64,000 nt of DNA from Acidobacteriota bacterium. GTDB taxonomy: Bacteria > Acidobacteriota > Terriglobia > Bryobacterales > UBA6623. Location of the stretch: NCBI GenBank assembly GCA_016125275.1, contig WGMB01000002.1, positions 441,231-505,230 of the forward strand, read 5' to 3'. Made by a program: the position numbers and the translations under genes. The notes beneath the pieces are model-generated. The model saw only the letters and a list, made by a program, of their open reading frames with translations. It was not told where the DNA came from and made no database searches. Below, piece after piece: positions 1 through 64,000 of this stretch. Numbering within the stretch: the stretch's first letter is position 1; each line of letters begins with the position of its first letter.

Positions 1-2342
1 AGCCCCAGTGGACCCGCGAAACCCGCCGCTTGGCCGTGGCCGTGCTGCTCGACGAGTCTTCCAGCATCCCCACGACGCAGCTCGAGCAGGAGCAGTCCTG
101 GCTCGAGGAGCTTCGCGGCGCCGCCGGAGGCGCCGAGCTGCGCCCGCTCTCGTTCGCTGACACCGTGCGCCGCGGCGGCCCCGAGCTCGACGAAGAAGTC
201 GCGCTGCTCCGCGGCACCAACCTGGAAGCCGGTCTGCGCGACGCCTTGGCCGCCCTGCCCGAAGGCCGCTCCGGCCGCATCGTGCTCGCCAGCGACGGGC
301 TGGAGAACGAAGGTTCGGTGGAACGGGCCGTCTACCAGGCCCGCCGCCGTGGCGTGGCCGTCGACGTCGTGCCGCTGCCCGGCCGCGCCAAGCCCGATCT
401 GCTGCTCGATGGCGTCAGCATCCCCTCGCAGGCCTTCGTCGGCGAACAGTTCCCCGTGGAGCTCACCATCGAGAGCCCAGGGCCAGCCGCCGCCACCATC
501 CAGCTCAGCGCCGAGGGCCGCGTGCTCGGAACCACCCCGGCGCGCTTGGAAGCCGGCCGCAACCTGGTTCGCCTGCGGGCCCGGCTGGAGGCGCCCGGCT
601 CGGCTCTGTTGCAGGGGGAGATCGTCACGCCCGGCCGCGAGCCCGTGCCGTTCGCCGGCGTCGTCAGCCTGCACAAGCCCCGCGCCCTGCTGCTGTCGGC
701 GGGCCAAGCCGGCGGCGAACCCCATCTCGAACAGGTGCTGCGCGCCTCCGGCTTCGAGATCACCCGCCTGGCGGGCCTGCAGGCCGCCGGAGACCTGCGC
801 GACGCCCGCAACGACTACGACGTGATCGTGGCCGACAACCAGGACTTCGAAGGCTGGCCGGCCGCCCGCAAGTCCGAAATGGAGGCCTTCGTGCGCCAAG
901 GCGGCGGCTTCCTGCTCATCGCCGGCGAGAACAACCTCTACGTCGAGCGCGAGAGCAAGGACGACGACCCGCTCAACCGCATGCTGCCCGCCGTGCTGGC
1001 GCCGCCCCGCACGCCCGAAGGCGCTGCCGTCGCGCTGGTGCTCGACAAGTCCTCGTCCATGGAAGGCAAGAAGATGCAGCTCGCCCGGCAGTCCGCCATG
1101 GGCGTCATCGACAATCTGCGCCCCGTTGACAACGTCGGCGTGCTCGCCTTCGACAACTCCTTTCAGTGGACCGTCCCGATCCGCAAGAACGACGACCCCG
1201 AAGCCATCAAGCAGATGATCGCCGGCATCATCGCCGACGGCGGCACGCAGATCGCCCCGGCGCTGAGCGAAGCCTACCGCCAGATCCGCCCGCAAGAAGC
1301 CGTCTACCGCCACATCCTGCTGCTCACCGACGGCATCAGCGAAGAGGGCGACTCGATCCAGCTCGCCCGCGAAGCCGCCCGCGAAAAGATCACCATCTCG
1401 ACCATCGGCCTCGGCCAAGACGTCAACCGCGCCTACCTCGAGCGCGTGGCCTCCACCGCCGAGGGCCGCTCCTATATGGTCATCGACGTGGCCCAGTTGG
1501 CCGAGGTCGTCCTCCGCGACGTGCTCGAGCACACCGGCACCTCGGTCACCGAGCGCGAGTTCCGACCCAAGGAGATGCGCAAGGTCGAGCTGCTCGACGG
1601 CGTAAACCTCTCCTCGGCCGGGCCCCTGTTGGGCTGGGTCAAGTTCGAAGCCAAGGACGCCGCCGAGACCATCCTCGAAGTGGACGACGAGCAGGACCCC
1701 TTGCTCTCTCGCTGGCAGTACGGGCTGGGCCGCTCGGCCGTGTTCGCCTCCGACGCCAAGAACCGCTGGGCCGCCAACTGGATCGGCTGGCCCGGCTTCG
1801 ACCGTTTTTGGGCCAACGTGCTGCGCGACCTGCTGCCCCGCGCCCAAACCATCGAGACCGAGACCCGCTGGGACCCCGCCTCCGGCGAAATCGTCATCAC
1901 CTGGCGCAACCTCTCCGGCCAATCCGGCGCCGGCGAGCCGCCTCAGGCGCTCGTGCTCGGGCCGGACGGCTTCCGGCAAGCCGTCGATATCCAGCCCGTC
2001 GCCGCCGGCGTCTGGGAAGCCCGGCTCGAAACCGGCGAGCGCTACGGCCTGTTCCGCTTCCGGCCGGAAAACCAACTGGACCGCTTCCCGGAAACGGCCT
2101 TCTTCCGCCAGAACCTCGAGCTCGAACGCCACGGCTCCGACGCCGAGCTGTTGCAGGCCATCGCCTCGGCCACCGGCGGCCGTTTCGAGCCCTCCACCGC
2201 GGAGATCTTCCGCCCCGGCGCCGAAGCCGTGCAGACAACCTCGCCGCTGTGGCCCTGGGCCCTCGTGCTGGCGCTGCTGCTCAACCTGGCGGAGCTGCTG
2301 GGCCGCAAGGGTTGGCTGCCGTTCCTGGGCGCCCGAAGCTAA
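1..2342 (+). CDS. VWA-domain membrane protein, 5' partial
   Basis: The reading frame is open from the window edge (codons from base 3), so the protein starts upstream and the TTG at 30 is not a true start. Two von Willebrand A-type metal sites are visible: a DESSS motif at the very beginning and DKSSS near residue 339 counted from base 30. The second is followed by a GGT loop and an LLLTDG strand, as in complete VWA domains. Between them lies a glutamine-amidotransferase-like segment ([14 protein letters not shown], then [12 protein letters not shown]). A hydrophobic segment at the extreme C-terminus (about residues 743-765) should anchor it in the membrane. BatA-like proteins of the MoxR/Bat type have this layout, but no MoxR ATPase is in view, so the role is inferred only. 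The stop lies 5 bases before rhaA. Confidence 0.9.
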
Positions 2343-2347
2343 GAGCC

Positions 2348-3619
2348 ATGTCGCTGTTGGACTCCACCGTCGAGAAAAGCTACTCCATCGCCGCCGAACA
2401 CTTCGAGGCCCTGGGCGTCGACGCCGACGCCGCCATCGAGCGCCTGCTGGCCACGCCCGTCTCCATCCATTGCTGGCAGGGCGACGACGTGGGCGGCTTC
2501 GAAGGCGGGAGCCAAGCCATCGGCGGCGGATTGGCCGTCACCGGTGCCTATCCCGGCTCGGCGCGCACGCCGGACGAGTTGCGCGCGGACTTCGAGCAGG
2601 CCATGCGCCTCATCCCCGGCGCCAAACGCTTCAACCTGCACGCCAGCTACGCCGAAACCGGCGGCCGCCGGGTCGAACGCAACGAGCTGACCGCCGAACA
2701 CTTCCAGGGCTGGATGGACTGGGCTCACGCGCACGGCCTGGGTCTGGACTTCAACCCCACCTTCTTCGCCCACCCGCTGGCCGAGGACGGCTGGACGCTG
2801 GCCGCGCGCGACGAAGGCGTCCGCCGCTTCTGGATGGAGCACGCCGTCGCCTGCCGCCGCATCGGCGCCGCCATGGGCGCCCGCCAGGGCTCTCCCTGCG
2901 TCGTCAACGTCTGGATTCCCGACGGCTCCAAGGACACCCCCATCGACCGTCGCGGCCCTCGCGAACGCCTGATCGCCGCGCTCGACGAGATCTTCTCCGA
3001 GGAGCTGCCCGACGAGCAGATGCTCGACGCCGTCGAATGCAAGCTCTTCGGCCTCGGCTCGGAGAGCTACGTCGTCGGCTCCCACGAGCTCTACCTCGGC
3101 TACGCCGCCACCCGCCAAAAGGTCCTCTGCCTCGACGCCGGCCACTTCCACCCCACCGAAACCATCGCCGACAAGGTCTCGGCCGTCCTGCAGTACGTAC
3201 CGCGGCTGCTGCTGCACGTGAGCCGCGGCGTCCGGTGGGACAGCGACCATGTAGTGATCCTCGACGACGCGACGCGGGCCCTGGCGCAGGAAGTCGTGCG
3301 CGGCGGCTACTTGGACCGCACCCATCTCGGGCTGGACTTCTTCGACGCGTCCATCAATCGCGTGGCCGCCTGGGTGATCGGCGCGAGGGCCGTGGAAAAA
3401 GCGCTGCTCGAAGCCCTGCTGGAGCCGGTCGACCGCTGGCGGAAGCTGGAAGCGACGGACGACCGCACCGCCCGCCTTGCCGAGCTGGAAGACTTCAAGT
3501 CCCTGCCAGTCGGCGCCGTCTGGGACGCCTACTGCCTACGAGCCGGAGCGCCGCTGGGCTTCCAGTGGATGCCCGAAATCCGCAAATACGAGCGCGAGGT
3601 ATTGTCCTCGCGCACCTAA
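2348..3619 (+). CDS. rhaA: L-rhamnose isomerase
   Basis: This 423-residue protein matches L-rhamnose isomerase along its whole length; the E. coli enzyme has about 419 residues. It interconverts L-rhamnose and L-rhamnulose in the cytoplasm, using divalent metal in a TIM barrel. Family signatures visible include [12 protein letters not shown] near the N-terminus, [24 protein letters not shown], the metal-site stretch [11 protein letters not shown], and [17 protein letters not shown]. The ATG at 2348 is chosen because homology begins there; the frame stays open far upstream only as a shadow of the preceding gene. Other rhamnose genes (kinase, aldolase) are not in this window, and the VWA gene just upstream has no evident link to sugar use. 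Confidence 0.97.
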
Positions 3620-3622
3620 CCC

Positions 3623-3946
3623 CTAGTCGGAATAATCGCCGGGCCCAATCAACACTAAGGCCCCTCCCCACCAAATCACAAAGACGGGTCCGATGAGATA
3701 GAAGCGGGTGTTTCCTGAGCGGGCCTGCTTTCTAAGTCTCGAAAAGCGCGCCTGCACTTCCGCGCCGCATCCGGAGCAACAGAATCGGTAACGTCGGGTC
3801 AGGATGGCGCCGATCAGCCAGAAGATGTGGAAGTAGCGGTAGTCGACGAAGGCTTGCACCTCGCGGTCCTGGGCGCACCTTGAACATCGTCGTGCGCCCG
3901 CTCGCCCGATGTTCGCCATACTCTGTCCGTACCCGAACAGAAACAT
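3623..3946 (-). CDS. Zinc-ribbon family protein
   Basis: A 107-residue protein opening MFLFGYG, the start typical of the zinc-ribbon_15 family. Two metal-binding knuckles follow: CSRC near residue 20 and CSGCG near residue 50. Between them is an aromatic stretch (YRYFHIFWLIGAIL) that these proteins share. A second hydrophobic segment near the C-terminus (FYLIGPVFVIWWGG) suggests membrane association. The upstream ATG is preferred over an internal Met at 3919 because MFLFGYG is the conserved start. The gene ends 4 bases from the rhaA stop, so the two converge with almost no space, and it lies directly downstream of the SMP-30 gene. Function unknown. Confidence 0.75.
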   Translation of the reverse strand: MFLFGYGQSMANIGRAGARRCSRCAQDREVQAFVDYRYFHIFWLIGAILTRRYRFCCSGCGAEVQARFSRLRKQARSGNTRFYLIGPVFVIWWGGALVLIGPGDYSD

Positions 3947-3951
3947 GGTCT

Positions 3952-4869
3952 CTAAAACGTCCGCGTGCCCGGAATCTTCGTCCGCAAGTAATACACCGAC
4001 GTCCGCGCCGTGATGTACAACCCGCCGAAACCCCGGCCCCAGCAGCAGTTCGCCGGCCGCTCCGGCGTCACGATCGTCCCCAAGTGCCGGCCCTTCGGGT
4101 CGAACACCCACACGCCTTCCGGCCCCGTGCAGTACACGTTGCCTTCCTCGTCGGTCTTCAGCCCGTCCGGAACGCCCTCTTCCGGCGACTCCAGCGAGGC
4201 GAACACCCGGCCCTTGCTCAGCGTCCCGTCGTCCTTGATGTCGAACACCCGTATGTTCTTCTGGCCGCTGTCGGCCACATACAGCGTATTCTGCTTCGGG
4301 CCCAGCGCCACGCCGTTGCCGCGCTCGCACTCCTCGGTCAGCCGTTCCAGCTCGTACGAATCCTTGTAGATCTGCGTCCGCTTGATGCGGTAGATCGCCG
4401 CCACGTTGGTGCGCTCGGAGGCGTCGGGCACGTTCGGCCGCGGCATGTCGCTGAAGTAGATGTCGCCGCTGATGTTGTAGACCAGATCATTCGGGGAGCT
4501 CAGCCGCTTGCCCTGGTAGCGCTCGGCGAGCACCGTGATCGAGCCGTCCTTCTCCGTCCGCGTCACCCGGCCCGGGCCGGTCTCGCAAGCCAGCATCCGG
4601 CCCTGGTGGTCGAACGTCAAGCCGTTGGAGCGGTTGGACTTCTCGCGGTAGACCGTGACCTTGCCGCCGGCCGGCCCGCTCTGCCCCGGGGCCAGCGAAT
4701 ACTCCAAGATCCGCTCGCTGGGCAAGTCGCTGAAGCGCAAAAACCCGATGCGGCTGTACACCGGCCCTTCGGTGAACTCGAACCCGTCGAGAATCTTCAC
4801 CACCTGGGCGCCGCGTTCGACCACGTCGAACAGATCCGTATGTAGGGCGTAGACTCCGGCTGCTCTCAC
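3952..4869 (-). CDS. SMP-30/gluconolactonase/LRE family protein
   Basis: A 305-residue six-bladed beta-propeller of the SMP-30/gluconolactonase family. Near the N-terminus GFEFTEGPVY supplies the conserved metal-ligand Glu, SSPNDLVY the Asn, and YVADSGQKNIRVFD the Asp region; family members hydrolyse lactones with a bound divalent metal. The GTG at 4869 is chosen: it follows the upstream gene's stop by 4 bases, while extending the frame would overlap that gene by more than 50 bases. No signal peptide is visible in this form, unlike its Tat-exported neighbour. It appears co-transcribed with the gene at 4874-6109. The natural substrate is not inferable. Confidence 0.88.
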   Translation of the reverse strand: MRAAGVYALHTDLFDVVERGAQVVKILDGFEFTEGPVYSRIGFLRFSDLPSERILEYSLAPGQSGPAGGKVTVYREKSNRSNGLTFDHQGRMLACETGPGRVTRTEKDGSITVLAERYQGKRLSSPNDLVYNISGDIYFSDMPRPNVPDASERTNVAAIYRIKRTQIYKDSYELERLTEECERGNGVALGPKQNTLYVADSGQKNIRVFDIKDDGTLSKGRVFASLESPEEGVPDGLKTDEEGNVYCTGPEGVWVFDPKGRHLGTIVTPERPANCCWGRGFGGLYITARTSVYYLRTKIPGTRTF

Positions 4870-4873
4870 TGAA

Positions 4874-6109
4874 TTAGGACCCCATTCCGTGCGCGTAGTA
4901 GGACTTCTCCGGACCGCGATAGCTGACATTCAGCATCGGCGTCTCCAGACGTTTCTGGCCCTGATACCAGGACTCCATGATGTACGACAGCGTGCCCGAG
5001 ACCAGCAGCGTCCGCTCCAGCGGAAAGTCGTGCGTCCCCTGGTTGAAGCAGCGCCCGATGGAATCGGTCAGCGAGCTGAAGTTGTTCGAGTTCTCGATCG
5101 GGATGTAGCACAGCGTCGACAGCGGCTCGGCCTGGCCCTTGATCTTGACCGCCGCCAGATAGCCGCCGTCCTTGCCGCCCAGCCCCAGCGACGCGGCCCG
5201 AAAGCCGTCGTTGTACTCCACCAGGCACGCCACCGGCCTCTTGACGACCTTCTCCACCGGCCCCGGAACGACGCCTTCGCCGCGGGACAGCGCCGCTTCC
5301 ATCAGCTCGCGGCTCCACAGCCCCTGCTTGCCCGCCTCCCACACCGCGTCGCCTTCCAGCAACTGCACGGACTTCACGCCCGTCTCGCCGCCCTTGCGCC
5401 GCTCGGTAAAACATTGCAGCGTCTCGAGCATGTGGAACAGGCCGCCGTCGCCCACCCAGCCGCCGCCGATCGAGATCGCCGACTCGAGCTCGGTGTCCAG
5501 CGGAAAATCCATCTCCGGCCGTCGATGCGTGACCGGCACTGACGAGCCCGCCATCATCGGAAAGCCCATCTCCTGCGACCAGTCGTACATCTGCTTGGCC
5601 TTGCGCCAGTCGTAGGAGAGGTGCTTGTCGGTGAAGAACGGCACGCTGCGGCCGGACTTCTTGTACACGTTCACCACCCGCTCCATGAACTCATAGCGCG
5701 GGTAGAGCTGCTGGTTCTTCACGTTGACCGGGTAGTCGCCGTGCTCCACCACCTGCAGCACGGCGTCCACCGCCAGCTTCTTGCCGCCCAGCGTCAGCGC
5801 GTCCTCGATCGACGAGTACTTCTTGAAGCCCCAGCTCTTGGCCAGCCGCGTGCTGATGTCCGCCGGGTGCTCCTGGTCCACGTACAGCGAGACCACCTCG
5901 CAGGGCCCCTCGTGATACTTGTCGCCGATCCAGTAGCCTTCCAGGAACCGCGTGATGAAGTTGTCGCTGTGCGAACGCACGTGATACGTGCTCGAGATCG
6001 CCGCGACTTTCTTGCGCCCGCTCTGCGCCGACGAGCGCGGACCGGGCAGCAGCAGACCGGCGGCCCCGACGGCCGCGCTGGTCACAAAGGTTCTGCGTGT
6101 GACGGACAA
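4874..6109 (-). CDS. Tat-exported conserved protein, Gfo/Idh-like in part
   Basis: A 411-residue protein with an N-terminal twin-arginine signal (RRTFVTSAAVGAAGLLL), so it is exported folded. The mature part begins with a strand (KKVAAISSTYHV) and contains SVPFFTDKHLSYDW and MMAGSSVPVTHRRP. These resemble the substrate part of Gfo/Idh-type oxidoreductases, but the GxGxxG nucleotide loop is missing where it should sit. I recognise the type as recurrent in Acidobacteria and related soil phyla but know no assigned function. It is translated in near contact with the downstream lactonase-type gene (4-base gap), suggesting a joint role in carbohydrate or lactone processing. Confidence 0.8.
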   Translation of the reverse strand: MSVTRRTFVTSAAVGAAGLLLPGPRSSAQSGRKKVAAISSTYHVRSHSDNFITRFLEGYWIGDKYHEGPCEVVSLYVDQEHPADISTRLAKSWGFKKYSSIEDALTLGGKKLAVDAVLQVVEHGDYPVNVKNQQLYPRYEFMERVVNVYKKSGRSVPFFTDKHLSYDWRKAKQMYDWSQEMGFPMMAGSSVPVTHRRPEMDFPLDTELESAISIGGGWVGDGGLFHMLETLQCFTERRKGGETGVKSVQLLEGDAVWEAGKQGLWSRELMEAALSRGEGVVPGPVEKVVKRPVACLVEYNDGFRAASLGLGGKDGGYLAAVKIKGQAEPLSTLCYIPIENSNNFSSLTDSIGRCFNQGTHDFPLERTLLVSGTLSYIMESWYQGQKRLETPMLNVSYRGPEKSYYAHGMGS

Positions 6110-6172
6110 GGGTAGAAAGAGCCTCCCTGCGGAGTGGCTATTGTAGCGCCTCCGGGCCGCGCGAGCCGTTCG

Positions 6173-7408
6173 TTAACGGGAATTGTCGCGGCGCTTGTAC
6201 GGAAACTCCTGCCAGTCCTTGCTCGCCATGCCGTTGAGGTCCCAAACCACCTTGCCGGCCCGTAGCGTCAGCTCGCAGCTCAGCATGCGGTCGCCCGGAT
6301 AGCGCGCCCCGGCCGAATCGAGCAAGCCGTAGCTGCCCTTGGTCAGCCGCAACACGGCCACGTCGGCCTCGGCGCCCACGTCCAGGTTGCCCAGCTCCGG
6401 CCGATGGATCTCCCGAGCTGGGTTGACCGTCGACAGCCGCACCACCTCCTGCATCGACAGCCCGAGGTTCAGGATCTTCGCCATCGTATGCGCCATGTCC
6501 CGCATGCCTCCGTTCATGCTGTGGCGGTGGATGTCGGTCGAGATCGAGTCCGGGTAGAAGCCCTCCTGGAAGAACGGAACCGCCACGTACCAGAAGAAGC
6601 TGCCCGCCCCGAAGCCGAGGTCGAAGATGACGCCGCGTTTGCGGCCGGCATCCATCGCCGGATTCACCTTGCCGTGCAGCAGCTCGTCGCGGTGCCCGGA
6701 GTAGCAATGCGTGTAGATGTCTCCCGGCCGCAGCTTGTCGCGCAGCAGCACGTCGAGCGTGCGCTGCTCGGTCACCGTGCCGAAGTCCACCATCACCGGC
6801 AGCTCGGTGGCCTTGCCCGCCTCGACGGCTCGGTCGATCGAGTACCAGCCCGGCCCGGCGTAGTGGGCGCTCTTGAAGCCCACGATCACGTCCGGGTTCT
6901 CGCGCGCGATCCGAGCCGCCGCCTCGGCGTCCAGATCGTCGGGGTCGTCCTCGCCGGCCCGGCTGCCCATGCCGCTGGCGGCGATGTTCAGCATCGCCAG
7001 CACCCGCGTCTCCGCCGTCTCGATCACTTCCCGGCGAAACCGCTCGAACGTCTTCCAGCCGGACGTGCCGGCGTCGACGACCGTGGTCACGCCGGCTCGG
7101 AACGTAAAGGCGTCCGCGGGGACGCTGTTTTCGGTCTCGGCAATCTCGCGCGGAGCCACGTGGACATGGATGTCCACCAGCCCCGGCGTCACGTAGAGCC
7201 CTGCGGCGTCCACGACGGTCTTGGCTTGCCCGGCGGCGATGTCAGCCGCCACCCGAGCGATCTTGCCGTCCTTGACGGCGACGTCCATCACCGCATCCCT
7301 TTCGTTCTTGGGATCGATGACGTGGCCGCCCCGAAGCAGCAGGTCGTAGACGGGCTGTTGCGCGGCGAGCGGGAGGGAGACCAGTACAGCGAGAAGAAGG
7401 GTTCGCAT
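6173..7408 (-). CDS. Secreted amidohydrolase/deacetylase
   Basis: A 411-residue amidohydrolase-superfamily enzyme preceded by a signal peptide (MRTLLLAVLVSLPLAAQQ). The metal-binding DIHVHV motif falls at about residues 79-84, after the LLLRGGHVIDP strand that opens these enzymes, and VGFKSAHY offers a candidate bridging lysine. YTHCYSGHRDE supplies later histidines and STDIHRH the final acidic region. This pattern fits the dihydroorotase-like amidohydrolase/deacetylase group whose substrates are N-acyl amino acids or similar. The ATG at 7408 is chosen because the signal peptide begins there. It follows the Tat protein gene by 63 bases on the same strand order but transcription could be separate. 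Confidence 0.87.
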   Translation of the reverse strand: MRTLLLAVLVSLPLAAQQPVYDLLLRGGHVIDPKNERDAVMDVAVKDGKIARVAADIAAGQAKTVVDAAGLYVTPGLVDIHVHVAPREIAETENSVPADAFTFRAGVTTVVDAGTSGWKTFERFRREVIETAETRVLAMLNIAASGMGSRAGEDDPDDLDAEAAARIARENPDVIVGFKSAHYAGPGWYSIDRAVEAGKATELPVMVDFGTVTEQRTLDVLLRDKLRPGDIYTHCYSGHRDELLHGKVNPAMDAGRKRGVIFDLGFGAGSFFWYVAVPFFQEGFYPDSISTDIHRHSMNGGMRDMAHTMAKILNLGLSMQEVVRLSTVNPAREIHRPELGNLDVGAEADVAVLRLTKGSYGLLDSAGARYPGDRMLSCELTLRAGKVVWDLNGMASKDWQEFPYKRRDNSR

Positions 7409-7636
7409 GGTCACGGCTAGCGTACTCCAGACCGCCCCTGTCCGCAAAAGGTCGTCTTGCCGGTGGTACCATGAGGCGCGCTCGGAGGGCCGGGCGCGGA
7501 GCAATTCAGTGCGGTTCCTTTGAATCCATGTAGGACCCGACGGGATCGGGTCGAACCGACGCGCCGAACGCTCCCTGGGACCGCTCTAGCTGACCCCATC
7601 GTTGCCGGCGTTGTCGTCGGGAACGAATGAGGGCTT

Positions 7637-8770
7637 ATGAAAGCGACACCAGGAAATTACGTCGAGATCCTTGAACGCGTTTGCGCCGGCGTCATCGCCG
7701 AACAGGCTTCCGCCGTCGACCGTGACGGCGCCTTCCCCGCCGCCTCCATCGGGGCGCTGCGTGAAGCCGGCTTGCTCGGCGCTGTCAGCGCGCCCGGCGT
7801 GGGCGGGCTGGGGTTGGGCCCCCGCGGCGCCGTCACGATCGTCGAGCGGATCGCCCGCGAGTGCGGCTCCACCGCCATGGTCACGTGCATGCACTTTGCC
7901 GGCGTGGCCGTGCTGGAGGCCTTCGCCCCCGAGGAGATTCGCCGGGCCGCCGCCGCCGGCGACCACCTCAGCACGCTGGCCTTCAGCGAGGCCGGCTCCC
8001 GCAGCCATTTTTGGGCGCCGCTGAGCACGGCCTCCCGCAACGGCGACGGCGTGGTCCTCAACGCCCGTAAGAGCTGGATCACCTCGGCCAACCAGGCCGC
8101 CGCCTACGTCTGGTCCTCGCGCCCGCTCGCGGCCGAAGGCGCTTCCACTCTCTGGCTCGTCCCGGCCGGTTCCGCCGGACTCACCGTCCAAGGCCCGTTC
8201 GACGGGCTCGGCCTGCGCGGCAACGACTCCTCCCCGGTCGCCGCCGAGGGCGTCAAGGTCCCCGAGTCGGCCATGCTCGGCCCCGACGGCGGCGGCTTCG
8301 ACGCCATGATGCAGTTCGTGCTGCCGACCTTCTCCATCTGCAACGCCGCCTGCTCGGTCGGGCTCATGCAGGCCGCCGTCGCCCGCACCGCCACGCATGC
8401 TTCCGGCGTCCGCTATCAGCACCTGGACTCGGCCCTGGCCGAGCTGCCCACCATCCGCAACTACATCGCCCGCATGAAGGTGCTGGCCGACGCCGCCCAC
8501 GCCCTGCTGCTCGATACCGTCGCGGCGCTCGAAACCGGCCGGCCCGACGCCGTGCTCCGCGTGCTCGAGTCCAAGGCAGCCGCCGGCGAATCCGCCACCC
8601 AGGTCCTCGACCTCGCCATGCGCGTCTGCGGCGGCGCCGCCTTCCGCAAGGACGTCGACGTCGAGCGTTACTTCCGCGACGCCCGCGCGGCCACCGTCAT
8701 GGGACCCACCACGGACGTGCTCTACGACTTCATCGGCAAAGCCGTCTGCGGCATGGAGCTGTTTGCATGA
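7637..8770 (+). CDS. Acyl-CoA dehydrogenase-like flavoprotein, catalytic Glu absent
   Basis: A 377-residue protein with the acyl-CoA dehydrogenase fold: an N-terminal helical part (AAASIGALREAGLLG), a middle flavin-binding barrel (LAFSEAGSRSHFW, LNARKSWITSA) and a C-terminal four-helix part ending RYFRDARAATVMG. Where true dehydrogenases carry the catalytic Glu before a GT (usually EGT), this reads GPTTDVL, so a classical alpha-beta dehydrogenation is unlikely. Relatives with such changes include reduced-flavin-dependent monooxygenases (DszC/SfnB-like), an inference only. The ATG at 7637 follows a GAGGG ribosome site. Its stop overlaps the next start (ATGA), so the two are translationally coupled. 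First gene of a three-gene operon. Confidence 0.88.
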   Translation: MKATPGNYVEILERVCAGVIAEQASAVDRDGAFPAASIGALREAGLLGAVSAPGVGGLGLGPRGAVTIVERIARECGSTAMVTCMHFAGVAVLEAFAPEEIRRAAAAGDHLSTLAFSEAGSRSHFWAPLSTASRNGDGVVLNARKSWITSANQAAAYVWSSRPLAAEGASTLWLVPAGSAGLTVQGPFDGLGLRGNDSSPVAAEGVKVPESAMLGPDGGGFDAMMQFVLPTFSICNAACSVGLMQAAVARTATHASGVRYQHLDSALAELPTIRNYIARMKVLADAAHALLLDTVAALETGRPDAVLRVLESKAAAGESATQVLDLAMRVCGGAAFRKDVDVERYFRDARAATVMGPTTDVLYDFIGKAVCGMELFA

Positions 8771-9618
8771 GTCACGCCGGCGCGCTCCTGCTCGGCGCGG
8801 TTGCCTACGACCCAAAGGTCGTCGCCATCTGGGACGGCTTCCGCGAGTACTTCGCCGAACGCGGTCTGGACTTCGACTACGTCCTCTACTCCAACTACGA
8901 GCGGCAAGTGGCCTCGCACCTGGCCGGCCACATCCACGTGGCCTGGAACTCCCCGCTGGCCTGGCTGCAGACCGAAGCCGCCGCCGCCAAGCTCGGCCGC
9001 CGCGCCGAGGCCATCTGCATGCGCGACACTGATCGCGACCTCCGCTCCGTCATCCTGGTCCAGCAGGGCTCGCCCATCCATGAGGTCGGCGAGCTGGCCG
9101 GCATGAGGGTCGGCGTCGGCGCCAAGGACTCTCCCCAGGGCTACCTGCTCCCGCTCGACCTGCTGGCCCAATCCGGCCTGAACGTCGGCCGGGATCTCAG
9201 CGTGGTCCCCTTCGACGTGTTGCTCGGCAAGCACGGCGACCACATCGGCGGCGAGCGCCTCGCCGTCGAAGCCCTCACCCGGGGCGAGGTCGACGCCGCC
9301 TGCATCCTCGACGGCAACTACCTCGCCTTCGCCCAGGCCGGCCTGCTCCCCAGCGGCTCGGCTCGCGTGCTCGCCCGCACGGCCCTCTACGACCACTGCA
9401 ACTTCACCGTGCTCGACGACGCCCCGGCCGAACAGGTCGCGCGCTTCCGCGAGCTCCTGCTCGAGATGTCCTACGCCGACCCCAAAATCCGGCCGCTGCT
9501 CGACATGGAGGGACTCAAGCAGTGGCTGCCCGGACGCACCGAGGGCTACCTTCCGTTGGCCGCCGCCGTCGAGCGCTTCGGCGCCCTTCAGCCGTTCCTG
9601 GCGGAGCTGGGCTTGTGA
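8767..9618 (+). CDS. PhnD-like substrate-binding protein without signal peptide
   Basis: A 283-residue protein with the two-lobed PhnD/SsuA/transferrin-type binding fold. Typical features are the first strand LLLGAVAYDPKVV, a hinge-region VAWNSPLAWL (about residues 58-66), the GMRVGVGAKDSPQGYLLP strand-loop (112-129), and VDAACILDGNYLAF (175-188). Periplasmic members bring phosphonates, sulfonates or similar ligands to ABC transporters. This one has no signal peptide or lipobox and no transporter genes nearby, so it is presumably cytoplasmic. It begins inside the stop of the preceding flavoprotein gene (ATGA overlap) and is followed by the di-iron gene after 13 bases. A ligand-presenting or scaffold role is inference. 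Confidence 0.85.
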   Translation: MSHAGALLLGAVAYDPKVVAIWDGFREYFAERGLDFDYVLYSNYERQVASHLAGHIHVAWNSPLAWLQTEAAAAKLGRRAEAICMRDTDRDLRSVILVQQGSPIHEVGELAGMRVGVGAKDSPQGYLLPLDLLAQSGLNVGRDLSVVPFDVLLGKHGDHIGGERLAVEALTRGEVDAACILDGNYLAFAQAGLLPSGSARVLARTALYDHCNFTVLDDAPAEQVARFRELLLEMSYADPKIRPLLDMEGLKQWLPGRTEGYLPLAAAVERFGALQPFLAELGL

Positions 9619-9631
9619 CGGAGGTCCGGGA

Positions 9632-10825
9632 TTGACCGAAGTCGACCTCGCCGATCTGCGCTTCGAAGAGGGCGCGCACCTGTTGCTGGCGCGCGCCCTC
9701 GGCCGCGTCGCGGTCGGCGAGGAGATCGCCGTGCGCGGCCGGACGCCCGACCTCGACATCCACCTGCGCGCCTGGGCCCGAGCCGAAGGCCACGGCTTTG
9801 GATTGCTCGACGGCGGCGCCGGCTTCGCCCTGCGCCGCGGCCCGGCGCAATCCGCCCGCTGGCAAGGCGCCGAACAAGCCGGCCGGCCCGACCCCGCCCT
9901 GCCCGGCGCCGTCGTCAACCAGCCGCCCTCGCACTGGGGCCTGGCCGCCCGCGGCGCCACCGTCGAAGCCGGCGCCCTCGACTTCCGCTTCACCCTGGCC
10001 GGCAAGTCGCAACTCTGGGCGGACGAAGCCGCTCGCCTCTACGCCCAAGCCGTCGCCTCCCAGTGGAACCCCCACACCGCCGTCGACTGGAACGCCTCCT
10101 TCGAGCTGCCCGAGGAGGTCGAGGACGCCGTCGTCCAGCTCATGACCTACCTCATCGAGAACGAAACCGCCGCCCTGGTCGTACCCAGCCGCTTCGTCGC
10201 GCAGATGCACCCTCACTTCCGGGAGGTCCTGCAACTGCTCGCCATCCAGGCCGCCGACGAAGCCCGCCACATCGAGGTCTTCACCCGCCGGGCCACCCTC
10301 AAGCGCGATCGCCTGGGCCTTTCCACCGTGGGCGGCCAGGCTTCGCTGAAGACGCTGGTCGACGAGCCGGACTTCGCCGTCGCGTCGTTCCTGCTTTCCG
10401 TGATGGGCGAAGGCACCTTCCTCACCCTGCTGCGGTTCCTGGAGCGCCACGCCCCCGACCCCGTCACCCGCGCCGTGACCGCCCTGGCCGCCGCCGATGA
10501 GGCGCGCCACGTCGCGTTCGGCGTCGCCCACCTGCGGGAGTCCGCCCTCGCCGACCCGTTTCTGCTCGAACGCCTGGCCGCCTCGGTGCACCGCCGCCAT
10601 GAGGCTCTGCGCCACACCGCCGGCCTCAATCAAGAAGTCCGCGACGCCCTCGTGCTGCTGGCGGCCGGCGGCTGGGAGCACAAGCAGTTGCGGCTGGGCA
10701 GCCTGCGCGTGGCGCAGCTCCTCGCGGACATGGACGTCGGCCGCCGCAACCTGCTCCGCCGCCTCGGCTTCGACGACGAGCGCGCGGCCGCTCTCTCCGG
10801 CCTGCACACCCGCAACTTCATGTAG
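9632..10825 (+). CDS. TusA-like domain fused to ferritin-like di-iron protein
   Basis: A 397-residue two-part protein. Residues 1-70 align with TusA-type sulfur carriers (LRF.E, AVGEEIAVRGRTPD, DIHLRAWARAEGH), but the CPxP cysteine is replaced (LRFEEG where TusA has LRCPEP). Residues about 165-300 form a ferritin-like di-iron bundle with ligands in order: E176 or E178, E210xxH213, E260, E290xxH293. Such centres activate oxygen or store iron. The start is a TTG at 9632, supported by GGAGG seven bases upstream; no ATG lies near the homology start. It closes the operon with the flavoprotein and PhnD-like genes. Oxygen-dependent chemistry on a sulfur or amine compound is a plausible but untested reading. 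Confidence 0.83.
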   Translation: MTEVDLADLRFEEGAHLLLARALGRVAVGEEIAVRGRTPDLDIHLRAWARAEGHGFGLLDGGAGFALRRGPAQSARWQGAEQAGRPDPALPGAVVNQPPSHWGLAARGATVEAGALDFRFTLAGKSQLWADEAARLYAQAVASQWNPHTAVDWNASFELPEEVEDAVVQLMTYLIENETAALVVPSRFVAQMHPHFREVLQLLAIQAADEARHIEVFTRRATLKRDRLGLSTVGGQASLKTLVDEPDFAVASFLLSVMGEGTFLTLLRFLERHAPDPVTRAVTALAAADEARHVAFGVAHLRESALADPFLLERLAASVHRRHEALRHTAGLNQEVRDALVLLAAGGWEHKQLRLGSLRVAQLLADMDVGRRNLLRRLGFDDERAAALSGLHTRNFM

Positions 10826-10842
10826 CCCGCCCCGCCTCGGGC

Positions 10843-11922
10843 TTATTTCTTCGGCGGATTCGCCACGTACTCGGCCACGTCGCGGGCGGCCTTCGTCTCC
10901 ACCCCCGGCGGGTTCAGAAAGCCTAGGTCGCGCAGCCAGTCGATGTAGCGGTCCGGCCACGTCCCGAACGGAATCCCGCCCCGGTCGGTCAGCGCCCCGC
11001 CGTGCTTGCCGTTGCCGTAGATGTGCATCTCGATGTTCGGCAGCCCCACGTTGAGCATCGCCGAGAAGTACTCCATCGCCCACACCGCGTGCACCTTGTC
11101 TCCCGAGCCCGCCGTGGCGATGAACGCCGGCGGCGCGTTCGGCGGAATCGAGGGGTGCGGCGAACGGTTGGCCGCGAACGGTGACGGCCCGGGGTAGATG
11201 ATGCCCACGAAGTCCGGCCGCGACGTGATCCCGGCGAACGGATCGTCGGCCGCCTTGTTGTTCTTGTCGAAGTCCGCGAACTCCACCGCCGCCGGCGCCG
11301 ACAGCTCCGCCCCCGCCGAAAAGCCCATGATGCCGATCTTGTGCGGATCGAAGTGCAGCTCCTCGGCATAGGCCCGCACCATCCGGACCGCCTGCAGCGC
11401 ATCGTGCACCGCGTCGGTGCGCGGCTCGTAGCCGTCCACCCGCAGGCGGTTGCGCAGAATCACCGTGTTCACGCCGTAGTTGTAGAAGTACGGAACCACG
11501 TCGGCCCCTTCGCTGCCGATCACCAGCGTCCGGTGGCCGCCGCCCGGCGCCACGATCACCACCGCCCCGGTATTGGCCCTCGCATCGGCCTTGTGGATCT
11601 CGATCGACGGGTTGTGCACGTTCACCACATTGGTGATGCGCCCCGGCACCGCCTCGCTCAGCGTGTACTTCTCGGCCTCCCCCTTGCGTTCCTGGTTCAG
11701 CAGCGGCGAGTCCGGCGGATACAGCGGAATCACAATGCCGCCCGGAACGATCGCCCGCGGCGAATAGACCGTGCGGGTCGAGGGCCCTGCGTAGGGAACG
11801 TCCTGCGGAGCCGGCAGCGGCGGCAGGCTCTTCTGCGCCGTCGCCAGGGCCGGCGCCAGCAGCAACAGCAACGACAGAAGGCGAATGCGGTTCGCCTGGA
11901 ACAGAGGTGGCGTCTTGGACAT
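10843..11922 (-). CDS. Secreted alpha/beta hydrolase (esterase-like)
   Basis: A 359-residue alpha/beta hydrolase exported through an N-terminal signal (LLSLLLLLAPALATAQ). The oxyanion region VIVAPGGGH, the nucleophile elbow GIMGFSAGAE (Ser between G and A), and a late HGG (GNGKHGGALTD) supply the expected catalytic set; an Asp would be near AGSGDKVHAV. It resembles acetyl-xylan-esterase or BD-FAE-like hydrolases common in polysaccharide degraders. Its stop lies 17 bases from the end of the di-iron gene, with which it converges, so it is not part of that operon. It shares a divergent 177-base promoter region with the RND efflux genes. Confidence 0.88.
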   Translation of the reverse strand: MSKTPPLFQANRIRLLSLLLLLAPALATAQKSLPPLPAPQDVPYAGPSTRTVYSPRAIVPGGIVIPLYPPDSPLLNQERKGEAEKYTLSEAVPGRITNVVNVHNPSIEIHKADARANTGAVVIVAPGGGHRTLVIGSEGADVVPYFYNYGVNTVILRNRLRVDGYEPRTDAVHDALQAVRMVRAYAEELHFDPHKIGIMGFSAGAELSAPAAVEFADFDKNNKAADDPFAGITSRPDFVGIIYPGPSPFAANRSPHPSIPPNAPPAFIATAGSGDKVHAVWAMEYFSAMLNVGLPNIEMHIYGNGKHGGALTDRGGIPFGTWPDRYIDWLRDLGFLNPPGVETKAARDVAEYVANPPKK

Positions 11923-12099
11923 AGGCGATAGCGTACCGCCATCGGCCCCTGGGCGACGGCGGGCCCCGGCCGCAATCGCCGAACCCCCGAAAACCGGGTC
12001 CGTTTTGCCCGTCGCGAGCCCGCACCGCAGGCCTCCGACGCTATGTTACGGTACGATGAAGATTCGATTAAGAAACTGTTAAGATATCTTTTGCTCCTG

Positions 12100-13353
12100 A
12101 TGCCACCCCTCGACCCAACCGCTGCCGCGCCCTCCCCCCGGCGCGATCTCCGCCTCGAGCTCGGGCTGCTGCTGGCCGCCCTGGCGTGCGGCTGCTCCGC
12201 GTCGAGCCAAACCGGCTCCGCTCCCCCGGGCGACCCGCCGCCGGCCGCGGCCGAGCGCGCCGAGATCGTCGCCGTGGTGGCGCCGGACCGTCAGGCCCTG
12301 GCCCGCACCCTGGTGCTGACCGGCGAGCTCAAGGCCTACCAGTCCGTCGAAGTCCACGCCCGTGTGGCCGGCTACATTCGCCGCATGTACGTCGACGTCG
12401 GCGACTCCGTCAAGGCCGGCGCGCCGCTGGCCGAGATCGAGGTCCCCGAGCTGGCCAACGAGCTCACCGGCGCCGAGGCCACCGGCCAGCAGCTCGAAGC
12501 CGAGATCGGTCGCATGGAGCGCGAGCTCGATCGCGCCAAGTCCGAGGCCAAGCTCGCCGAAGTGCTCGCCTCGCGCCTGGAGTCGGTCCAGCAGAAGGAG
12601 CCCGGCCTGATCGCCCGCCAGGAAAGCGACGAGGCGTCCCTGAAGTACGAAACCGCCCTTTCGCGGGTCCGCACGGCCGAAGCCGCCCTGGGCGTCGCCC
12701 GGCAGCGCGCCGCCGCCGCCCGCGCCCTCACCGCCCGCAGCGAAACCATGCTCGAGTTCCGCAAGATCGCCGCGCCGTTCTCCGGCGTCGTCACGCATCG
12801 CTTCGCCGATCCCGGCGCGATGGTCCGGGCGGCGACCTCGTCGGCCTCCCAGCCGATCGTTCGCCTGGCCCAGATCGACCGTCTGCGTCTGGTCGTGCCC
12901 ATCCCCGAGGAAAACGCCGCCGCCGTGCAGGTCGGAACGCCCGTGGAGGTCTCCTTCGCCGCCGTCTCCAAGACCGTTCCCGGCCGCGTCTCCCGCCGCA
13001 GCAACGAGCTGCGCCGCTCCACCTCCACCATGGACGTCGAGATCGATATCCCCAACCCCGACCGCTCCCTATTGCCCGGCATGTACGCCGACGTGACCTT
13101 CTCGTTCGACAACCGCGCCTCCGCCCTCACGGTGCCCGTGCAGGCGGTCACCCTGCGCGGCGACAAGTCGAGCGTCTTCGTGGTCGACTCCGGCGGTCAG
13201 GTCGCCGAACGCGACGTCCACATCGGACTCGCCACCGAAACCCACATCGAGGTCACCGCGGGCCTCGAGGACGGCGACTCGGTGATCGTCGGAGACCGCT
13301 CCCGTCTGGAAATCGGCCAGAAGGTCCAAACCAAGGTCGTCACGGTAGGCTGA
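12100..13353 (+). CDS. RND efflux periplasmic adaptor subunit
   Basis: A 417-residue membrane-fusion protein that links an RND pump to an outer-membrane channel. After a lipoprotein-type signal (LGLLLAALACGC, Cys near residue 30-32) come a barrel strand, a biotinyl-lipoyl half (AGYIRRMYVDVGDSVKAG), a long coiled hairpin rich in Glu/Arg, the second lipoyl half (APFSGVVTHRFADPGAMV), and a C-terminal beta-barrel with LTVPVQAV. The ATG at 12100 is preferred since it places the signal at the N-terminus; an in-frame ATG at 12043 would add 19 residues from unusually A/T-rich DNA. The stop TGA is followed directly by the pump's ATG. Confidence 0.93.
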   Translation: MPPLDPTAAAPSPRRDLRLELGLLLAALACGCSASSQTGSAPPGDPPPAAAERAEIVAVVAPDRQALARTLVLTGELKAYQSVEVHARVAGYIRRMYVDVGDSVKAGAPLAEIEVPELANELTGAEATGQQLEAEIGRMERELDRAKSEAKLAEVLASRLESVQQKEPGLIARQESDEASLKYETALSRVRTAEAALGVARQRAAAARALTARSETMLEFRKIAAPFSGVVTHRFADPGAMVRAATSSASQPIVRLAQIDRLRLVVPIPEENAAAVQVGTPVEVSFAAVSKTVPGRVSRRSNELRRSTSTMDVEIDIPNPDRSLLPGMYADVTFSFDNRASALTVPVQAVTLRGDKSSVFVVDSGGQVAERDVHIGLATETHIEVTAGLEDGDSVIVGDRSRLEIGQKVQTKVVTVG

Positions 13354-16300
13354 ATGTCCGGTTTCTCCATCCGCAACCCCTATTTCGTCCTGGTCTGCGC
13401 GCTGATCCTCTGCATCGTCGGAGCGGCGGCCCTGCTGCGCATGCCGGTCGACATGTTCCCGGCGCTCGACCAAACCGTCGTCGTCGTGGCCACCTTCTAC
13501 CCGGGCATGCCGCCCGAGCAGATCGAAAACGACCTCACCGGCCGCCTGGAGCGCTTTCTGACGCTGGCGCCCGGCATCGACTACATGGAATCCCGCTCGC
13601 TGCCCGGCGTCAGCATCATCCGCGTCGCCTTCCAGCGCGGCACCAACCCCGACACGGCCACCTCGGCCATCGTCAACCTGGCCGCCGCCGAGCAGCGCCG
13701 CCTGCCGCCGGGCACCATCCCCTCGCTGGTCGTGCGCGCCGACGCCTCCAGCCTGCCGGTCTGCCTGGTCGCCGTGAAGGGCGCCAACATGACCGAAGCG
13801 GAGCTGCGCGACATCACGCACTACAAGGTGCGCACCCAGCTCGCCAAGCTGCCCGGCGCCGCCGTGCCGCCGCCGTTCGGCGGCAAGTACCGCCAGATCA
13901 TGGTTTACGTCGATCCCCAGCGCATGCAGGGCGTCGACGTCAGCCCCATGGACGTGGTCCGCGCCCTCAACGCCGCCAACGTGATCCTGCCCTCGGGCAA
14001 TATCCGCATCGGCCCCCTCGACTACCCGATCTACACCAACAGCCAGTTCCGCGACCTCGAAGGCATTCTCGACGTGCCCGTGCGCGTGGACGGCCGCACC
14101 ACGCTGACCATCGGCGACGTCGGCACGGCCAAGGACGCCGCTCAGATCCAGTACAACCTCGTCCGCGTGGACGGCCAGCGCTCGGCCTACCAGCCGGTGC
14201 TGCGCCAAGGCGGCGACACCAACACCATCGCCGTCGTGGACGGCATCAAGAAGGAGCTGCAGGATCTGCTCGACGTCCCCGACGAGCTCGTCTCGCAGGT
14301 CGTCTTCGACCAGTCCCTGTTCGTCAAGAAGGCCATCCACACGCTCACCAGCGAAGCCGGCATTGGCATCTTCATGACCTCGCTGATGATCTTGCTCTTC
14401 CTCGGCAGCTTCCGCGCCACCCTGGCCGTCTCGCTGTCGATTCCGCTGTCGGCGCTCGTCGCCCTGCTGGCCATCGCCGCCGGCGGCGGCTCGATCAATT
14501 CGATGACCCTGGGCGGGCTGGCGCTGGCCTTCTCACGACTGATCGACGACTCCGTCGTGGTGGCCGAGAACGTCTTCCGCTACATGGAAAACGGCGCGCC
14601 GCCGCGCGTGGCCGCCGAGCAGGGCGCTCGCGAGGTGGCTCTGCCGGTGCTGGCGTCCACCGTCACCACGGCCATCGTGTTCTTTCCGGTGGTGTTCCTC
14701 TACGGCGTCAGCCGCGACCTCTTCTCCGCCCTGGCGCTCACGGTCGTTCTGGCTCTGTTCGCTTCCTACTTCGTCTCGCTGACGATCGTGCCGCTGTTCC
14801 TGGCGGTGTTCGCACGGCCTCCCATCGAGCACGGCCACGCCCGCGGCGCCGGACGCATCACCGAGGTCTTCAACACCGGCTTCGAAGCGGTCACCGGCGT
14901 CTATGACCGGCTGCTCGGCGGCGCCATCCGCCGGCCGGCCGCCGTCGTCGTCTTCCTGCTGGCCCTGGCCGGCGCGTCCACCCTGCTCTACCCGCTGCTC
15001 GGCGTCTCCTACTTCCCGCGTACGGACGCCGGCCAGTTCGTCATTCGCCTCAAGGCCCCTCCCGGCACGAGCCTCGACCTCACCGAAGAGAAGGTCAAGC
15101 AGGTGGAGCGGATCGTACGCGAAGAAGTCGCCGAGGAAGACCTCCAGATGATGGTCGCCAACGTCGGCATCGTGCCCGACTACTCCGCCATCTACAACAG
15201 CAACTCGGCCCCGCACACCGGCTTCTTGCAGGTCGGCCTCACCGAAGACCACAAGACCGGCAGCTACGAGTACATGGACCGCGTCCGCGAGCGGCTGCGC
15301 GTGGAACACCCCGAGCTCAGCGTCTTCCTCTACTCCGGCGGCTTCGTGGACTCCGTGCTCAACGCCGGCATGCCCGCTCCCATTGACATCCAGGTCAGCG
15401 GCCCCAACCTCGAAGACCCCTACGAGACCGTTACCAAGATCGCTCGCGAGGTCCGCAAGGTCGCCGACGTCGAAGACGTCTTCATCCCGCAGGACCTCGA
15501 CACGCCCGTCATGCGCATCCGCGTGGACCGCCACAAGGCCGCCCTGCTCGGCCTCACCGAGCGCGAGGTCGTCAGCAACCTCATCACGGCCGTCTCCTCC
15601 AACCAGATGATCGAGCCCACCTTCTGGACCGATCCGCGCAGCAACAACGACTACTACCTGACCGTGCAGTACCCCGAGGGCGTCGTCAAATCGCTCGACG
15701 ACATCCGCAACATCCCCCTGCGAGCCGCCAACAGCGACAAGGCCACCACCCTGGGCGCCATCAGCGACCTGCACCTCGAGAGCGGCCCCACCGAGATCAC
15801 CCACTACGCCCTGCGCAAGGTGGTCGACGCCTACGTGACCCTCTCGAGCGAGGACATGCAGCGCCCCGCGCGCCGCATCCAGCAGATCGTCGACTCCATG
15901 GAGCTGCCCAAGGGCGTCCGCGTCGAGATTCGCGGCCTCATCGAGCCCATGAATCAGTCGATCCGCAGCTTCGGCGTCGGTCTGCTGATGGCCGTGGCGC
16001 TGCTCTACCTGGTGCTGGTCGCCCAGTTCAAGTCGTTCCTGGACCCCGTGCTGATCCTGCTCGCCGTGCCCATGGGCCTCATCGGCGTGCTGTTGATCCT
16101 TTGGGGCACTGACACCACGCTCAACGTGCAGTCGCTGATGGGCGTGGTGATGATGGTCGGCATCGTCGTCTCCAACAGCATCTTGCTGGTGGACTTCGTC
16201 ACCCGCCTGCGCCGCGACGGCAAATCGCTCGAAGAGGCCGTCGCCGAAGCCGCGCGAGTCCGGCTGCGGCCGATCGTGATGACCTCGCTGGCGACGATCA

Positions 16301-16485
16301 TCGGCCTCATGCCCATGGCCATGAAGCTCGGCACGGGTTCGGAAGCCTACGCCCCGCTCGCCCGCGCCGTCATCGGCGGCATGGCGGTCTCGCTGCTGCT
16401 CACCGTCTTCATCGTGCCGGCGGCCTATCTGCTGGCCTACCGCCGCCGTCGCCACATCATCCCCGGACAGCCGATCGCGGCATAG
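13354..16485 (+). CDS. RND efflux transporter permease
   Basis: A 1043-residue inner-membrane RND pump of the AcrB/MexB superfamily. It begins SGFSIRNPYFVLVCALIL (first membrane helix) and shows the family order: large periplasmic loop (FYPGMPPEQIEN), helix cluster with the proton-relay pair in LIDDSVVVAENVF, second periplasmic loop, and the final helix bundle (LMGVVMMVGIVVSNSILLVD, then LRPIVMTSLATIIGLMPMA). The relay uses two consecutive Asp as in homologues. It starts immediately after the adaptor's stop, so coupled translation is expected. Substrates may be toxins, metals or organic compounds; the sequence does not decide this. No adjacent TetR or MarR regulator controls it. Confidence 0.96.
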   Translation: MSGFSIRNPYFVLVCALILCIVGAAALLRMPVDMFPALDQTVVVVATFYPGMPPEQIENDLTGRLERFLTLAPGIDYMESRSLPGVSIIRVAFQRGTNPDTATSAIVNLAAAEQRRLPPGTIPSLVVRADASSLPVCLVAVKGANMTEAELRDITHYKVRTQLAKLPGAAVPPPFGGKYRQIMVYVDPQRMQGVDVSPMDVVRALNAANVILPSGNIRIGPLDYPIYTNSQFRDLEGILDVPVRVDGRTTLTIGDVGTAKDAAQIQYNLVRVDGQRSAYQPVLRQGGDTNTIAVVDGIKKELQDLLDVPDELVSQVVFDQSLFVKKAIHTLTSEAGIGIFMTSLMILLFLGSFRATLAVSLSIPLSALVALLAIAAGGGSINSMTLGGLALAFSRLIDDSVVVAENVFRYMENGAPPRVAAEQGAREVALPVLASTVTTAIVFFPVVFLYGVSRDLFSALALTVVLALFASYFVSLTIVPLFLAVFARPPIEHGHARGAGRITEVFNTGFEAVTGVYDRLLGGAIRRPAAVVVFLLALAGASTLLYPLLGVSYFPRTDAGQFVIRLKAPPGTSLDLTEEKVKQVERIVREEVAEEDLQMMVANVGIVPDYSAIYNSNSAPHTGFLQVGLTEDHKTGSYEYMDRVRERLRVEHPELSVFLYSGGFVDSVLNAGMPAPIDIQVSGPNLEDPYETVTKIAREVRKVADVEDVFIPQDLDTPVMRIRVDRHKAALLGLTEREVVSNLITAVSSNQMIEPTFWTDPRSNNDYYLTVQYPEGVVKSLDDIRNIPLRAANSDKATTLGAISDLHLESGPTEITHYALRKVVDAYVTLSSEDMQRPARRIQQIVDSMELPKGVRVEIRGLIEPMNQSIRSFGVGLLMAVALLYLVLVAQFKSFLDPVLILLAVPMGLIGVLLILWGTDTTLNVQSLMGVVMMVGIVVSNSILLVDFVTRLRRDGKSLEEAVAEAARVRLRPIVMTSLATIIGLMPMAMKLGTGSEAYAPLARAVIGGMAVSLLLTVFIVPAAYLLAYRRRRHIIPGQPIAA

Positions 16486-16496
16486 AGAGAACCGTC

Positions 16497-17783
16497 ATGC
16501 CACTGGTCGTACTGTTTCTTCTCCTGGGAGCCGCCGTCTCCGTGCAGGCGCAGGCCCCGGCCTCCGGCGGCGTCTTGACGCTCGCTGACGCCGAGCGCAT
16601 CGCCCTTCAGCAAAACCCGCGCATCCGGGCCGCCGGCTCGCAGGCCGAAGCCGCCGACGCGGCCGCCTCCGGCGCCGCCGCCGAGCTGTCGCCCAACCTC
16701 GTCGCCAACCTCACCGCCGTCGGCGCCCGTAAGGGCAGCCGCATCGGCGCGGGGCAAATCAACCCCTCCTCGCTCATCAACCGCACCGCCGCCGGCGTGC
16801 GCGTCACACAGCTCATCTCGGACTTCGGCCAGACGCGCAACCGCATCAAGGCCGCCCACCTGATCGCCGAGTCCGCCGACGAAGACGTCAAGGCCGCCCG
16901 TTCCACCGTGCTGCTGCAAGTCCGCCGCGCCTACTTCGACGCCTTGCGCGCCCAGGCCACTGTCCGCGTCTCCCAGCAGACGCTCGACACCCGCAACCTC
17001 CGCCTGCGGCAGATCCGCACCCTGGCCGAGAACGAGCTCCGCTCCACCCTCGACGTCAGCTTCGCCCAGCTCTCCGCCTCCGAAGCCGAGCTGCTGGTGG
17101 CTACCGCCGAAAACCAGATCCAGCAGGCTCTGGCGCAGCTCGAAGCCGCCATGGGAGCGGACTTGGCCGACGGCCTCACGCTCGAACCTCCGCCGGCCTC
17201 CCCGCGCCTGGAGCAGGCCGCGCCGGCCTACGTGCCCGAGGCGCTGGCCCACCGCCCCGACATCGCCGCCCTGCGCTTCCGCGCTGAAGCCGGCGACCGC
17301 ACCGCCCAAAGCGAGCATCGCCTCTCTCGGCCCGTCGTCACGGCCGACGCCGTCATGGGCGCCATCCCGCTGCGCGAGGACGGCATCCGCTCCACCTACG
17401 GCGCCGCCGGCGTCAACGTCGCCATTCCCCTGTTCAACGGCAAACGCTTCTCCTCCCGCATGGCCGAGGCCGACGCCCGCGCTCGCGCCGCCGCCCAGGA
17501 GCTCGAAGCGCTCGAGAACGAGGTCCGCCAGCAAGTCGTCTCCGCCTGGTTCCAAGCCGACACGGCCTGGCGGCAGATCGAGCTGAACCAGAAGCTCGTA
17601 GACCAGAGCGCCGAGGCCCTGCGCCTGGCGCAAACCCGCTACGACCTCGGCCTCAGCTCCATCGTCGAGCTCAACCAGGCGCAACTGGCCGGCATCACCG
17701 CCGAGATCGGCCTGGTCACCGCCCGCTACGACTACGAGATCAGCCGCGCCGCGCTTCTCTTCACCATCGGCTCCGCGCCCTAG
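16497..17783 (+). CDS. TolC-family outer-membrane efflux protein
   Basis: A 428-residue outer-membrane channel protein, the third part of the RND efflux system. A signal peptide (VVLFLLLGAAVSVQAQ) precedes two internally similar halves, each starting with the family's helix (LTLADAERIALQQNPRIRAA; YVPEALAHRPDIAALRFRAE) and containing long coiled stretches and short barrel strands. The C-terminal half shows VDQSAEALRLAQTRYDLGLS followed by LNQAQL, the usual end pattern of TolC repeats. It follows the pump by 11 bases, so adaptor, pump and channel form one operon. Confidence 0.95.
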   Translation: MPLVVLFLLLGAAVSVQAQAPASGGVLTLADAERIALQQNPRIRAAGSQAEAADAAASGAAAELSPNLVANLTAVGARKGSRIGAGQINPSSLINRTAAGVRVTQLISDFGQTRNRIKAAHLIAESADEDVKAARSTVLLQVRRAYFDALRAQATVRVSQQTLDTRNLRLRQIRTLAENELRSTLDVSFAQLSASEAELLVATAENQIQQALAQLEAAMGADLADGLTLEPPPASPRLEQAAPAYVPEALAHRPDIAALRFRAEAGDRTAQSEHRLSRPVVTADAVMGAIPLREDGIRSTYGAAGVNVAIPLFNGKRFSSRMAEADARARAAAQELEALENEVRQQVVSAWFQADTAWRQIELNQKLVDQSAEALRLAQTRYDLGLSSIVELNQAQLAGITAEIGLVTARYDYEISRAALLFTIGSAP

Positions 17784-17823
17784 GCGCCCGCCGCCGGCTC
17801 GTTTCGTGCCAGACTGTACGGCG

Positions 17824-18690
17824 ATGCATCGGCTGCTCGTCGGGGCGCTCGCCCTGGTCTCTCTGGCTCTGGCTCCGCCTTCGGCTCCCGGCGCGGAGCC
17901 CGCCCCCGATCCCCTGATCCTCGAGCTCTATCCCGGCGGAGCCCCCGGCGCTCCCTCCGACGGCGGCGAGGAGATCTGGGAGGAGCGCGGCCGGGGCTCC
18001 GTCGATCGCAGCGTCAAGAACGTTCACCGCCCCACGATCACCGTCTACCGCCCGCCGGCCGAGCTCGCCACCGGAACCGCCGTCGTCCTCTTCCCCGGCG
18101 GCGGCTACAGCCACCTGGCGATCGACAAGGAAGGCCACGACGAAGCCAAGTGGTTCCGCTCCATCGGCGTCCTCGCCGCCGTGCTCAAGTACCGCCTGCC
18201 TCGTCCCGAGGGCCAAACGCCCTACACCATGCAGACGCCTCTCGACGACGCCCGTCAGGCCATCCGCATGGTCCGCGAACAGGCCGCCGCATGGGGGGTC
18301 GATCCCCACAAGGTCGGCGTCGTCGGCCACTCCGCCGGCGGCGACCTGGCCATCCGGGCCTCCATCCAGTTCGACGACGTCGACGATCCCGCCGCCGTGG
18401 CGCCCGACTTCTCCGTCATGGTCTATCCCTCGAACCGCAACCGCGCCGACCTCCAGGTCGATTCGCGCACCCCACCCGCCTTCATCGTGCACGCCTTCGA
18501 CGACCCCACCGTGCCCGCCGCGCAGAGCCTGGACTACTTTTTGGCCCTGCGCCGCGCCGGCGTCTCTGCCGAGCTCCACGTCTATTCCGAGGGCGGACAC
18601 GGCTTCGGCATGCTCCAGCGCGGGCTGCCCGTCTCCACTTGGAATCTTCGTCTCCAAGACTGGATGCGGCTGCGGGGCCTTGTGCGGTAA
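17824..18690 (+). CDS. Secreted alpha/beta hydrolase (esterase-like)
   Basis: A 288-residue secreted hydrolase starting with a signal peptide (MHRLLVGALALVSLALA). The oxyanion region is LFPGGGYSHLAIDKEGHDEA, the nucleophile elbow VVGHSAGGDL, and the C-terminal catalytic His lies in SEGGHGFGML; the Asp is near FDDPTVPAAQ. This arrangement fits the BD-FAE/acetyl-esterase type that removes side groups from plant polysaccharides. The ATG at 17824 is chosen over the GTG at 17806 because the signal begins there. It follows the TolC gene by 40 bases and could be a readthrough member of the efflux operon, though function suggests otherwise. Confidence 0.88.
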   Translation: MHRLLVGALALVSLALAPPSAPGAEPAPDPLILELYPGGAPGAPSDGGEEIWEERGRGSVDRSVKNVHRPTITVYRPPAELATGTAVVLFPGGGYSHLAIDKEGHDEAKWFRSIGVLAAVLKYRLPRPEGQTPYTMQTPLDDARQAIRMVREQAAAWGVDPHKVGVVGHSAGGDLAIRASIQFDDVDDPAAVAPDFSVMVYPSNRNRADLQVDSRTPPAFIVHAFDDPTVPAAQSLDYFLALRRAGVSAELHVYSEGGHGFGMLQRGLPVSTWNLRLQDWMRLRGLVR

Positions 18691-18795
18691 CAATGTACGT
18701 TGCACTCCGGTTAAGCCCAACGCTTTGGAACCCCCCGCCCGGACGCGCGGAGCCAGACGCATCTTTCCGGTAGCTGCCCGCTCGATGTCCATGGC

Positions 18796-20145
18796 ATGCA
18801 GAATCTAGCCTCGGAGAAAGCCGGCTCGTCCCTGGCCGCGCCGGACGCCTCCAAACCCACCAGCGAAGGTCTGGTGCGCGCCGTCGGCCGCTGGGACGTC
18901 GTCGCCATGACGGTCAACGGCGTCCTCGGCGCCGGCATCTTCGGCCTGCCCGCCGTCGCCTTCGCCCGCATCGGCGTCTACAGCCTCGCCGGCTTCTTCG
19001 TCTGCGGCGCGCTGGTCGCCCTCATCGCGCTCTGCTTCGCCGAGGTCAGCTCGCGCTTTCGAGAAACCGGCGGCCCCTACCTCTACGCCCGCGCCGCCTT
19101 CGGCCCCGCCGTCGGCTTCCAGGTCGGTTGGACCACCTGGATCACTCGCGTCACCGCCTTCGCCGCCAACGTCAACCTGCTGGTCGCCTACCTCGGCTTC
19201 TTTCTGCCCTCGGCCCAATCCGGCGCCGGCCGAGCCCTAGTGATCCTGCTCATCGTGCTGGTCCTCACCGCCGTCAACATCCACGGCGTGCGAGACACCA
19301 CCCGCATGGGCAACATCCTCACCTTCATCAAGCTCACGCCGCTGGCCCTGTTCCTCGCCGTCGGAGCCTTCTACGTCCAGCCGGAAGCCTTTACGGCGCA
19401 GGCCCCGCCGCCCTCCTTCGGCGAGTTCTCCTCGGCCATCCTGATCCTGCTCTACACCTTCGTCGGCTTCGAGATGAGCGCCATCCCGGCCGGCGAGATG
19501 CGCGACCCGCAGCGCGACCAGCCGCCGGGCCTGCTCATCGGCATGGCCTTCCTGGTCACGCTCTACATCCTCATCCAAATCGTCGCCATCGGTACTCTGC
19601 CGGGCCTGGGCGAGTCCGAACGCCCTCTCAGCGACGCCGCCTCGGTCTTCATGGGTTCGTTCGGCGGCGGCCTCATCGCCTTGGGCGCGGTCATGTCCAT
19701 CCTCGGCAACCTCACCGTCGTCATGCTGGTGTCGCCGCGACTGCTGTTCGCCATGGCCGAGCGTCGCGAGCTGCCGGACTTCATGGCCTCCACCCACCCC
19801 AACTTCCACACCCCGCACTTCGCCATCTACGTGACCTCGGCGGTCGTGCTGGCGCTGTCGCTCACCGGCACCTTCGTCCACGCCGCCACTATCAGCGTGC
19901 TGGCGCGCCTGCTCGGCTACGCGGTCACCTGCCTGGCCCTGCCGGAGTTCCGCCGGACCACCAAAGCCCCGGCCGCCAAATTCCACGCGCCGGGCGGCGT
20001 CGCCGTGGCGGTCTTGTCGCTGGTGTTGCTGGTATGGCTTACCCTGCAAACCACGGCAAGCCAAGCCATCGACATGGGCATCGCCCTGCTCATCGGCTTC
20101 GTGATCTACCTGCTGGCCCGCCGCGGAACCCCCGCCCGCGCCTGA
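18796..20145 (+). CDS. APC-family amino acid permease
   Basis: A 449-residue polytopic permease of the amino acid-polyamine-organocation superfamily with about 12 hydrophobic helices. The unwound first helix motif is VNGVLGAGIFGLP, and the conserved FAEVSSRFRETGGPYLYA and FTFIKL/LYTFVGFEMSAIPAGEM regions follow. The substrate is likely an amino acid or related amine but cannot be read out. The chosen ATG at 18796 gives a 30-residue cytosolic N-terminus before the first helix. A GC-rich stem-loop lies about 95 bases beyond its stop. No metabolic partner gene sits next to it. Confidence 0.93.
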   Translation: MQNLASEKAGSSLAAPDASKPTSEGLVRAVGRWDVVAMTVNGVLGAGIFGLPAVAFARIGVYSLAGFFVCGALVALIALCFAEVSSRFRETGGPYLYARAAFGPAVGFQVGWTTWITRVTAFAANVNLLVAYLGFFLPSAQSGAGRALVILLIVLVLTAVNIHGVRDTTRMGNILTFIKLTPLALFLAVGAFYVQPEAFTAQAPPPSFGEFSSAILILLYTFVGFEMSAIPAGEMRDPQRDQPPGLLIGMAFLVTLYILIQIVAIGTLPGLGESERPLSDAASVFMGSFGGGLIALGAVMSILGNLTVVMLVSPRLLFAMAERRELPDFMASTHPNFHTPHFAIYVTSAVVLALSLTGTFVHAATISVLARLLGYAVTCLALPEFRRTTKAPAAKFHAPGGVAVAVLSLVLLVWLTLQTTASQAIDMGIALLIGFVIYLLARRGTPARA

Positions 20146-20240
20146 CCCGAAACAAACAGCTCATCTCTCCCAAACGAGCACTTTGGTTTACCTGGGTGTG
20201 ATCCGCCCGAGACCGAGACGGACCCAGCACTGCGCAAACA

Positions 20241-20260
20241 CCGCCGGGAAATCCCGGCGG
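20241..20260 (+). terminator. GC-rich stem-loop after permease gene
   Basis: CCGCCGGG and CCCGGCGG form a perfect 8-bp stem with a 4-base loop (AAAT), about 95 bases past the permease stop and 60 bases before the methyltransferase start. There is no T-tract, so intrinsic termination is uncertain; it may instead protect the 3' end. Confidence 0.4.
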
Positions 20261-20319
20261 CCGTCTCCCACAGCCATTGCCCCCAACCCCACGCCTCGGC
20301 TAGCCTAACCCTCCAACCC

Positions 20320-21027
20320 TTGCCCGACCAACAACCCACCCTCCGTTCCTACGAGATCGACTGCTCGCCCATCGGCGAAGTCCCACCCGCCGACGACGCC
20401 CCCGTCTACCGCGGTCGCTACGACTTCACGCCCGGCAAGGACTGGTTCTCCGCCAACGTCCCCCTCTGGCGCTCCGTTCTCGCCGAATGGCGCGACCTCC
20501 CCGCCCTGCGCTACCTCGAAATCGGCAGCTCCGAAGGCCGTTCGATGGTCTGGATGTTCGAGAACATCCTCACCCATCCCTCCGCCCGCGCCGTCTCCAT
20601 CGACCCCTTCTACCACTGGCCCGGCTACCTCGAAAAAGACGGCGAAACCCTGGAGTACTTCCAGGCCAACATGCGCAACGCCGGCGTCGAGTCCCGCGTG
20701 CAAGCCATCCGCGGCCACTCCCAGGTCGAGCTCCGCCGGCTGCCCCTCGACCAGCCCTTCCAGCTCATCTACGTCGACGGCAACCACCGCGCCACCGGCG
20801 TCCTCGAGGACCTCGTCCTCGCCTGGCGCCTCCTCGAACCCCGCGGTCTGCTCATCGCCGACGACTACGAGTGGAAGCCCGAGTGGGAGCTCTCCGAGCG
20901 CCCCAGGATGGCCATCGACTTCTTCGCGCACGTCTTCGCCGAAGAGCTCGAGGTCGTCCACAGGGGCTATCAGGTCCTGCTCCGCAAGGCCTCCGCCGAG
21001 ACCCTGGCGAACCTCCCCATGCCCTAA
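20320..21027 (+). CDS. Class I SAM-dependent methyltransferase
   Basis: A 235-residue protein with the class I methyltransferase fold. Motif I is ALRYLEIGSSEGRSMVWMF (about residues 62-80), followed by a second strand ending in Asp (AVSIDPFYHW) and a fourth-strand LIYVDGNHRATGVLEDLVLAW, typical of the Methyltransf_24 group. The substrate is unknown. The start is uncertain: there is no ATG ahead of the homology, and the TTG at 20320 is the first start codon available, without a clear ribosome site. It lies between the permease and the oppositely oriented D-threonine-aldolase-like gene. Confidence 0.8.
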   Translation: MPDQQPTLRSYEIDCSPIGEVPPADDAPVYRGRYDFTPGKDWFSANVPLWRSVLAEWRDLPALRYLEIGSSEGRSMVWMFENILTHPSARAVSIDPFYHWPGYLEKDGETLEYFQANMRNAGVESRVQAIRGHSQVELRRLPLDQPFQLIYVDGNHRATGVLEDLVLAWRLLEPRGLLIADDYEWKPEWELSERPRMAIDFFAHVFAEELEVVHRGYQVLLRKASAETLANLPMP

Positions 21028-21094
21028 AACAGTGCGGGGGCTGCCGCGCAAGTGCGCAACAGCCCCCAGCCAACGTCCGTGCCCGTTCGACGGC

Positions 21095-22333
21095 TTACCG
21101 CTGCGCGGCGCCGGCGCGGCCCATGATCGGCCACACGTCCACGATCTGATCGCCCTTGGCGATGTAGTAGCGGTCGTAGCAGTTCGTGCTCATGTCGAGA
21201 TTGGTGCAGTAGATCTCCACCCGGTCGCCGACCTTGATCTCGTTGCCGCCGTCCTTCCAGCGCAGAATGCCGTACTCGGCGCCCTGCCGGTCCACCTGCA
21301 GCCACGGCATGCCCTTCACCTCGTCGGTGGTCTGGATCATCGCCTTGTTGCCGTAGTCGATCGTCACCTGCTGCGGGTGCTGCTTGCTGTCCACGGTCAC
21401 CAGCACGGACATCGAGTTGTCGAAGTCCGTGTAGACGTCGTCGTTGCCCTTGCCGCCCACATGCCGGTACTTGGTGTCCATGAACACGTAGGAGCCGCAC
21501 TCCAGCTCCGTCAGGCCCAGCTCATGGTCGATGTTGTAGGTGCCCGTCGAACCGCCCGTCACAATGCCGATCGGCAGCCCGGCCTTCTTCGCCAGCGCCA
21601 CCGTCTCCTGCACGCCCGAGAGGTCCTCGGCCGACTTCTGCCGCCGCGCCGTAAACGTCTTCGTGTGCGAAGCTCCGCCCGAGTAGGCCATAAAGCCCTC
21701 GAACTGGATGTTCTTCGCCGCATGGATCTTCTGCGCCAGCTCCAGCGCGGGCTGGCCGTTGGCGATGCCCTGGCGCGTCAAGCCGGCATAGACGGCCACG
21801 GCCACCCGACACTTCACCTTGGCCGCGCCGGCCGCCTGCTCCACTTCGTCGGCCACGCGCGGGTCGTCGATCACGAACATGAACGTCGGATCGCGCTTCG
21901 ACAGAGCGATCGCCCGCATCAGATTGTTCACGCTGGCCGGCTGCTTGGTCCACAGAACGCCCTTGATGCCCGCGTCGGACATCAGCTCCGACTCGGCGAT
22001 CGTCGCCGTCGTCACGCCGATCGCGCCCAGCGCCTGCTGGCGCTTGGCGATGTCCACACTCTTGTGCACTTTCACGTGCGGCCGTAGGTAGATGGGCGAC
22101 GCCTTGGCGCTGTCGGCCATCGTCTTGAGGTTCTTCTCGAAAAGGTCGATGTCCACGACCATGGCGGGCGTCGGCAGCACATCCTTGGTCATGCCGCGGA
22201 AGTCTTTCCGCGCGATGCGCTGTTCGAGCTCGGAGTAGGGATAGGTCTGGGCGTCAGAGCGCGCGGCCCGCGCGGCGGCTCCCAGAGCGAGGCCGGCGGC
22301 CCCGGCGGCAATGAACTGACGGCGTGAAGTCAT
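21095..22333 (-). CDS. Tat-exported D-threonine aldolase-like PLP enzyme
   Basis: A 412-residue protein with a twin-arginine signal (SRRQFIAAGAAGLALGAAAR) and an alanine-racemase-type N-terminal barrel. The PLP lysine is the first Lys of RPHVKVHKS; family members read RPH.KTHK. The C-terminal domain has the zinc site pattern ending in DQIVDVWPIMGR. Family members (DSD1/D-threonine aldolase) cleave D-beta-hydroxy amino acids. Export makes it unusual: an extracytoplasmic PLP enzyme would need cofactor loaded before Tat transport, consistent with Tat. A strong ribosome site (GGAGAGG) precedes the ATG at 22333. It converges with the methyltransferase gene. Confidence 0.88.
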   Translation of the reverse strand: MTSRRQFIAAGAAGLALGAAARAARSDAQTYPYSELEQRIARKDFRGMTKDVLPTPAMVVDIDLFEKNLKTMADSAKASPIYLRPHVKVHKSVDIAKRQQALGAIGVTTATIAESELMSDAGIKGVLWTKQPASVNNLMRAIALSKRDPTFMFVIDDPRVADEVEQAAGAAKVKCRVAVAVYAGLTRQGIANGQPALELAQKIHAAKNIQFEGFMAYSGGASHTKTFTARRQKSAEDLSGVQETVALAKKAGLPIGIVTGGSTGTYNIDHELGLTELECGSYVFMDTKYRHVGGKGNDDVYTDFDNSMSVLVTVDSKQHPQQVTIDYGNKAMIQTTDEVKGMPWLQVDRQGAEYGILRWKDGGNEIKVGDRVEIYCTNLDMSTNCYDRYYIAKGDQIVDVWPIMGRAGAAQR

Positions 22334-22612
22334 GCGTCCACCTCTCCTTCGGATGGATATGAGGATACCCCGACTAGAATCGAGATTCCACTCATCGAGC
22401 CTCGATAGTCAAAGACCGAGCGCCCGTCAGCGAGGAGGAGCGCGAGCGGCGAGGCGCCGCCCAAGAACCGGGGACCTTTAGGATAGTCCAGTTGGGCTCG
22501 ACCGTCGCGGTCGAATCACGCACCGCCCCGCCGAGAGGCGAACCGAAGCCCACCGGAGCAGAGCCTACAAGGCAATCCGCCCCGGGATTGGAAGGGAGAA
22601 CCCCGCGCGGCC

Positions 22613-23119
22613 TTACCGGTGAGCGCCGCTCCTCGGAAACGCGATCCCGGGAATCCGCGCGGCAGGCGCGCCGGCGCCGGAGCCAAAACGGTTCCGCGAG
22701 CCGTTGGGCGAAAACGGATTCCCAAACGTGCCGAACGGATTCCGGATCGCCTTCGGCTGGTACCGGCTGCCGTACGGTCCATAGGGATTGCTGACCGAGT
22801 TGGGCGAAGTGGGATTGGCGCTGAAGTCGCCCAGAAAATCAGCGTTCGGCGCAAGCCCCTTGGGAACCAGCGCCGCGGGATCATACGGACGGTTCACTCC
22901 GGTCGACAAGAACTGGCTGCCGGCCTGGCCGTACGAGTTATTGAGGGACTTGACGCTGAACGACGTGCTCCCGTAAGTCAACGGACTGCCCATCGAATGC
23001 GAATCGAAGCCGCTGGAGTTGACGCTCCCCAGCACCGACCCGGTCGGACTGACGAGCGACGGCGACTGCGCGCCGAGAATCGCACCAAACAACAACGCAA
23101 GCGCGAATCTGAGCCTCAT
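22613..23119 (-). CDS. Small secreted Asn/Gly/Pro/Ser-rich protein
   Basis: A 168-residue protein with an N-terminal signal peptide (MRLRFALALLFGAILGAQ), then a low-complexity mature part rich in Asn, Gly, Ser, Pro and Phe. Short repeated NPFG/NPYG-type elements occur in the last third (SNPYGPYGS, RNPFGTFGNPFSPNGS). No enzymatic motif is visible; a surface or adhesive role is a guess. The ATG at 23119 begins the signal peptide; the earlier in-frame start would add an unlikely 13-residue extension. Its upstream end is only about 70 bases from the tRNA-Leu-derived repeat, so it may flank the islet insertion point. Confidence 0.68.
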   Translation of the reverse strand: MRLRFALALLFGAILGAQSPSLVSPTGSVLGSVNSSGFDSHSMGSPLTYGSTSFSVKSLNNSYGQAGSQFLSTGVNRPYDPAALVPKGLAPNADFLGDFSANPTSPNSVSNPYGPYGSRYQPKAIRNPFGTFGNPFSPNGSRNRFGSGAGAPAARIPGIAFPRSGAHR

Positions 23120-23189
23120 CGAAGAAACCTCCGCGCCTGAGCCTACCACTCGCCCCACGGATCACCAAACGCCCAATGTCTGAAATGGC

Positions 23190-23236
23190 GCCCGGGGCGG
23201 GACTCGAACCCGCACTCCCTTGCGGGAAGGGGATTT
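23190..23236. repeat. Partial tRNA-Leu copy, distal attachment site
   Basis: These 47 bases are identical to 25255-25301, the 3' part of tRNA-Leu on the minus strand (acceptor 3' strand, T arm, variable arm, and 3' side of the anticodon stem). The CCA complement is also kept just outside (23186-23188). The match ends in the anticodon loop, after which the sequences differ. The same orientation and the position beyond the tRNA 3' end fit an att site left by site-specific integration. Confidence 0.85.
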
Positions 23237-23429
23237 CAGGTCGCTACAAACCTTGGGGTTTGGCGGAGCGGGACAGGATGTTTGGCACGCCGAAACCGCA
23301 GGAGCTTCGCCAAGCACAGATACGGACAACATGGGGCGCCTCCTCCTCGGGAAGTCGGTCCATCCTGCGAGCCATCGGAGGGCAGACGGAAGTTGATCTA
23401 GAATAGAGCCGCCCTGGCTGGAGAGCGCT

Positions 23430-24944
23430 ATGGAACGTTCGTCGCTATCGACCCACCGACACTCGGAACTGGTGATTGCTCTCGTCTATCCCCTGGGAAC
23501 AGATCGGGAATTGGTCATCAGGGCCCTGAGAAACCACTTGGCCAAGTTCGACTATGCGACTCGCGTCGTGCGAGTTAGCGAGCAATTCGAGCGCCTGAAC
23601 GAGCTGCAAAAAGGGCTCAAAGACTCCCCAGAATATAACCGTATTGCCACGCGCATGGAGGCGGGCAACAAGGCTCGCGAGCTTGCCAAGCGCGCTGACT
23701 TTGCCACGCTCGCAGCAATCTCTGCGGTGTCGAAAACTCGGTCAAGCGGAGGTGATCCGGAACCTTTTCTCCGTACCGTCCTCTTGATCGACTCCCTCAA
23801 ACGTCCAGAGGAAGTGGCGATGCTTAGGAGGATCTATGGAGCAGGATTTTTCCTTCTTGGCGTGTTTGCATCCGAGGCAACTCGACGTCGTTACTTGACT
23901 GACGACAAGAACATACCGGCAGTCGACGCAGCGACGTTGATGGACCGCGACTTGGATGAGATCGACGCCTACGGGCAACGAACCACAAGCACATTCCACT
24001 TAGCAGATGTATTCGTCTCCCTTGACAATCTCTGCGCAGAGTCGGACTACAAGAGCGAGATTTGGCGATTCCTGGACCTAGTGTTCAACCACCCTTATCA
24101 CACACCGACCAGGGATGAAAACGCGATGTTCCTGGCATACGCAGCATCGTTTCGCTCAGGAGATCTGTCTCGGCAGGTAGGCGCAGCCGTTACGTCCGCA
24201 TCTGGTGATGTCATCGCCGTTGGCTGCAACGATGTTCCCAGGTACGGTGGAGGTCTCTACTGGCCGGGCCAAGACGACCAGCGAGACTGGCGCCGGGGCC
24301 ACGACTCGAATCACATGCGGAGGGAGCAAATCATCTCGGAAGTCCTCAGTGCTCTGGAGGTTCCCAACGACCAGCGCGACGATTTCCGTACCAGGCTTGC
24401 GGAGGCCAGTCCGCTGAAGGACATCACGGAGTACGGCCGAGCTGTCCACGCCGAAATGGAAGCGCTTCTTGCTGCTGGGCGGACAGGATGCTCGCCGCTC
24501 GGCGGTACGCTGTACACCACAACCTTCCCGTGCCACAACTGCGCCCGGCACATCGTTGCGGCTGGTGTACGTAGAGTGGTCTACGTAGAACCGTACCCGA
24601 AAAGCAAGGCTGGCGAGCTGCACGCTGACTCTATCTCGTTGACAGACCAGGGAGAAAGCCATCGAGAAGACCGGCTCTCCTTTGAACCCTTCGTGGGCGT
24701 CGGCCCCCGCCGCTACGTAGATCTCTTCTCGATCGGGTTGGGAGGCGGGCGACACAAACGACGCAAATCCGGGCCTGACATTCTACAATGGAGCCCAAGC
24801 GGCGAGAGCGAGGTCCGCATCCCGATGTTGCCGACCTCGTATCTAGACCGTGAGCGGTTCGCCGCAGACGAGATCGCAGAGACCCTTGGCCTCCTTGGAG
24901 AACCATCAAGTGCCCCAATTGACGAAGAATCTGAGCACTCGTGA
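23430..24944 (+). CDS. Anti-phage dCTP/dCMP deaminase (AvcD-like)
   Basis: A 504-residue two-domain protein. Residues about 13-190 are an NTPase-like domain beginning LVIALVYPLGTDRELV, where the Walker A Lys is not evident, and including LLIDSLKRPEEVAMLR. Residues 225-400 form a zinc-dependent deoxycytidylate deaminase: DLSRQVGAAV, the ligand/catalytic pair H340-A-E342, and PC368HNC371. This domain order matches the AvcD/DCD enzymes that deplete deoxycytidine nucleotides during phage infection. A GGAG ribosome site precedes the ATG; a TAGAAT at 23399-23404 is a possible -10. In Vibrio the enzyme is held off by a small RNA encoded just upstream (AvcI); the 193-base leader here has no recognisable copy. 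It sits in a tRNA-Leu islet. Confidence 0.9.
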   Translation: MERSSLSTHRHSELVIALVYPLGTDRELVIRALRNHLAKFDYATRVVRVSEQFERLNELQKGLKDSPEYNRIATRMEAGNKARELAKRADFATLAAISAVSKTRSSGGDPEPFLRTVLLIDSLKRPEEVAMLRRIYGAGFFLLGVFASEATRRRYLTDDKNIPAVDAATLMDRDLDEIDAYGQRTTSTFHLADVFVSLDNLCAESDYKSEIWRFLDLVFNHPYHTPTRDENAMFLAYAASFRSGDLSRQVGAAVTSASGDVIAVGCNDVPRYGGGLYWPGQDDQRDWRRGHDSNHMRREQIISEVLSALEVPNDQRDDFRTRLAEASPLKDITEYGRAVHAEMEALLAAGRTGCSPLGGTLYTTTFPCHNCARHIVAAGVRRVVYVEPYPKSKAGELHADSISLTDQGESHREDRLSFEPFVGVGPRRYVDLFSIGLGGGRHKRRKSGPDILQWSPSGESEVRIPMLPTSYLDRERFAADEIAETLGLLGEPSSAPIDEESEHS

Positions 24945-25092
24945 CAACCGGGAGTACTGGAAGTTCGTGGAGGACACCGCTCGACTAGTCCGGACTTGGC
25001 CTGCTTGGAAGCGCGGACAGGCGCAAATGCCCCGGACGGTCGCAGAGCTACCTGCCGAGCGGGGCGAGAGAAAAGACTCCCCTACGAAATAG
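24910..25092 (+). CDS. Small conserved-looking protein overlapping deaminase gene
   Basis: A 60-residue protein beginning at GTG 24910, seated 10-15 bases after GGAGA, and overlapping the last 35 bases of the deaminase gene in another frame. Its core, DNREYWKFVEDTARLVRTWP followed by AWKRGQ, is an amphipathic helix pair ending in a WP-W motif; I recall the same pattern in small accessory proteins but cannot name a family. A longer frame from 24850 exists but lacks a ribosome site. The overlap suggests coupled translation with the deaminase and thus an accessory or modulatory role in the defence unit; that role is inference. Confidence 0.6.
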   Translation: MPQLTKNLSTRDNREYWKFVEDTARLVRTWPAWKRGQAQMPRTVAELPAERGERKDSPTK

Positions 25093-25250
25093 GCCGCTCT
25101 ATTCGGCAGTTCGAGGCATCGGACCTCGTGGGTCGAGAAGCCCTCAATCCAGCTCTACGGGAAGGGGTCCCGCCGCCTCGGACAGAAATCGAGCCCTGAG
25201 GCCCTTCAAGCAGCCCGGCAGAACCAGCGACAAGCCGCTGCTTCCAAACT

Positions 25251-25337
25251 TGGTGCCCGGGGCGGGACTCGAACCCGCACTCCCTTGCGGGAAGGGGATT
25301 TTAAGTCCCCTGCGCCTACCAATTTCGCCACCCGGGC
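25251..25337 (-). tRNA. tRNA-Leu (anticodon TAA), CCA encoded
   Basis: Read on the minus strand the sequence folds as a class II tRNA: acceptor GCCCGGG pairing with CCCGGGC, D-arm containing TTGGTAGGC, anticodon stem GGGGA/TCCCC around loop CTTAAAA with anticodon TAA, a long variable arm (TTCCCGCAAGGGAGT), and T-loop GTTCGAGTC. The genomic CCA occupies 25251-25253. The long variable arm and anticodon identify leucine. Its 3' half is duplicated at 23190-23236, marking it as the integration target. Confidence 0.97.
25255..25301. repeat. tRNA-Leu 3' half, proximal attachment site
   Basis: This is the part of the intact tRNA-Leu that is repeated exactly at 23190-23236. The two copies are in direct orientation and bracket the islet. 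Because the full tRNA is kept on this side, this is the tRNA-restoring junction. Confidence 0.85.
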
Positions 25338-25413
25338 CCGCCTCTTGGAACGCTCCGCAGCCTGAGACGATTCTACCCCCGCCGTCCCCGCCCGTGCGCT
25401 CCCTCCCCCGGCC

Positions 25414-27708
25414 TCAGCGCTTCAGCAGCCACACCTCGGACACCTGCAGCCCCCGCCCGCTGCCGCCCAGCCCCGGCTCGCGGGTCCACGTCAGCGTCAG
25501 CTCGCCGTCCGCGGTGGCCTCCGCCGGAATGTCGAACTCCAGCGGCCGAAAGGGAATCGGGCGGGCCATCAAGCCGTGCACTTCGCGGCCCTCCGCCTCG
25601 AGCCGAATCTTCGGGTCCACCGTCTCGCCCGCGTACACCACCCGAACCACGTAGCGAGCCTTGCGGTCGAGGCCCGGGTAGCGCATCTGCAGCGGGCCGT
25701 CGTTCATCGCTTCGGCGTGGTCCAGCCAGGCGCGCGGAGCTTTGGCCAGCCGCACGTCGTTCTTGCTGTTGCGCCAAGCAAAGCCCATCAGCGCCGACCG
25801 CAGGTGCGCCGGGTCCTGCCGATACCCTTCGCCCCGCACTAGATGCGGCTGCAGCGACGTGTTGCCGAGATCGTCATAGAAGCCGCCGGGTCCCGGGTCG
25901 GTGCGGTGCAGCACGCTCCAGATCCGCTCTTGGCGCGCCTCCGGGGAGTCCAGGGCCCGGATCGCCGCGATCTCCGAGAGCAGGTAGCGGCGGTCATTCA
26001 GCGGCGCCTCGAAGCTGTCCAGCGTGGCGCCCCGCTCGGTCGCGATCGCCTGGTACTTGGAGACGCTCGTCTGCAAGCGAATGCTCTGGAACAGCGCCGC
26101 GGCAAGCTCGTACACGCGGGTGCGCCAAGCCGGCGCAACCTCCGCCGGCGCGTTCAGCTCCCGTTCCGCCTCCTCCACCGCGCCCGCCCGCAGCCAATCG
26201 AGGGCCCGCCCCTCCTGCGCCGTCTCGGCGATCAGACGCGCATGCACCGCCGCGTCGTAGTAGGCCCGGTACAGCAGCGACTGGAAGCGCCAGTCCGCCA
26301 GCAACCGCGGCGAGGCCCCCCGCTCGATTCCTTGGAATCGCTCAAGCGTCTGCTTCACGCCTTCGTTCGCCAGCAGCGGCCCGCGCCAGTTCCTCTCCAA
26401 ATCCAAAATCCCTTGCGCCAGCGCGTCGGCGTGCTCGGCGGAGATGTTCCACCGCGCGTAGTCCCGCAGAGCGTCCACGATCTCCACGTCGGGGTCCCAG
26501 CCCAGCGCGCTCCAAACCGCCTTGTTCACGTCGTCGTTCACGCCCTCCGAGTAGGAAATGAAGCCGACGGCGTATTCATCGAACAGCCGATAAATATTGG
26601 CCTGATCCACCGGACGCGGATTGATCACTTCCCTCCCCTCGGTCAGCGCGTAGGCCAAGTCCCAGTCGGGAACCGGATACTGTGCGTGCCGCGAGTGCGT
26701 GATGTCCGGGTAGCGCCGGATCGGGTAGCGCTGCGGCGTGCGTTGGCGCAGCTCCGGCAGGCTGATGCGGACCTGCGGGCCGAACACCAAACCCGTCAGC
26801 CAGGCGGGCTCGCCGTCGAGAATGCCGAAAAACTCCTCCATCCAGGCGGACGAAAAGCCCTGCGGCGCCATCCACATCTCGGCTCCGGGGTGGCGCTTGC
26901 GCAATTGGGCCGCCTGCTTCTCCAGCAGCGGCATCAAGTAGCGCGGCGCCGTGTGCCCTGGGTCGCCGCCCGGCACAAAGACAGCGTCGATGCGCGGCAG
27001 CGCCCGAAACACCTCGTCCCACTCGCGCAGCGCCAGCTCCACCGTCGCCGGGTTCGAGTAGTCCTCGTCCAGAGCGGGATACCAAATCCACACATCCAGG
27101 TCGTACTCGTCCAGAATGCGCGACATCTCGACCATCATCGGCAGCTTCGGCAGGGGGAAGTGCGGGCTGTCGTCGTCGTCATCCGAACGCGGCGGAATCA
27201 GCTCGATGGCGTTTGAGCCCCACAGCGCCAAGTCCCGGATGTACTGCTCCCACATCTCCACCGTGAACGCGTCGTAGGAGTTCGTCTTGGGCCGGTAGCC
27301 GAGCTGGTGTCCGCGGAGCTGAGCGGCGGGCTTGGACTCCACGTTCAGCGGCGCCTGGAGCCCTACGCGGCCCCCCGCCCAGTCGAGCGCTCGCAGAAAG
27401 CGCCCCGCCCCATACAGCGCCCCGCGTTTGTCGGAGCCCGCGATGTCGATGCGCCCCCCGTTCGTGGCGATGCGGTAGCCCTCCGGCCCGGGGACCGAGG
27501 GGTCCACGTGCAGGCGGATGGAGGCGACGTCCAGGGCCGCATTGGCCGATATCACCCTCCAGCGCAACCCCGTGCGCTCCTCGATCTCTTCGGACACGGC
27601 CTGGGCCGTTTTGCTCAGCTCGTCCGGCGCCAGGATCACGGCCTGCCGCAGATCAATCTGGCCGACACAAGGCAGAGCGGCGAGGAATAGAAAGGCGAGC
27701 GTGCGCAT
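25414..27708 (-). CDS. Secreted glycoside hydrolase, GH67 N-terminal-like
   Basis: A 764-residue secreted protein (signal MRTLAFLFLAALPCVGQ). After it comes a domain of the GH67/alpha-glucuronidase N-terminal type (RIDIAGSDKRGALYGAGRFL), which accompanies several hexosaminidase- and glucuronidase-like barrels. The barrel part includes QLRGHQLGYRPKTNSYDAF, NAIELIPPRSDDDDDSP, and DVWIWYPALDEDY, with many acidic residues suitable for catalysis. The C-terminus (about residue 640 on) is a beta-sandwich resembling carbohydrate-binding modules. The frame extends upstream to 28422, but the signal peptide marks 27708 as the start. The exact substrate is unknown; glucuronoxylan or related hemicellulose is a guess. 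Confidence 0.8.
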   Translation of the reverse strand: MRTLAFLFLAALPCVGQIDLRQAVILAPDELSKTAQAVSEEIEERTGLRWRVISANAALDVASIRLHVDPSVPGPEGYRIATNGGRIDIAGSDKRGALYGAGRFLRALDWAGGRVGLQAPLNVESKPAAQLRGHQLGYRPKTNSYDAFTVEMWEQYIRDLALWGSNAIELIPPRSDDDDDSPHFPLPKLPMMVEMSRILDEYDLDVWIWYPALDEDYSNPATVELALREWDEVFRALPRIDAVFVPGGDPGHTAPRYLMPLLEKQAAQLRKRHPGAEMWMAPQGFSSAWMEEFFGILDGEPAWLTGLVFGPQVRISLPELRQRTPQRYPIRRYPDITHSRHAQYPVPDWDLAYALTEGREVINPRPVDQANIYRLFDEYAVGFISYSEGVNDDVNKAVWSALGWDPDVEIVDALRDYARWNISAEHADALAQGILDLERNWRGPLLANEGVKQTLERFQGIERGASPRLLADWRFQSLLYRAYYDAAVHARLIAETAQEGRALDWLRAGAVEEAERELNAPAEVAPAWRTRVYELAAALFQSIRLQTSVSKYQAIATERGATLDSFEAPLNDRRYLLSEIAAIRALDSPEARQERIWSVLHRTDPGPGGFYDDLGNTSLQPHLVRGEGYRQDPAHLRSALMGFAWRNSKNDVRLAKAPRAWLDHAEAMNDGPLQMRYPGLDRKARYVVRVVYAGETVDPKIRLEAEGREVHGLMARPIPFRPLEFDIPAEATADGELTLTWTREPGLGGSGRGLQVSEVWLLKR

Positions 27709-27903
27709 GGGCTTTGGGTACGGGCGATCCGGAACCGGCATCCGCCGGAACCCAGAGATCGTAGCGCTCCCGGCGCCCCGGCGCCTACCTCCCGCCGTCT
27801 TCCCCGCTCCATGACAGCTCGATTGCAGCCCTTCCCCGCGCTGGTAAGCCCTCTCCAACCATCGGTATACTTCGAAAATTCGGCCCCCCGGGCCGCGCAT
27901 TTT

Positions 27904-29553
27904 ATGGCGATCTCTCGGCGTCACTTCCTCCAACGGTCGCTGGCCGGAGCCGGCGTCCTCTCCCTGCCCCAGGGCCTGCTCGCGGACCCGCCCTCGCCCG
28001 TCTTTCCGCTCGGCGTGGCCTCCGCAGATCCCCAACCCAACGGCGTCACCCTGTGGACCAAAGTCGACCCGGAAGCGGTTCCCGGCGCCGGCGCAGCCAT
28101 CCCTCTCGAGTACCAGATCGGCCTCGACCCCTCGTTCCCCATCGGAGGCCTCGTCAAGGGCTTCGTCGAAGCCCGCGAGTCCAGCGATTACACGGCCAAA
28201 ATCACCGTGCAGAACCCGGCTTTGTGGCCTTTCTTCCAGTACTATTACCGCTTCCGTCAAGGCGACAATTGGAGCCCCGTCGGCCGCTTCAAGACGTTGC
28301 CCGCCCCGGGCCAGTGGATCCCTTCGCTGCGGCTCGGCTTCCTCTCCTGCCAGGACTACACCAACGGATACTTCACCGCCCTGCAGGCCCTGGCCGTCGA
28401 AAACGTCGACTACGTCATCCACCTCGGCGACTACATCTACGAGAGCGTCGGCGACCCGCGCTTTCAGCAGAGCCAGATCCGGCCCATCGGCGCCCTACCC
28501 AGCGGCGGCGACGTCGTCCAAACCCTCGAAGACTACCGCTTCCTCTACCGCACCTACCGCCGCGACCCCTCCCTGCGGGCGCTGCACCAAAGCGCGGCCT
28601 TCATCCAGATCTGGGACGACCACGAGTTTCAGAACGACAGCTTCCGCGAGTTCCACCCCGACAACACCAGCGACCCCACCCAGCCCCAGCCCGAGCTGCG
28701 TAAGGCCGCCAATCAGGCCTGGAGCGAGTACACCGCCACGCCCATCGCCTTCGACCCCAACCAGGGCCCGCTGGATTTTCAAATCTACCGCCGCTTCGAC
28801 TTCGGCGATCTCGCCCGCCTCGTCGCCACCGACGAGCGCCTCTACCGCGACGGCCCGCCCTGCGGCTTCGAAGACCTCCAGCGCCAAATCACCTTCGGCT
28901 GCCCGGAGGTCTCCCGCCCCGACCGCACCATGCTCGGCGCCACCCAGCGCTCCTGGTTCCTCGACCAGATGAACAACTCCGGCGCCATCTGGAACGTCTG
29001 GGCCAACGAGGTCCTCGTCATGCCGCTCAAGCTCGGCTACGGCGATCCCCTCTTGCTTACGCTCGACGGCTGGGACGGCTACCCGGCCGAGCGCCACGCC
29101 CTCATGGCGGGCCTGCAGAACGTCCAGAACCTGGCGGCCATCACCGGCGACCTGCACTCCTTCATCGCCGGCCACCTCTACACCGACTTCGACAACATCT
29201 TCTCGCCGCGGGTCGGCGTGGAGATCATGGGCGGCTCGGCCTGCTCGGCCAACTTCGCCGACATCCTCGCCGCTCCCTCCAACCAGAGCCCGCCCAACGC
29301 CCCGGTCGGCAAGAGCCAACTCGACGCCGCCTTCCCCGACGGCTTGGTCGAGCTGCTGGTCCGCCTCAACAACCCTCACATCGAGTACTTCAACTCGTCC
29401 CGCCACGGCTACGGCGTGGTGGATCTCGGCCGCTGGTCCATGCGCTGCAAGCTGCGCGCCGTCGCCTCCGTCACGCAGCCCACGGCCGCCGTCGAAACCA
29501 TCGCCGACTTCACCGTCCTCAAAGACTGGAAGCAACTGCTACGCAACAGTTGA
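27904..29553 (+). CDS. PhoD-type alkaline phosphatase D family protein
   Basis: A 549-residue Tat-exported phosphatase (SRRHFLQRSLAGAGVLSLPQ). The N-terminal PhoD domain reads FPLGVASADPQPNGVTLWTK. The metallophosphatase core shows LGFLSCQDY, IHLGDYIYE (metal Asp), WDDHEFQND, and a late ITGDLHSFIAGHL, the usual order of Asp/His ligands for the Ca/Fe centre. It releases phosphate from phosphodiesters or monoesters outside the cell. The ATG at 27904 starts the Tat signal; an upstream in-frame start would bury it. It diverges from the glycoside hydrolase gene across about 195 bases. Confidence 0.93.
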   Translation: MAISRRHFLQRSLAGAGVLSLPQGLLADPPSPVFPLGVASADPQPNGVTLWTKVDPEAVPGAGAAIPLEYQIGLDPSFPIGGLVKGFVEARESSDYTAKITVQNPALWPFFQYYYRFRQGDNWSPVGRFKTLPAPGQWIPSLRLGFLSCQDYTNGYFTALQALAVENVDYVIHLGDYIYESVGDPRFQQSQIRPIGALPSGGDVVQTLEDYRFLYRTYRRDPSLRALHQSAAFIQIWDDHEFQNDSFREFHPDNTSDPTQPQPELRKAANQAWSEYTATPIAFDPNQGPLDFQIYRRFDFGDLARLVATDERLYRDGPPCGFEDLQRQITFGCPEVSRPDRTMLGATQRSWFLDQMNNSGAIWNVWANEVLVMPLKLGYGDPLLLTLDGWDGYPAERHALMAGLQNVQNLAAITGDLHSFIAGHLYTDFDNIFSPRVGVEIMGGSACSANFADILAAPSNQSPPNAPVGKSQLDAAFPDGLVELLVRLNNPHIEYFNSSRHGYGVVDLGRWSMRCKLRAVASVTQPTAAVETIADFTVLKDWKQLLRNS

Positions 29554-29583
29554 CGCCCGCCCTCCGCCGCGGCTGCGCCCCCT

Positions 29584-30039
29584 CTACTGCGGCGGCCCGT
29601 GGCTTGCCGTCGCAGCGGCGCGGCCGACTCGAACGACCCGCGTGCCGCCGGCGAGCGTGTCGTGCTTCCCCTGGCGAAGAGCGCTCGAGCGAACTGACAG
29701 GAAGATCCAGATCCAAGCGGCAAGGGCGATCAACGGCCCGGCAAAGGGAACCGCCCCGAGTACCGTAAACGCTTCTCGGATCAGCGCTTGCTTCAGAGTC
29801 GGTCGTCCGCCTTCCGGGCCGATCACGCGCAGGCCCACGACGCGCTTCCCCAGCGTTGCGCCCCAGACGGCGTCGCACAAAGCGAAGTACGCCCACACCC
29901 CAACCGCCGTCAGCAAAAGCCAATCAAAGCCGAAACCAATCCCCCACCCAAGCAGACCGCCGGTCGCCACGAGGACGACGGCGTCGAGTGCGCGCGCGGC
30001 CACGCGAATCGGGATCTCGGCGGGAGCAGGATGGCGCAC
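29584..30039 (-). CDS. RDD family membrane protein
   Basis: A 151-residue membrane protein with the family motif near the N-terminus (RVAARALDAVVLV: Arg, then Asp in the first helix). Three hydrophobic helices follow, with the conserved GATLGKRVVGLRV loop between the second and third. Proposed roles for the RDD family include ion or solute transport. It is third in an operon with a MarR regulator and a YdeI-type gene (26 bases behind the latter). Confidence 0.85.
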   Translation of the reverse strand: MRHPAPAEIPIRVAARALDAVVLVATGGLLGWGIGFGFDWLLLTAVGVWAYFALCDAVWGATLGKRVVGLRVIGPEGGRPTLKQALIREAFTVLGAVPFAGPLIALAAWIWIFLSVRSSALRQGKHDTLAGGTRVVRVGRAAATASHGPPQ

Positions 30040-30065
30040 AGTAGCCTCTTCAACGCTGGAGCAAT

Positions 30066-30506
30066 CTACGACAGCGAGTCCACGATCTTCGCGATGCGGC
30101 GGGCCCGGGTTTCCGGCTTCTTGGCTTCTTCCACTTGGCGCACGTATTCTTTTCGGCGCGAGGGCGCCGCGTCCTCAAACGCCCCCAGCGCTCTGGCTTG
30201 GCTCAGCGCGCTCTTCAGGTCGGGCGGGATCTCCGTCGCGCGCGGCTCGGTATCCAACTCCAGCGCAACCTCGAGCTCTTCCTCGCCGGACAGCCCCGCC
30301 GCCTTGCGGTTCTCCGCGCTCAGGCCGATCATGAACCGTCCGCCCATCGTCGCCACCGTCGAGCGGTACGTGTAGCCGTTCACGGTCACCCTCACGGCGG
30401 GTCTCTTGCTCTCACCCAACGCCGCTACGACGTCGGCGGGCACGACGATTCCCATCGCGTTCTTCGTGGGGTCTTTGTGGATCTTGGTGACGAATCTCTC
30501 CGGCAT
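30066..30506 (-). CDS. YdeI/OmdA-family (DUF1905) protein
   Basis: A 146-residue protein with two parts. Residues about 1-85 match the DUF1905 barrel (FVTKIHKDPTKNAMGIVVP, VTVNGYTYRSTVATMGGRFM). The C-terminus is the OmdA/YdeI helical tail (LKSALSQARALGAFEDAAPS, RKEYVRQVEEAKKPETRARR). Members are often linked to envelope or antimicrobial-peptide responses, yet their biochemistry is poorly known. It lies 9 bases after the MarR gene, so the regulator probably controls it. Confidence 0.88.
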   Translation of the reverse strand: MPERFVTKIHKDPTKNAMGIVVPADVVAALGESKRPAVRVTVNGYTYRSTVATMGGRFMIGLSAENRKAAGLSGEEELEVALELDTEPRATEIPPDLKSALSQARALGAFEDAAPSRRKEYVRQVEEAKKPETRARRIAKIVDSLS

Positions 30507-30515
30507 GGGTCCTCC

Positions 30516-31028
30516 CTAGCGCGATTTGGACGTCTTCTGCTTTCGCGTCTGGCGATAGGCCGGGTGCACTCCCGGCGTAATCCTCTGCTGCGCGGCGATC
30601 CGCGCCAGCAAGTCCTGAATCGTCGCCAGCTCGCTCTCGCTCAAGGCCGAGAACAGGTCCTCCTCGAGCTGACGCGTCACCTTCCCGACGGCGGTCAGGC
30701 TCTTCCGTCCTTCCCCCGTGAGATGGAGCTGGTACACGCGGCGGTCCCGGGGGCTGCCGCGCCTCTCGATGAGCTTTCGGCGCTCGAGCTCGTCGAGGAG
30801 CGAAACCAGCCGGCTGGGGAACATCCCCAGCGTCTCGCTCAGGGCCTGCTGGCTCATGCCGGGATTGCTCCCGAGCATGCGGAGAATGCCTGCGTGCTGC
30901 GGGATCAGCTCGAGGGCTTCGAGGCGCTCGCCGAAGCAGACCGCCGCGTGAGCGCCGACCTGGGACACGAGGAACGCAGGTCCCACGAGCGGGGCCGCGA
31001 TCCTCGTCTCCCCGGGCTGACCGTTCAT
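30516..31028 (-). CDS. MarR-family transcriptional regulator
   Basis: A 170-residue winged-helix regulator. The recognition region is MSQQALSETLGMFPSRLVSL, and the wing with its conserved DR is ERRGSPRDRRVYQLHLTGEG. The N- and C-terminal helices form the dimer core. It leads a short operon with the YdeI-type and RDD genes, and MarR proteins usually repress their own promoter. A well-formed promoter (31036-31064) sits so close that the ATG is at or near the transcription start, so the message is probably leaderless. The effector is unknown. Confidence 0.92.
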   Translation of the reverse strand: MNGQPGETRIAAPLVGPAFLVSQVGAHAAVCFGERLEALELIPQHAGILRMLGSNPGMSQQALSETLGMFPSRLVSLLDELERRKLIERRGSPRDRRVYQLHLTGEGRKSLTAVGKVTRQLEEDLFSALSESELATIQDLLARIAAQQRITPGVHPAYRQTRKQKTSKSR

Positions 31029-31035
31029 CTCAATG

Positions 31036-31064
31036 ATTATTCACTAAGAGAACGATCTTTGCAA
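31036..31064 (-). promoter_or_regulatory. Sigma-70-type promoter of marR operon
   Basis: On the minus strand TTGCAA (31059-31064) and AATAAT (31036-31041) are separated by exactly 17 bases. The -10 ends 7 bases before the marR ATG at 31028, so transcription would start on or next to the start codon. The AT-rich block stands out from the surrounding GC-rich DNA. It is also the likely site of MarR autoregulation, though no clear palindrome was identified. Confidence 0.65.
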
Positions 31065-31111
31065 AGCGTCGCTGGGAGGCTTGACCGCCCCGCCCCGACT
31101 CCTCGGCCCCC

Positions 31112-32167
31112 CTACAGCGGCAGCCGAGCCCGGGCGTAATCAATGCACTGTTGGTTGAGCTCGTCCTCCAACCGCAGCCGCTCCGCCGGGCTCAACCCGC
31201 TGATCCGCGGCAGCGGCTTCTTCGGCGGATGCTCCCGCACCCACTTCACCAGCATCGCCAAGTCCCTCGGCGGAACCGGACTCTTGTCATCGAAGACCTT
31301 CCAGTACTGCTCGGTGAACAGCGGCACTTCCAGCGGATCGCGCGTGATCATCTCGAGCTGAAAGATCATGTTCGGATCCTTCTTCTGGAGCATCGCCACC
31401 ACCGCCGGCAGGTCCAGGTGGCCGTCGCCGAAGCCCACCTCCGACAGCAGCACCCCGTCCTCATAGAAGTCCACGCCGATGTCCTTGAAGCTCACGAACA
31501 GCGTGTACGGCGCCAGCGTCTCGATCGTCTGCATCGGCGTCTCTACCAACGACACGTTGTTCACCATGTCCAGGCAGACGCCCACATACTCGCTGCCGGT
31601 GGAGCGCACCCAGGCCGCCAGCTCGTCGGACCGCCAGCCCTTGTGGTTCTCGATCGCCAGCGGCATCTTGTAGCGCCGCAGCACCGGCTCGGCCCGCTGC
31701 ACCGCCGTCTTGCACAGGGCGTCGAACTCGTGGAACTCCGCGGCGTTCTTGAACTGCTCGTAGCGGCGGCCGGAGAACGGGTCGTGCACTGCGGCGACGC
31801 GCCCGTCCATCTCCGCCAGAGCCTTCACGGTCGCCTCGTACTCGGGCAGCTCGTCGTCGCTGCGCGGCGTCCGCACCGCCGCCGTCAACCGCATGTCATA
31901 GCGGTTGAGCTGATCCCGCAGCCGCGCCAGCAGAGCCGCGTCGTGGCCCCCGCGCAGGTAGATGTGCGGCGCGCCCAGGCCCTTCTCGCGGTTGTACTCG
32001 ACGATGTCGAACTCTTGCCCGGCGTCGCGGGCCGCCCGGATGCGCGCTCCCAGCCCGGGCGTCGCCGACCCCATGTTCTTCAGGATTCGTCCGCTCGCCG
32101 CCGTGGCTGCGGTCGCGGCCAGGGCGGCGCCGCCGGCGGTCTGGAGCATCTCGCGTCGAGTCATCAT
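31112..32167 (-). CDS. Tat-exported TIM-barrel sugar isomerase/epimerase-like protein
   Basis: A 351-residue protein with a twin-arginine signal (TRREMLQTAGGAALAATAA). The mature part is a xylose-isomerase-like TIM barrel: MPLAIENHKGWRSDEL, YVGVCLDMVNNVSLVE, and FVSFKDIGVDFYED carry the usual Glu, Asp and His metal-site positions. The C-terminal strands include GDGHLDLPAVVAML. Many Acidobacteria encode such exported barrels with unassigned substrates. It is last in a reverse operon with the nucleoside-hydrolase-like, DUF1552 and DUF1592 genes (41 bases behind the first of these). Confidence 0.87.
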   Translation of the reverse strand: MMTRREMLQTAGGAALAATAATAASGRILKNMGSATPGLGARIRAARDAGQEFDIVEYNREKGLGAPHIYLRGGHDAALLARLRDQLNRYDMRLTAAVRTPRSDDELPEYEATVKALAEMDGRVAAVHDPFSGRRYEQFKNAAEFHEFDALCKTAVQRAEPVLRRYKMPLAIENHKGWRSDELAAWVRSTGSEYVGVCLDMVNNVSLVETPMQTIETLAPYTLFVSFKDIGVDFYEDGVLLSEVGFGDGHLDLPAVVAMLQKKDPNMIFQLEMITRDPLEVPLFTEQYWKVFDDKSPVPPRDLAMLVKWVREHPPKKPLPRISGLSPAERLRLEDELNQQCIDYARARLPL

Positions 32168-32208
32168 GGATCTCTTCTCGCCGGCCCGTCCGGCCGCGGG
32201 CCTCTCGG

Positions 32209-33300
32209 CTAGGGCTTGGCGGCCGGCGGCTTCGCCTCTTCCTGTTTCTTCTCGTCGTCTTTCTTCTCGTCGTCGACGATCTTCTTGAGGAAGCTCGGCA
32301 GTTCGCGCGCCGCCGGCATCGCCGGAATCACCGCGCGGAAGGCGGCGACCAGCGCCTCCTGCTGTCCCGCCCGCAGCGTCGCAAAGCGCACCCGCCCGTC
32401 CGGCGTCGGCCGGAAGCGCAGCGAGCCGTCGTCGCCCACCTCCGCCTCGCCGGGCTCGGAGAGCTCGAAGTACGGGCTGTCCGGACGCCCCGCCTCCAGC
32501 ACCGCCGCCGCGGCCTGCGTCGGCGCGTCATACGGCATCTTGCCGAACGCCTTGTAGGCCTCGGCCACCGGATGCTTCTCGGCCCAAGTGAAGTCCGCCT
32601 CCACGCTCGCCGCCGGGTAGCGCGCCTGCTCGCCCGTCGCGCGGCCGATCAGCACGATCGGCGTCGGCCAGTCCCGAAACAGCTTGCGCGCCGCCGCCAC
32701 GTCCGCCGCCAGCATCTCGTCCGGCGCCTCCGACGGCAAATCGCCCAGCGCCGCCACCAGCCGCCGCACCTTGCGTCCAATCAGCTCGCGGCCGCCGTTG
32801 AGCGCCAGCACCGCCGCCAGGCTCGTCGCCGGCCCGGCCAGCACCACCGCGGCGTTGCCGTCCTCTTCGGCCGTCAGCGCGTTGCGCAGCAGCGCCGCCG
32901 GGTCGGCCGTGTCGGTCACCTCATGCACTTCCTGCGGAAACTCCGGCTCACCGTCGGCCCCCTTCAGGGCCAGCACGGCCTCCAGCGGCGCGCTCGGCGC
33001 CGGCGCCGGATGCGCCTCCGCCATCCCGATCGGCAGCCCCCTGTAGCGCTGGAATCGTTCCGGAAAGTCCCGCAGATAGGCCTTGTTGTAGAAGCGCGCC
33101 ACGGCCTCACAAAACGCCGCGCCGTCCAGCCCGGAGCCCGTTACGCTCAGCGCCGCCACGCTGATGGCCGCGTCCTTCTCGGTCGCCAGCCCATACAGCG
33201 CGCCCAGCGCCAGGGCCTGGCCCACGCCACGCCCGATGGCGCAGTCGAACGCCACGCCGAGCGGCGCCGGCGGTGTTGGTTCCTTGGGTGAAGCTTGCAC
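32209..33300 (-). CDS. Nucleoside hydrolase-like protein, active-site Asp cluster altered
   Basis: A 363-residue protein resembling the inosine-uridine nucleoside hydrolase fold: an opening strand/helix (LGVAFDCAIGRGVGQALALG), then VVLAGPATSLAAVL in the middle and PIVLIGRATGEQARYP later. True hydrolases open with a DxDxxxDD calcium site; here only one Asp remains (FDCAIGRG), so classical hydrolysis is doubtful. The C-terminus is a charged Lys/Glu tail. The GTG at 33300 is the only start that includes the first strand. It lies 72 bases downstream of DUF1552 in the same operon. I infer a degenerate family member that may bind rather than cleave. Confidence 0.7.
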   Translation of the reverse strand: MQASPKEPTPPAPLGVAFDCAIGRGVGQALALGALYGLATEKDAAISVAALSVTGSGLDGAAFCEAVARFYNKAYLRDFPERFQRYRGLPIGMAEAHPAPAPSAPLEAVLALKGADGEPEFPQEVHEVTDTADPAALLRNALTAEEDGNAAVVLAGPATSLAAVLALNGGRELIGRKVRRLVAALGDLPSEAPDEMLAADVAAARKLFRDWPTPIVLIGRATGEQARYPAASVEADFTWAEKHPVAEAYKAFGKMPYDAPTQAAAAVLEAGRPDSPYFELSEPGEAEVGDDGSLRFRPTPDGRVRFATLRAGQQEALVAAFRAVIPAMPAARELPSFLKKIVDDEKKDDEKKQEEAKPPAAKP

Positions 33301-33372
33301 GTGTTGCCGCCTGCTTGCGTTCTACGGGGACCGCCCCCGCCCGGCGCCGTCGCCCGAGCGGGTTGCGGGGGC

Positions 33373-34713
33373 CTAGCTCAAATCCAACCCGGCCAGCCGC
33401 CCCGTGGAGTCGGCGAAGTTCTCCACCTTCACGCCCATCCGGTCCATCATCGACACGTACAGGTTCGTCATCGGCGTCTCCCGGCGGTACAGCACCCGCC
33501 GGCCCGGCGAAATCGTGCCCGCGCCGCGGCCCATGATCAGCGTTGGCAGGTCGTGGTGCGTGTGGGCGTTGCCGTCTGACAAGCCCGCGCCGTACACGAT
33601 CATCGAGTTGTCCAGCAGCGTCCCGTCGCCTTCCTGGATCGACGCCAGCTTCTCGATCCAGCCCGCGAACTGCTGCACGTGATACGTGTTGATCTGCGTC
33701 ACCTTCGCAATCCAGTCCGGGTTGTTACGGTGGTGCGTCAGCGGGTGGTGCCCGTCGGAGATGCCGATCTCGCGATACGGCCGCGAGGTGCCTTCGCGCG
33801 TCATCAAGAAGGTGAACACCCGGCTCATGTCCGACTGCAACGCCACCGTCAGCATGTCGCTCATCAGCTTGAAGTGCTCGGCAAAGTCGGCCGGCACGCC
33901 GTAGGGCTTGTCCATGCCGGGGTCGATCTGCTGATTCTCGGCCTCGGCGCGCTGCAACTGCCGCTCGATCTCGCGGATCGAGGTCAGGTACTCGTCGAGC
34001 TTGCGCTGGTCGGTCGGGCCCAGGTCGCCCATCAGGCTGCGGGTGTCTTCGGAAACGAAGTCGAGCACGCTCTTGCGGAACCGGCTGCGCTGCTCCCGGG
34101 CCTCCGAGCTCAAGTGCGCGTCCTTGCCGAAGAGCCGCTCGAACAGGTCCCGCGGATTCAGCGTCGGCGGCATCGGCTGCGTCTCGCTGCGCCAAGCCAA
34201 ATTGTTGGTGTAGGCGCAGGAGTAGCCCGAATCGCAGTTGCCCGCCTGCCGGGCGTCCTCCAACCCGAGCTCGATCGAAGGCAGCCGCGTCTGCTTGCCC
34301 ACCTCGTTCGCCACGATCTGATCGCAGGAGACGCCCGCCTGGATGTCCACCGCCGACTTGCGCGGATGCACGCCCGTCAAATACGAGCCACAGCAGCGCC
34401 CGTGGTCGCCCGGCCCGTCCTGCCAAGCCCGCCCCGAATTGTTCGTCAGGTTCGACAGCACCGTCATTTCCTGCTTGAACGGCTCCAGCGGCTTGAGGAT
34501 GCGCGGCAGCTCGCCCAGCGCCCCCACCTCCTTCGGCGTCCAGTTCTCCATGTCGATGCCGTTGGGCACGTACACGAAGCCCATCCGCAGCGGCCGGCCT
34601 CCGGGAACCTTGCTGGCGGCGAACGCCGGCGCCATCGCGTCCAGAAACGGCAAGGCTACGGCGGTTCCGAGACCACGCAGTAGAGTGCGGCGGGAAAGGG
34701 CTTTTCGGGTCAT
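33373..34713 (-). CDS. DUF1552 domain-containing exported protein
   Basis: A 446-residue protein with a twin-arginine-like N-terminus (LSRRTLLRGLGTAVALPFLD). It is the DUF1552 type, with MGFVYVPNGIDMENWTP near the start, GDHGRCCGSYLTGVHP in the middle and HHDLPTLIMGRGAG near the end. Such proteins are exported and always travel with DUF1592-type cytochrome proteins in Planctomycetes, Verrucomicrobia and Acidobacteria; their chemistry is unproven. The start overlaps the DUF1592 stop (ATGA), so they are co-translated. Confidence 0.93.
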   Translation of the reverse strand: MTRKALSRRTLLRGLGTAVALPFLDAMAPAFAASKVPGGRPLRMGFVYVPNGIDMENWTPKEVGALGELPRILKPLEPFKQEMTVLSNLTNNSGRAWQDGPGDHGRCCGSYLTGVHPRKSAVDIQAGVSCDQIVANEVGKQTRLPSIELGLEDARQAGNCDSGYSCAYTNNLAWRSETQPMPPTLNPRDLFERLFGKDAHLSSEAREQRSRFRKSVLDFVSEDTRSLMGDLGPTDQRKLDEYLTSIREIERQLQRAEAENQQIDPGMDKPYGVPADFAEHFKLMSDMLTVALQSDMSRVFTFLMTREGTSRPYREIGISDGHHPLTHHRNNPDWIAKVTQINTYHVQQFAGWIEKLASIQEGDGTLLDNSMIVYGAGLSDGNAHTHHDLPTLIMGRGAGTISPGRRVLYRRETPMTNLYVSMMDRMGVKVENFADSTGRLAGLDLS

Positions 34714-37049
34714 CGCTGGGCTAACGCCTCCGTCGGGCTGTCGGATCGCTCGCCGCGGCGCATCTGGAAAGGGGCGCTGCGGACGATTTCGTGGATCAAG
34801 GTCTGGAAATGATAGTCGTTGGCGGCCAATCGCTCGGTGATCTCGCTGATCGTGCGCCGGTCGTACGGCTCCAGGCCGCGTCCCAAGGCGTAGATCAGCA
34901 TCTTCTCGGTCATCGTCCGGGCGAAATCGTACGTATCGTCGAGTAGTATATGACGGAGCTCGGCCGGCGTGTCGAACGATTTACCGTTCGGCAGCACGCC
35001 GCTGGCGTCCACCGGCAGCTCGTTCTCCTCGGTCCGCCAGCGGCCGATGGCGTCGAAGTTCTCCAGGCCGAAGCCCAGCGCGTCCATCCGGTCGTGGCAG
35101 GTAGCGCAGGCCGGGTTGGCGCGGTGGATCTCGAGCTGTTGCCGCACCGTCGCCTTCTGGTCGCCGCCCGAAGCCTCCAGCGGCGGAATGTCAGCCGGCG
35201 GGTCCGGCGGCGGCGCGCCCAGAATGTTTTCCAGCACGTACTTGCCGCGAATCACCGCCGAGGTCCTGGTGGGATAGCTCGTCACCGTCAGCACGCTCGC
35301 CTGCGAGAGCACGCCGCCCCGCTGCGGATGGTCCGCCAGAGACACCTTGCGCAGTTCCGGCCCCTTCACGCCTTCGATCCCGTAGTGCTTCGCCAGCTCA
35401 TCGTTCAAGAAGGTGAAATCGGCGTCCAAGAAGGTCTGCAACGGCAGATCCTTCTGCAGGACCTCCGCGAAGAACAGCGTCGTCTCCTCTTTCATCGACT
35501 CCCGCAGCTCCGGACCCCAGCTCGGGTACAGATCCGGGTCCGGCCGCACCGTGTCCAGGTTGCGCGTCTCCAGCCACTGCCCGGCAAAGTTCCGCGCCAG
35601 CTCGCCGGAGCGGCCGTCAGCCAGCATCCGCTGCACTTGCGCGTCCAGCACGGCCGGCTCGGAGAGCTTGCCCTGCTCGGCCAGCCCCAGCAGCTCCTCG
35701 TCGGGCATCGACGACCACAGGAAGTAGCTCAGCCGCGAGGCCAGCTCGAAGTCCGAGATCCGGTGCGTCGCCGTCGGATCGTTCGGGTCCGGGTCGCGTT
35801 CGATCCGGAACAGGAAGTGCGGCGACACCAGCATCGCCTGGATCGCCAACTGCACGCCCTGCTCGTCGGACAGCCCCTCGGCCTTGGCCATCTCCACGAA
35901 CCGCGCCAGCGCCTGCACCTCTTCCGCCGTCGCCGGCCGCCGGTAGGCCCGCCGCGCCAGCTTCGACAGGATCTGCTGCACACAGGCCGCCCCGCTCGCC
36001 GGATCGCACGTCAGAAGGCGCTTGCGGCTCGGCGGCTCCACGTCGCTCTTATAGGGGCCCACGAACGTGATCGACTCGAGGAACTTGTTCTTGTCCCGAT
36101 CCATCACGTCCTTCGGGCCCAGGCCGTCGACGAAGTCATCGTCGATGAACCCGGCGCGAAACGTGGAATCCCCGGCCGCCAGATGCAGCCGCATCTCCGC
36201 CTCGGAGTAAGGGTCGAAGTACACCAGGTCCGACGGCCCTGTCTCCACCAGCATCTCGTGGATCAGCTCGCCGTCCCGCCACAGTCCCAGCCGCGCCGGC
36301 GGCGACCCCTTCGGCCGCTCCCCCGGCATCCCGATGCGGATCTCATACTCGGCGTCCCACTCCACCCGGTGCCGCGCCTCGATCAGCGCCGGCGCCAGCC
36401 GCCGAATCGGCGCCGACTTGCCGGAGATCACCGCATCGGCGTTGTCCTTGGCCTGGTACTTGTTCTCCACCGGCTTGGCCGGCAGCGGGTCGGCGCCGAT
36501 CGCCTGCCGCGAGATCATCTCCGCCGCCGCAATATAGTCGTCCATCAAGATCGGCGAAATCGTCAGCACGTCGCCGATGTTGTCGAACCCATAGCCGGAA
36601 TCGTCGCTGGGGAACTCTCCCTGCGCGTTGAAGCGCACGCCCAGCAAGTCCCGAATCGTATTGGAATATTCGTTGCGGTTCAGCCGGCGGGCGGTCACCC
36701 GGCCCGGGTCCAGCTTTGTCGCCTTGTCCAGCCGGCTCAGAGCGCCCTGCGCCGCATCCAGAAAGGCCGTCTTCACGCCCTCGTCGAGCGCCGGAAAACC
36801 CCTCGGCGGCATCTCGCCCGAGCGCACCCGCTGCACGATCTTTTCCCACTGCACCCGGTGCGAAGCGAACGCCTCCAGCTCCTCCAGCCCGTCGGTCACC
36901 AGCTTGCCCGACGCCGCCGAAGGGCTATGGCAGGCCGAACAAGCCTGCAGCGCCGGCGCCACCGCTTGGCGAAACGCCGTCGGATCGGCCGTCTGAGCCC
37001 CGGAGGAGAGGGCTACGGAAAGTCCGAGAACGAACAGTGGGCGATACAT
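34710..37049 (-). CDS. DUF1592-family c-type cytochrome protein
   Basis: A 779-residue secreted protein with two CxxCH heme-attachment motifs: CSAC(H) at about residues 37-41 after the signal (LFVLGLSVALSSGAQT), and CATCH about 120 residues before the C-terminus. In between run the DUF1587 (RLNRNEYSNTIRDLLG), DUF1592/1595 (FELASRLSYFLWSSMPDEEL) and DUF1588/1585 (PTRTSAVIRGKYVLENIL, FDAIGRWRTEE) blocks in the usual order. Hemes imply electron transfer at the periplasmic face, perhaps linked to polymer oxidation. It heads a four-gene operon with DUF1552, the nucleoside-hydrolase-like and TIM-barrel genes. Confidence 0.94.
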   Translation of the reverse strand: MYRPLFVLGLSVALSSGAQTADPTAFRQAVAPALQACSACHSPSAASGKLVTDGLEELEAFASHRVQWEKIVQRVRSGEMPPRGFPALDEGVKTAFLDAAQGALSRLDKATKLDPGRVTARRLNRNEYSNTIRDLLGVRFNAQGEFPSDDSGYGFDNIGDVLTISPILMDDYIAAAEMISRQAIGADPLPAKPVENKYQAKDNADAVISGKSAPIRRLAPALIEARHRVEWDAEYEIRIGMPGERPKGSPPARLGLWRDGELIHEMLVETGPSDLVYFDPYSEAEMRLHLAAGDSTFRAGFIDDDFVDGLGPKDVMDRDKNKFLESITFVGPYKSDVEPPSRKRLLTCDPASGAACVQQILSKLARRAYRRPATAEEVQALARFVEMAKAEGLSDEQGVQLAIQAMLVSPHFLFRIERDPDPNDPTATHRISDFELASRLSYFLWSSMPDEELLGLAEQGKLSEPAVLDAQVQRMLADGRSGELARNFAGQWLETRNLDTVRPDPDLYPSWGPELRESMKEETTLFFAEVLQKDLPLQTFLDADFTFLNDELAKHYGIEGVKGPELRKVSLADHPQRGGVLSQASVLTVTSYPTRTSAVIRGKYVLENILGAPPPDPPADIPPLEASGGDQKATVRQQLEIHRANPACATCHDRMDALGFGLENFDAIGRWRTEENELPVDASGVLPNGKSFDTPAELRHILLDDTYDFARTMTEKMLIYALGRGLEPYDRRTISEITERLAANDYHFQTLIHEIVRSAPFQMRRGERSDSPTEALAQR

Positions 37050-37397
37050 GGGCCTCGATGAAGGGCGCGGCCGGCGAGGGCGTGGTTACGGACCCGTTCG
37101 GACGCGACCCCACGCGTCTCCTCGCAGAAAAACTTCCGGCGCGCGCCGGTCGGCCTTATAATAGCGTCATCAGGTTCTGACCGGTGCTACTCTTTAGCCC
37201 ATCCGCGCCGCTGCGAAAACCTCGAATCACGAGTCGGGGATCAGTCGGCGCGCGCCGTCGAACCTGACCCTCGGCTCTTCCGGCTTGCCGGTCGCTCCCT
37301 TCTCGTTCGATCTCCTGCCGCCGCCCTTCGGCGCATCGCGTCGTCGTAGGGTCCGTCAGTTTTCAATTTGTTGTAGACCCAACGGAGTCAATGCACT
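37050..37397 (+). promoter_or_regulatory. argD-type upstream region with TATAAT and two palindromes
   Basis: A 348-base divergent region between DUF1592 and the aminotransferase gene. TATAAT occurs at 37157-37162 with a perfect 14-base palindrome CCGGCGCGCGCCGG just upstream (37136-37149). A 12-base form of the same palindrome, CGGCGCGCGCCG, recurs at 37246-37257. A clear -35 is not visible. An untranslated leader of about 225 bases would result. No gene is evident in this stretch. Confidence 0.4.
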
Positions 37398-38651
37398 ATG
37401 TCCGCTACAGCCCTGAAGCTACCGACTGAAGAAGTCCAGATCATCGACGTCGAAAAGCAGTTCGTGATGCAGAACTACGGCCGCTACCACCTCACCGTGG
37501 AGCGAGGCAAGGGCTGCTATCTCTACGACGCCGAGCGTCAACGCTACCTGGACTTCATCACCGGCATCGGCGTCAACGCCCTGGGCCACGGACACCCCCG
37601 CCTGCTCAAGGCCCTGCGCGACCAGATCGGGCAGTTGATGCACTGCTCCAATCTCTATTACCACCGCTACCAAGGCCCCTTGGCCGAGCGGCTGGCGGAG
37701 ATGAGCGGCCTGCAGCGCTCCTTCTTCTGCAACAGCGGCGCCGAGGCCGTCGAAGGCGCCCTCAAGATCGCCAAGGGCTACGGTCATTCCAAGAGCCCGG
37801 ACAAGTTCGAGATCGTCGCCCTCAACGGCTCCTTCGGCGGACGCACCCTCGCGGCCACGGCCGTCACCGGCCAGGCCAAGTACCGCCAGCCCTTCGAGCC
37901 CTTGATCCCCGGCGTGCGCTTCGTCGACGTCAATGACGTCGCGGCCCTCGAGGCCGCCGTCAACGACAACACCTGCGGCATCCTCTTCGAGCCCCTGCTC
38001 GGCGAGGGCGGCATCGTCGAAGTCAGCCGCGCCTTCGCGCAAAAGGCCTCCGAGCTGGCCAAGCGCCACGACGCCCTGCTGATCTTCGACGAAATCCAGT
38101 GCGGTTTGGGCCGCACCGGCGCCTATTTCGCCTTCCAGCACTGGAACCGGCCGACGCCCGAGGACCCCGAGCCGGCCGACATCCACCCCGACGTCGTCAC
38201 GGCCGCCAAGCCGCTCGGCGGCGGCCTGCCCATGGGCGTCATCCTTATGAATGAGAAGGCCGGCGCCATCCTGTCTGCGGGCATGCACGGCTCCACCTTC
38301 GGCGGCGGTCCGCTGGTCTGCCGGGCGGCGCTCGAGTTCCTCGACGTGATGACCGAGCTGCTGCCGATGATCAAGGAGCACGGCGTCTATTTCCGCCGCC
38401 GCTTGGAGGAATTGGCGCTCAAGTTCGACTTCGTCGTCGGCCCCCGCGGCCGCGGCCTGATGGTCGGCCTCGAGCTCTCCGTGCCCGGCAAGTGGGTCGT
38501 CCCCGCCGCTCAGGAGCGCGGACTGCTGCTCAACTGCACCGCCGGCAACATCCTGCGCTTCCTGCCGCCCTACATCATCGAGCGGCGCCACATCGATCAG
38601 GCCATCGACGCCCTCAACCAGGTCTTCGAGCAAGGCCCGCCGGCCGAATAA
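37398..38651 (+). CDS. Class III aminotransferase (acetylornithine/GABA type)
   Basis: A 417-residue PLP-dependent class III aminotransferase. The cofactor lysine is K271 in DVVTAAKPLGGGLPMG; the phosphate-binding region (FFCNSGAEAVEGALKIAKGY) and the LLIFDEIQCGLGRTG strand with its Asp are intact. Length and motifs fit acetylornithine aminotransferase or related ornithine/4-aminobutyrate enzymes; the window does not show arg neighbours, so the substrate is not fixed. The ATG at 37398 follows ACGGAG. A strong stem-loop terminator closes the gene. Confidence 0.92.
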   Translation: MSATALKLPTEEVQIIDVEKQFVMQNYGRYHLTVERGKGCYLYDAERQRYLDFITGIGVNALGHGHPRLLKALRDQIGQLMHCSNLYYHRYQGPLAERLAEMSGLQRSFFCNSGAEAVEGALKIAKGYGHSKSPDKFEIVALNGSFGGRTLAATAVTGQAKYRQPFEPLIPGVRFVDVNDVAALEAAVNDNTCGILFEPLLGEGGIVEVSRAFAQKASELAKRHDALLIFDEIQCGLGRTGAYFAFQHWNRPTPEDPEPADIHPDVVTAAKPLGGGLPMGVILMNEKAGAILSAGMHGSTFGGGPLVCRAALEFLDVMTELLPMIKEHGVYFRRRLEELALKFDFVVGPRGRGLMVGLELSVPGKWVVPAAQERGLLLNCTAGNILRFLPPYIIERRHIDQAIDALNQVFEQGPPAE

Positions 38652-38658
38652 CTCCCCG

Positions 38659-38697
38659 GAAAGGCCCCGCTTTCAACAACTGAAATCGGGGCCTTTC
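38659..38697 (+). terminator. Intrinsic terminator after aminotransferase gene
   Basis: GAAAGGCCCCG (38659-38669) pairs perfectly over 11 bases with CGGGGCCTTTC (38687-38697) around a 17-base loop. The following bases are pyrimidine-rich (TTCCCTC) rather than a pure T run. It begins 8 bases after the stop codon. Confidence 0.75.
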
Positions 38698-38773
38698 TTC
38701 CCTCTCGAACTTCGACATTCGTCGGAGTCTCCGGCGCAAGTCGTTGATCTCAACCGCCTTGGTCGGACGGCTC

Positions 38774-38825
38774 TGGGGAGGGCCTGTGGCGCTTGCGCGA
38801 CCCATCCCCAATATATGGATTTTTT
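38774..38825 (+). promoter_or_regulatory. Hairpin plus T-run in nrdJ leader
   Basis: TGGGGAGGG (38774-38782) can pair with CCCATCCCCA (38801-38810), with one bulged A. A run of six T at 38820-38825 follows after a 9-base spacer. It lies between the aminotransferase terminator and nrdJ (ATG 38968). It may be a second terminator or an attenuator. The remaining leader (38826-38967) holds no gene. Confidence 0.4.
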
Positions 38826-38967
38826 CCTTGACTGCCCCCCAAGATCGAGTGCACCATGTACAAGTCGCTCGAAGCAGTTCAAGGACAGCGATAAGCGCCC
38901 AGGAGCCTGCCGCGAGGCGAGGTTCAACCAAGAAACACAATTCATAGCAAGGCGGAGACGGAATCGT

Positions 38968-41745
<2,778 letters not shown>

Positions 41746-41827
41746 GAGTTTCCGGCGAGGGGCGCGGCAGGTTCAGCCGCGCCTCAGCCGACACGAAGTT
41801 CGCCTCGGCGAATTGTTCCCTCCTTCC

Positions 41828-41860
41828 GGGCGGTTTGAGAAATCAGACCGCCCCTTTTTT
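41828..41860 (+). terminator. Intrinsic terminator after nrdJ
   Basis: GGGCGGTTTGA (41828-41838) pairs with TCAGACCGCCC (41843-41853), all 11 bases including one G-U, across a GAAA tetraloop. It is followed directly by CTTTTTT (41854-41860). This is a textbook rho-independent terminator, 83 bases past the stop. Confidence 0.93.
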
Positions 41861-41886
41861 CTGGGGTCGCCGACGGAAGGCCGCCG

Positions 41887-42444
41887 ATGAATGATCTTGT
41901 AGCCGTTCTGGATGCTTGCGTTCTGGTCCCGGCCTGCCTACGCGACACCCTCTTGCGGTTCGCCGAGAGCCCGTCCTTTTACCGCCCGGTCTGGAGCGAA
42001 GAGATCATGGCCGAGACGGCGAGGACCCTCCACCAGAAGATCGGGCTCGACGATCGCAGAGTGCAGCGACTGATCACCCGACTGCGCGAAGCCTTTCCCG
42101 AGGCGTGGATCGATGGCTTCGAGCCGCTAACCGAACGCATGACCAACGACCCCAAAGACCGGCACGTGGTTGCGGCAGCGGTCCAAGCGGGAGCCCATAC
42201 GATCGTGACTTTCAATCGGAAGCACTTTGGTCCCGATACCGTGAGCCCGTTCGGAATCGCGGTCCAGTCTCCGGACGAGTTCTTGGCGCAGCAGCACCGC
42301 CTGCATCCGACCCTGGCTCTGGTGAAGATCGTGGAGCAGGCGGCAGGGATCGGACGGGAGCCGGAAGCTATTCTGGCAACGCTCGGTACGTCGGCTCCGC
42401 GGTTCGTCGCACTGATCCGACAAACCCACGCCGACGCCCTTTGA
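41887..42444 (+). CDS. PIN-domain toxin (VapC-like)
   Basis: A 185-residue PIN-domain protein, the RNase type used by VapC toxins. The first acidic residue is D9 in AVLDACVLVP; later come WSEEIMAE and NDPKDRHVVAAAVQAGAHTI, with the conserved Asp followed by TFNRKHFG. PIN proteins cleave tRNA or rRNA when released from antitoxin. The adjacent downstream gene (47 bases away, same strand) encodes a DNA-binding antitoxin candidate, the reverse of the usual antitoxin-first order. It starts 26 bases after the nrdJ terminator. Confidence 0.88.
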   Translation: MNDLVAVLDACVLVPACLRDTLLRFAESPSFYRPVWSEEIMAETARTLHQKIGLDDRRVQRLITRLREAFPEAWIDGFEPLTERMTNDPKDRHVVAAAVQAGAHTIVTFNRKHFGPDTVSPFGIAVQSPDEFLAQQHRLHPTLALVKIVEQAAGIGREPEAILATLGTSAPRFVALIRQTHADAL

Positions 42445-42461
42445 CACCAAGGCACCCGATC

Positions 42462-42480
42462 CCGCATCCTATAGGTGCGG
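42462..42480 (+). promoter_or_regulatory. Inverted repeat upstream of antitoxin gene
   Basis: CCGCATCCTATAGGTGCGG is an imperfect 19-base inverted repeat around the 8-base palindrome CCTATAGG. It lies in the 47-base gap between the toxin stop and the antitoxin ATG. A TTGACA hexamer overlaps the toxin's end (42441-42446). Such repeats are typical operators for toxin-antitoxin autoregulation. Confidence 0.4.
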
Positions 42481-42491
42481 TTATAGCGTTT

Positions 42492-42947
42492 ATGGAAATC
42501 TCGTCGAGCCTCGACCCGCTTCGGATTCCCGATGCCGAGAATGAGCAAATCCGGGTGCTCCGCCAGACGATGCTAGCGGGCCAAGCAGCGTTGATCGGTT
42601 CCAACAACGAGCGCCGTGAGATCCCCGCGGATGTATACCAGCTCTTCGTGAGGGTGCTCGAGCACCTCGAACGCAAGCAGGCGGTGTCGATCGTGCCCTA
42701 TCGCGACGAGCTCACCACGCAAACCGCCGCCGACCTGCTCAGCATGTCGCGCCAACACTTCGTGCGCCTGCTCGATGCGGAGGAGTTGCCGCATCACAAG
42801 GTGGGAGCCCACCGCCGGGTCTATCTCAAGGACCTCCTTGCCTACAAGGAGGCCCGCGACCGGAAGAGGCGCGCCGCCATCAACGCGATGGCCCGCGAAG
42901 CGCTCGAAGCCGGCGTCTACGACAAGACCATTGAGCCCGACGAGTGA
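42492..42947 (+). CDS. HTH/excisionase-type antitoxin
   Basis: A 151-residue protein with an excisionase-type helix-turn-helix in the second half (TTQTAADLLSMSRQHFVRLL, then a wing HHKVGAHRRVYLKDLLAYKE). The N-terminal helices (LRQTMLAGQAALIGSNNERR) are likely the dimer or toxin-binding part. It follows the PIN toxin gene and so is the antitoxin and probable repressor of the pair. The ATG at 42492 is chosen because upstream codons belong to the toxin region frame shadow. Confidence 0.82.
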   Translation: MEISSSLDPLRIPDAENEQIRVLRQTMLAGQAALIGSNNERREIPADVYQLFVRVLEHLERKQAVSIVPYRDELTTQTAADLLSMSRQHFVRLLDAEELPHHKVGAHRRVYLKDLLAYKEARDRKRRAAINAMAREALEAGVYDKTIEPDE

Positions 42948-43019
42948 ACGTTCACGCCGAGAAGCCTCCCAAAGCCGTGCTGACCCAGGCCGACGAGGTG
43001 CCGGCAACGCCCAACCGGC

Positions 43020-43415
43020 TTAGCTCAGTCGCCGAAGCTTCAAGTTCCCCACCGAAAGCTCAAATCGAGTCGGCCGGTGGACCCCCACCACGTTCTGAGC
43101 CACATTCGGCCAGGCCTTTAGCAACTTCCACGCCTGATCCTCGAACCGGGTCTTCATCCATCCCGGCGCCAAGCAGACGAACGTCAGCTCGCTCTCCAGC
43201 AGCGCGGCTCGCTCGACCGCGTTTCGTAGGATGCGCCCGTCGCCACAAACGACGGCGGGCTTGGGCGACCACCGTCCAAGGCCTTGCAGCCACTCGATGT
43301 CCGGCGTACCCGCCTCAAAATAGTCCAGCAAGTGCCGAACCTCATTCCGCTGGTCGAAGATGTCTAGGATTTGGGCGAGCTTCGGGCTGACATTCTCGTC
43401 GACAAAGAAGGTCAC
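43020..43415 (-). CDS. PIN-like toxin (VapC45/DUF5615 type)
   Basis: A 131-residue PIN-like protein beginning MTFFVDENVSPKLAQILD, the start of the VapC45-type toxin family with its acidic pair D6 and E7. Near the middle PAVVCGDGRILRNAVER carries the second acidic site. The toxin lies just downstream of and overlaps (4 bases) the DUF433-type gene, so they form the antitoxin-first pair expected for VapBC45. This second module faces the first (41887-42947) convergently. Confidence 0.82.
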   Translation of the reverse strand: MTFFVDENVSPKLAQILDIFDQRNEVRHLLDYFEAGTPDIEWLQGLGRWSPKPAVVCGDGRILRNAVERAALLESELTFVCLAPGWMKTRFEDQAWKLLKAWPNVAQNVVGVHRPTRFELSVGNLKLRRLS

Positions 43416-44146
43416 GCTGCTTTTCCGAACGCGCGTTCGAATTCTACAGCATTTGCAACGTCCTGCTCGCTCATGCCAAACAGGTCAGCCACCAGGGCGC
43501 CGTCCCGTCCATTGGCCCCATACTGACTGGCGATCACGGCCGTCGCCGTGCCCGTTCCTTGGACGGTGGGCTTCCCCATCGCGACCCTCGGATCAATCAG
43601 CACCCCTTCGGCGATGCGCCAACGGGCCGCCAGCCGATGGACGGGTCCGTAGTCGATTTTTTCCAAGCCGGCTTTCAAATCCCGAAAGAAGAGCTGCCCG
43701 GAAGTAACTTCGCAGAGAACCTCATGGCTGACCGCGCTCGCGGCGGCCCGAATGATTCTCTTGCCGTGAAGATAGAGCTCGCCGTGCGCAAACGGATGCT
43801 CGGTTCCCAGCTCGCGGCCCAGCGACTCATACGCTGCGCGAACGACGCTCATCGAAACGCCGGCCTTGCGAAAGCGTCCTGCGACGAACAGGTCGATCAG
43901 ATCCAGAAAGCTGATCGCAAAGTCCTTGCCGCACGGCTCATAGTCACTGTGCAGCAGCGGCGCGCTCGCCTTGCGTCCGCTCCGACCGCGAAGCCAAGAG
44001 CGCGCCGTGGAATCCGAGACGCCCGCGTACCGGCGCGCTTCCGCCACGATGTACACACCGTGGTCCAAGATCCGGCCGGACCGCGCCCGATCCTCCACCG
44101 GAGTCGCATCGACCGCACCCAAGGACTGGTTCAACGCGCCTGCCAT
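43412..44146 (-). CDS. DUF433-type antitoxin (VapB45-like)
   Basis: A 244-residue protein. The N-terminal half has a MerR-like turn (VAEARRYAGVSDSTARSWLR), and the C-terminal half holds the DUF433 core (WRIAEGVLIDPRVAMGKPTV, GTGTATAVIASQYG, and DLFGMSEQDVANAVEFER). This is the usual partner of VapC45-like toxins. It precedes and overlaps its toxin by 4 bases, so the two are translated as a unit. The DNA-binding part suggests autoregulation. Confidence 0.85.
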   Translation of the reverse strand: MAGALNQSLGAVDATPVEDRARSGRILDHGVYIVAEARRYAGVSDSTARSWLRGRSGRKASAPLLHSDYEPCGKDFAISFLDLIDLFVAGRFRKAGVSMSVVRAAYESLGRELGTEHPFAHGELYLHGKRIIRAAASAVSHEVLCEVTSGQLFFRDLKAGLEKIDYGPVHRLAARWRIAEGVLIDPRVAMGKPTVQGTGTATAVIASQYGANGRDGALVADLFGMSEQDVANAVEFERAFGKAA

Positions 44147-44207
44147 CCGTGACTCTCACTCTACAACTGATTCCCGGCGACGGCTCCCCACAATGGAGCC
44201 GCGAGGC

Positions 44208-45860
44208 TCACCGCAGCATCGAAACGCTGGCCACCGTCCGCTTCCCCGTCCGCCACTCGTTCTTCACCTTCCACTGGCCGTCAAACTCCAGCAGCCGCCG
44301 CCCCGTGTAGTCCGACACCAAGAACCCGCCGCCCGGCAGCGGCTGCAATCCCGAGCACCAGCCCATCCGCAAGTCCCCGTCCGCGCCGCCCACCGAGCGC
44401 ACGATCTTGCCGGCCTTGTCGACCTCCACGATCTGCCCCGGCGCCGCCATGCCGATCAGCGTATGGCCGTTCTCCAGCCGCCAAGCCTGGTACGGAAAGC
44501 GCTGCTCCCCGCCGGTGGCGCGAAACTCCCAGACAACCTTGCCGGCCTTGTCGACCTCGATCACCTTGTTCAGCCGTTCCACCGCAATCAGCGTCGTGCC
44601 GGCCGGCGTGCGCCGCGCGCTGCGCATCTGGCGGTCGCCCAGCTCCGGATTCTTGTACTCCCACACCGTCTTGCCGGCCTTGTCGATCTCAAAAACCTTG
44701 CCCAGAACCATGTCGCCGATCAGCGTGTGCCCGTCCGGCAGCCGTTGCGCCGCCACCGGATGCTCCAGCCCCTCGGCCGCTCCGTAGCTCCACACCTCCT
44801 CGCCGTCGGCGTCCGCCTCGACCACGCGCTTCCAGTTGCCCGTCGTGTAGAGCACGTGCCCGTTCGGCAGAATCTGCACGTCGTGACCGCGATTGTTCGG
44901 CAGCGTCCAGCGCTCCCGCGCCGAGGGCCAGTCCATCGCCACGATCTGCCCGCTCGGCCCATGGTCGGCTACCAGCAGCAGCGTCTGCTTCGGCGCCGGA
45001 GCCAGGTACTGGTCGAACCAGTCCACCATCGCCGCCCAAGCCCGCTCCTTGTCCGCCGGGTCCTTGAAGCCGTGCATCGCGTTCGGAAAGCTGATCAGCT
45101 TCGCCGGCACCCCCGCCTGCTTCAGCCGGTCCGTAATCCAGCCGGCGTGCTCAAAGGCCACATAGTTGTCCTTCTCGCCATGCAGCGTCAGCGTCGGCGC
45201 GTCGTCCGGAGAAACCCAATTCAGCGGGCTCGCCCGCCGCGTCAGCGCCATGGCGGTCTCCAAATCGCCGCCCAAAAACATCGGCAGCACCTCGGCCGCG
45301 TCCACGCTGCCGCCCGGCTCATAGCTCGCCACCAAATCCGTCGGCCCGTACTGGTTCACCACCGCCTGCACGCGGCTGGAAACCTGCTGGTTCGGCCCCG
45401 AACCCTCAAAGTCCTCCACGCCGCCCGTCACGCCCAGCATCAGCACCAAATGGCCGCCCGCCGAGCCGCCGGTCGCTCCGATGCGGTCCGGATCCAGATC
45501 GAACCGCGCCGCGTTCGCCCTTAGAAACCGCACCGCCGCCTTGGAATCCTCCACGGCCGCCGGAAACTGGTTCATCGGGCTCAGCCGATAGTCGATCGTC
45601 GCCGCCACATAGCCGTGCTGCGCCAAGTAGTACACGATCGGCCGAAAGCTCTGCCGCGAGCCGGCCCGAAAGCCGCCCCCATGGATGCAGACCACGGCCG
45701 GAAACGGCCCCTGGCCCGTCTTCGGCCGCGCAATGTCGAGCAGTTGCTTGCCTCCGACGGCGGAGTACTCCACCCCTTCCTCAAAAAGGATGTCGTCCGG
45801 AGGCGGCGCCTGGGCGAGCAGGGCCCCGGCGAAAACAAGCGAGAGAAGGCACGTGCGCAT
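44208..45860 (-). CDS. Secreted alpha/beta hydrolase fused to beta-propeller
   Basis: A 550-residue secreted fusion (signal MRTCLLSLVFAGALLAQ). Residues about 25-290 are an alpha/beta hydrolase: CIHGGGFRAGS for the oxyanion site, ATGGSAGGHLVLM nucleophile elbow, HGEKDNYV and NAMHGFKD for Asp and His. Residues about 295-550 are repeats of the PQQ-like/YVTN-like propeller type, with phrases such as VFEIDKAGKTVWEYK and VIEVDKAGKVVWEFR recurring. The fusion might read out a ligand while hydrolysing an ester; not demonstrated. The start at 45860 begins the signal peptide. Confidence 0.85.
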   Translation of the reverse strand: MRTCLLSLVFAGALLAQAPPPDDILFEEGVEYSAVGGKQLLDIARPKTGQGPFPAVVCIHGGGFRAGSRQSFRPIVYYLAQHGYVAATIDYRLSPMNQFPAAVEDSKAAVRFLRANAARFDLDPDRIGATGGSAGGHLVLMLGVTGGVEDFEGSGPNQQVSSRVQAVVNQYGPTDLVASYEPGGSVDAAEVLPMFLGGDLETAMALTRRASPLNWVSPDDAPTLTLHGEKDNYVAFEHAGWITDRLKQAGVPAKLISFPNAMHGFKDPADKERAWAAMVDWFDQYLAPAPKQTLLLVADHGPSGQIVAMDWPSARERWTLPNNRGHDVQILPNGHVLYTTGNWKRVVEADADGEEVWSYGAAEGLEHPVAAQRLPDGHTLIGDMVLGKVFEIDKAGKTVWEYKNPELGDRQMRSARRTPAGTTLIAVERLNKVIEVDKAGKVVWEFRATGGEQRFPYQAWRLENGHTLIGMAAPGQIVEVDKAGKIVRSVGGADGDLRMGWCSGLQPLPGGGFLVSDYTGRRLLEFDGQWKVKNEWRTGKRTVASVSMLR

Positions 45861-45933
45861 CGGGAGGATTCTAGCGCAATCCCGTGGAGCAGGCCTCCCG
45901 GCCTGCAACGGCGACCTCTGGTCGCCGCCCGCC

Positions 45934-46785
45934 CTACTCCCCGCGCCGCTTCACCTTCGCCGACAGGCTCCCCACGCCGTCAATATAGGCTTCCACCGTA
46001 TCCCCGGCCTTGATCCGAGCCCCCTTCGGGCAACCGGTGGACAGAATATCCCCCGGCTCGAACGTCATCACGTCCGTATGAAAAGACGCCAACTTCGCCG
46101 GCAGGTGCCGCATGTTGCGCACGAAATCCCGCGAGAAGACCGCGCCGTTGTGCTTGGTGATGACCTCCAGTCCGTTCACATCGGCGATCTCGTCCTTGGT
46201 CACGATCACCGGCCCGAAGCTGAAGAACGTGTCGAAACTCTTCGAGCGCTGCAAGTACCGCGGATTCTTCGCCAAGATGTCCAGCGCCGTCAGGTCCAGC
46301 GTCGTCGTATAGCCGAAGATCACGTCGTCGATCTCGTCGATCGGCACTTCGCGGCAGCGCTTGCCGAACACGATCGCCAACTCGCCTTCGGCGTCCACAT
46401 CCTTCGTCAGCCGCTCCGGGGGCAGCTCGATGTACCCGCCGGGCTCGAAAATCGACGTCGAGGGCTTCATAAAGGCCCCCGGCTCCTCCGGCTGCACCGC
46501 GTTGATGTCTTCGGCGTGCGACTTGTAGTTCAGGCCGATGCACCAGATCTTGCCCGGCCGCGGATACGGCAACGTCAGCCGCACCGCGGTGAGCTCCAGC
46601 TCCGGCTCCAGCCCCTTGGCCAAGTCCTTCAGAGCCTCGATCTGTCCGCTCTCGATCAGCTCCAGCAAATCCGTCGGGAAGCGCGCGCCGCGCTTCAGGT
46701 TCACCTGTGCAATCGAGAGGATGCGGTCGCCGACAACGATGCCGGCCTGGCGCTCGCCGGCGCTTTCAAACGTGCAGAGCTTCAT
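45934..46785 (-). CDS. Fumarylacetoacetate hydrolase family protein
   Basis: A 283-residue FAH-family enzyme. The core shows IWCIGLNYKSHAED, FMKPSTSIFEPGG, and the acidic metal site DAEGELAIVFGKRC (Glu-x-Glu), then IFGYTTTLDLTALDIL. The C-terminal FEPGDILSTGCPKG is characteristic. Members hydrolyse or isomerise 2-hydroxyhepta-2,4-diene-dioate-like or acylpyruvate substrates in aromatic or sugar-acid breakdown. The ATG at 46785 is the start of homology. It is 53 bases downstream of an unknown gene on the same strand and 73 bases upstream of the propeller-hydrolase. Confidence 0.93.
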   Translation of the reverse strand: MKLCTFESAGERQAGIVVGDRILSIAQVNLKRGARFPTDLLELIESGQIEALKDLAKGLEPELELTAVRLTLPYPRPGKIWCIGLNYKSHAEDINAVQPEEPGAFMKPSTSIFEPGGYIELPPERLTKDVDAEGELAIVFGKRCREVPIDEIDDVIFGYTTTLDLTALDILAKNPRYLQRSKSFDTFFSFGPVIVTKDEIADVNGLEVITKHNGAVFSRDFVRNMRHLPAKLASFHTDVMTFEPGDILSTGCPKGARIKAGDTVEAYIDGVGSLSAKVKRRGE

Positions 46786-46838
46786 AGCTGGCCCATCATG
46801 GCAGCTTGCCGCGACCGGCCGCAATCCGCCTCGTCCGC

Positions 46839-47675
46839 TCAGCCCAGCAGCGTGCGGCAGGCCTCGATGGCCACGTCCAGAAACTCGTCCAGCCGCTTCG
46901 GCTGATCGTTCTCCTTCACGAAGTCCGACGCCGTCAGCACCGCCGCCACGTACCCCTCGGTGTGCCAGTGCGCCTTGCCCGCCAACTGCGGCCACTCGTC
47001 CGGCTTGGGATACGGATACGGCCCCACATACCAGTAAGGCTCGTTGTAGGAGCCGTCGCCCGGGCTCATCCCCACGCCGATCGTGCGGCCCTGTCCCAGC
47101 GGAATCAGCGTGGCAATGTCAAAGTGGTGCGGCCAACAGCGTACCGCGGAGCCGCCGTGCTCGTGCCGCACGCCCTCCAGCGCCGAAGCCGCGTTCGAGT
47201 ACCACCGGCTCATCTCGGCGAACGCTGACGCCGGCTCGAACGAGAAAGCCCCGCCGCGCCCCAGCGCATGCTCCGGCAGCGTGTAGTGCAAGGGAGTGAA
47301 GCCCGGAAAATCCGTCCCCAGCCGCGACACGATCGCGCCCTCCAGCCAGGAATAGGCCTGCGCCACCGTCTTGCCGGCCAAAGCCCCTTCGAACAGCGTA
47401 CGGTCCTCGGAATCCAGCACCAGCAGCCGAAAGCGCTCGAGCTGCAGCGCGGCCCGGAACGCCCGGTCCCCGCCGACCAGATGCCCGGCCAGCGCGCCCA
47501 ACTCCTCCATCCAAACGAGATTGGTGTGGCTGTCGTCGGCTTGGTGGGGCAGCAGCGTGCGCCCCACGCCCGAAACCACCTGCGCGGCGTAGTGCAACTG
47601 CATCCGAGCCTTTTCCAGCTCGGCCGTCTCCGCCGCTCTCAGCCGCTTCCAAGCGCTCATCGTCAATAGCTCCAT
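46839..47675 (-). CDS. Conserved-looking protein of unknown function
   Basis: A 278-residue cytoplasmic protein without signal peptide. A WPHHFDIATLIPLG stretch, with paired His and Asp, and a late aromatic YVGPYPYPKPDEWP are the most distinctive parts, plus LHYAAQVVSGVGRTLLP at the start. I recall the HHFD motif in proteins of uncharacterised families but cannot name one with certainty. A GGAG lies eight bases before the ATG. It could form an operon with the FAH gene. A metal-dependent role is inference from the His/Asp cluster. Confidence 0.75.
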   Translation of the reverse strand: MELLTMSAWKRLRAAETAELEKARMQLHYAAQVVSGVGRTLLPHQADDSHTNLVWMEELGALAGHLVGGDRAFRAALQLERFRLLVLDSEDRTLFEGALAGKTVAQAYSWLEGAIVSRLGTDFPGFTPLHYTLPEHALGRGGAFSFEPASAFAEMSRWYSNAASALEGVRHEHGGSAVRCWPHHFDIATLIPLGQGRTIGVGMSPGDGSYNEPYWYVGPYPYPKPDEWPQLAGKAHWHTEGYVAAVLTASDFVKENDQPKRLDEFLDVAIEACRTLLG

Positions 47676-47765
47676 GCGATCGCTCCTCTATGGAGTCGAT
47701 CCTCGCAGAGCCCTCGTTGTTGCAGCGCCGGAGCCGAATGCGCCCCGTGGAGTCTGAAAAAGCTC

Positions 47766-47993
47766 TCAGCGCTGGCCCGTGAGCTCGCGCAGCAGCTCCG
47801 CCGGGTGAGCCTTGCGAGGCTCCTTCTTCTTGCGGTTCGGACACGCGCCGCAGCTCAGCGACTCGCCGTCGCAGTCGAACACTTCCGCCCCGCCGCACGA
47901 GCCGCGCAGAGACTTCTTCTGGATGATCACGCCCACGGCCATCGCCAGCATGATCACTGCGAACGCCCCGATGGTGACGAGAATGACGCTCAT
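47766..47993 (-). CDS. NqrM-like Na+-NQR maturation protein
   Basis: A 75-residue protein with one membrane helix (SVILVTIGAFAVIMLAMAVG) followed by GSCGG and a Cys-rich tail (DCDGESLSCGACPN). This is the NqrM layout, which in other bacteria helps deliver iron to the Na+-translocating NADH:quinone oxidoreductase. No nqr gene is in view, so the partner would lie elsewhere. The ATG at 47993 is chosen because it has GGAG at ideal spacing; a longer frame from 48008 adds five residues. Confidence 0.85.
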   Translation of the reverse strand: MSVILVTIGAFAVIMLAMAVGVIIQKKSLRGSCGGAEVFDCDGESLSCGACPNRKKKEPRKAHPAELLRELTGQR

Positions 47994-48038
47994 GGCTTCT
48001 CCACTCATTGTAGACGCCGCCCGGCGGCGCTGTGTTGC

Positions 48039-48443
48039 CTACCCGTGGAACTGGAACGGGCTGGCCGACGGGTCGCGGTTGATCAAGAACGTCGCCACGC
48101 CGTCGAAAAACTCCCGCAGCTCCTTGGAAGCGTCCTCCGGCAGCTCGGCTTCTTCCAGCGCCGCCGTCATCAGCTCCATCCAGCGGTCCCGCGCCGCCTT
48201 GTCCACCGCAAAGCGTGCGTGCCGCATCCGCAGCCGCGGGTGCCCGCGCTGCTCGATGTAGCGGCCCGGCCCGCCGAAACGGAAGATCAGAAAATCCCTC
48301 AGCCGCTCCTCGGCCCCGACCAGATCGTGGGCCGGATACATCGGCCCCAAAATGTCGTCCTCCGGAATCCTGCGATAGAAGGCCTTCACAAACCGCTCGA
48401 AGCCTTCCTCGCCGATGCGGTCGTAGATCGAAACGTCGCTCAC
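48039..48443 (-). CDS. Group II truncated hemoglobin
   Basis: A 134-residue globin. Motifs are SIYDRIGEEGFERFVKAFYR at the start, FGGPGRYIEQRGHPRLRMRH (proximal His region) and DRWMELMTAALEEA at the end. It would bind oxygen or nitric oxide in the cytoplasm; group II members often protect against NO or supply oxygen. The GTG at 48443 is chosen because homology begins there; the frame runs back 36 bases further without homology. It diverges from the TIM-barrel gene. Confidence 0.9.
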   Translation of the reverse strand: MSDVSIYDRIGEEGFERFVKAFYRRIPEDDILGPMYPAHDLVGAEERLRDFLIFRFGGPGRYIEQRGHPRLRMRHARFAVDKAARDRWMELMTAALEEAELPEDASKELREFFDGVATFLINRDPSASPFQFHG

Positions 48444-48516
48444 CCTTTGATTATCGCAACGCCCGCCGACGGGCGACATCCGCGCGACGGCGCCTTCCCG
48501 CTACAATGCCGCAGGA

Positions 48517-49437
48517 ATGGCGACTCTCTCCCGACGCAGCTTTCTCGGCGCCGCCGCGGCCCTCTCCCTGGCCCCCAGCCTGCGCGCCGCGGCCCGGCCC
48601 CGCGCCATCGGCTTCAGCCTTTACGGCATGAAGGACTGGCGCCTCGGCGACGCCATGGAGGTCTGCGGCCGCCTCGGCTACGAATCCATCGAGCTCTGCC
48701 TGCTGCCCGGCTTTCCCACCGACCCGGAAAACTTCGCCGCTCCCGACCGGCGCCAGTTGAGCTTCCAGCTCCGCGACCTCGACCTCAGCCTCGCCGGCCT
48801 GATGGAGAACCTCAAGCTCACCGACGACGACGCCCAGCACGCAAAGAACCTGGAACGCCTGCGCCGCGCCGGCGAGCTCGCCCACGAGCTCGTGCCCGCC
48901 GATCCGGTGCCGGTGGAAACCGTCATGGGCGGCAAGCCCGAGCAGTGGGACGAGCTGCGCGAATCCATGGCCGAGCGGCTGAAGGACTGGGCCAAGGTGG
49001 CGCGCGAGCTCGACTTCACCATCGCCATCAAGCCCCACGTCGGCTCCGCCGCCCACCTGCCCGAGCACGCCCTCTGGCTCATCGACCAAGTCGGCTCGTC
49101 GCACATCCGCGCCGCCTACGACTTCAGCCACTACCGCGCCCAAGGCCTCGACATGGCCGCCACCGTCGAAGCCCTGCTGCCCAAAACGGTCTTCGTCCAC
49201 GTCAAAGACGTCAAGCCCGGCGCCGACAAGGTGGAGTTCCTGCTGCCCGGCCAGGGCGACATCGACTACGTCCAGCTCTTCAAACTGCTGGCCAAGGGCG
49301 GCTACGAAGGCCCCGTGGTGGTGGAAGTCAGCTCCCAAATCCACCGCCGCCCCGACTACGCCCCCTACGACGCCGCCGAAGAAAGCCTCGAAGCCCTCCT
49401 AGCCGCCCGCGAACAAGCCGAGGCCTCGAAACGCTAG
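48517..49437 (+). CDS. Tat-exported TIM-barrel sugar isomerase/epimerase-like protein
   Basis: A 306-residue exported TIM barrel (signal SRRSFLGAAAALSLAP). Barrel strands carry GFSLYGMKDW, YESIELCLLPGFP, TIAIKPHVGSAAHLPEH, IRAAYDFSHYRAQG and TVFVHVKDVKPG, with the acidic and His residues of the xylose-isomerase-like family. The substrate is not known. It is the second such exported barrel in this window, the other at 31112-32167. Upstream sequence to the globin gene is only about 73 bases, so one promoter region serves both directions. Confidence 0.87.
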   Translation: MATLSRRSFLGAAAALSLAPSLRAAARPRAIGFSLYGMKDWRLGDAMEVCGRLGYESIELCLLPGFPTDPENFAAPDRRQLSFQLRDLDLSLAGLMENLKLTDDDAQHAKNLERLRRAGELAHELVPADPVPVETVMGGKPEQWDELRESMAERLKDWAKVARELDFTIAIKPHVGSAAHLPEHALWLIDQVGSSHIRAAYDFSHYRAQGLDMAATVEALLPKTVFVHVKDVKPGADKVEFLLPGQGDIDYVQLFKLLAKGGYEGPVVVEVSSQIHRRPDYAPYDAAEESLEALLAAREQAEASKR

Positions 49438-49628
49438 GTCTTGGAGTTCTTGCGGTTCCTTTGGCCCTACCCCCATCAGTCGCTGGTGAATCCGCCAGCT
49501 GCCAATGCACGGCGCTTAGCCGAACATGCTAGCATCGAGCCAGCGTCGGGGCCGCCGCCAAACGACTCGATTTTCGCCCGTCCCTGATGGCTCTCCGACT
49601 CGTGGAGGCGCTGCTACGCTAGAGGTCT

Positions 49629-50294
49629 ATGGCCACGACGTTCCACGACAAGACCAATCGGAGCCCATCGGAGCTACAAGATCACACTCGGTCTCCGAAC
49701 GGCAAGGTGGATGCCTATTTCTCTGCCGACGTTGAGACCGACGGGCCAATCCCGGGACCGTTCTCTATTCTCTCTTTCGCAATAGTCTACGCTGGGTCGT
49801 TTGATGGCTGCACATTTTCTCGGCCGGATCACTATGATCAAGTGTTTTATCGAGAACTCCGTCCAATTTCCGAGACGTTTGAACCTGAAGCCCTGCGCGT
49901 TAATGGATTGGACCGAAATGGCCTTTGGGTAGTGGGCGAGAGTCCCGAAAAGGCTATGAGCGAGGCCGATCACTGGGTAAAGGTGATCGCCGGGGCGGCA
50001 TCTCCGGTGTTAGTCGCGTATCCCCTTAGTTTCGATTGGACTTGGCTGTACTGGTACTTTATTCGCTTCTCAACGCATGGCTCTCCGTTTGAATATTCGC
50101 GTTGCTTTGACATCAAGACAGCGCTGGCCGTAAAAGCGGGAATCCCAATCTCCGAGGCTGGCCGATCGCGCATAGAGCCTAGCTTGCGACCTACGCACGC
50201 TCACACCCACCACGCGATCGATGACGCCATCGCACAAGCCGAAATCTTCGCGAACCTCTTCCAGTGGACAGGTCGGCATGAGCGAACTGACTGA
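49629..50294 (+). CDS. DEDDh-type 3'-5' exonuclease-like protein
   Basis: A 221-residue protein with the DnaQ-like exonuclease signature: D34xE36 in FSADVETDG, D136 in YPLSFDWTWLYW, and H194-x4-D199 in THHAIDDAIAQAEIF. These are the four acidic ligands plus the His of the DEDDh type. The N-terminal 25 residues look like a disordered tail. Base composition is visibly lower in GC than the neighbours, with less biased codons, suggesting transfer. Its end overlaps the next gene by 17 bases, so exonuclease and nucleotidyltransferase are made together. A nucleic-acid-degrading effector in a defence pair is a plausible reading. Confidence 0.85.
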   Translation: MATTFHDKTNRSPSELQDHTRSPNGKVDAYFSADVETDGPIPGPFSILSFAIVYAGSFDGCTFSRPDHYDQVFYRELRPISETFEPEALRVNGLDRNGLWVVGESPEKAMSEADHWVKVIAGAASPVLVAYPLSFDWTWLYWYFIRFSTHGSPFEYSRCFDIKTALAVKAGIPISEAGRSRIEPSLRPTHAHTHHAIDDAIAQAEIFANLFQWTGRHERTD

Positions 50295-51279
50295 CCGTCG
50301 ATCTCAAACAGAGGAACGTTTCAGCGCGCTCCAAGGGCGCCTCAAAGACGCTGAAATGCTGGCACGCAACAAAGCATGCGTCTATGTAACAGGTTCCTTC
50401 GGGAGATGCGAGGCCAGCGCACATAGTGACTTGGATCTATTTATCGTGGGGAAGAGGGACGGACTTCGGGGACCCGACGGAAAAGAAGGGAGCGCACTCA
50501 AGCGCCTCGACGAGATCTGCATCAAAGCGGACTTGATTGAGGCTACTCGCGCCCTCGACTTCCCCGAGTTTTCGGGAGACGGGCGCTATCTTACGCATTA
50601 TTCTGTTCATGATTTCACCAAAACGCTGGGCACTCCCCATGATGACGCGACAAACACACTTACGGCTCGACTTCTTCTACTGCTAGAGAGCCGGCCTCTT
50701 CTTGAACATTCTATTTACGACGAGGTCATAGAGGAGGTGGTAGCAGCTTACAGCAGGGATTACGAAGACCACAAGAATGATTTCATTCCGGCATTTTTGA
50801 CTAATGACATTCTTCGCCTCTGGAGAACCTTCTGCGTCAACTACGAGGCCCGAACCGAGAGAGTCCCAGAAAAAGAGAAGGCCAAGGGAAAACTAAAGAA
50901 CTATAAATTGAAGCATAGTCGACTCTTAACATGCTATTCAGGCATTCTCTATTTGGTCGCAATCTACTCCCGTGACCAGACGGTCACACCGAAACAGATC
51001 GTTTCGATGACTGGCCTGACGCCCACGGAACGATTGGAGTGGCTGCTCGAGGAAGACCACGTGACTGACGCCCACGGGGAGCTAAGAGGACTCCTGGATC
51101 GCTATCAAGAGTTTCTTCAAACCACAAATGCAGGAGAGCAGGACCTCATCGAAAGATTCTCCGACAAAGAAGAGGCCCGGGCGCTAATGCAGCAGGCGGC
51201 CGAGTTCGGAGACTTTATGTTTGAGGCATTGACGCGTATCGGTAAGGGCGACAAATTTCACCGCCTCCTTGTCGTGTAG
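50278..51279 (+). CDS. Polymerase-beta-type nucleotidyltransferase
   Basis: A 333-residue protein with a minimal nucleotidyltransferase site: GSFGRCEASAHSDLDLF, where G39-S40 and the D51xD53 pair match the polymerase-beta superfamily rule. A longer helical C-terminus (RLWRTFCVNYEARTERVP, KLKHSRLLTCYSGILYLVAIY) follows; I cannot assign its domain. The composition is low-GC like the preceding exonuclease, and the start lies inside that gene's end. Such transferases add nucleotides to RNA, protein or small molecules, and several serve in anti-phage systems; the target here is unknown. Confidence 0.83.
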   Translation: MSELTDRRSQTEERFSALQGRLKDAEMLARNKACVYVTGSFGRCEASAHSDLDLFIVGKRDGLRGPDGKEGSALKRLDEICIKADLIEATRALDFPEFSGDGRYLTHYSVHDFTKTLGTPHDDATNTLTARLLLLLESRPLLEHSIYDEVIEEVVAAYSRDYEDHKNDFIPAFLTNDILRLWRTFCVNYEARTERVPEKEKAKGKLKNYKLKHSRLLTCYSGILYLVAIYSRDQTVTPKQIVSMTGLTPTERLEWLLEEDHVTDAHGELRGLLDRYQEFLQTTNAGEQDLIERFSDKEEARALMQQAAEFGDFMFEALTRIGKGDKFHRLLVV

Positions 51280-51528
51280 GGAGAGGACGGAGCAGGGCGC
51301 GAGCAACACACGACCCCGCTCTCTGTTTTCGATTCACGTTCGCCTTGGCCGGCGAGCATGGGAAGCCCGGAGTTGGTCCCCGCCGGATCATTCAGCGAAG
51401 TAGCAGCTTACCAATTGCTCGGAGGCGCTGCACCTAAGAAGGGCTGAGCGGCGGTTCACAGTTCTGTCCAACTCAGTCTGAGTCCCTTAAGCAGAACATT
51501 CTTCAGCCGTAGCGCACGCCTCCGGCCT

Positions 51529-51565
51529 GCCGGGGAGGTCGTAGGTCCCCGACGACCTCCCCGGC
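51529..51565. repeat. 14-bp perfect stem-loop
   Basis: GCCGGGGAGGTCGT (51529-51542) is the exact reverse complement of ACGACCTCCCCGGC (51552-51565), with a 9-base loop. No T-tract follows on either strand, so it is either a bidirectional end-of-transcript structure or a REP-like element. Confidence 0.6.
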
Positions 51566-51634
51566 CTTGACACCCCGGCGTATCCTGAAATCGAGCCCCC
51601 CTGCGCCACGCCTGAGCCAAACCCAAGCTTCCCT

Positions 51635-51674
51635 GGCTCACTTCGGCTCAGTTTGGCTCACTCTGGCTCACTTT
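51635..51674. repeat. Four decamer tandem repeats
   Basis: Four consecutive 10-base units read GGCTCACTTC, GGCTCAGTTT, GGCTCACTCT and GGCTCACTTT. Each shares GGCTCA with changes in the last bases. The same word occurs in the heptamer array at 54911-54990 as GCTCACT. Confidence 0.7.
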
Positions 51675-51702
51675 TCGACAAAAAACCGCACCCCGGACGC
51701 CC

Positions 51703-52416
51703 TCACTCCACCGTCAACCCCATCTTTCTCAACTGCTTACAAGCCTCCCGCACGCTCAGCGGCGACAGCTTTCCGTGGCAGGAAACCACAAAATCCCGCA
51801 CCGCCTCCGGCCGAGTCCAACTATAGTCGCGCAGCGCCCAGCCAATCGCCTTGCGGATGAAGAAGTCCTTCTCCCCCGCCCGCCGTAGGCAAAAATCGAA
51901 CAGTTGCGCCTCGTCGGTCTCGCCCTTGTGCTTGAGCTGCGACAGCAGCGCCGCCCGCCGCACCCACAGGTCCTCGTCCTCGATCCACTGCTCCATCACC
52001 GGCTTCGTCTCGGCCCGATGCGCCTTCAGGATCGGGCTCACCAGGCCGCCCGCCACCACGTCCACCAGGTCCCACCAGGCCCCCTCCACAATCAGCCGCC
52101 GCAGAAAGCCCAGCGCCTCCGGCGTCCGGTACGCCCGCCACAGCATCGCGTAGTCCAGCGCCACATAGCGCTCCTCGCGGTGCGGCAGGTTCCACAGCGC
52201 CAGCGTCCGCCGCTCCCAGTCCCGCCGATCCTTCGGCGCAAACTCCTTCAGCCGCCGTACCAGCGGAACCCTGTCCGGCTTCTGCACCCCGTGGAACGGC
52301 TGGGTCGTCTTCATGTAGGCCTGCATCGGCCCCGCCTTCGCCGGATCGGCCCTCGCCGCCAGCTCCGCCTCCACCAACGCGACCATTTCCGCGATCGAAC
52401 GATTCATTTCATTCAT
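51703..52416 (-). CDS. AlkD-like DNA alkylation repair protein
   Basis: A 237-residue HEAT-like helical-repeat protein of the AlkD type, which removes bulky or alkylated bases without base flipping in characterised members. Motifs include MQAYMKTTQPFHGVQKPD, LDYAMLWRAYRTPEALGFLR, WWDLVDVVAGGLVSP, WVRRAALLSQLKHKGETDEA and FFIRKAIGWALRDYSWTRPE. The start is chosen at MNEMNRS (52416); the frame continues to 52446 but would overlap the divergent peptidase start. It converges with the nucleotidyltransferase gene. Confidence 0.9.
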   Translation of the reverse strand: MNEMNRSIAEMVALVEAELAARADPAKAGPMQAYMKTTQPFHGVQKPDRVPLVRRLKEFAPKDRRDWERRTLALWNLPHREERYVALDYAMLWRAYRTPEALGFLRRLIVEGAWWDLVDVVAGGLVSPILKAHRAETKPVMEQWIEDEDLWVRRAALLSQLKHKGETDEAQLFDFCLRRAGEKDFFIRKAIGWALRDYSWTRPEAVRDFVVSCHGKLSPLSVREACKQLRKMGLTVE

Positions 52417-52444
52417 TCTGGCCCTCGCTCGGTAAGATGGCTTC

Positions 52445-54316
52445 ATGCGCCGCCTGATTGGCCTCGTCCTGCTGGGTTCGCTCGCCTGCGGCGGCCCGGA
52501 AACGACTGAAATGCCGCCTCCTTCGCCTGATCGCCACGACCTGCACTCCTACTCGAACGCCGACGAGATCCGCACCACCCACATCGCCCTCGATTGGACC
52601 GTCGACTTCGACACCAAGACCATCGGCGGCTCCGCCACGCTCACGCTCCAGCCCGTCGGCGACGCCGAGCCCAGCCGGCTCATTCTCGACACCCGCGCGC
52701 TCACCATCCGCGCCGCCGCCGCCTCGGTCGACGGCGACCGCTTCACCGCCGCCGACTTCCGCCTCGGACCCTCCGATCCCGTGCTCGGCGCCCCGCTCAC
52801 CATCCAGCTCCCCGAAGGCGCCACCCACGTCCGCGTCGAATACCTCAGCGACCCCGGCGCCACCGGCCTGCAATGGCTCGAGCCCGCCATGACGGCCGGC
52901 AAACAGCACCCCTATCTGTTCAGCCAGTCCCAGGCCATCCACGCCCGCAGTTGGATCCCCTTGCAGGACACCCCCGGCGTCCGCGCCACCTACGAAGCCG
53001 TCGTGCGCACGCCGCCCGAGCTCGTCGCCGTGATGAGCGCCGAAATGCTCAACCGAGACACCGGCCGCACCGGCGAGTACCGCTTTGAGATGCCCCAGGC
53101 GATCCCGTCCTACCTGATCGCCCTCGCCGTCGGCGACATCGACTTTCGCGCCATCAGCGACCGCACTGGCGTCTGGGCCGAGCCGTCCGTGGTCGAGTCC
53201 GCCGCCAGCGAGTTCGAAGACCTCGAGAGCATGATGCAGGCCGCCGAAAAGCTCTTCGGCCCCTACCGCTGGGGACGCTACGACGTCCTCGTGCTGCCGC
53301 CCAGCTTCCCCTTCGGCGGCATGGAGAACCCCCGCCTCACCTTCGCCACCCCGACGCTGCTCGCCGGCGACAAGAGCCTCGTCGGCGTGATCGCTCACGA
53401 GCTGGCCCATTCCTGGTCCGGCAACCTGGTCACCAACGCCACCTGGCGCGACTTCTGGCTCAACGAGGGCTTCACCGTCTATCTCGAGAACCGCATCCAA
53501 GAGGAGGTCTTCGGCGCGGAGCGCGCCAACATGGAAGCCGCCCTCGAAGTGCAGGACCTCGAAGCCGAGATGGCCGAGCTCGCCCCGCGCGACCAGGTGC
53601 TGCACGTCGACCTCACCGGCCGAGACCCCGACGAAGGCTTCACCCAAGTGCCCTACATCAAGGGCATGCTGCTGCTGCGCACCATGGAGCACGCCGTCGG
53701 CCGCGAGCAGTTCGACGCCTTCCTCCGGGGCTACTTCGACCACTTCGCCTTCCAGAGCATCACCACGGCGGACTTCGAGGCCTACCTCAAAAAGGAGCTG
53801 CCCGCCGCCGCCGAAGCCGTGCCGCTGGAGACCTGGCTCAACGACCCCGGCCTGCCGGCCGACGCCGTCCGGCCCACTTCCGGCGCCTTTGAAGCCGTGG
53901 AAGCCATCGGCCGCCGCTGGGTCGCCGGCGAGATCCCCGCCTCCGAGATCCCCTGGAACGAGTGGAACACCCACGAGCGCCTGCGGCTGCTGGCCTCGTT
54001 GCCCAAGGAGGTCGGCCCGGACCGCATGGCCGAGCTCGACAAGGCCTTCTCCATCACCCAGTCGCGGAACGCCGAGATCATCCACCGCTGGCTGCTCGAA
54101 GCCACCAAGCGCGGCTACAAGCCGGCCGAGCCCCGCGTCGAGCAGTTCCTGCTCGCGGTCGGCCGCCGCAAGTTCCTCAAACCCTTGTACGAAGCGCTGG
54201 CGGAGACGCCGGAGGGCAAGAAGCGCGCCCTGGCGATCTACAAGAAGGCGCGAGCGGGTTACCACCCCATCGCGCAGCAGACGATCGATCAGATTCTCGG
54301 CGTCAAGGGCGAGTGA
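52445..54316 (+). CDS. M1-family aminopeptidase lipoprotein
   Basis: A 623-residue zinc peptidase of the M1/leukotriene A4 hydrolase-like type. The substrate-binding GGMENPRLTF and zinc motif HELAHSWSGNLV with the third-ligand Glu (WLNEGFTVYLE) are intact. The N-terminus (LIGLVLLGSLACGGPE) reads as a lipobox, so it is probably anchored to the envelope, where it would trim peptides. Its 3' end overlaps the opposite-strand gene by 28 bases. Confidence 0.94.
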   Translation: MRRLIGLVLLGSLACGGPETTEMPPPSPDRHDLHSYSNADEIRTTHIALDWTVDFDTKTIGGSATLTLQPVGDAEPSRLILDTRALTIRAAAASVDGDRFTAADFRLGPSDPVLGAPLTIQLPEGATHVRVEYLSDPGATGLQWLEPAMTAGKQHPYLFSQSQAIHARSWIPLQDTPGVRATYEAVVRTPPELVAVMSAEMLNRDTGRTGEYRFEMPQAIPSYLIALAVGDIDFRAISDRTGVWAEPSVVESAASEFEDLESMMQAAEKLFGPYRWGRYDVLVLPPSFPFGGMENPRLTFATPTLLAGDKSLVGVIAHELAHSWSGNLVTNATWRDFWLNEGFTVYLENRIQEEVFGAERANMEAALEVQDLEAEMAELAPRDQVLHVDLTGRDPDEGFTQVPYIKGMLLLRTMEHAVGREQFDAFLRGYFDHFAFQSITTADFEAYLKKELPAAAEAVPLETWLNDPGLPADAVRPTSGAFEAVEAIGRRWVAGEIPASEIPWNEWNTHERLRLLASLPKEVGPDRMAELDKAFSITQSRNAEIIHRWLLEATKRGYKPAEPRVEQFLLAVGRRKFLKPLYEALAETPEGKKRALAIYKKARAGYHPIAQQTIDQILGVKGE

Positions 54317-54828
54317 TCCGGCGCCGCCGCGTCGGCCGCCGGCGCCTCGGCGCGGCAGCCGGCCAGCCGGTAGAGCACGGCGCGTCCCGGCTCGCCCGGC
54401 AGATACAGCGCCGTCAACGAGTCGCCGATCTCCGCCGAATCCTCGGCGTCCAGCCACTCCAGCGACCACTGCTTGCCGCCGGCCTCATACCAACCGACAA
54501 ACCGCCTCTGCCGCCCCTTGGCCGGAGCGGCGGCCACCACCACCGCCCGAGCCGTCCGCCCGTCGCGCACTAGGCAGGCCCGCTCATGCCAAGCCTCCAG
54601 CACCCGCACGAGCAAGTAGGCGCCCAGGGCGGTAAAGCAGACGAATAGGGGCATTAGCGCTCCCGGCGCGGGCCGGCTCGAATAGGCCCAGCCGCAAGCG
54701 CTCAACAGCGCCAGAATGCCCAGCGCGGGAAACAGAAACTCCTTGCGCCCGGCCGCAGTCAACCGCACGGACCGCGGCGGCGTCGTCAGCAGCTCCTCTT
54801 CCAGAACGGAAAGCTCGCCAGGAGACAA
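54289..54828 (-). CDS. Membrane protein of unknown function (DUF3592-like)
   Basis: A 179-residue protein with two membrane helices (FLFPALGILALLSACGWAY; LMPLFVCFTALGAYLLVRVL) after a charged N-terminus. The C-terminal domain (residues about 80-165) is a soluble barrel with GKQWSLEWLDAEDSAEIGD and LTALYLPGEPGRAVLY, as in DUF3592-type proteins. The gene overlaps the M1 peptidase 3' end on the opposite strand. No function can be assigned. Confidence 0.72.
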   Translation of the reverse strand: MSPGELSVLEEELLTTPPRSVRLTAAGRKEFLFPALGILALLSACGWAYSSRPAPGALMPLFVCFTALGAYLLVRVLEAWHERACLVRDGRTARAVVVAAAPAKGRQRRFVGWYEAGGKQWSLEWLDAEDSAEIGDSLTALYLPGEPGRAVLYRLAGCRAEAPAADAAAPDHSPLTPRI

Positions 54829-54867
54829 AGACCTTCAGCCTCCTGGCTCTTACGATACACCGACGCC

Positions 54868-54990
54868 CGCAAACCGTTGAACCGCAAACCGTTGGACCGG
54901 TGACCGTTCCACTGCTCACTGCTCACTGCTCACTGCTCACTGCTCACTGCTCACTGCTCACTGCTCACTGCTCACTGCTCACTGCTCACT
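54868..54990. repeat. Compound tandem repeat with ~11 heptamers
   Basis: Two 15-base units (CGCAAACCGTTGAAC, CGCAAACCGTTGGAC; 54868-54897) lead into a pure heptamer array (unit ACTGCTC, about 11.4 copies, 54911-54990). The last 19 bases of the array (54972-54990) lie inside the symporter gene and encode its C-terminal residues and stop. All three frames through the unit meet TGA within 21 bases, so slippage would alter only the terminal residues or the 3' flank. Confidence 0.9.
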
Positions 54991-56264
54991 AACGTCCCCG
55001 TCCCCGGGTCCCGCAACTCCCCCTCGCTGCGCGCCACGAACGCCGCGCACGAAAGGTCCCCGCTCACGTTCACCACCGTCCGCAGCATGTCCAGCAAGCG
55101 GTCCACGCCCAGGATCAGCGCAATCCCGGCTTCCACCTTGTCGCCCAGGCCCACCGACTGCAGCACCGTGATCAGCATGATGATGCCCGCCCCCGGCACG
55201 CCCGCCGTCCCGATCGAAGCCAGCGTCGCCGTCAGCACGATCGTGAACTGCGCCGTCATGTCCATCGGGATGCCGTAGATCTGCGCGATGAACATCACCG
55301 CCACGGCCTGGAACAGCGCCGTCCCGTCCATGTTGATCGTCGCCCCCAGCGGCAGCACGAAGCTGGCGATGTCCTTGGGAACGCCCAGGTTGTTCTCCGC
55401 CGTCTTCATCGTGATCGGCAGCGTGGCGCTCGACGACGACGTGGAGAAAGCGAACACCGGCACCGCCTTGATGCGCTGGAAGAACGTCACCGGGTGGATG
55501 CCCGACGCCAGCTTCACCATCGTGCCGATCGTCACGAACATGTGCAGCAGCAGCCCGGCCACCACCACGAGCGTGTACACCAGCAGGCTCTTGAGCAGGT
55601 TCAGCCCAAACTGCGCCACCACCGAGGCGATCAGCGCGAACACCGCGTACGGCGCCGTCTTCATGATCCAGCCGATGATCACCATCGAGGCTTCGTTCAC
55701 GCCGTCGAAGAACGCGATCACCGGGTTTCGCTTCTCCTCCGGCAACATGCTCAGCGCCGCCCCGAAGATCACCGAGAACACGATCAGCGGCAGCAGATCA
55801 AAGGCCGCCGCCGAGCCCACCGGGTTGCGCGGGATCATGTTCAGCAGCACGTCCACCAGCTTCGGAGCCTGCGCCGCCATCGCCACGTCTTCCTTGGCCG
55901 CCCCGGCAAAGCTCTCCGACAGCGAGTCTCGCGTCGCCGGGTCGATGCCGTTGCCCGGCTGAATCACGTTCGACAGCACCAGCCCCAGCGTCACCGCCAG
56001 CGCCGTGGTCACCATGTAATAGGCCAGCGTCTTGCCGCCGATGCGGCCCAGCTTGGAGATGTCGCCCAGCGAGGCCGCGCCGAGGATCAGGCTGGCCGTC
56101 ACCAGCGGGATGACGATCATCGTCAGCGCCCGGATGAAGGCCGTCCCCACCGGCTCGAGGGCGATGAGAAAGTCCTTGACCGGGGTGATGTCCGCCCCGT
56201 TGGCGGCCGCGCCGGCCACCGCGCCCGCGCCGAGCCCGATCAGGATCTTGCTGTAGAGTTGCAC
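54972..56264 (-). CDS. Dicarboxylate/amino acid:cation symporter (DAACS)
   Basis: A 430-residue polytopic transporter of the glutamate/dicarboxylate:Na+ or H+ family. The hallmark hairpin motifs are present: STSSSSATLPITM (serine-rich) and LGATINMDGTALFQA, followed by GTAGVPGAGIIM and LGVDRLLDMLRTVVNVSGD. It takes up C4-dicarboxylates or glutamate. The GTG at 56264 is supported by GGGAGG just upstream; the frame runs on without homology to 57638. Its stop and last residues (SSEQ) lie in a heptanucleotide repeat array. Confidence 0.94.
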   Translation of the reverse strand: MQLYSKILIGLGAGAVAGAAANGADITPVKDFLIALEPVGTAFIRALTMIVIPLVTASLILGAASLGDISKLGRIGGKTLAYYMVTTALAVTLGLVLSNVIQPGNGIDPATRDSLSESFAGAAKEDVAMAAQAPKLVDVLLNMIPRNPVGSAAAFDLLPLIVFSVIFGAALSMLPEEKRNPVIAFFDGVNEASMVIIGWIMKTAPYAVFALIASVVAQFGLNLLKSLLVYTLVVVAGLLLHMFVTIGTMVKLASGIHPVTFFQRIKAVPVFAFSTSSSSATLPITMKTAENNLGVPKDIASFVLPLGATINMDGTALFQAVAVMFIAQIYGIPMDMTAQFTIVLTATLASIGTAGVPGAGIIMLITVLQSVGLGDKVEAGIALILGVDRLLDMLRTVVNVSGDLSCAAFVARSEGELRDPGTGTLVSSEQ

Positions 56265-56345
56265 GCCCGGCCTCCCCCGAAAAGAGAGCCAATTGTAGCG
56301 CAGCGGCAAACCGGTCCCGCGCTCCGCCCGCGCTATCCTGATCGC

Positions 56346-58070
56346 GTGACGCTCCGCCTCCCGCTCGGAATCCTGCTGGCCTGCCTGCTGGCTTCGGCGC
56401 AGACCTTTCCGCCGCAGCCCAGCACGCCGGAGGGTCGTGCCGACGTGATGTATTACGGCGGCAAGATCATCACCATGGACCCCGAGCGGCCCCTCGCCGA
56501 GGCCGTCACCATCACCGGAGACCGCATCCGCGCCGTCGGCTCGACCCAGGAAGTGGGCCGCACCATCGGCCCGGCCACTGTCCAGATCAACCTCGAAGGC
56601 GCCACCGTCATCCCCGGCCTCATCGACTCCCACGTGCATCCCATCGGGGCCGCTCTGGCCGAGCGCGACGAGCCCATCCCGGTCCTCAGGGACTTCGCGC
56701 AGCTCCGCGACTGGGTGCGCGCCCGCCCCGGCGACGGCCTCGTCTTCGTCCCCAAGGTCTACTCCACGCGCCTGGCCGAGCGCCGCTACCCCACCCGCCA
56801 GGAGCTCGACGCCTGGGCGCCCGGCCGGCTGGTGATGCTCGACAACGGCTACGCCTCCGTGCTCAACTCCGCCGCCCTGGCCAAAGCCGGCATTACGCGC
56901 GAGACCCCCGAGCCCGCCGACGGCAAGATCATCCGCGACAAACAGGGCGAGCCCACCGGCCTCATCCTGGGCGCCCGCCGCCTCGTCGCCCCGCTGCTGT
57001 CGTCCCGCCCGGCCACCTTCGACGACGAGCTCGCCGGCCTGCGCAAGATGCAGCAGGCCTACAACCAGGTCGGCCTCACCAGCGTCATCGACCGCTCGCT
57101 CGGCCCCGACGGCTTCGCCGTCTACCAGAAGCTCTGGTCCGAGGGCGGCATGACCGTCCGCACCTACCTCACCCGCACGGTCAACGCCGAGCGCGACCGC
57201 GCCGCCATCGAAGCCGAGATCCGCGCCCTCGGCCCCGTCACAGGCTTCGGCGACGACATGATGCGCGTCGGCTCGCTCAAGATCTTCCTCGACGGCGGCA
57301 TCCTCATCGGTACAGCCTTCCTGCGCGCGCCCTACGGCGAGCACACCGAGGTCTACGGCTTCAGCGACCCCGACTACCGCGGCGTCCTGCGGGTGGAGCG
57401 CGAGACCATCCAGGCGATCGCCCGCACGGCCTACGACACCGGCTGGCAGATGACCGCCCACACCACCGGCGGCGCCTCCACGGACGCCTTGCTCGACGCC
57501 TACGAGGCCGTCGACCGGGTCTCCTCCATCAAGGACCGTCGCTTCACCCTCACCCACGCCAACTTCCCCTCGCCCGAAACCATCGCGCGCGCCAAGAAGC
57601 TCGGCGTCGTCATGGACCTCCAGCCGGCCTGGCACCACTTCGACGGCCCCGCCCTAGCCAAGGTCCTCGGCCCGGAGCGCATGAAGAGCTTCCATCCCTA
57701 CAAGTCCTTGTTCGACGCCGGCGTCGTCGTCGCCGGGGGCTCCGACCACATGATCAAGTTCGACTCGATCGACGCGATCAACCCCTACAACCCCTTCTTC
57801 GGGATGTGGATGGTCATCAGCCGCAAAACGGCCACCGGCGAGGTCTTCAACCCCGACCAGCGCATCAGCCGCGAGCAGGCCCTGCAGATGTGGACCCGCA
57901 ACGCCGCCTACCTGTCGTTCGAAGAGGCCGTCAAGGGCTCCATCGAGCCCGGCAAGCTGGCCGACCTGGTCATCCTCGATCGAGACATCCTGACCTGCCC
58001 CGAAGACGAGATCCGCGAGATCCAAGCCGTCCAAACCATCCTCGGCGGCAAAGTCGTCTATCGCCGCTGA
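56346..58070 (+). CDS. Secreted YtcJ-like amidohydrolase
   Basis: A 574-residue amidohydrolase of the YtcJ/NfdA group, exported by a signal (LGILLACLLASAQTFP). Metal motifs are LIDSHVHPIG near residue 98-107, a long spacing of this group, then FLDGGILIGTAFL, MTAHTTGGASTDALLDAYE and FDAGVVVAGGSDHMIKF. Members deacylate or deformylate varied amides. The GTG at 56346 is used because the signal begins there. It shares an 81-base divergent gap with the symporter gene. Confidence 0.91.
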   Translation: MTLRLPLGILLACLLASAQTFPPQPSTPEGRADVMYYGGKIITMDPERPLAEAVTITGDRIRAVGSTQEVGRTIGPATVQINLEGATVIPGLIDSHVHPIGAALAERDEPIPVLRDFAQLRDWVRARPGDGLVFVPKVYSTRLAERRYPTRQELDAWAPGRLVMLDNGYASVLNSAALAKAGITRETPEPADGKIIRDKQGEPTGLILGARRLVAPLLSSRPATFDDELAGLRKMQQAYNQVGLTSVIDRSLGPDGFAVYQKLWSEGGMTVRTYLTRTVNAERDRAAIEAEIRALGPVTGFGDDMMRVGSLKIFLDGGILIGTAFLRAPYGEHTEVYGFSDPDYRGVLRVERETIQAIARTAYDTGWQMTAHTTGGASTDALLDAYEAVDRVSSIKDRRFTLTHANFPSPETIARAKKLGVVMDLQPAWHHFDGPALAKVLGPERMKSFHPYKSLFDAGVVVAGGSDHMIKFDSIDAINPYNPFFGMWMVISRKTATGEVFNPDQRISREQALQMWTRNAAYLSFEEAVKGSIEPGKLADLVILDRDILTCPEDEIREIQAVQTILGGKVVYRR

Positions 58071-58269
58071 GGGGCCTTCAAGCCTCGAAAAGCCCCGGAA
58101 AGGCCCCTGGAGAAATCCGGCGGCCGTCCCTGGGACTTCTACGGGCGCCTCGCCCGGGACCCCGCCGGTAGTCTGGAATCGTAGCCGAGGCCAACGGGCC
58201 GCAGAGCCCTAGGCAAAGCCGTTCGAGCCCCGGCGCCGTTAGTCCTGAGAGACGAGGAGGTTCCCCGAA

Positions 58270-58731
58270 ATGAACGTCAAACACTTGGCCATCGCCGCTG
58301 TCGCAGCCTTCGGTTTGCTGCAGGGCGTGGCTTCCGCTCAAGTCTCGGTCAAGGTCGAATCCAACATCCCGTTCCCGTTCGTCGTCGGCGACACGTCGCT
58401 GCCGGCCGGCAAGTACATCGTCGAAACCATCATGCGCGGCGAGATCGAAGTCCACGACCTAGACGGCAAGCACGCCGTCGTGCATTCGGTCGAAGGAGCC
58501 AACGTCCGCTCCTCCGCCGCCAAGACCGAGCTCATCTTCAACCGCTACGGCGACCGCGAGTTCCTGAGCGCCGTCTACGTGGCCGGCGACACCGCGGGCG
58601 TGCAGTTGGTGCAGTCCAAGCTCGAGAAGGAGCTGCTCGGCAAGGGCGAAAAGGCCGTCCGGCACTCTCACCCCGGCGTGCTGCACAAGATGATGTCGCG
58701 CACCGGCAAGCCCAAGAAGGGCTCTTCGTAG
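58270..58731 (+). CDS. Small secreted protein, tandem paralogue 1
   Basis: A 153-residue secreted protein (signal LAIAAVAAFGLLQGVASA). The mature core reads ESNIPFPFVVGDTSLPAGKY, a pattern I associate with a family expanded in Acidobacteria, followed by an EL.FNRYGDREFL strand and a Lys-rich C-terminus. A GAGGAGG ribosome site precedes the ATG. Its neighbour 71 bases on is a paralogue. Function unknown; abundance suggests a surface or stress protein. Confidence 0.85.
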   Translation: MNVKHLAIAAVAAFGLLQGVASAQVSVKVESNIPFPFVVGDTSLPAGKYIVETIMRGEIEVHDLDGKHAVVHSVEGANVRSSAAKTELIFNRYGDREFLSAVYVAGDTAGVQLVQSKLEKELLGKGEKAVRHSHPGVLHKMMSRTGKPKKGSS

Positions 58732-58801
58732 CCCCGGCCTTCAACCCCACGAATCAAGAACCCCACAACCCCATAACCCATCGCAAGAAGGAGAAAGACC
58801 C

Positions 58802-59245
58802 ATGAACAAGATCTGCCTCACCCTGGCCTTCGCCGCCCTGAGCCTGTTGCCGGGCGTCGCGAACGCCCAGATCATCACCAACATCGACGCCGACATCCCG
58901 TTCCAGTTCGTCGTCGGCGACACCACCCTGCCCGCCGGCAAGTACATCATCGAGCCGCGCGGCGAAGAAGAGATCGCCGTCGTCAGCAACAACGGTCGCA
59001 CCACCGTGATGCACACCTGCATCCGCGCCGTGGCCCACAGCGAGCCCGACAAGACCGAGCTCATCTTCCGCCGCTACGGCAACCACGAGTTCCTCTACAA
59101 GGTGTTTCTGGGCGGCGAGTCCAACGGCCTCGAGCTCACCCAGTCCAAGCTCGAGCACGAGCTGATCAAGGGCGGCCAGAAGGCCGTCGAGCACTCGCGC
59201 GAGGCCAAGTCCCGCAAGTCCCACAAGTCGCATACCAGCGACTAA
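58802..59245 (+). CDS. Small secreted protein, tandem paralogue 2
   Basis: A 147-residue secreted protein (signal ICLTLAFAALSLLPGVANA) with DADIPFQFVVGDTTLPAGKY and TELIFRRYGNHEFLYKVFL, the same order of motifs as the preceding gene. The C-terminal tail is rich in His/Ser/Lys (SRKSHKSHTSD). The ATG has AAGGAG nearby. Tandem duplication with the gene at 58270 is direct from the sequence; joint function is inferred. Confidence 0.85.
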   Translation: MNKICLTLAFAALSLLPGVANAQIITNIDADIPFQFVVGDTTLPAGKYIIEPRGEEEIAVVSNNGRTTVMHTCIRAVAHSEPDKTELIFRRYGNHEFLYKVFLGGESNGLELTQSKLEHELIKGGQKAVEHSREAKSRKSHKSHTSD

Positions 59246-59351
59246 CCGCTTTCCCTGAGCTGTTCCCTTCCTCGTTCCTTCCGTACGATCCGCGACCGGA
59301 GGCCACCGACCTCCGGCCGCGGTTTCGCGTTTCCGGGCCCTTCGAGCGGCT

Positions 59352-59873
59352 CTACTGCGAGGTGCGGGCGTCCAGCCTCTCCAGCAGCTCCACCTGGCGC
59401 CGCTGCAGATCCAGCAGCTCCTTCCACTGCGCCTCCATCAGGGCGTCGAGCTTGCCCGACATCGCCGAAACCTCCAGCTCCGCCTTCAGGTTCACCTCGT
59501 AGTCGTTCTGCGCCGTCATGCGGTCCTTGGCCGCCTGCCGGTTCTGGCTCATCATGATGATCGGCGCCTGGATCGCCGCCAGGCACGACAGCACCAGGTT
59601 CAGCAGGATGAACGGGTACGGGTCGAAGCTGTGCGCCTGGCGGGTGTTGAAGGCGATCCAGCCCCACAGCACGGCCATGAAGGTCAGGATGAAGCTCCAG
59701 CTCCCGCCCACGGCCGCCACCTTGTCGGCCACTCTTTGGCCGAACGACAGTTGCTCATGGAAGGCTTCGTTGACGTTGCCGGTGACGGTCTCGTCCCGCA
59801 GGAACCCCCGCAGGACCTTGCGTTCGGCTTCGCCGAGCTGGTGAATCTCTTCGAGAAGGGTGTGTGCGTCCAT
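59352..59873 (-). CDS. DUF1003 membrane protein
   Basis: A 173-residue protein of the DUF1003 type. It has an acidic helical N-terminus, then two membrane helices (SFILTFMAVLWGWIAFN; PFILLNLVLSCLAAIQAPII) joined by the short TRQAHSFDPY loop. SQNRQAAKDRMTAQNDYEVN follows the second helix, as in the family, and the C-terminus is a coiled coil (LLDLQRRQVELLERL). Function is not established. Confidence 0.93.
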   Translation of the reverse strand: MDAHTLLEEIHQLGEAERKVLRGFLRDETVTGNVNEAFHEQLSFGQRVADKVAAVGGSWSFILTFMAVLWGWIAFNTRQAHSFDPYPFILLNLVLSCLAAIQAPIIMMSQNRQAAKDRMTAQNDYEVNLKAELEVSAMSGKLDALMEAQWKELLDLQRRQVELLERLDARTSQ

Positions 59874-59980
59874 CGGCCTGCCTCTACCTCCGCGCGGGCG
59901 CGCGCTGTGACTCTCCAGGTCACTATATCCCGCGCCGGAGGGGCTCGATGGAGAAGCAAGAAGGCCGCCGGGACGGGCGG

Positions 59981-61384
<1,404 letters not shown>

Positions 61385-61427
61385 CAGGCGGCTGCTCCTC
61401 CAGCCGGTCTCGTCCAACGTTCGGTCG

Positions 61428-62369
61428 TCAGCTCACCGAGCCGTACATCGGATACGGCTTCAGGTCATGGTCCTTCATCAGCTTGCGGTGCGCGGCCTCC
61501 GCTTTCATCAGCTCATCGCGGGCGTCCTCCAGGCTCGCCTTCGCCTTCTCGAAGCTCGGCTTGGCCTTGCTCAGCTCCTGCTGGAGCGTCGCGATCTTCT
61601 CCCGCGCCGACGCCTGCAACCGGCCGATCCCCTCGATCGCCGGCCGGGCCGCCTCGCCGATCCGCGCCCGGGCCGCCGGCAGAACCGCGTCGGCCGCCTG
61701 CAAGCGGCGGTCGATCTCCGCGGCGCCCTTGGTCCAGAACGCCTTCCAGTCCTTCATCGCGCTGTCATGCGCCAGCATCCCGTCAATGCGCTCCAGCGCC
61801 TTGGCATGGTTGGCGGCCAGGTCGTGGTGGGGTAGGATGTCCTCCCACACGGCCACTTCCACGGTCTCCACCCGCAGAATGTTGTTCATCAAGCCGGCGT
61901 GGGCTTCGCCCGCCTGCCGAATGCTCTCTTCCACGCCGGCGGCCTTCGAGGCCAAGGCGTCGGCCGCGTCGTGGCCGGCCAGCACGTCCTGGTCCAGCTC
62001 CTTGGCGCCGGTCAGCGCCGCCTCCATCTGCTGCTGCATCTGCGAGGCGAACATCTGGGCTTTGTCCTTGTCGCCGGGCAGCGGCTCGTTCACCGTCTTG
62101 GCGGCCAGCGCTTCGGCGTCTTGGAGCGAATGCACCAGCGCGTTCACGTCATGCTCGTAGGTCTCCGCCCCGGCTAGGTCTTCCACGGCTGCGTCGTCGC
62201 GCAGCAGCGTGGCTTGGCTCAGCGCATGGGCGAAGTCCTGCGTGAGCGCGTTGTGGTTGTTGATCACCACTTCATCAACGACTTCCACCGCCCTCGGCGC
62301 CGCCGGCTTGCTCGAGCAAGCCGCCAGCAGCGCCGCCAAGGCCATGGCGCAATAGGTCATTCGGTTCAT
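61428..62369 (-). CDS. Coiled-coil lipoprotein of unknown function
   Basis: A 313-residue lipoprotein (lipobox ALAALLAACSSKP, Cys about residue 18). The mature part is helical with several heptad-rich stretches, most clear at the C-terminus (EKIATLQQELSKAKPSFEKA, then EDARDELMKAEAAHRKLMKD). No enzymatic motif is seen. The gene precedes htrA-type protease on the same strand, suggesting a periplasmic partner or substrate. The ATG at 62369 starts the lipoprotein signal; the frame runs further upstream without homology. Confidence 0.78.
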   Translation of the reverse strand: MNRMTYCAMALAALLAACSSKPAAPRAVEVVDEVVINNHNALTQDFAHALSQATLLRDDAAVEDLAGAETYEHDVNALVHSLQDAEALAAKTVNEPLPGDKDKAQMFASQMQQQMEAALTGAKELDQDVLAGHDAADALASKAAGVEESIRQAGEAHAGLMNNILRVETVEVAVWEDILPHHDLAANHAKALERIDGMLAHDSAMKDWKAFWTKGAAEIDRRLQAADAVLPAARARIGEAARPAIEGIGRLQASAREKIATLQQELSKAKPSFEKAKASLEDARDELMKAEAAHRKLMKDHDLKPYPMYGSVS

Positions 62370-62543
62370 GGGGTTTTCTTTGCCTCCCTGCTCGATTCCA
62401 TCGAGCTGTTTCTTGCATCGGACGGCCCCGCGGGGCGCCTCTAGCAAAGAGCTTAGAGACGGCCCCGGCGGGATCGTCCCCGGACTTTCCCGGGGATGCG
62501 GAAGCGAGGATTCCCGGGAAAGTCCGAGTCGGCGGCTTCGGGC

Positions 62544-63098
62544 TCAAGCCGCAACCTGGTCGACTCCTGCCGGCGCGGCGATCCGCGCCCGGCGCGCCGC
62601 GACGACGGCGCCGAGCTTCGTCCGCGGATTCACCCGCTCACGCAGCTTCTTCTTCAGCCGGTGCAGCCGCACCCGCACGCCGATCGGGCTCAGCGAGCAG
62701 CGCTTGCCGATCTCCTCGCAGGTGAGCCCGTAGACGGCTTGCAGCACCAGCACCTCCTGGTCGCCCGGCGACAGCCTGCCCAACAGCGCCGAGGCGTCCG
62801 GGGCGGCGCCGTTCGGCGCGGGAACCGTCGGCAACACGTAGTCCTCCAGCGGCTCCAGCCGGCGCTGCTTGCGGACCTCGGTCAGCAGCAGGTTCAAGGC
62901 GATCCGGTTGATCCAAACTTGCAGCGCGTCCAAGGCGTGGAGCTGCTTGCGCCGCTCCCATCCCCGGGCCCAGGCAGCCTGCGCCAGCTCCTCGGCCGTC
63001 GTCCCGCTCACTCCTCGCGAGGTGAGAAACCGCAGGGTCAAGGAATAGCCGCGCCCGTAAGCAGCGGCGAAGGTTTCAGAGTTCAACAGAGCGCTCAT
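62544..63098 (-). CDS. ECF-type RNA polymerase sigma factor
   Basis: A 184-residue sigma factor. Region 2 is at about residues 14-80 (SLTLRFLTSRGVSGTTAEEL, ALQVWINRIALNLLLTEVRK); region 4 has LSPGDQEVLVLQAVYGLTCE and the recognition helix LSPIGVRVRLHRLKKKLRER. No anti-sigma gene follows, but the lipoprotein and HtrA genes lie just downstream on the same strand, so envelope-stress control is a reasonable inference. The ATG at 63098 is preferred over an earlier in-frame start. It diverges from a PAS-domain gene. Confidence 0.9.
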   Translation of the reverse strand: MSALLNSETFAAAYGRGYSLTLRFLTSRGVSGTTAEELAQAAWARGWERRKQLHALDALQVWINRIALNLLLTEVRKQRRLEPLEDYVLPTVPAPNGAAPDASALLGRLSPGDQEVLVLQAVYGLTCEEIGKRCSLSPIGVRVRLHRLKKKLRERVNPRTKLGAVVAARRARIAAPAGVDQVAA

Positions 63099-63247
63099 AA
63101 AAGTGCCACCGCTCTCGAAGGTAGCGCCGCGGGGGCCGGTTGAAACCCCGTAGAATCCCGAGGAGCGGCCCACAATCTCACGAGGCCTACGTTTTTTGTA
63201 GCGGCCGTCGGTGTGGTCCCCCACCGTGCTCCCAGGGCGCCGCAGGC

Positions 63248-63253
63248 TATAAT
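63248..63253 (+). promoter_or_regulatory. TATAAT -10 of PAS-domain gene
   Basis: A perfect TATAAT ends 12 bases before the ATG at 63266, so the transcript would have at most about a 6-base leader. A -35 consensus is not visible 17 bases upstream. The surrounding DNA is otherwise GC-rich. Confidence 0.5.
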
Positions 63254-63265
63254 TCGGTTTCTCTG

Positions 63266-64000
63266 ATGACTACCGGCAGACCGAGTCGGCCGCCCGCGGT
63301 TCCCCCTCAGACCGCCGCGCCTGATATCGCCGGTTTGTTCGCCTCGTCTCCCTGTTTGTTGGTGGTGCTCGACCCGGCCGGGCGCATCGTCGAGTGGAAC
63401 GAAGCCTGCACGCTGCTCAGCGGCTACGAGCTCGACGAGGTGCGCGGGCGCCCCGTCTGGGACATCCTCGCTCCGGAAGGCCAAGCCGAGCGCTGGCGAG
63501 CCACCAAGCGCCGCATCTTCGAAGCCGGCGAGGAGCCCGCTCGCGACGGCCAGTGGGCCACCCGCTTCGGAGAGCGCCGTTTCGTGCGCTGGGCCGCCGC
63601 CGTCGACCGCACCGGCGCGCCGGAGGAGGCCCGCATGCTGGTCTCCGCGGTCGATCTGACCGACCTGTTCTCCACCCGCCAAGCCCTGGACCACTTGGCG
63701 GACCAGGAGCGCACGATCTTTGACCGCCTGCCCGTGTTGCTTTCGGTGCAGGACCCCGGCGGACGCTTCCTGTTCGGCAACCGGCGCTTTCGCGAGATCT
63801 TCCACTTCGAAGGCCCTCTCGACGGCAAGCTCCCCGCCGAGCTCTTTGGGCCCGAGCTCGCCGCCCGCTTCGAGAACCTGCAGGAGCTGGCCCGCGAGGG
63901 CTCGGCCCGTATCATCGAGGAGTCCTTCGACCTCGCCGGCCGCCGGCTCGAGCTGGTTACCTCGATCCTGCCGCTGTTCGACGACGACGGCCGCTTCGAG
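63266..64000 (+). CDS. PAS-domain sensor protein, 3' partial
   Basis: The first 245 residues of a sensor protein that continues past the window edge. Two PAS domains are visible: the first around SPCLLVVLDPAGRIVEWNEA with YELDEVRGRPVWDIL, the second from IFDRLPVLLSVQDPGGRFLF to the window end. Such proteins are commonly histidine kinases or diguanylate cyclases; the output domain is not in view. The ATG follows a TATAAT by 12 bases. It diverges from the sigma factor gene across about 167 bases. Confidence 0.85.
   Translation, partial: MTTGRPSRPPAVPPQTAAPDIAGLFASSPCLLVVLDPAGRIVEWNEACTLLSGYELDEVRGRPVWDILAPEGQAERWRATKRRIFEAGEEPARDGQWATRFGERRFVRWAAAVDRTGAPEEARMLVSAVDLTDLFSTRQALDHLADQERTIFDRLPVLLSVQDPGGRFLFGNRRFREIFHFEGPLDGKLPAELFGPELAARFENLQELAREGSARIIEESFDLAGRRLELVTSILPLFDDDGRFE

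Follow-up and report, generated by a model that had tools for sequence, protein, structure and literature searches.

Several kinds of integrated elements and one defence family have already been described that come close to the locus studied here. The Islander collection holds 2083 anticodon-centred tDNA islands, and its islands with a 3' fragment number 3760 against 159 with a 5' fragment, so that islands at the anticodon are a known kind, as are, in smaller numbers, those with a 5' fragment (PMC4383910). CIMEs (cis-mobilizable elements) have lost their integration and transfer genes and have kept attL and attR (PMC5704250), and in the Dehalococcoides ssrA islands, for which 28 direct repeats have been aligned, sixteen islands keep an integration module (PMC3146451). 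On the side of the cargo, infection activates the AvcD deaminase, and the drop in dCTP and dCMP that follows starves phage DNA replication (PMC10511110, PMC12409362).

The locus that we present lies in a window of 64,000 nucleotides (the whole stretch of DNA that was analysed). In this window, an AvcD-type deaminase gene is located between an intact tRNA-Leu(UAA) gene and a displaced copy of the 3' half of this same gene (Table 1). We think that this islet probably arose by an insertion of the tyrosine-integrase type at the anticodon loop, and that its integrase has since been lost, most likely by decay.

The repeat that bounds the islet is well defined. Positions 23186-23242 and 25251-25307 are identical at 54 of 57 positions, with a spacing of 2065, and the core named in the original prediction (23190-23236 and 25255-25301) is indeed exact at all of its 47 positions, a repeat length at which a chance match is excluded. 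This direct repeat runs from the 3' CCA of the tRNA (TGG on the plus strand) to the anticodon loop, and the two copies diverge inside the 7-nt loop itself (TTTCAGG versus TTTTAAG). The second copy had been taken for a part of an intact tRNA-Leu(TAA), and both ARAGORN and Rfam (tRNA, 58.7 bits) agree on such a gene at 25251-25337 on the minus strand; this gene is uninterrupted, which rules out a group I intron in tRNA-Leu(UAA). Between the CCA and the loop, the displaced copy differs from the intact one at a single position out of 51, with a G where tRNA-Leu has its discriminator A, and this is consistent with a fragment released from selection. ARAGORN does not recognise the displaced half alone as a tRNA, but once this half (to 23236) is joined to 25302 it recognises an intact tRNA-Leu(taa). 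The worry that the match might be a general dispersed repeat can be set aside, since a 38-mer of the core, searched with up to three mismatches, occurs only at these two sites in the 7.55-Mb genome. The exact 47-mer had no match in the genome contig collection, and attP had none in viral contigs.

Table 1. Features of the islet and of the tRNA gene that borders it (window positions).
Feature	Positions	Strand	Basis or remark
attR, displaced tRNA-Leu 3' half	23186..23242	-	CCA to anticodon loop; crossover ~23234-23240
Left arm, non-coding	23241..23429		expected place of an AvcI-like antitoxin RNA, none recognised
Anti-phage dCTP deaminase, AvcD-type (predicted), 504 aa	23430..24944	+	NF041025, PADLOC, Pfam
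Small 'WPxW' gene, 60 aa from probable GTG at 24910	ORF 24850..25092	+	homologues after other deaminases
Right arm, non-coding	25093..25250		adjoins intact tRNA; integrase position in autonomous relatives
attL, islet-derived 3' half of intact tRNA-Leu(UAA)	25251..25301	-	ARAGORN and repeat alignment
Host tRNA-Leu(UAA) 5' half	25302..25337	-	completes the gene with 25251-25301; rebuilds the gene with 23186-23236 (ARAGORN)

From copy to copy the unit measures 2,065 bp, and the impression of a 2-kb stretch of lower GC between the copies was correct (0.596 versus 0.677 in the flanks). Its cargo had been described as a deaminase and a small overlapping gene only; both ORFs are confirmed, one for the deaminase and one, small and conserved elsewhere, that overlaps the 3' end of the deaminase gene. 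The non-coding arms are short (~190 bp on the left and ~160 bp on the right), and used as DNA probes they found no homologue in the same genome or in 256 other genomes of the order. Two arm matches, 38-46 bp long, fall in a TonB-receptor gene and in a phage tail-like gene; both are at chance level and were rejected. The islet holds no remnant genes of a larger ICE or IME. It had also been said to lack an integrase, and this stands: none of the ten PF00589 matches of the genome lies inside the islet, no integrase is present at this tRNA-Leu(UAA), and no integrase fragment or stub was found in the islet by tblastn or hmmsearch --max with the integrases of this genome and those that neighbour tRNA-Leu(UAA) in others. 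No congener with an empty site turned up; around the tRNA, no useful flank synteny was found among members of the order, and the right-flank protein shares only 57% identity with its best relative in the genome contig collection.

Elsewhere in the genome, other integrase genes (L203, L204, L205, L209 and L210) adjoin tRNA-Ser(TGA), tRNA-Leu(CAA) (twice), tRNA-Ala(GGC) and tRNA-Gly(CCC), and the genome thus seems to contain several tRNA-anchored elements. A second and different tRNA-Leu(UAA) is present on a short contig of the assembly (G000:C19; L208:855-939), next to a weak tyrosine-integrase match; this gene was perhaps brought in by an element, or the contig may be a contaminant.

The same attachment site was surveyed across the order in 113 tRNA-Leu(UAA) loci (our own and 112 from other genomes), most of them with some 10 kb of flank on either side. 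One objection raised along with the original prediction was that relatives might carry the partial copy in any case; on the contrary, about 100 of these 113 loci have the tRNA without a second, partial copy. In nine loci, our own included, the tRNA is accompanied by a partial copy of itself that breaks at positions 31-41, i.e. in the anticodon region. Three further matches were not counted as islets, those of L108 and L170 being T-arm matches of 26-35 nt and that of L093 being 82% identical over 62 nt. In five of the nine the copy is a 3' half, found at 2.0 kb from the tRNA in our locus, 4.4 kb in L099, 1.5 kb in L104, 1.0 kb in L159 and 6.1 kb in L180; in the other four it is a 5' half (3.7 kb in L082, 3.1 kb in L098, 8.4 kb in L156 and 1.5 kb in L176). 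The 5'-half type thus makes up four of the nine tRNA-Leu(UAA) islets here, though it is the rare type in Islander.

What distinguishes these loci from one another is the state of the integrase. A complete tyrosine integrase sits beside the intact tRNA in L180 (41 bp downstream) and in L156 (22 bp upstream); complete integrases also adjoin the tRNA in L123, L086 and L136, and that of L178 is cut by the end of the contig. In L082 and L098 all that remains of an integrase next to the tRNA is a C-terminal stub of about 60 amino acids, related in tblastn to the integrase of L136 (E 6e-8) and to that of L156 (E 1e-9), respectively. No integrase trace was detected in our islet, L099, L104, L159 or L176. 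Complete, stub-only and integrase-free loci therefore form a graded integrase series at one attachment site, and of the nine islets of the anticodon type seen within 10 kb, the seven that lack a complete integrase outnumber the intact ones. The claim of site-specific integration at a tRNA gene is well supported by this recurrence of islets at the same loop (two of them with a tyrosine integrase), together with the attL/attR geometry and the rebuilt tRNA-Leu.

Some other features of these loci can be mentioned. The integrases of L156, L136 and L178, located just upstream of the tRNA, form a distinct group (~60% mutually identical), and the motif 'tttcaaYgt' precedes the regenerated tRNA in L098, L156 and L176. 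The insert of L176 carries a VapBC-like gene pair, as judged by inspection. In L099, most of the 5' half of an intact tRNA-Leu(UAA) is repeated 5 nt after the gene (L099:7799-7921); then come a 4.4-kb insert (with a LysR-like regulator and an MFS-like transporter, again by inspection) and a displaced 3' half at 12255-12313. The arrangement resembles a tRNA copy that was split at the anticodon and lies beside a complete replacement copy.

The label of 'defence' given to the cargo is borne out by profile matches, since the deaminase scores 450.5 bits (residues 13-434) against NF041025, whose curated cut-off is 400 bits, and matches the PADLOC dCTPase model (E 2.9e-162) and Pfam PF00383 (dCMP_cyt_deam_1). 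The catalytic and zinc motifs, H340-A-E342 (HAE) and P367-C-H-N-C371 (PCxxC), are intact and common to 12 aligned homologues; among solved structures, dCMP deaminases come nearest, and they match the deaminase-domain part only. An anti-phage activity can be predicted from these features. The dCTP deaminase family of Tal et al. 2022 reportedly acts by an infection-triggered deaminase that depletes dCTP and dCMP and starves phage replication. We could not recognise an AvcI-like RNA in the islet (the segment 23237-23429 folds no better than its shuffles, with a z of 0.87, and has no Rfam match).

Homologues of the deaminase are present in 27 of the 257 genomes of the order (our own included) and in 11 further genomes among 396 sampled from the phylum, and the nearest ones, from another family, are only ~50-52% identical; such a patchy distribution, combined with this low identity, fits a horizontal acquisition. 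The gene is also carried by Escherichia and Klebsiella plasmids of ~4.6 kb and by 5-kb faecal contigs labelled 'Bacteriophage sp.' (L310, L313 and L311), and thus does travel on vehicles of very small size. No integrase was found near the gene in any of 20 wider loci around deaminase homologues, and a tRNA occurs in two of them only, each time more than 2 kb away. The tRNA islet therefore appears peculiar to our genome, rather than a rule for this deaminase.

The small gene is the most novel by-product of the analysis. Searches with a profile built on this ORF recover, immediately after deaminase genes, homologues that share a [W/L/M/Y]PxW motif; if weaker matches are counted, about 24 of the 42 deaminase loci that could be tested, across phyla, have such a gene in this position (among them L035, L038, L040, L044, L050, L309, L311, L314, L317, L321 and L322). 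In 4.06 Mb of fetched sequence, all matches with E<5e-4 lie next to a deaminase, and a single match below 1e-3 lies elsewhere. A Vibrio plasmid carries the gene after its deaminase, where it is missing from the gene table; a search of the small Escherichia plasmid L310 did not reveal it. The protein belongs to no Pfam or NCBIfam family, and its HetR_C and PHROG matches are weak and not significant. However, the small gene is not an exclusive partner of the deaminase, an idea that we had to reject when a whole-genome search of the order returned three strong homologues with no deaminase nearby (L353, L356 and L364). By sequence inspection, the neighbour of one of these deaminase-free homologues is a gene of the DUF262 type, and that of another is restriction-helicase-like. 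The small gene would thus belong to a wider small family, perhaps one that is associated with defence. In any case, its conservation provides a testable lead on the control of the deaminase in lineages that have no known AvcI RNA.

How this islet came to be where it is can be explained in several ways. One could suppose that no site-specific recombinase was involved, the repeat being produced by a single homologous crossover of a circular DNA that carried a tRNA-Leu 3' half, or by a duplication in the course of an ordinary rearrangement. A homology of 47-57 nt could in principle allow such a rare recombination, but random crossovers would ignore the CCA and anticodon-loop boundaries, and these recur in eight other independent islets, some of them of the 5'-half type, two islets having moreover an integrase in the canonical position; we consider this origin very improbable. 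It is hardly credible either that the copy at 23186 came from an unrelated tRNA, as a fragment or pseudogene, and that the deaminase arrived separately, for this copy is nearly identical to the neighbouring tRNA, lies on the same strand 2 kb away, bounds the low-GC stretch exactly, and has no counterpart in about 100 of the 113 loci surveyed.

The choice between the loss of an integrase and its original absence is more delicate. The islet could have lacked an integrase from the start, as a mini-element that is not autonomous: it would bring its own attP (half tRNA plus core) and depend for excision and insertion on the integrase of a helper element specific for tRNA-Leu(UAA), acting in trans. 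The single difference between the copies suggests a recent insertion, hence little time for a clean deletion that spared only the cargo, and the islet retains no detectable stub, so that the case for decay in our locus has to be made from its relatives. Moreover, all five of the nine same-site islets without a detectable integrase have inserts of 1.0-4.4 kb, and integrases of the helper type for this site do exist in the order (L180, L123 and L086). Against this, members of a mobile family should share arm sites with their helper, and the arms of our islet have no homologue in 257 genomes; the integrases encoded by the genome itself are not close to those of the 3' type in L180, L086 and L123, and none is found at the tRNA concerned; finally, two other islets without a complete integrase have plainly decayed. 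No positive sign of mobilisation in trans was found, and all in all we consider it unlikely. Unlikely too, in our opinion, is a broader proposal, in which a pool of integrase-less mini-islets of ~1-4 kb, moved in trans by a few helpers that have an integrase, would shuttle single small cargoes at the tRNA-Leu(UAA) anticodon loop of this order, and in which many deaminase loci would truly have two components, the second being the WPxW gene (a regulator or antitoxin), whose overlap with the 3' end of the deaminase gene would have caused it to be overlooked.

We therefore favour decay, which the stubs of L082 and L098 demonstrate at this very site and which can be taken as the default for our islet. 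According to this scenario, a site-specific reaction of the tyrosine-integrase type would have joined a circular element, which carried a copy of the tRNA-Leu(UAA) 3' half, to the tRNA gene of the chromosome, with the crossover in the anticodon loop; the 3' half of the element would then have completed the tRNA gene, the host 3' half being displaced to the far end (23186-23242). The parent element would subsequently have decayed by deletion around a useful cargo, its integrase disappearing in the process, and the remnant would be a CIME-like islet, by now a resident defence gene. Upon infection, dCTP and dCMP would be converted by the deaminase to dU nucleotides, and phage DNA synthesis would be starved. 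We infer in this scenario the nature of the recombinase, the loss, rather than the original absence, of the integrase, and the defence activity. If this is correct, the islet shows how one anti-phage gene can persist as a minimal resident defence module. Surveys that count an island only when it has an integrase would overlook islets of this sort.

How does the locus compare with the systems described previously? As in AvcID systems, its deaminase passes the curated cut-off of NF041025 with intact catalytic motifs (PMC10511110, PMC12409362); it differs from them in having no AvcI-like RNA that we could recognise and in having a WPxW gene that overlaps its 3' end, as in about half of the homologues examined. 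Like the islands of Islander (PMC4383910), the islet has a regenerated tDNA at one end, a displaced 3' fragment in direct orientation at the other and a crossover in the anticodon loop, but it is only 2 kb long, contains one defence gene and a small gene, and has no integrase. With CIMEs it shares two att sites that enclose cargo only, with no integrase or transfer genes, whereas no ICE or IME lies in tandem beside it. As for the ssrA islands of Dehalococcoides (PMC3146451), there too a single RNA-gene site gathers many islands bounded by direct repeats, some with and some without an integrase, although the recombinase is a serine recombinase and the site is the T-loop of tmRNA, instead of the anticodon loop of tRNA-Leu and the tyrosine integrases found in our relatives. 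The islet is a small, integrase-less, tRNA-anchored island of a known kind, and it is closest to the CIMEs and to the Dehalococcoides ssrA islands.
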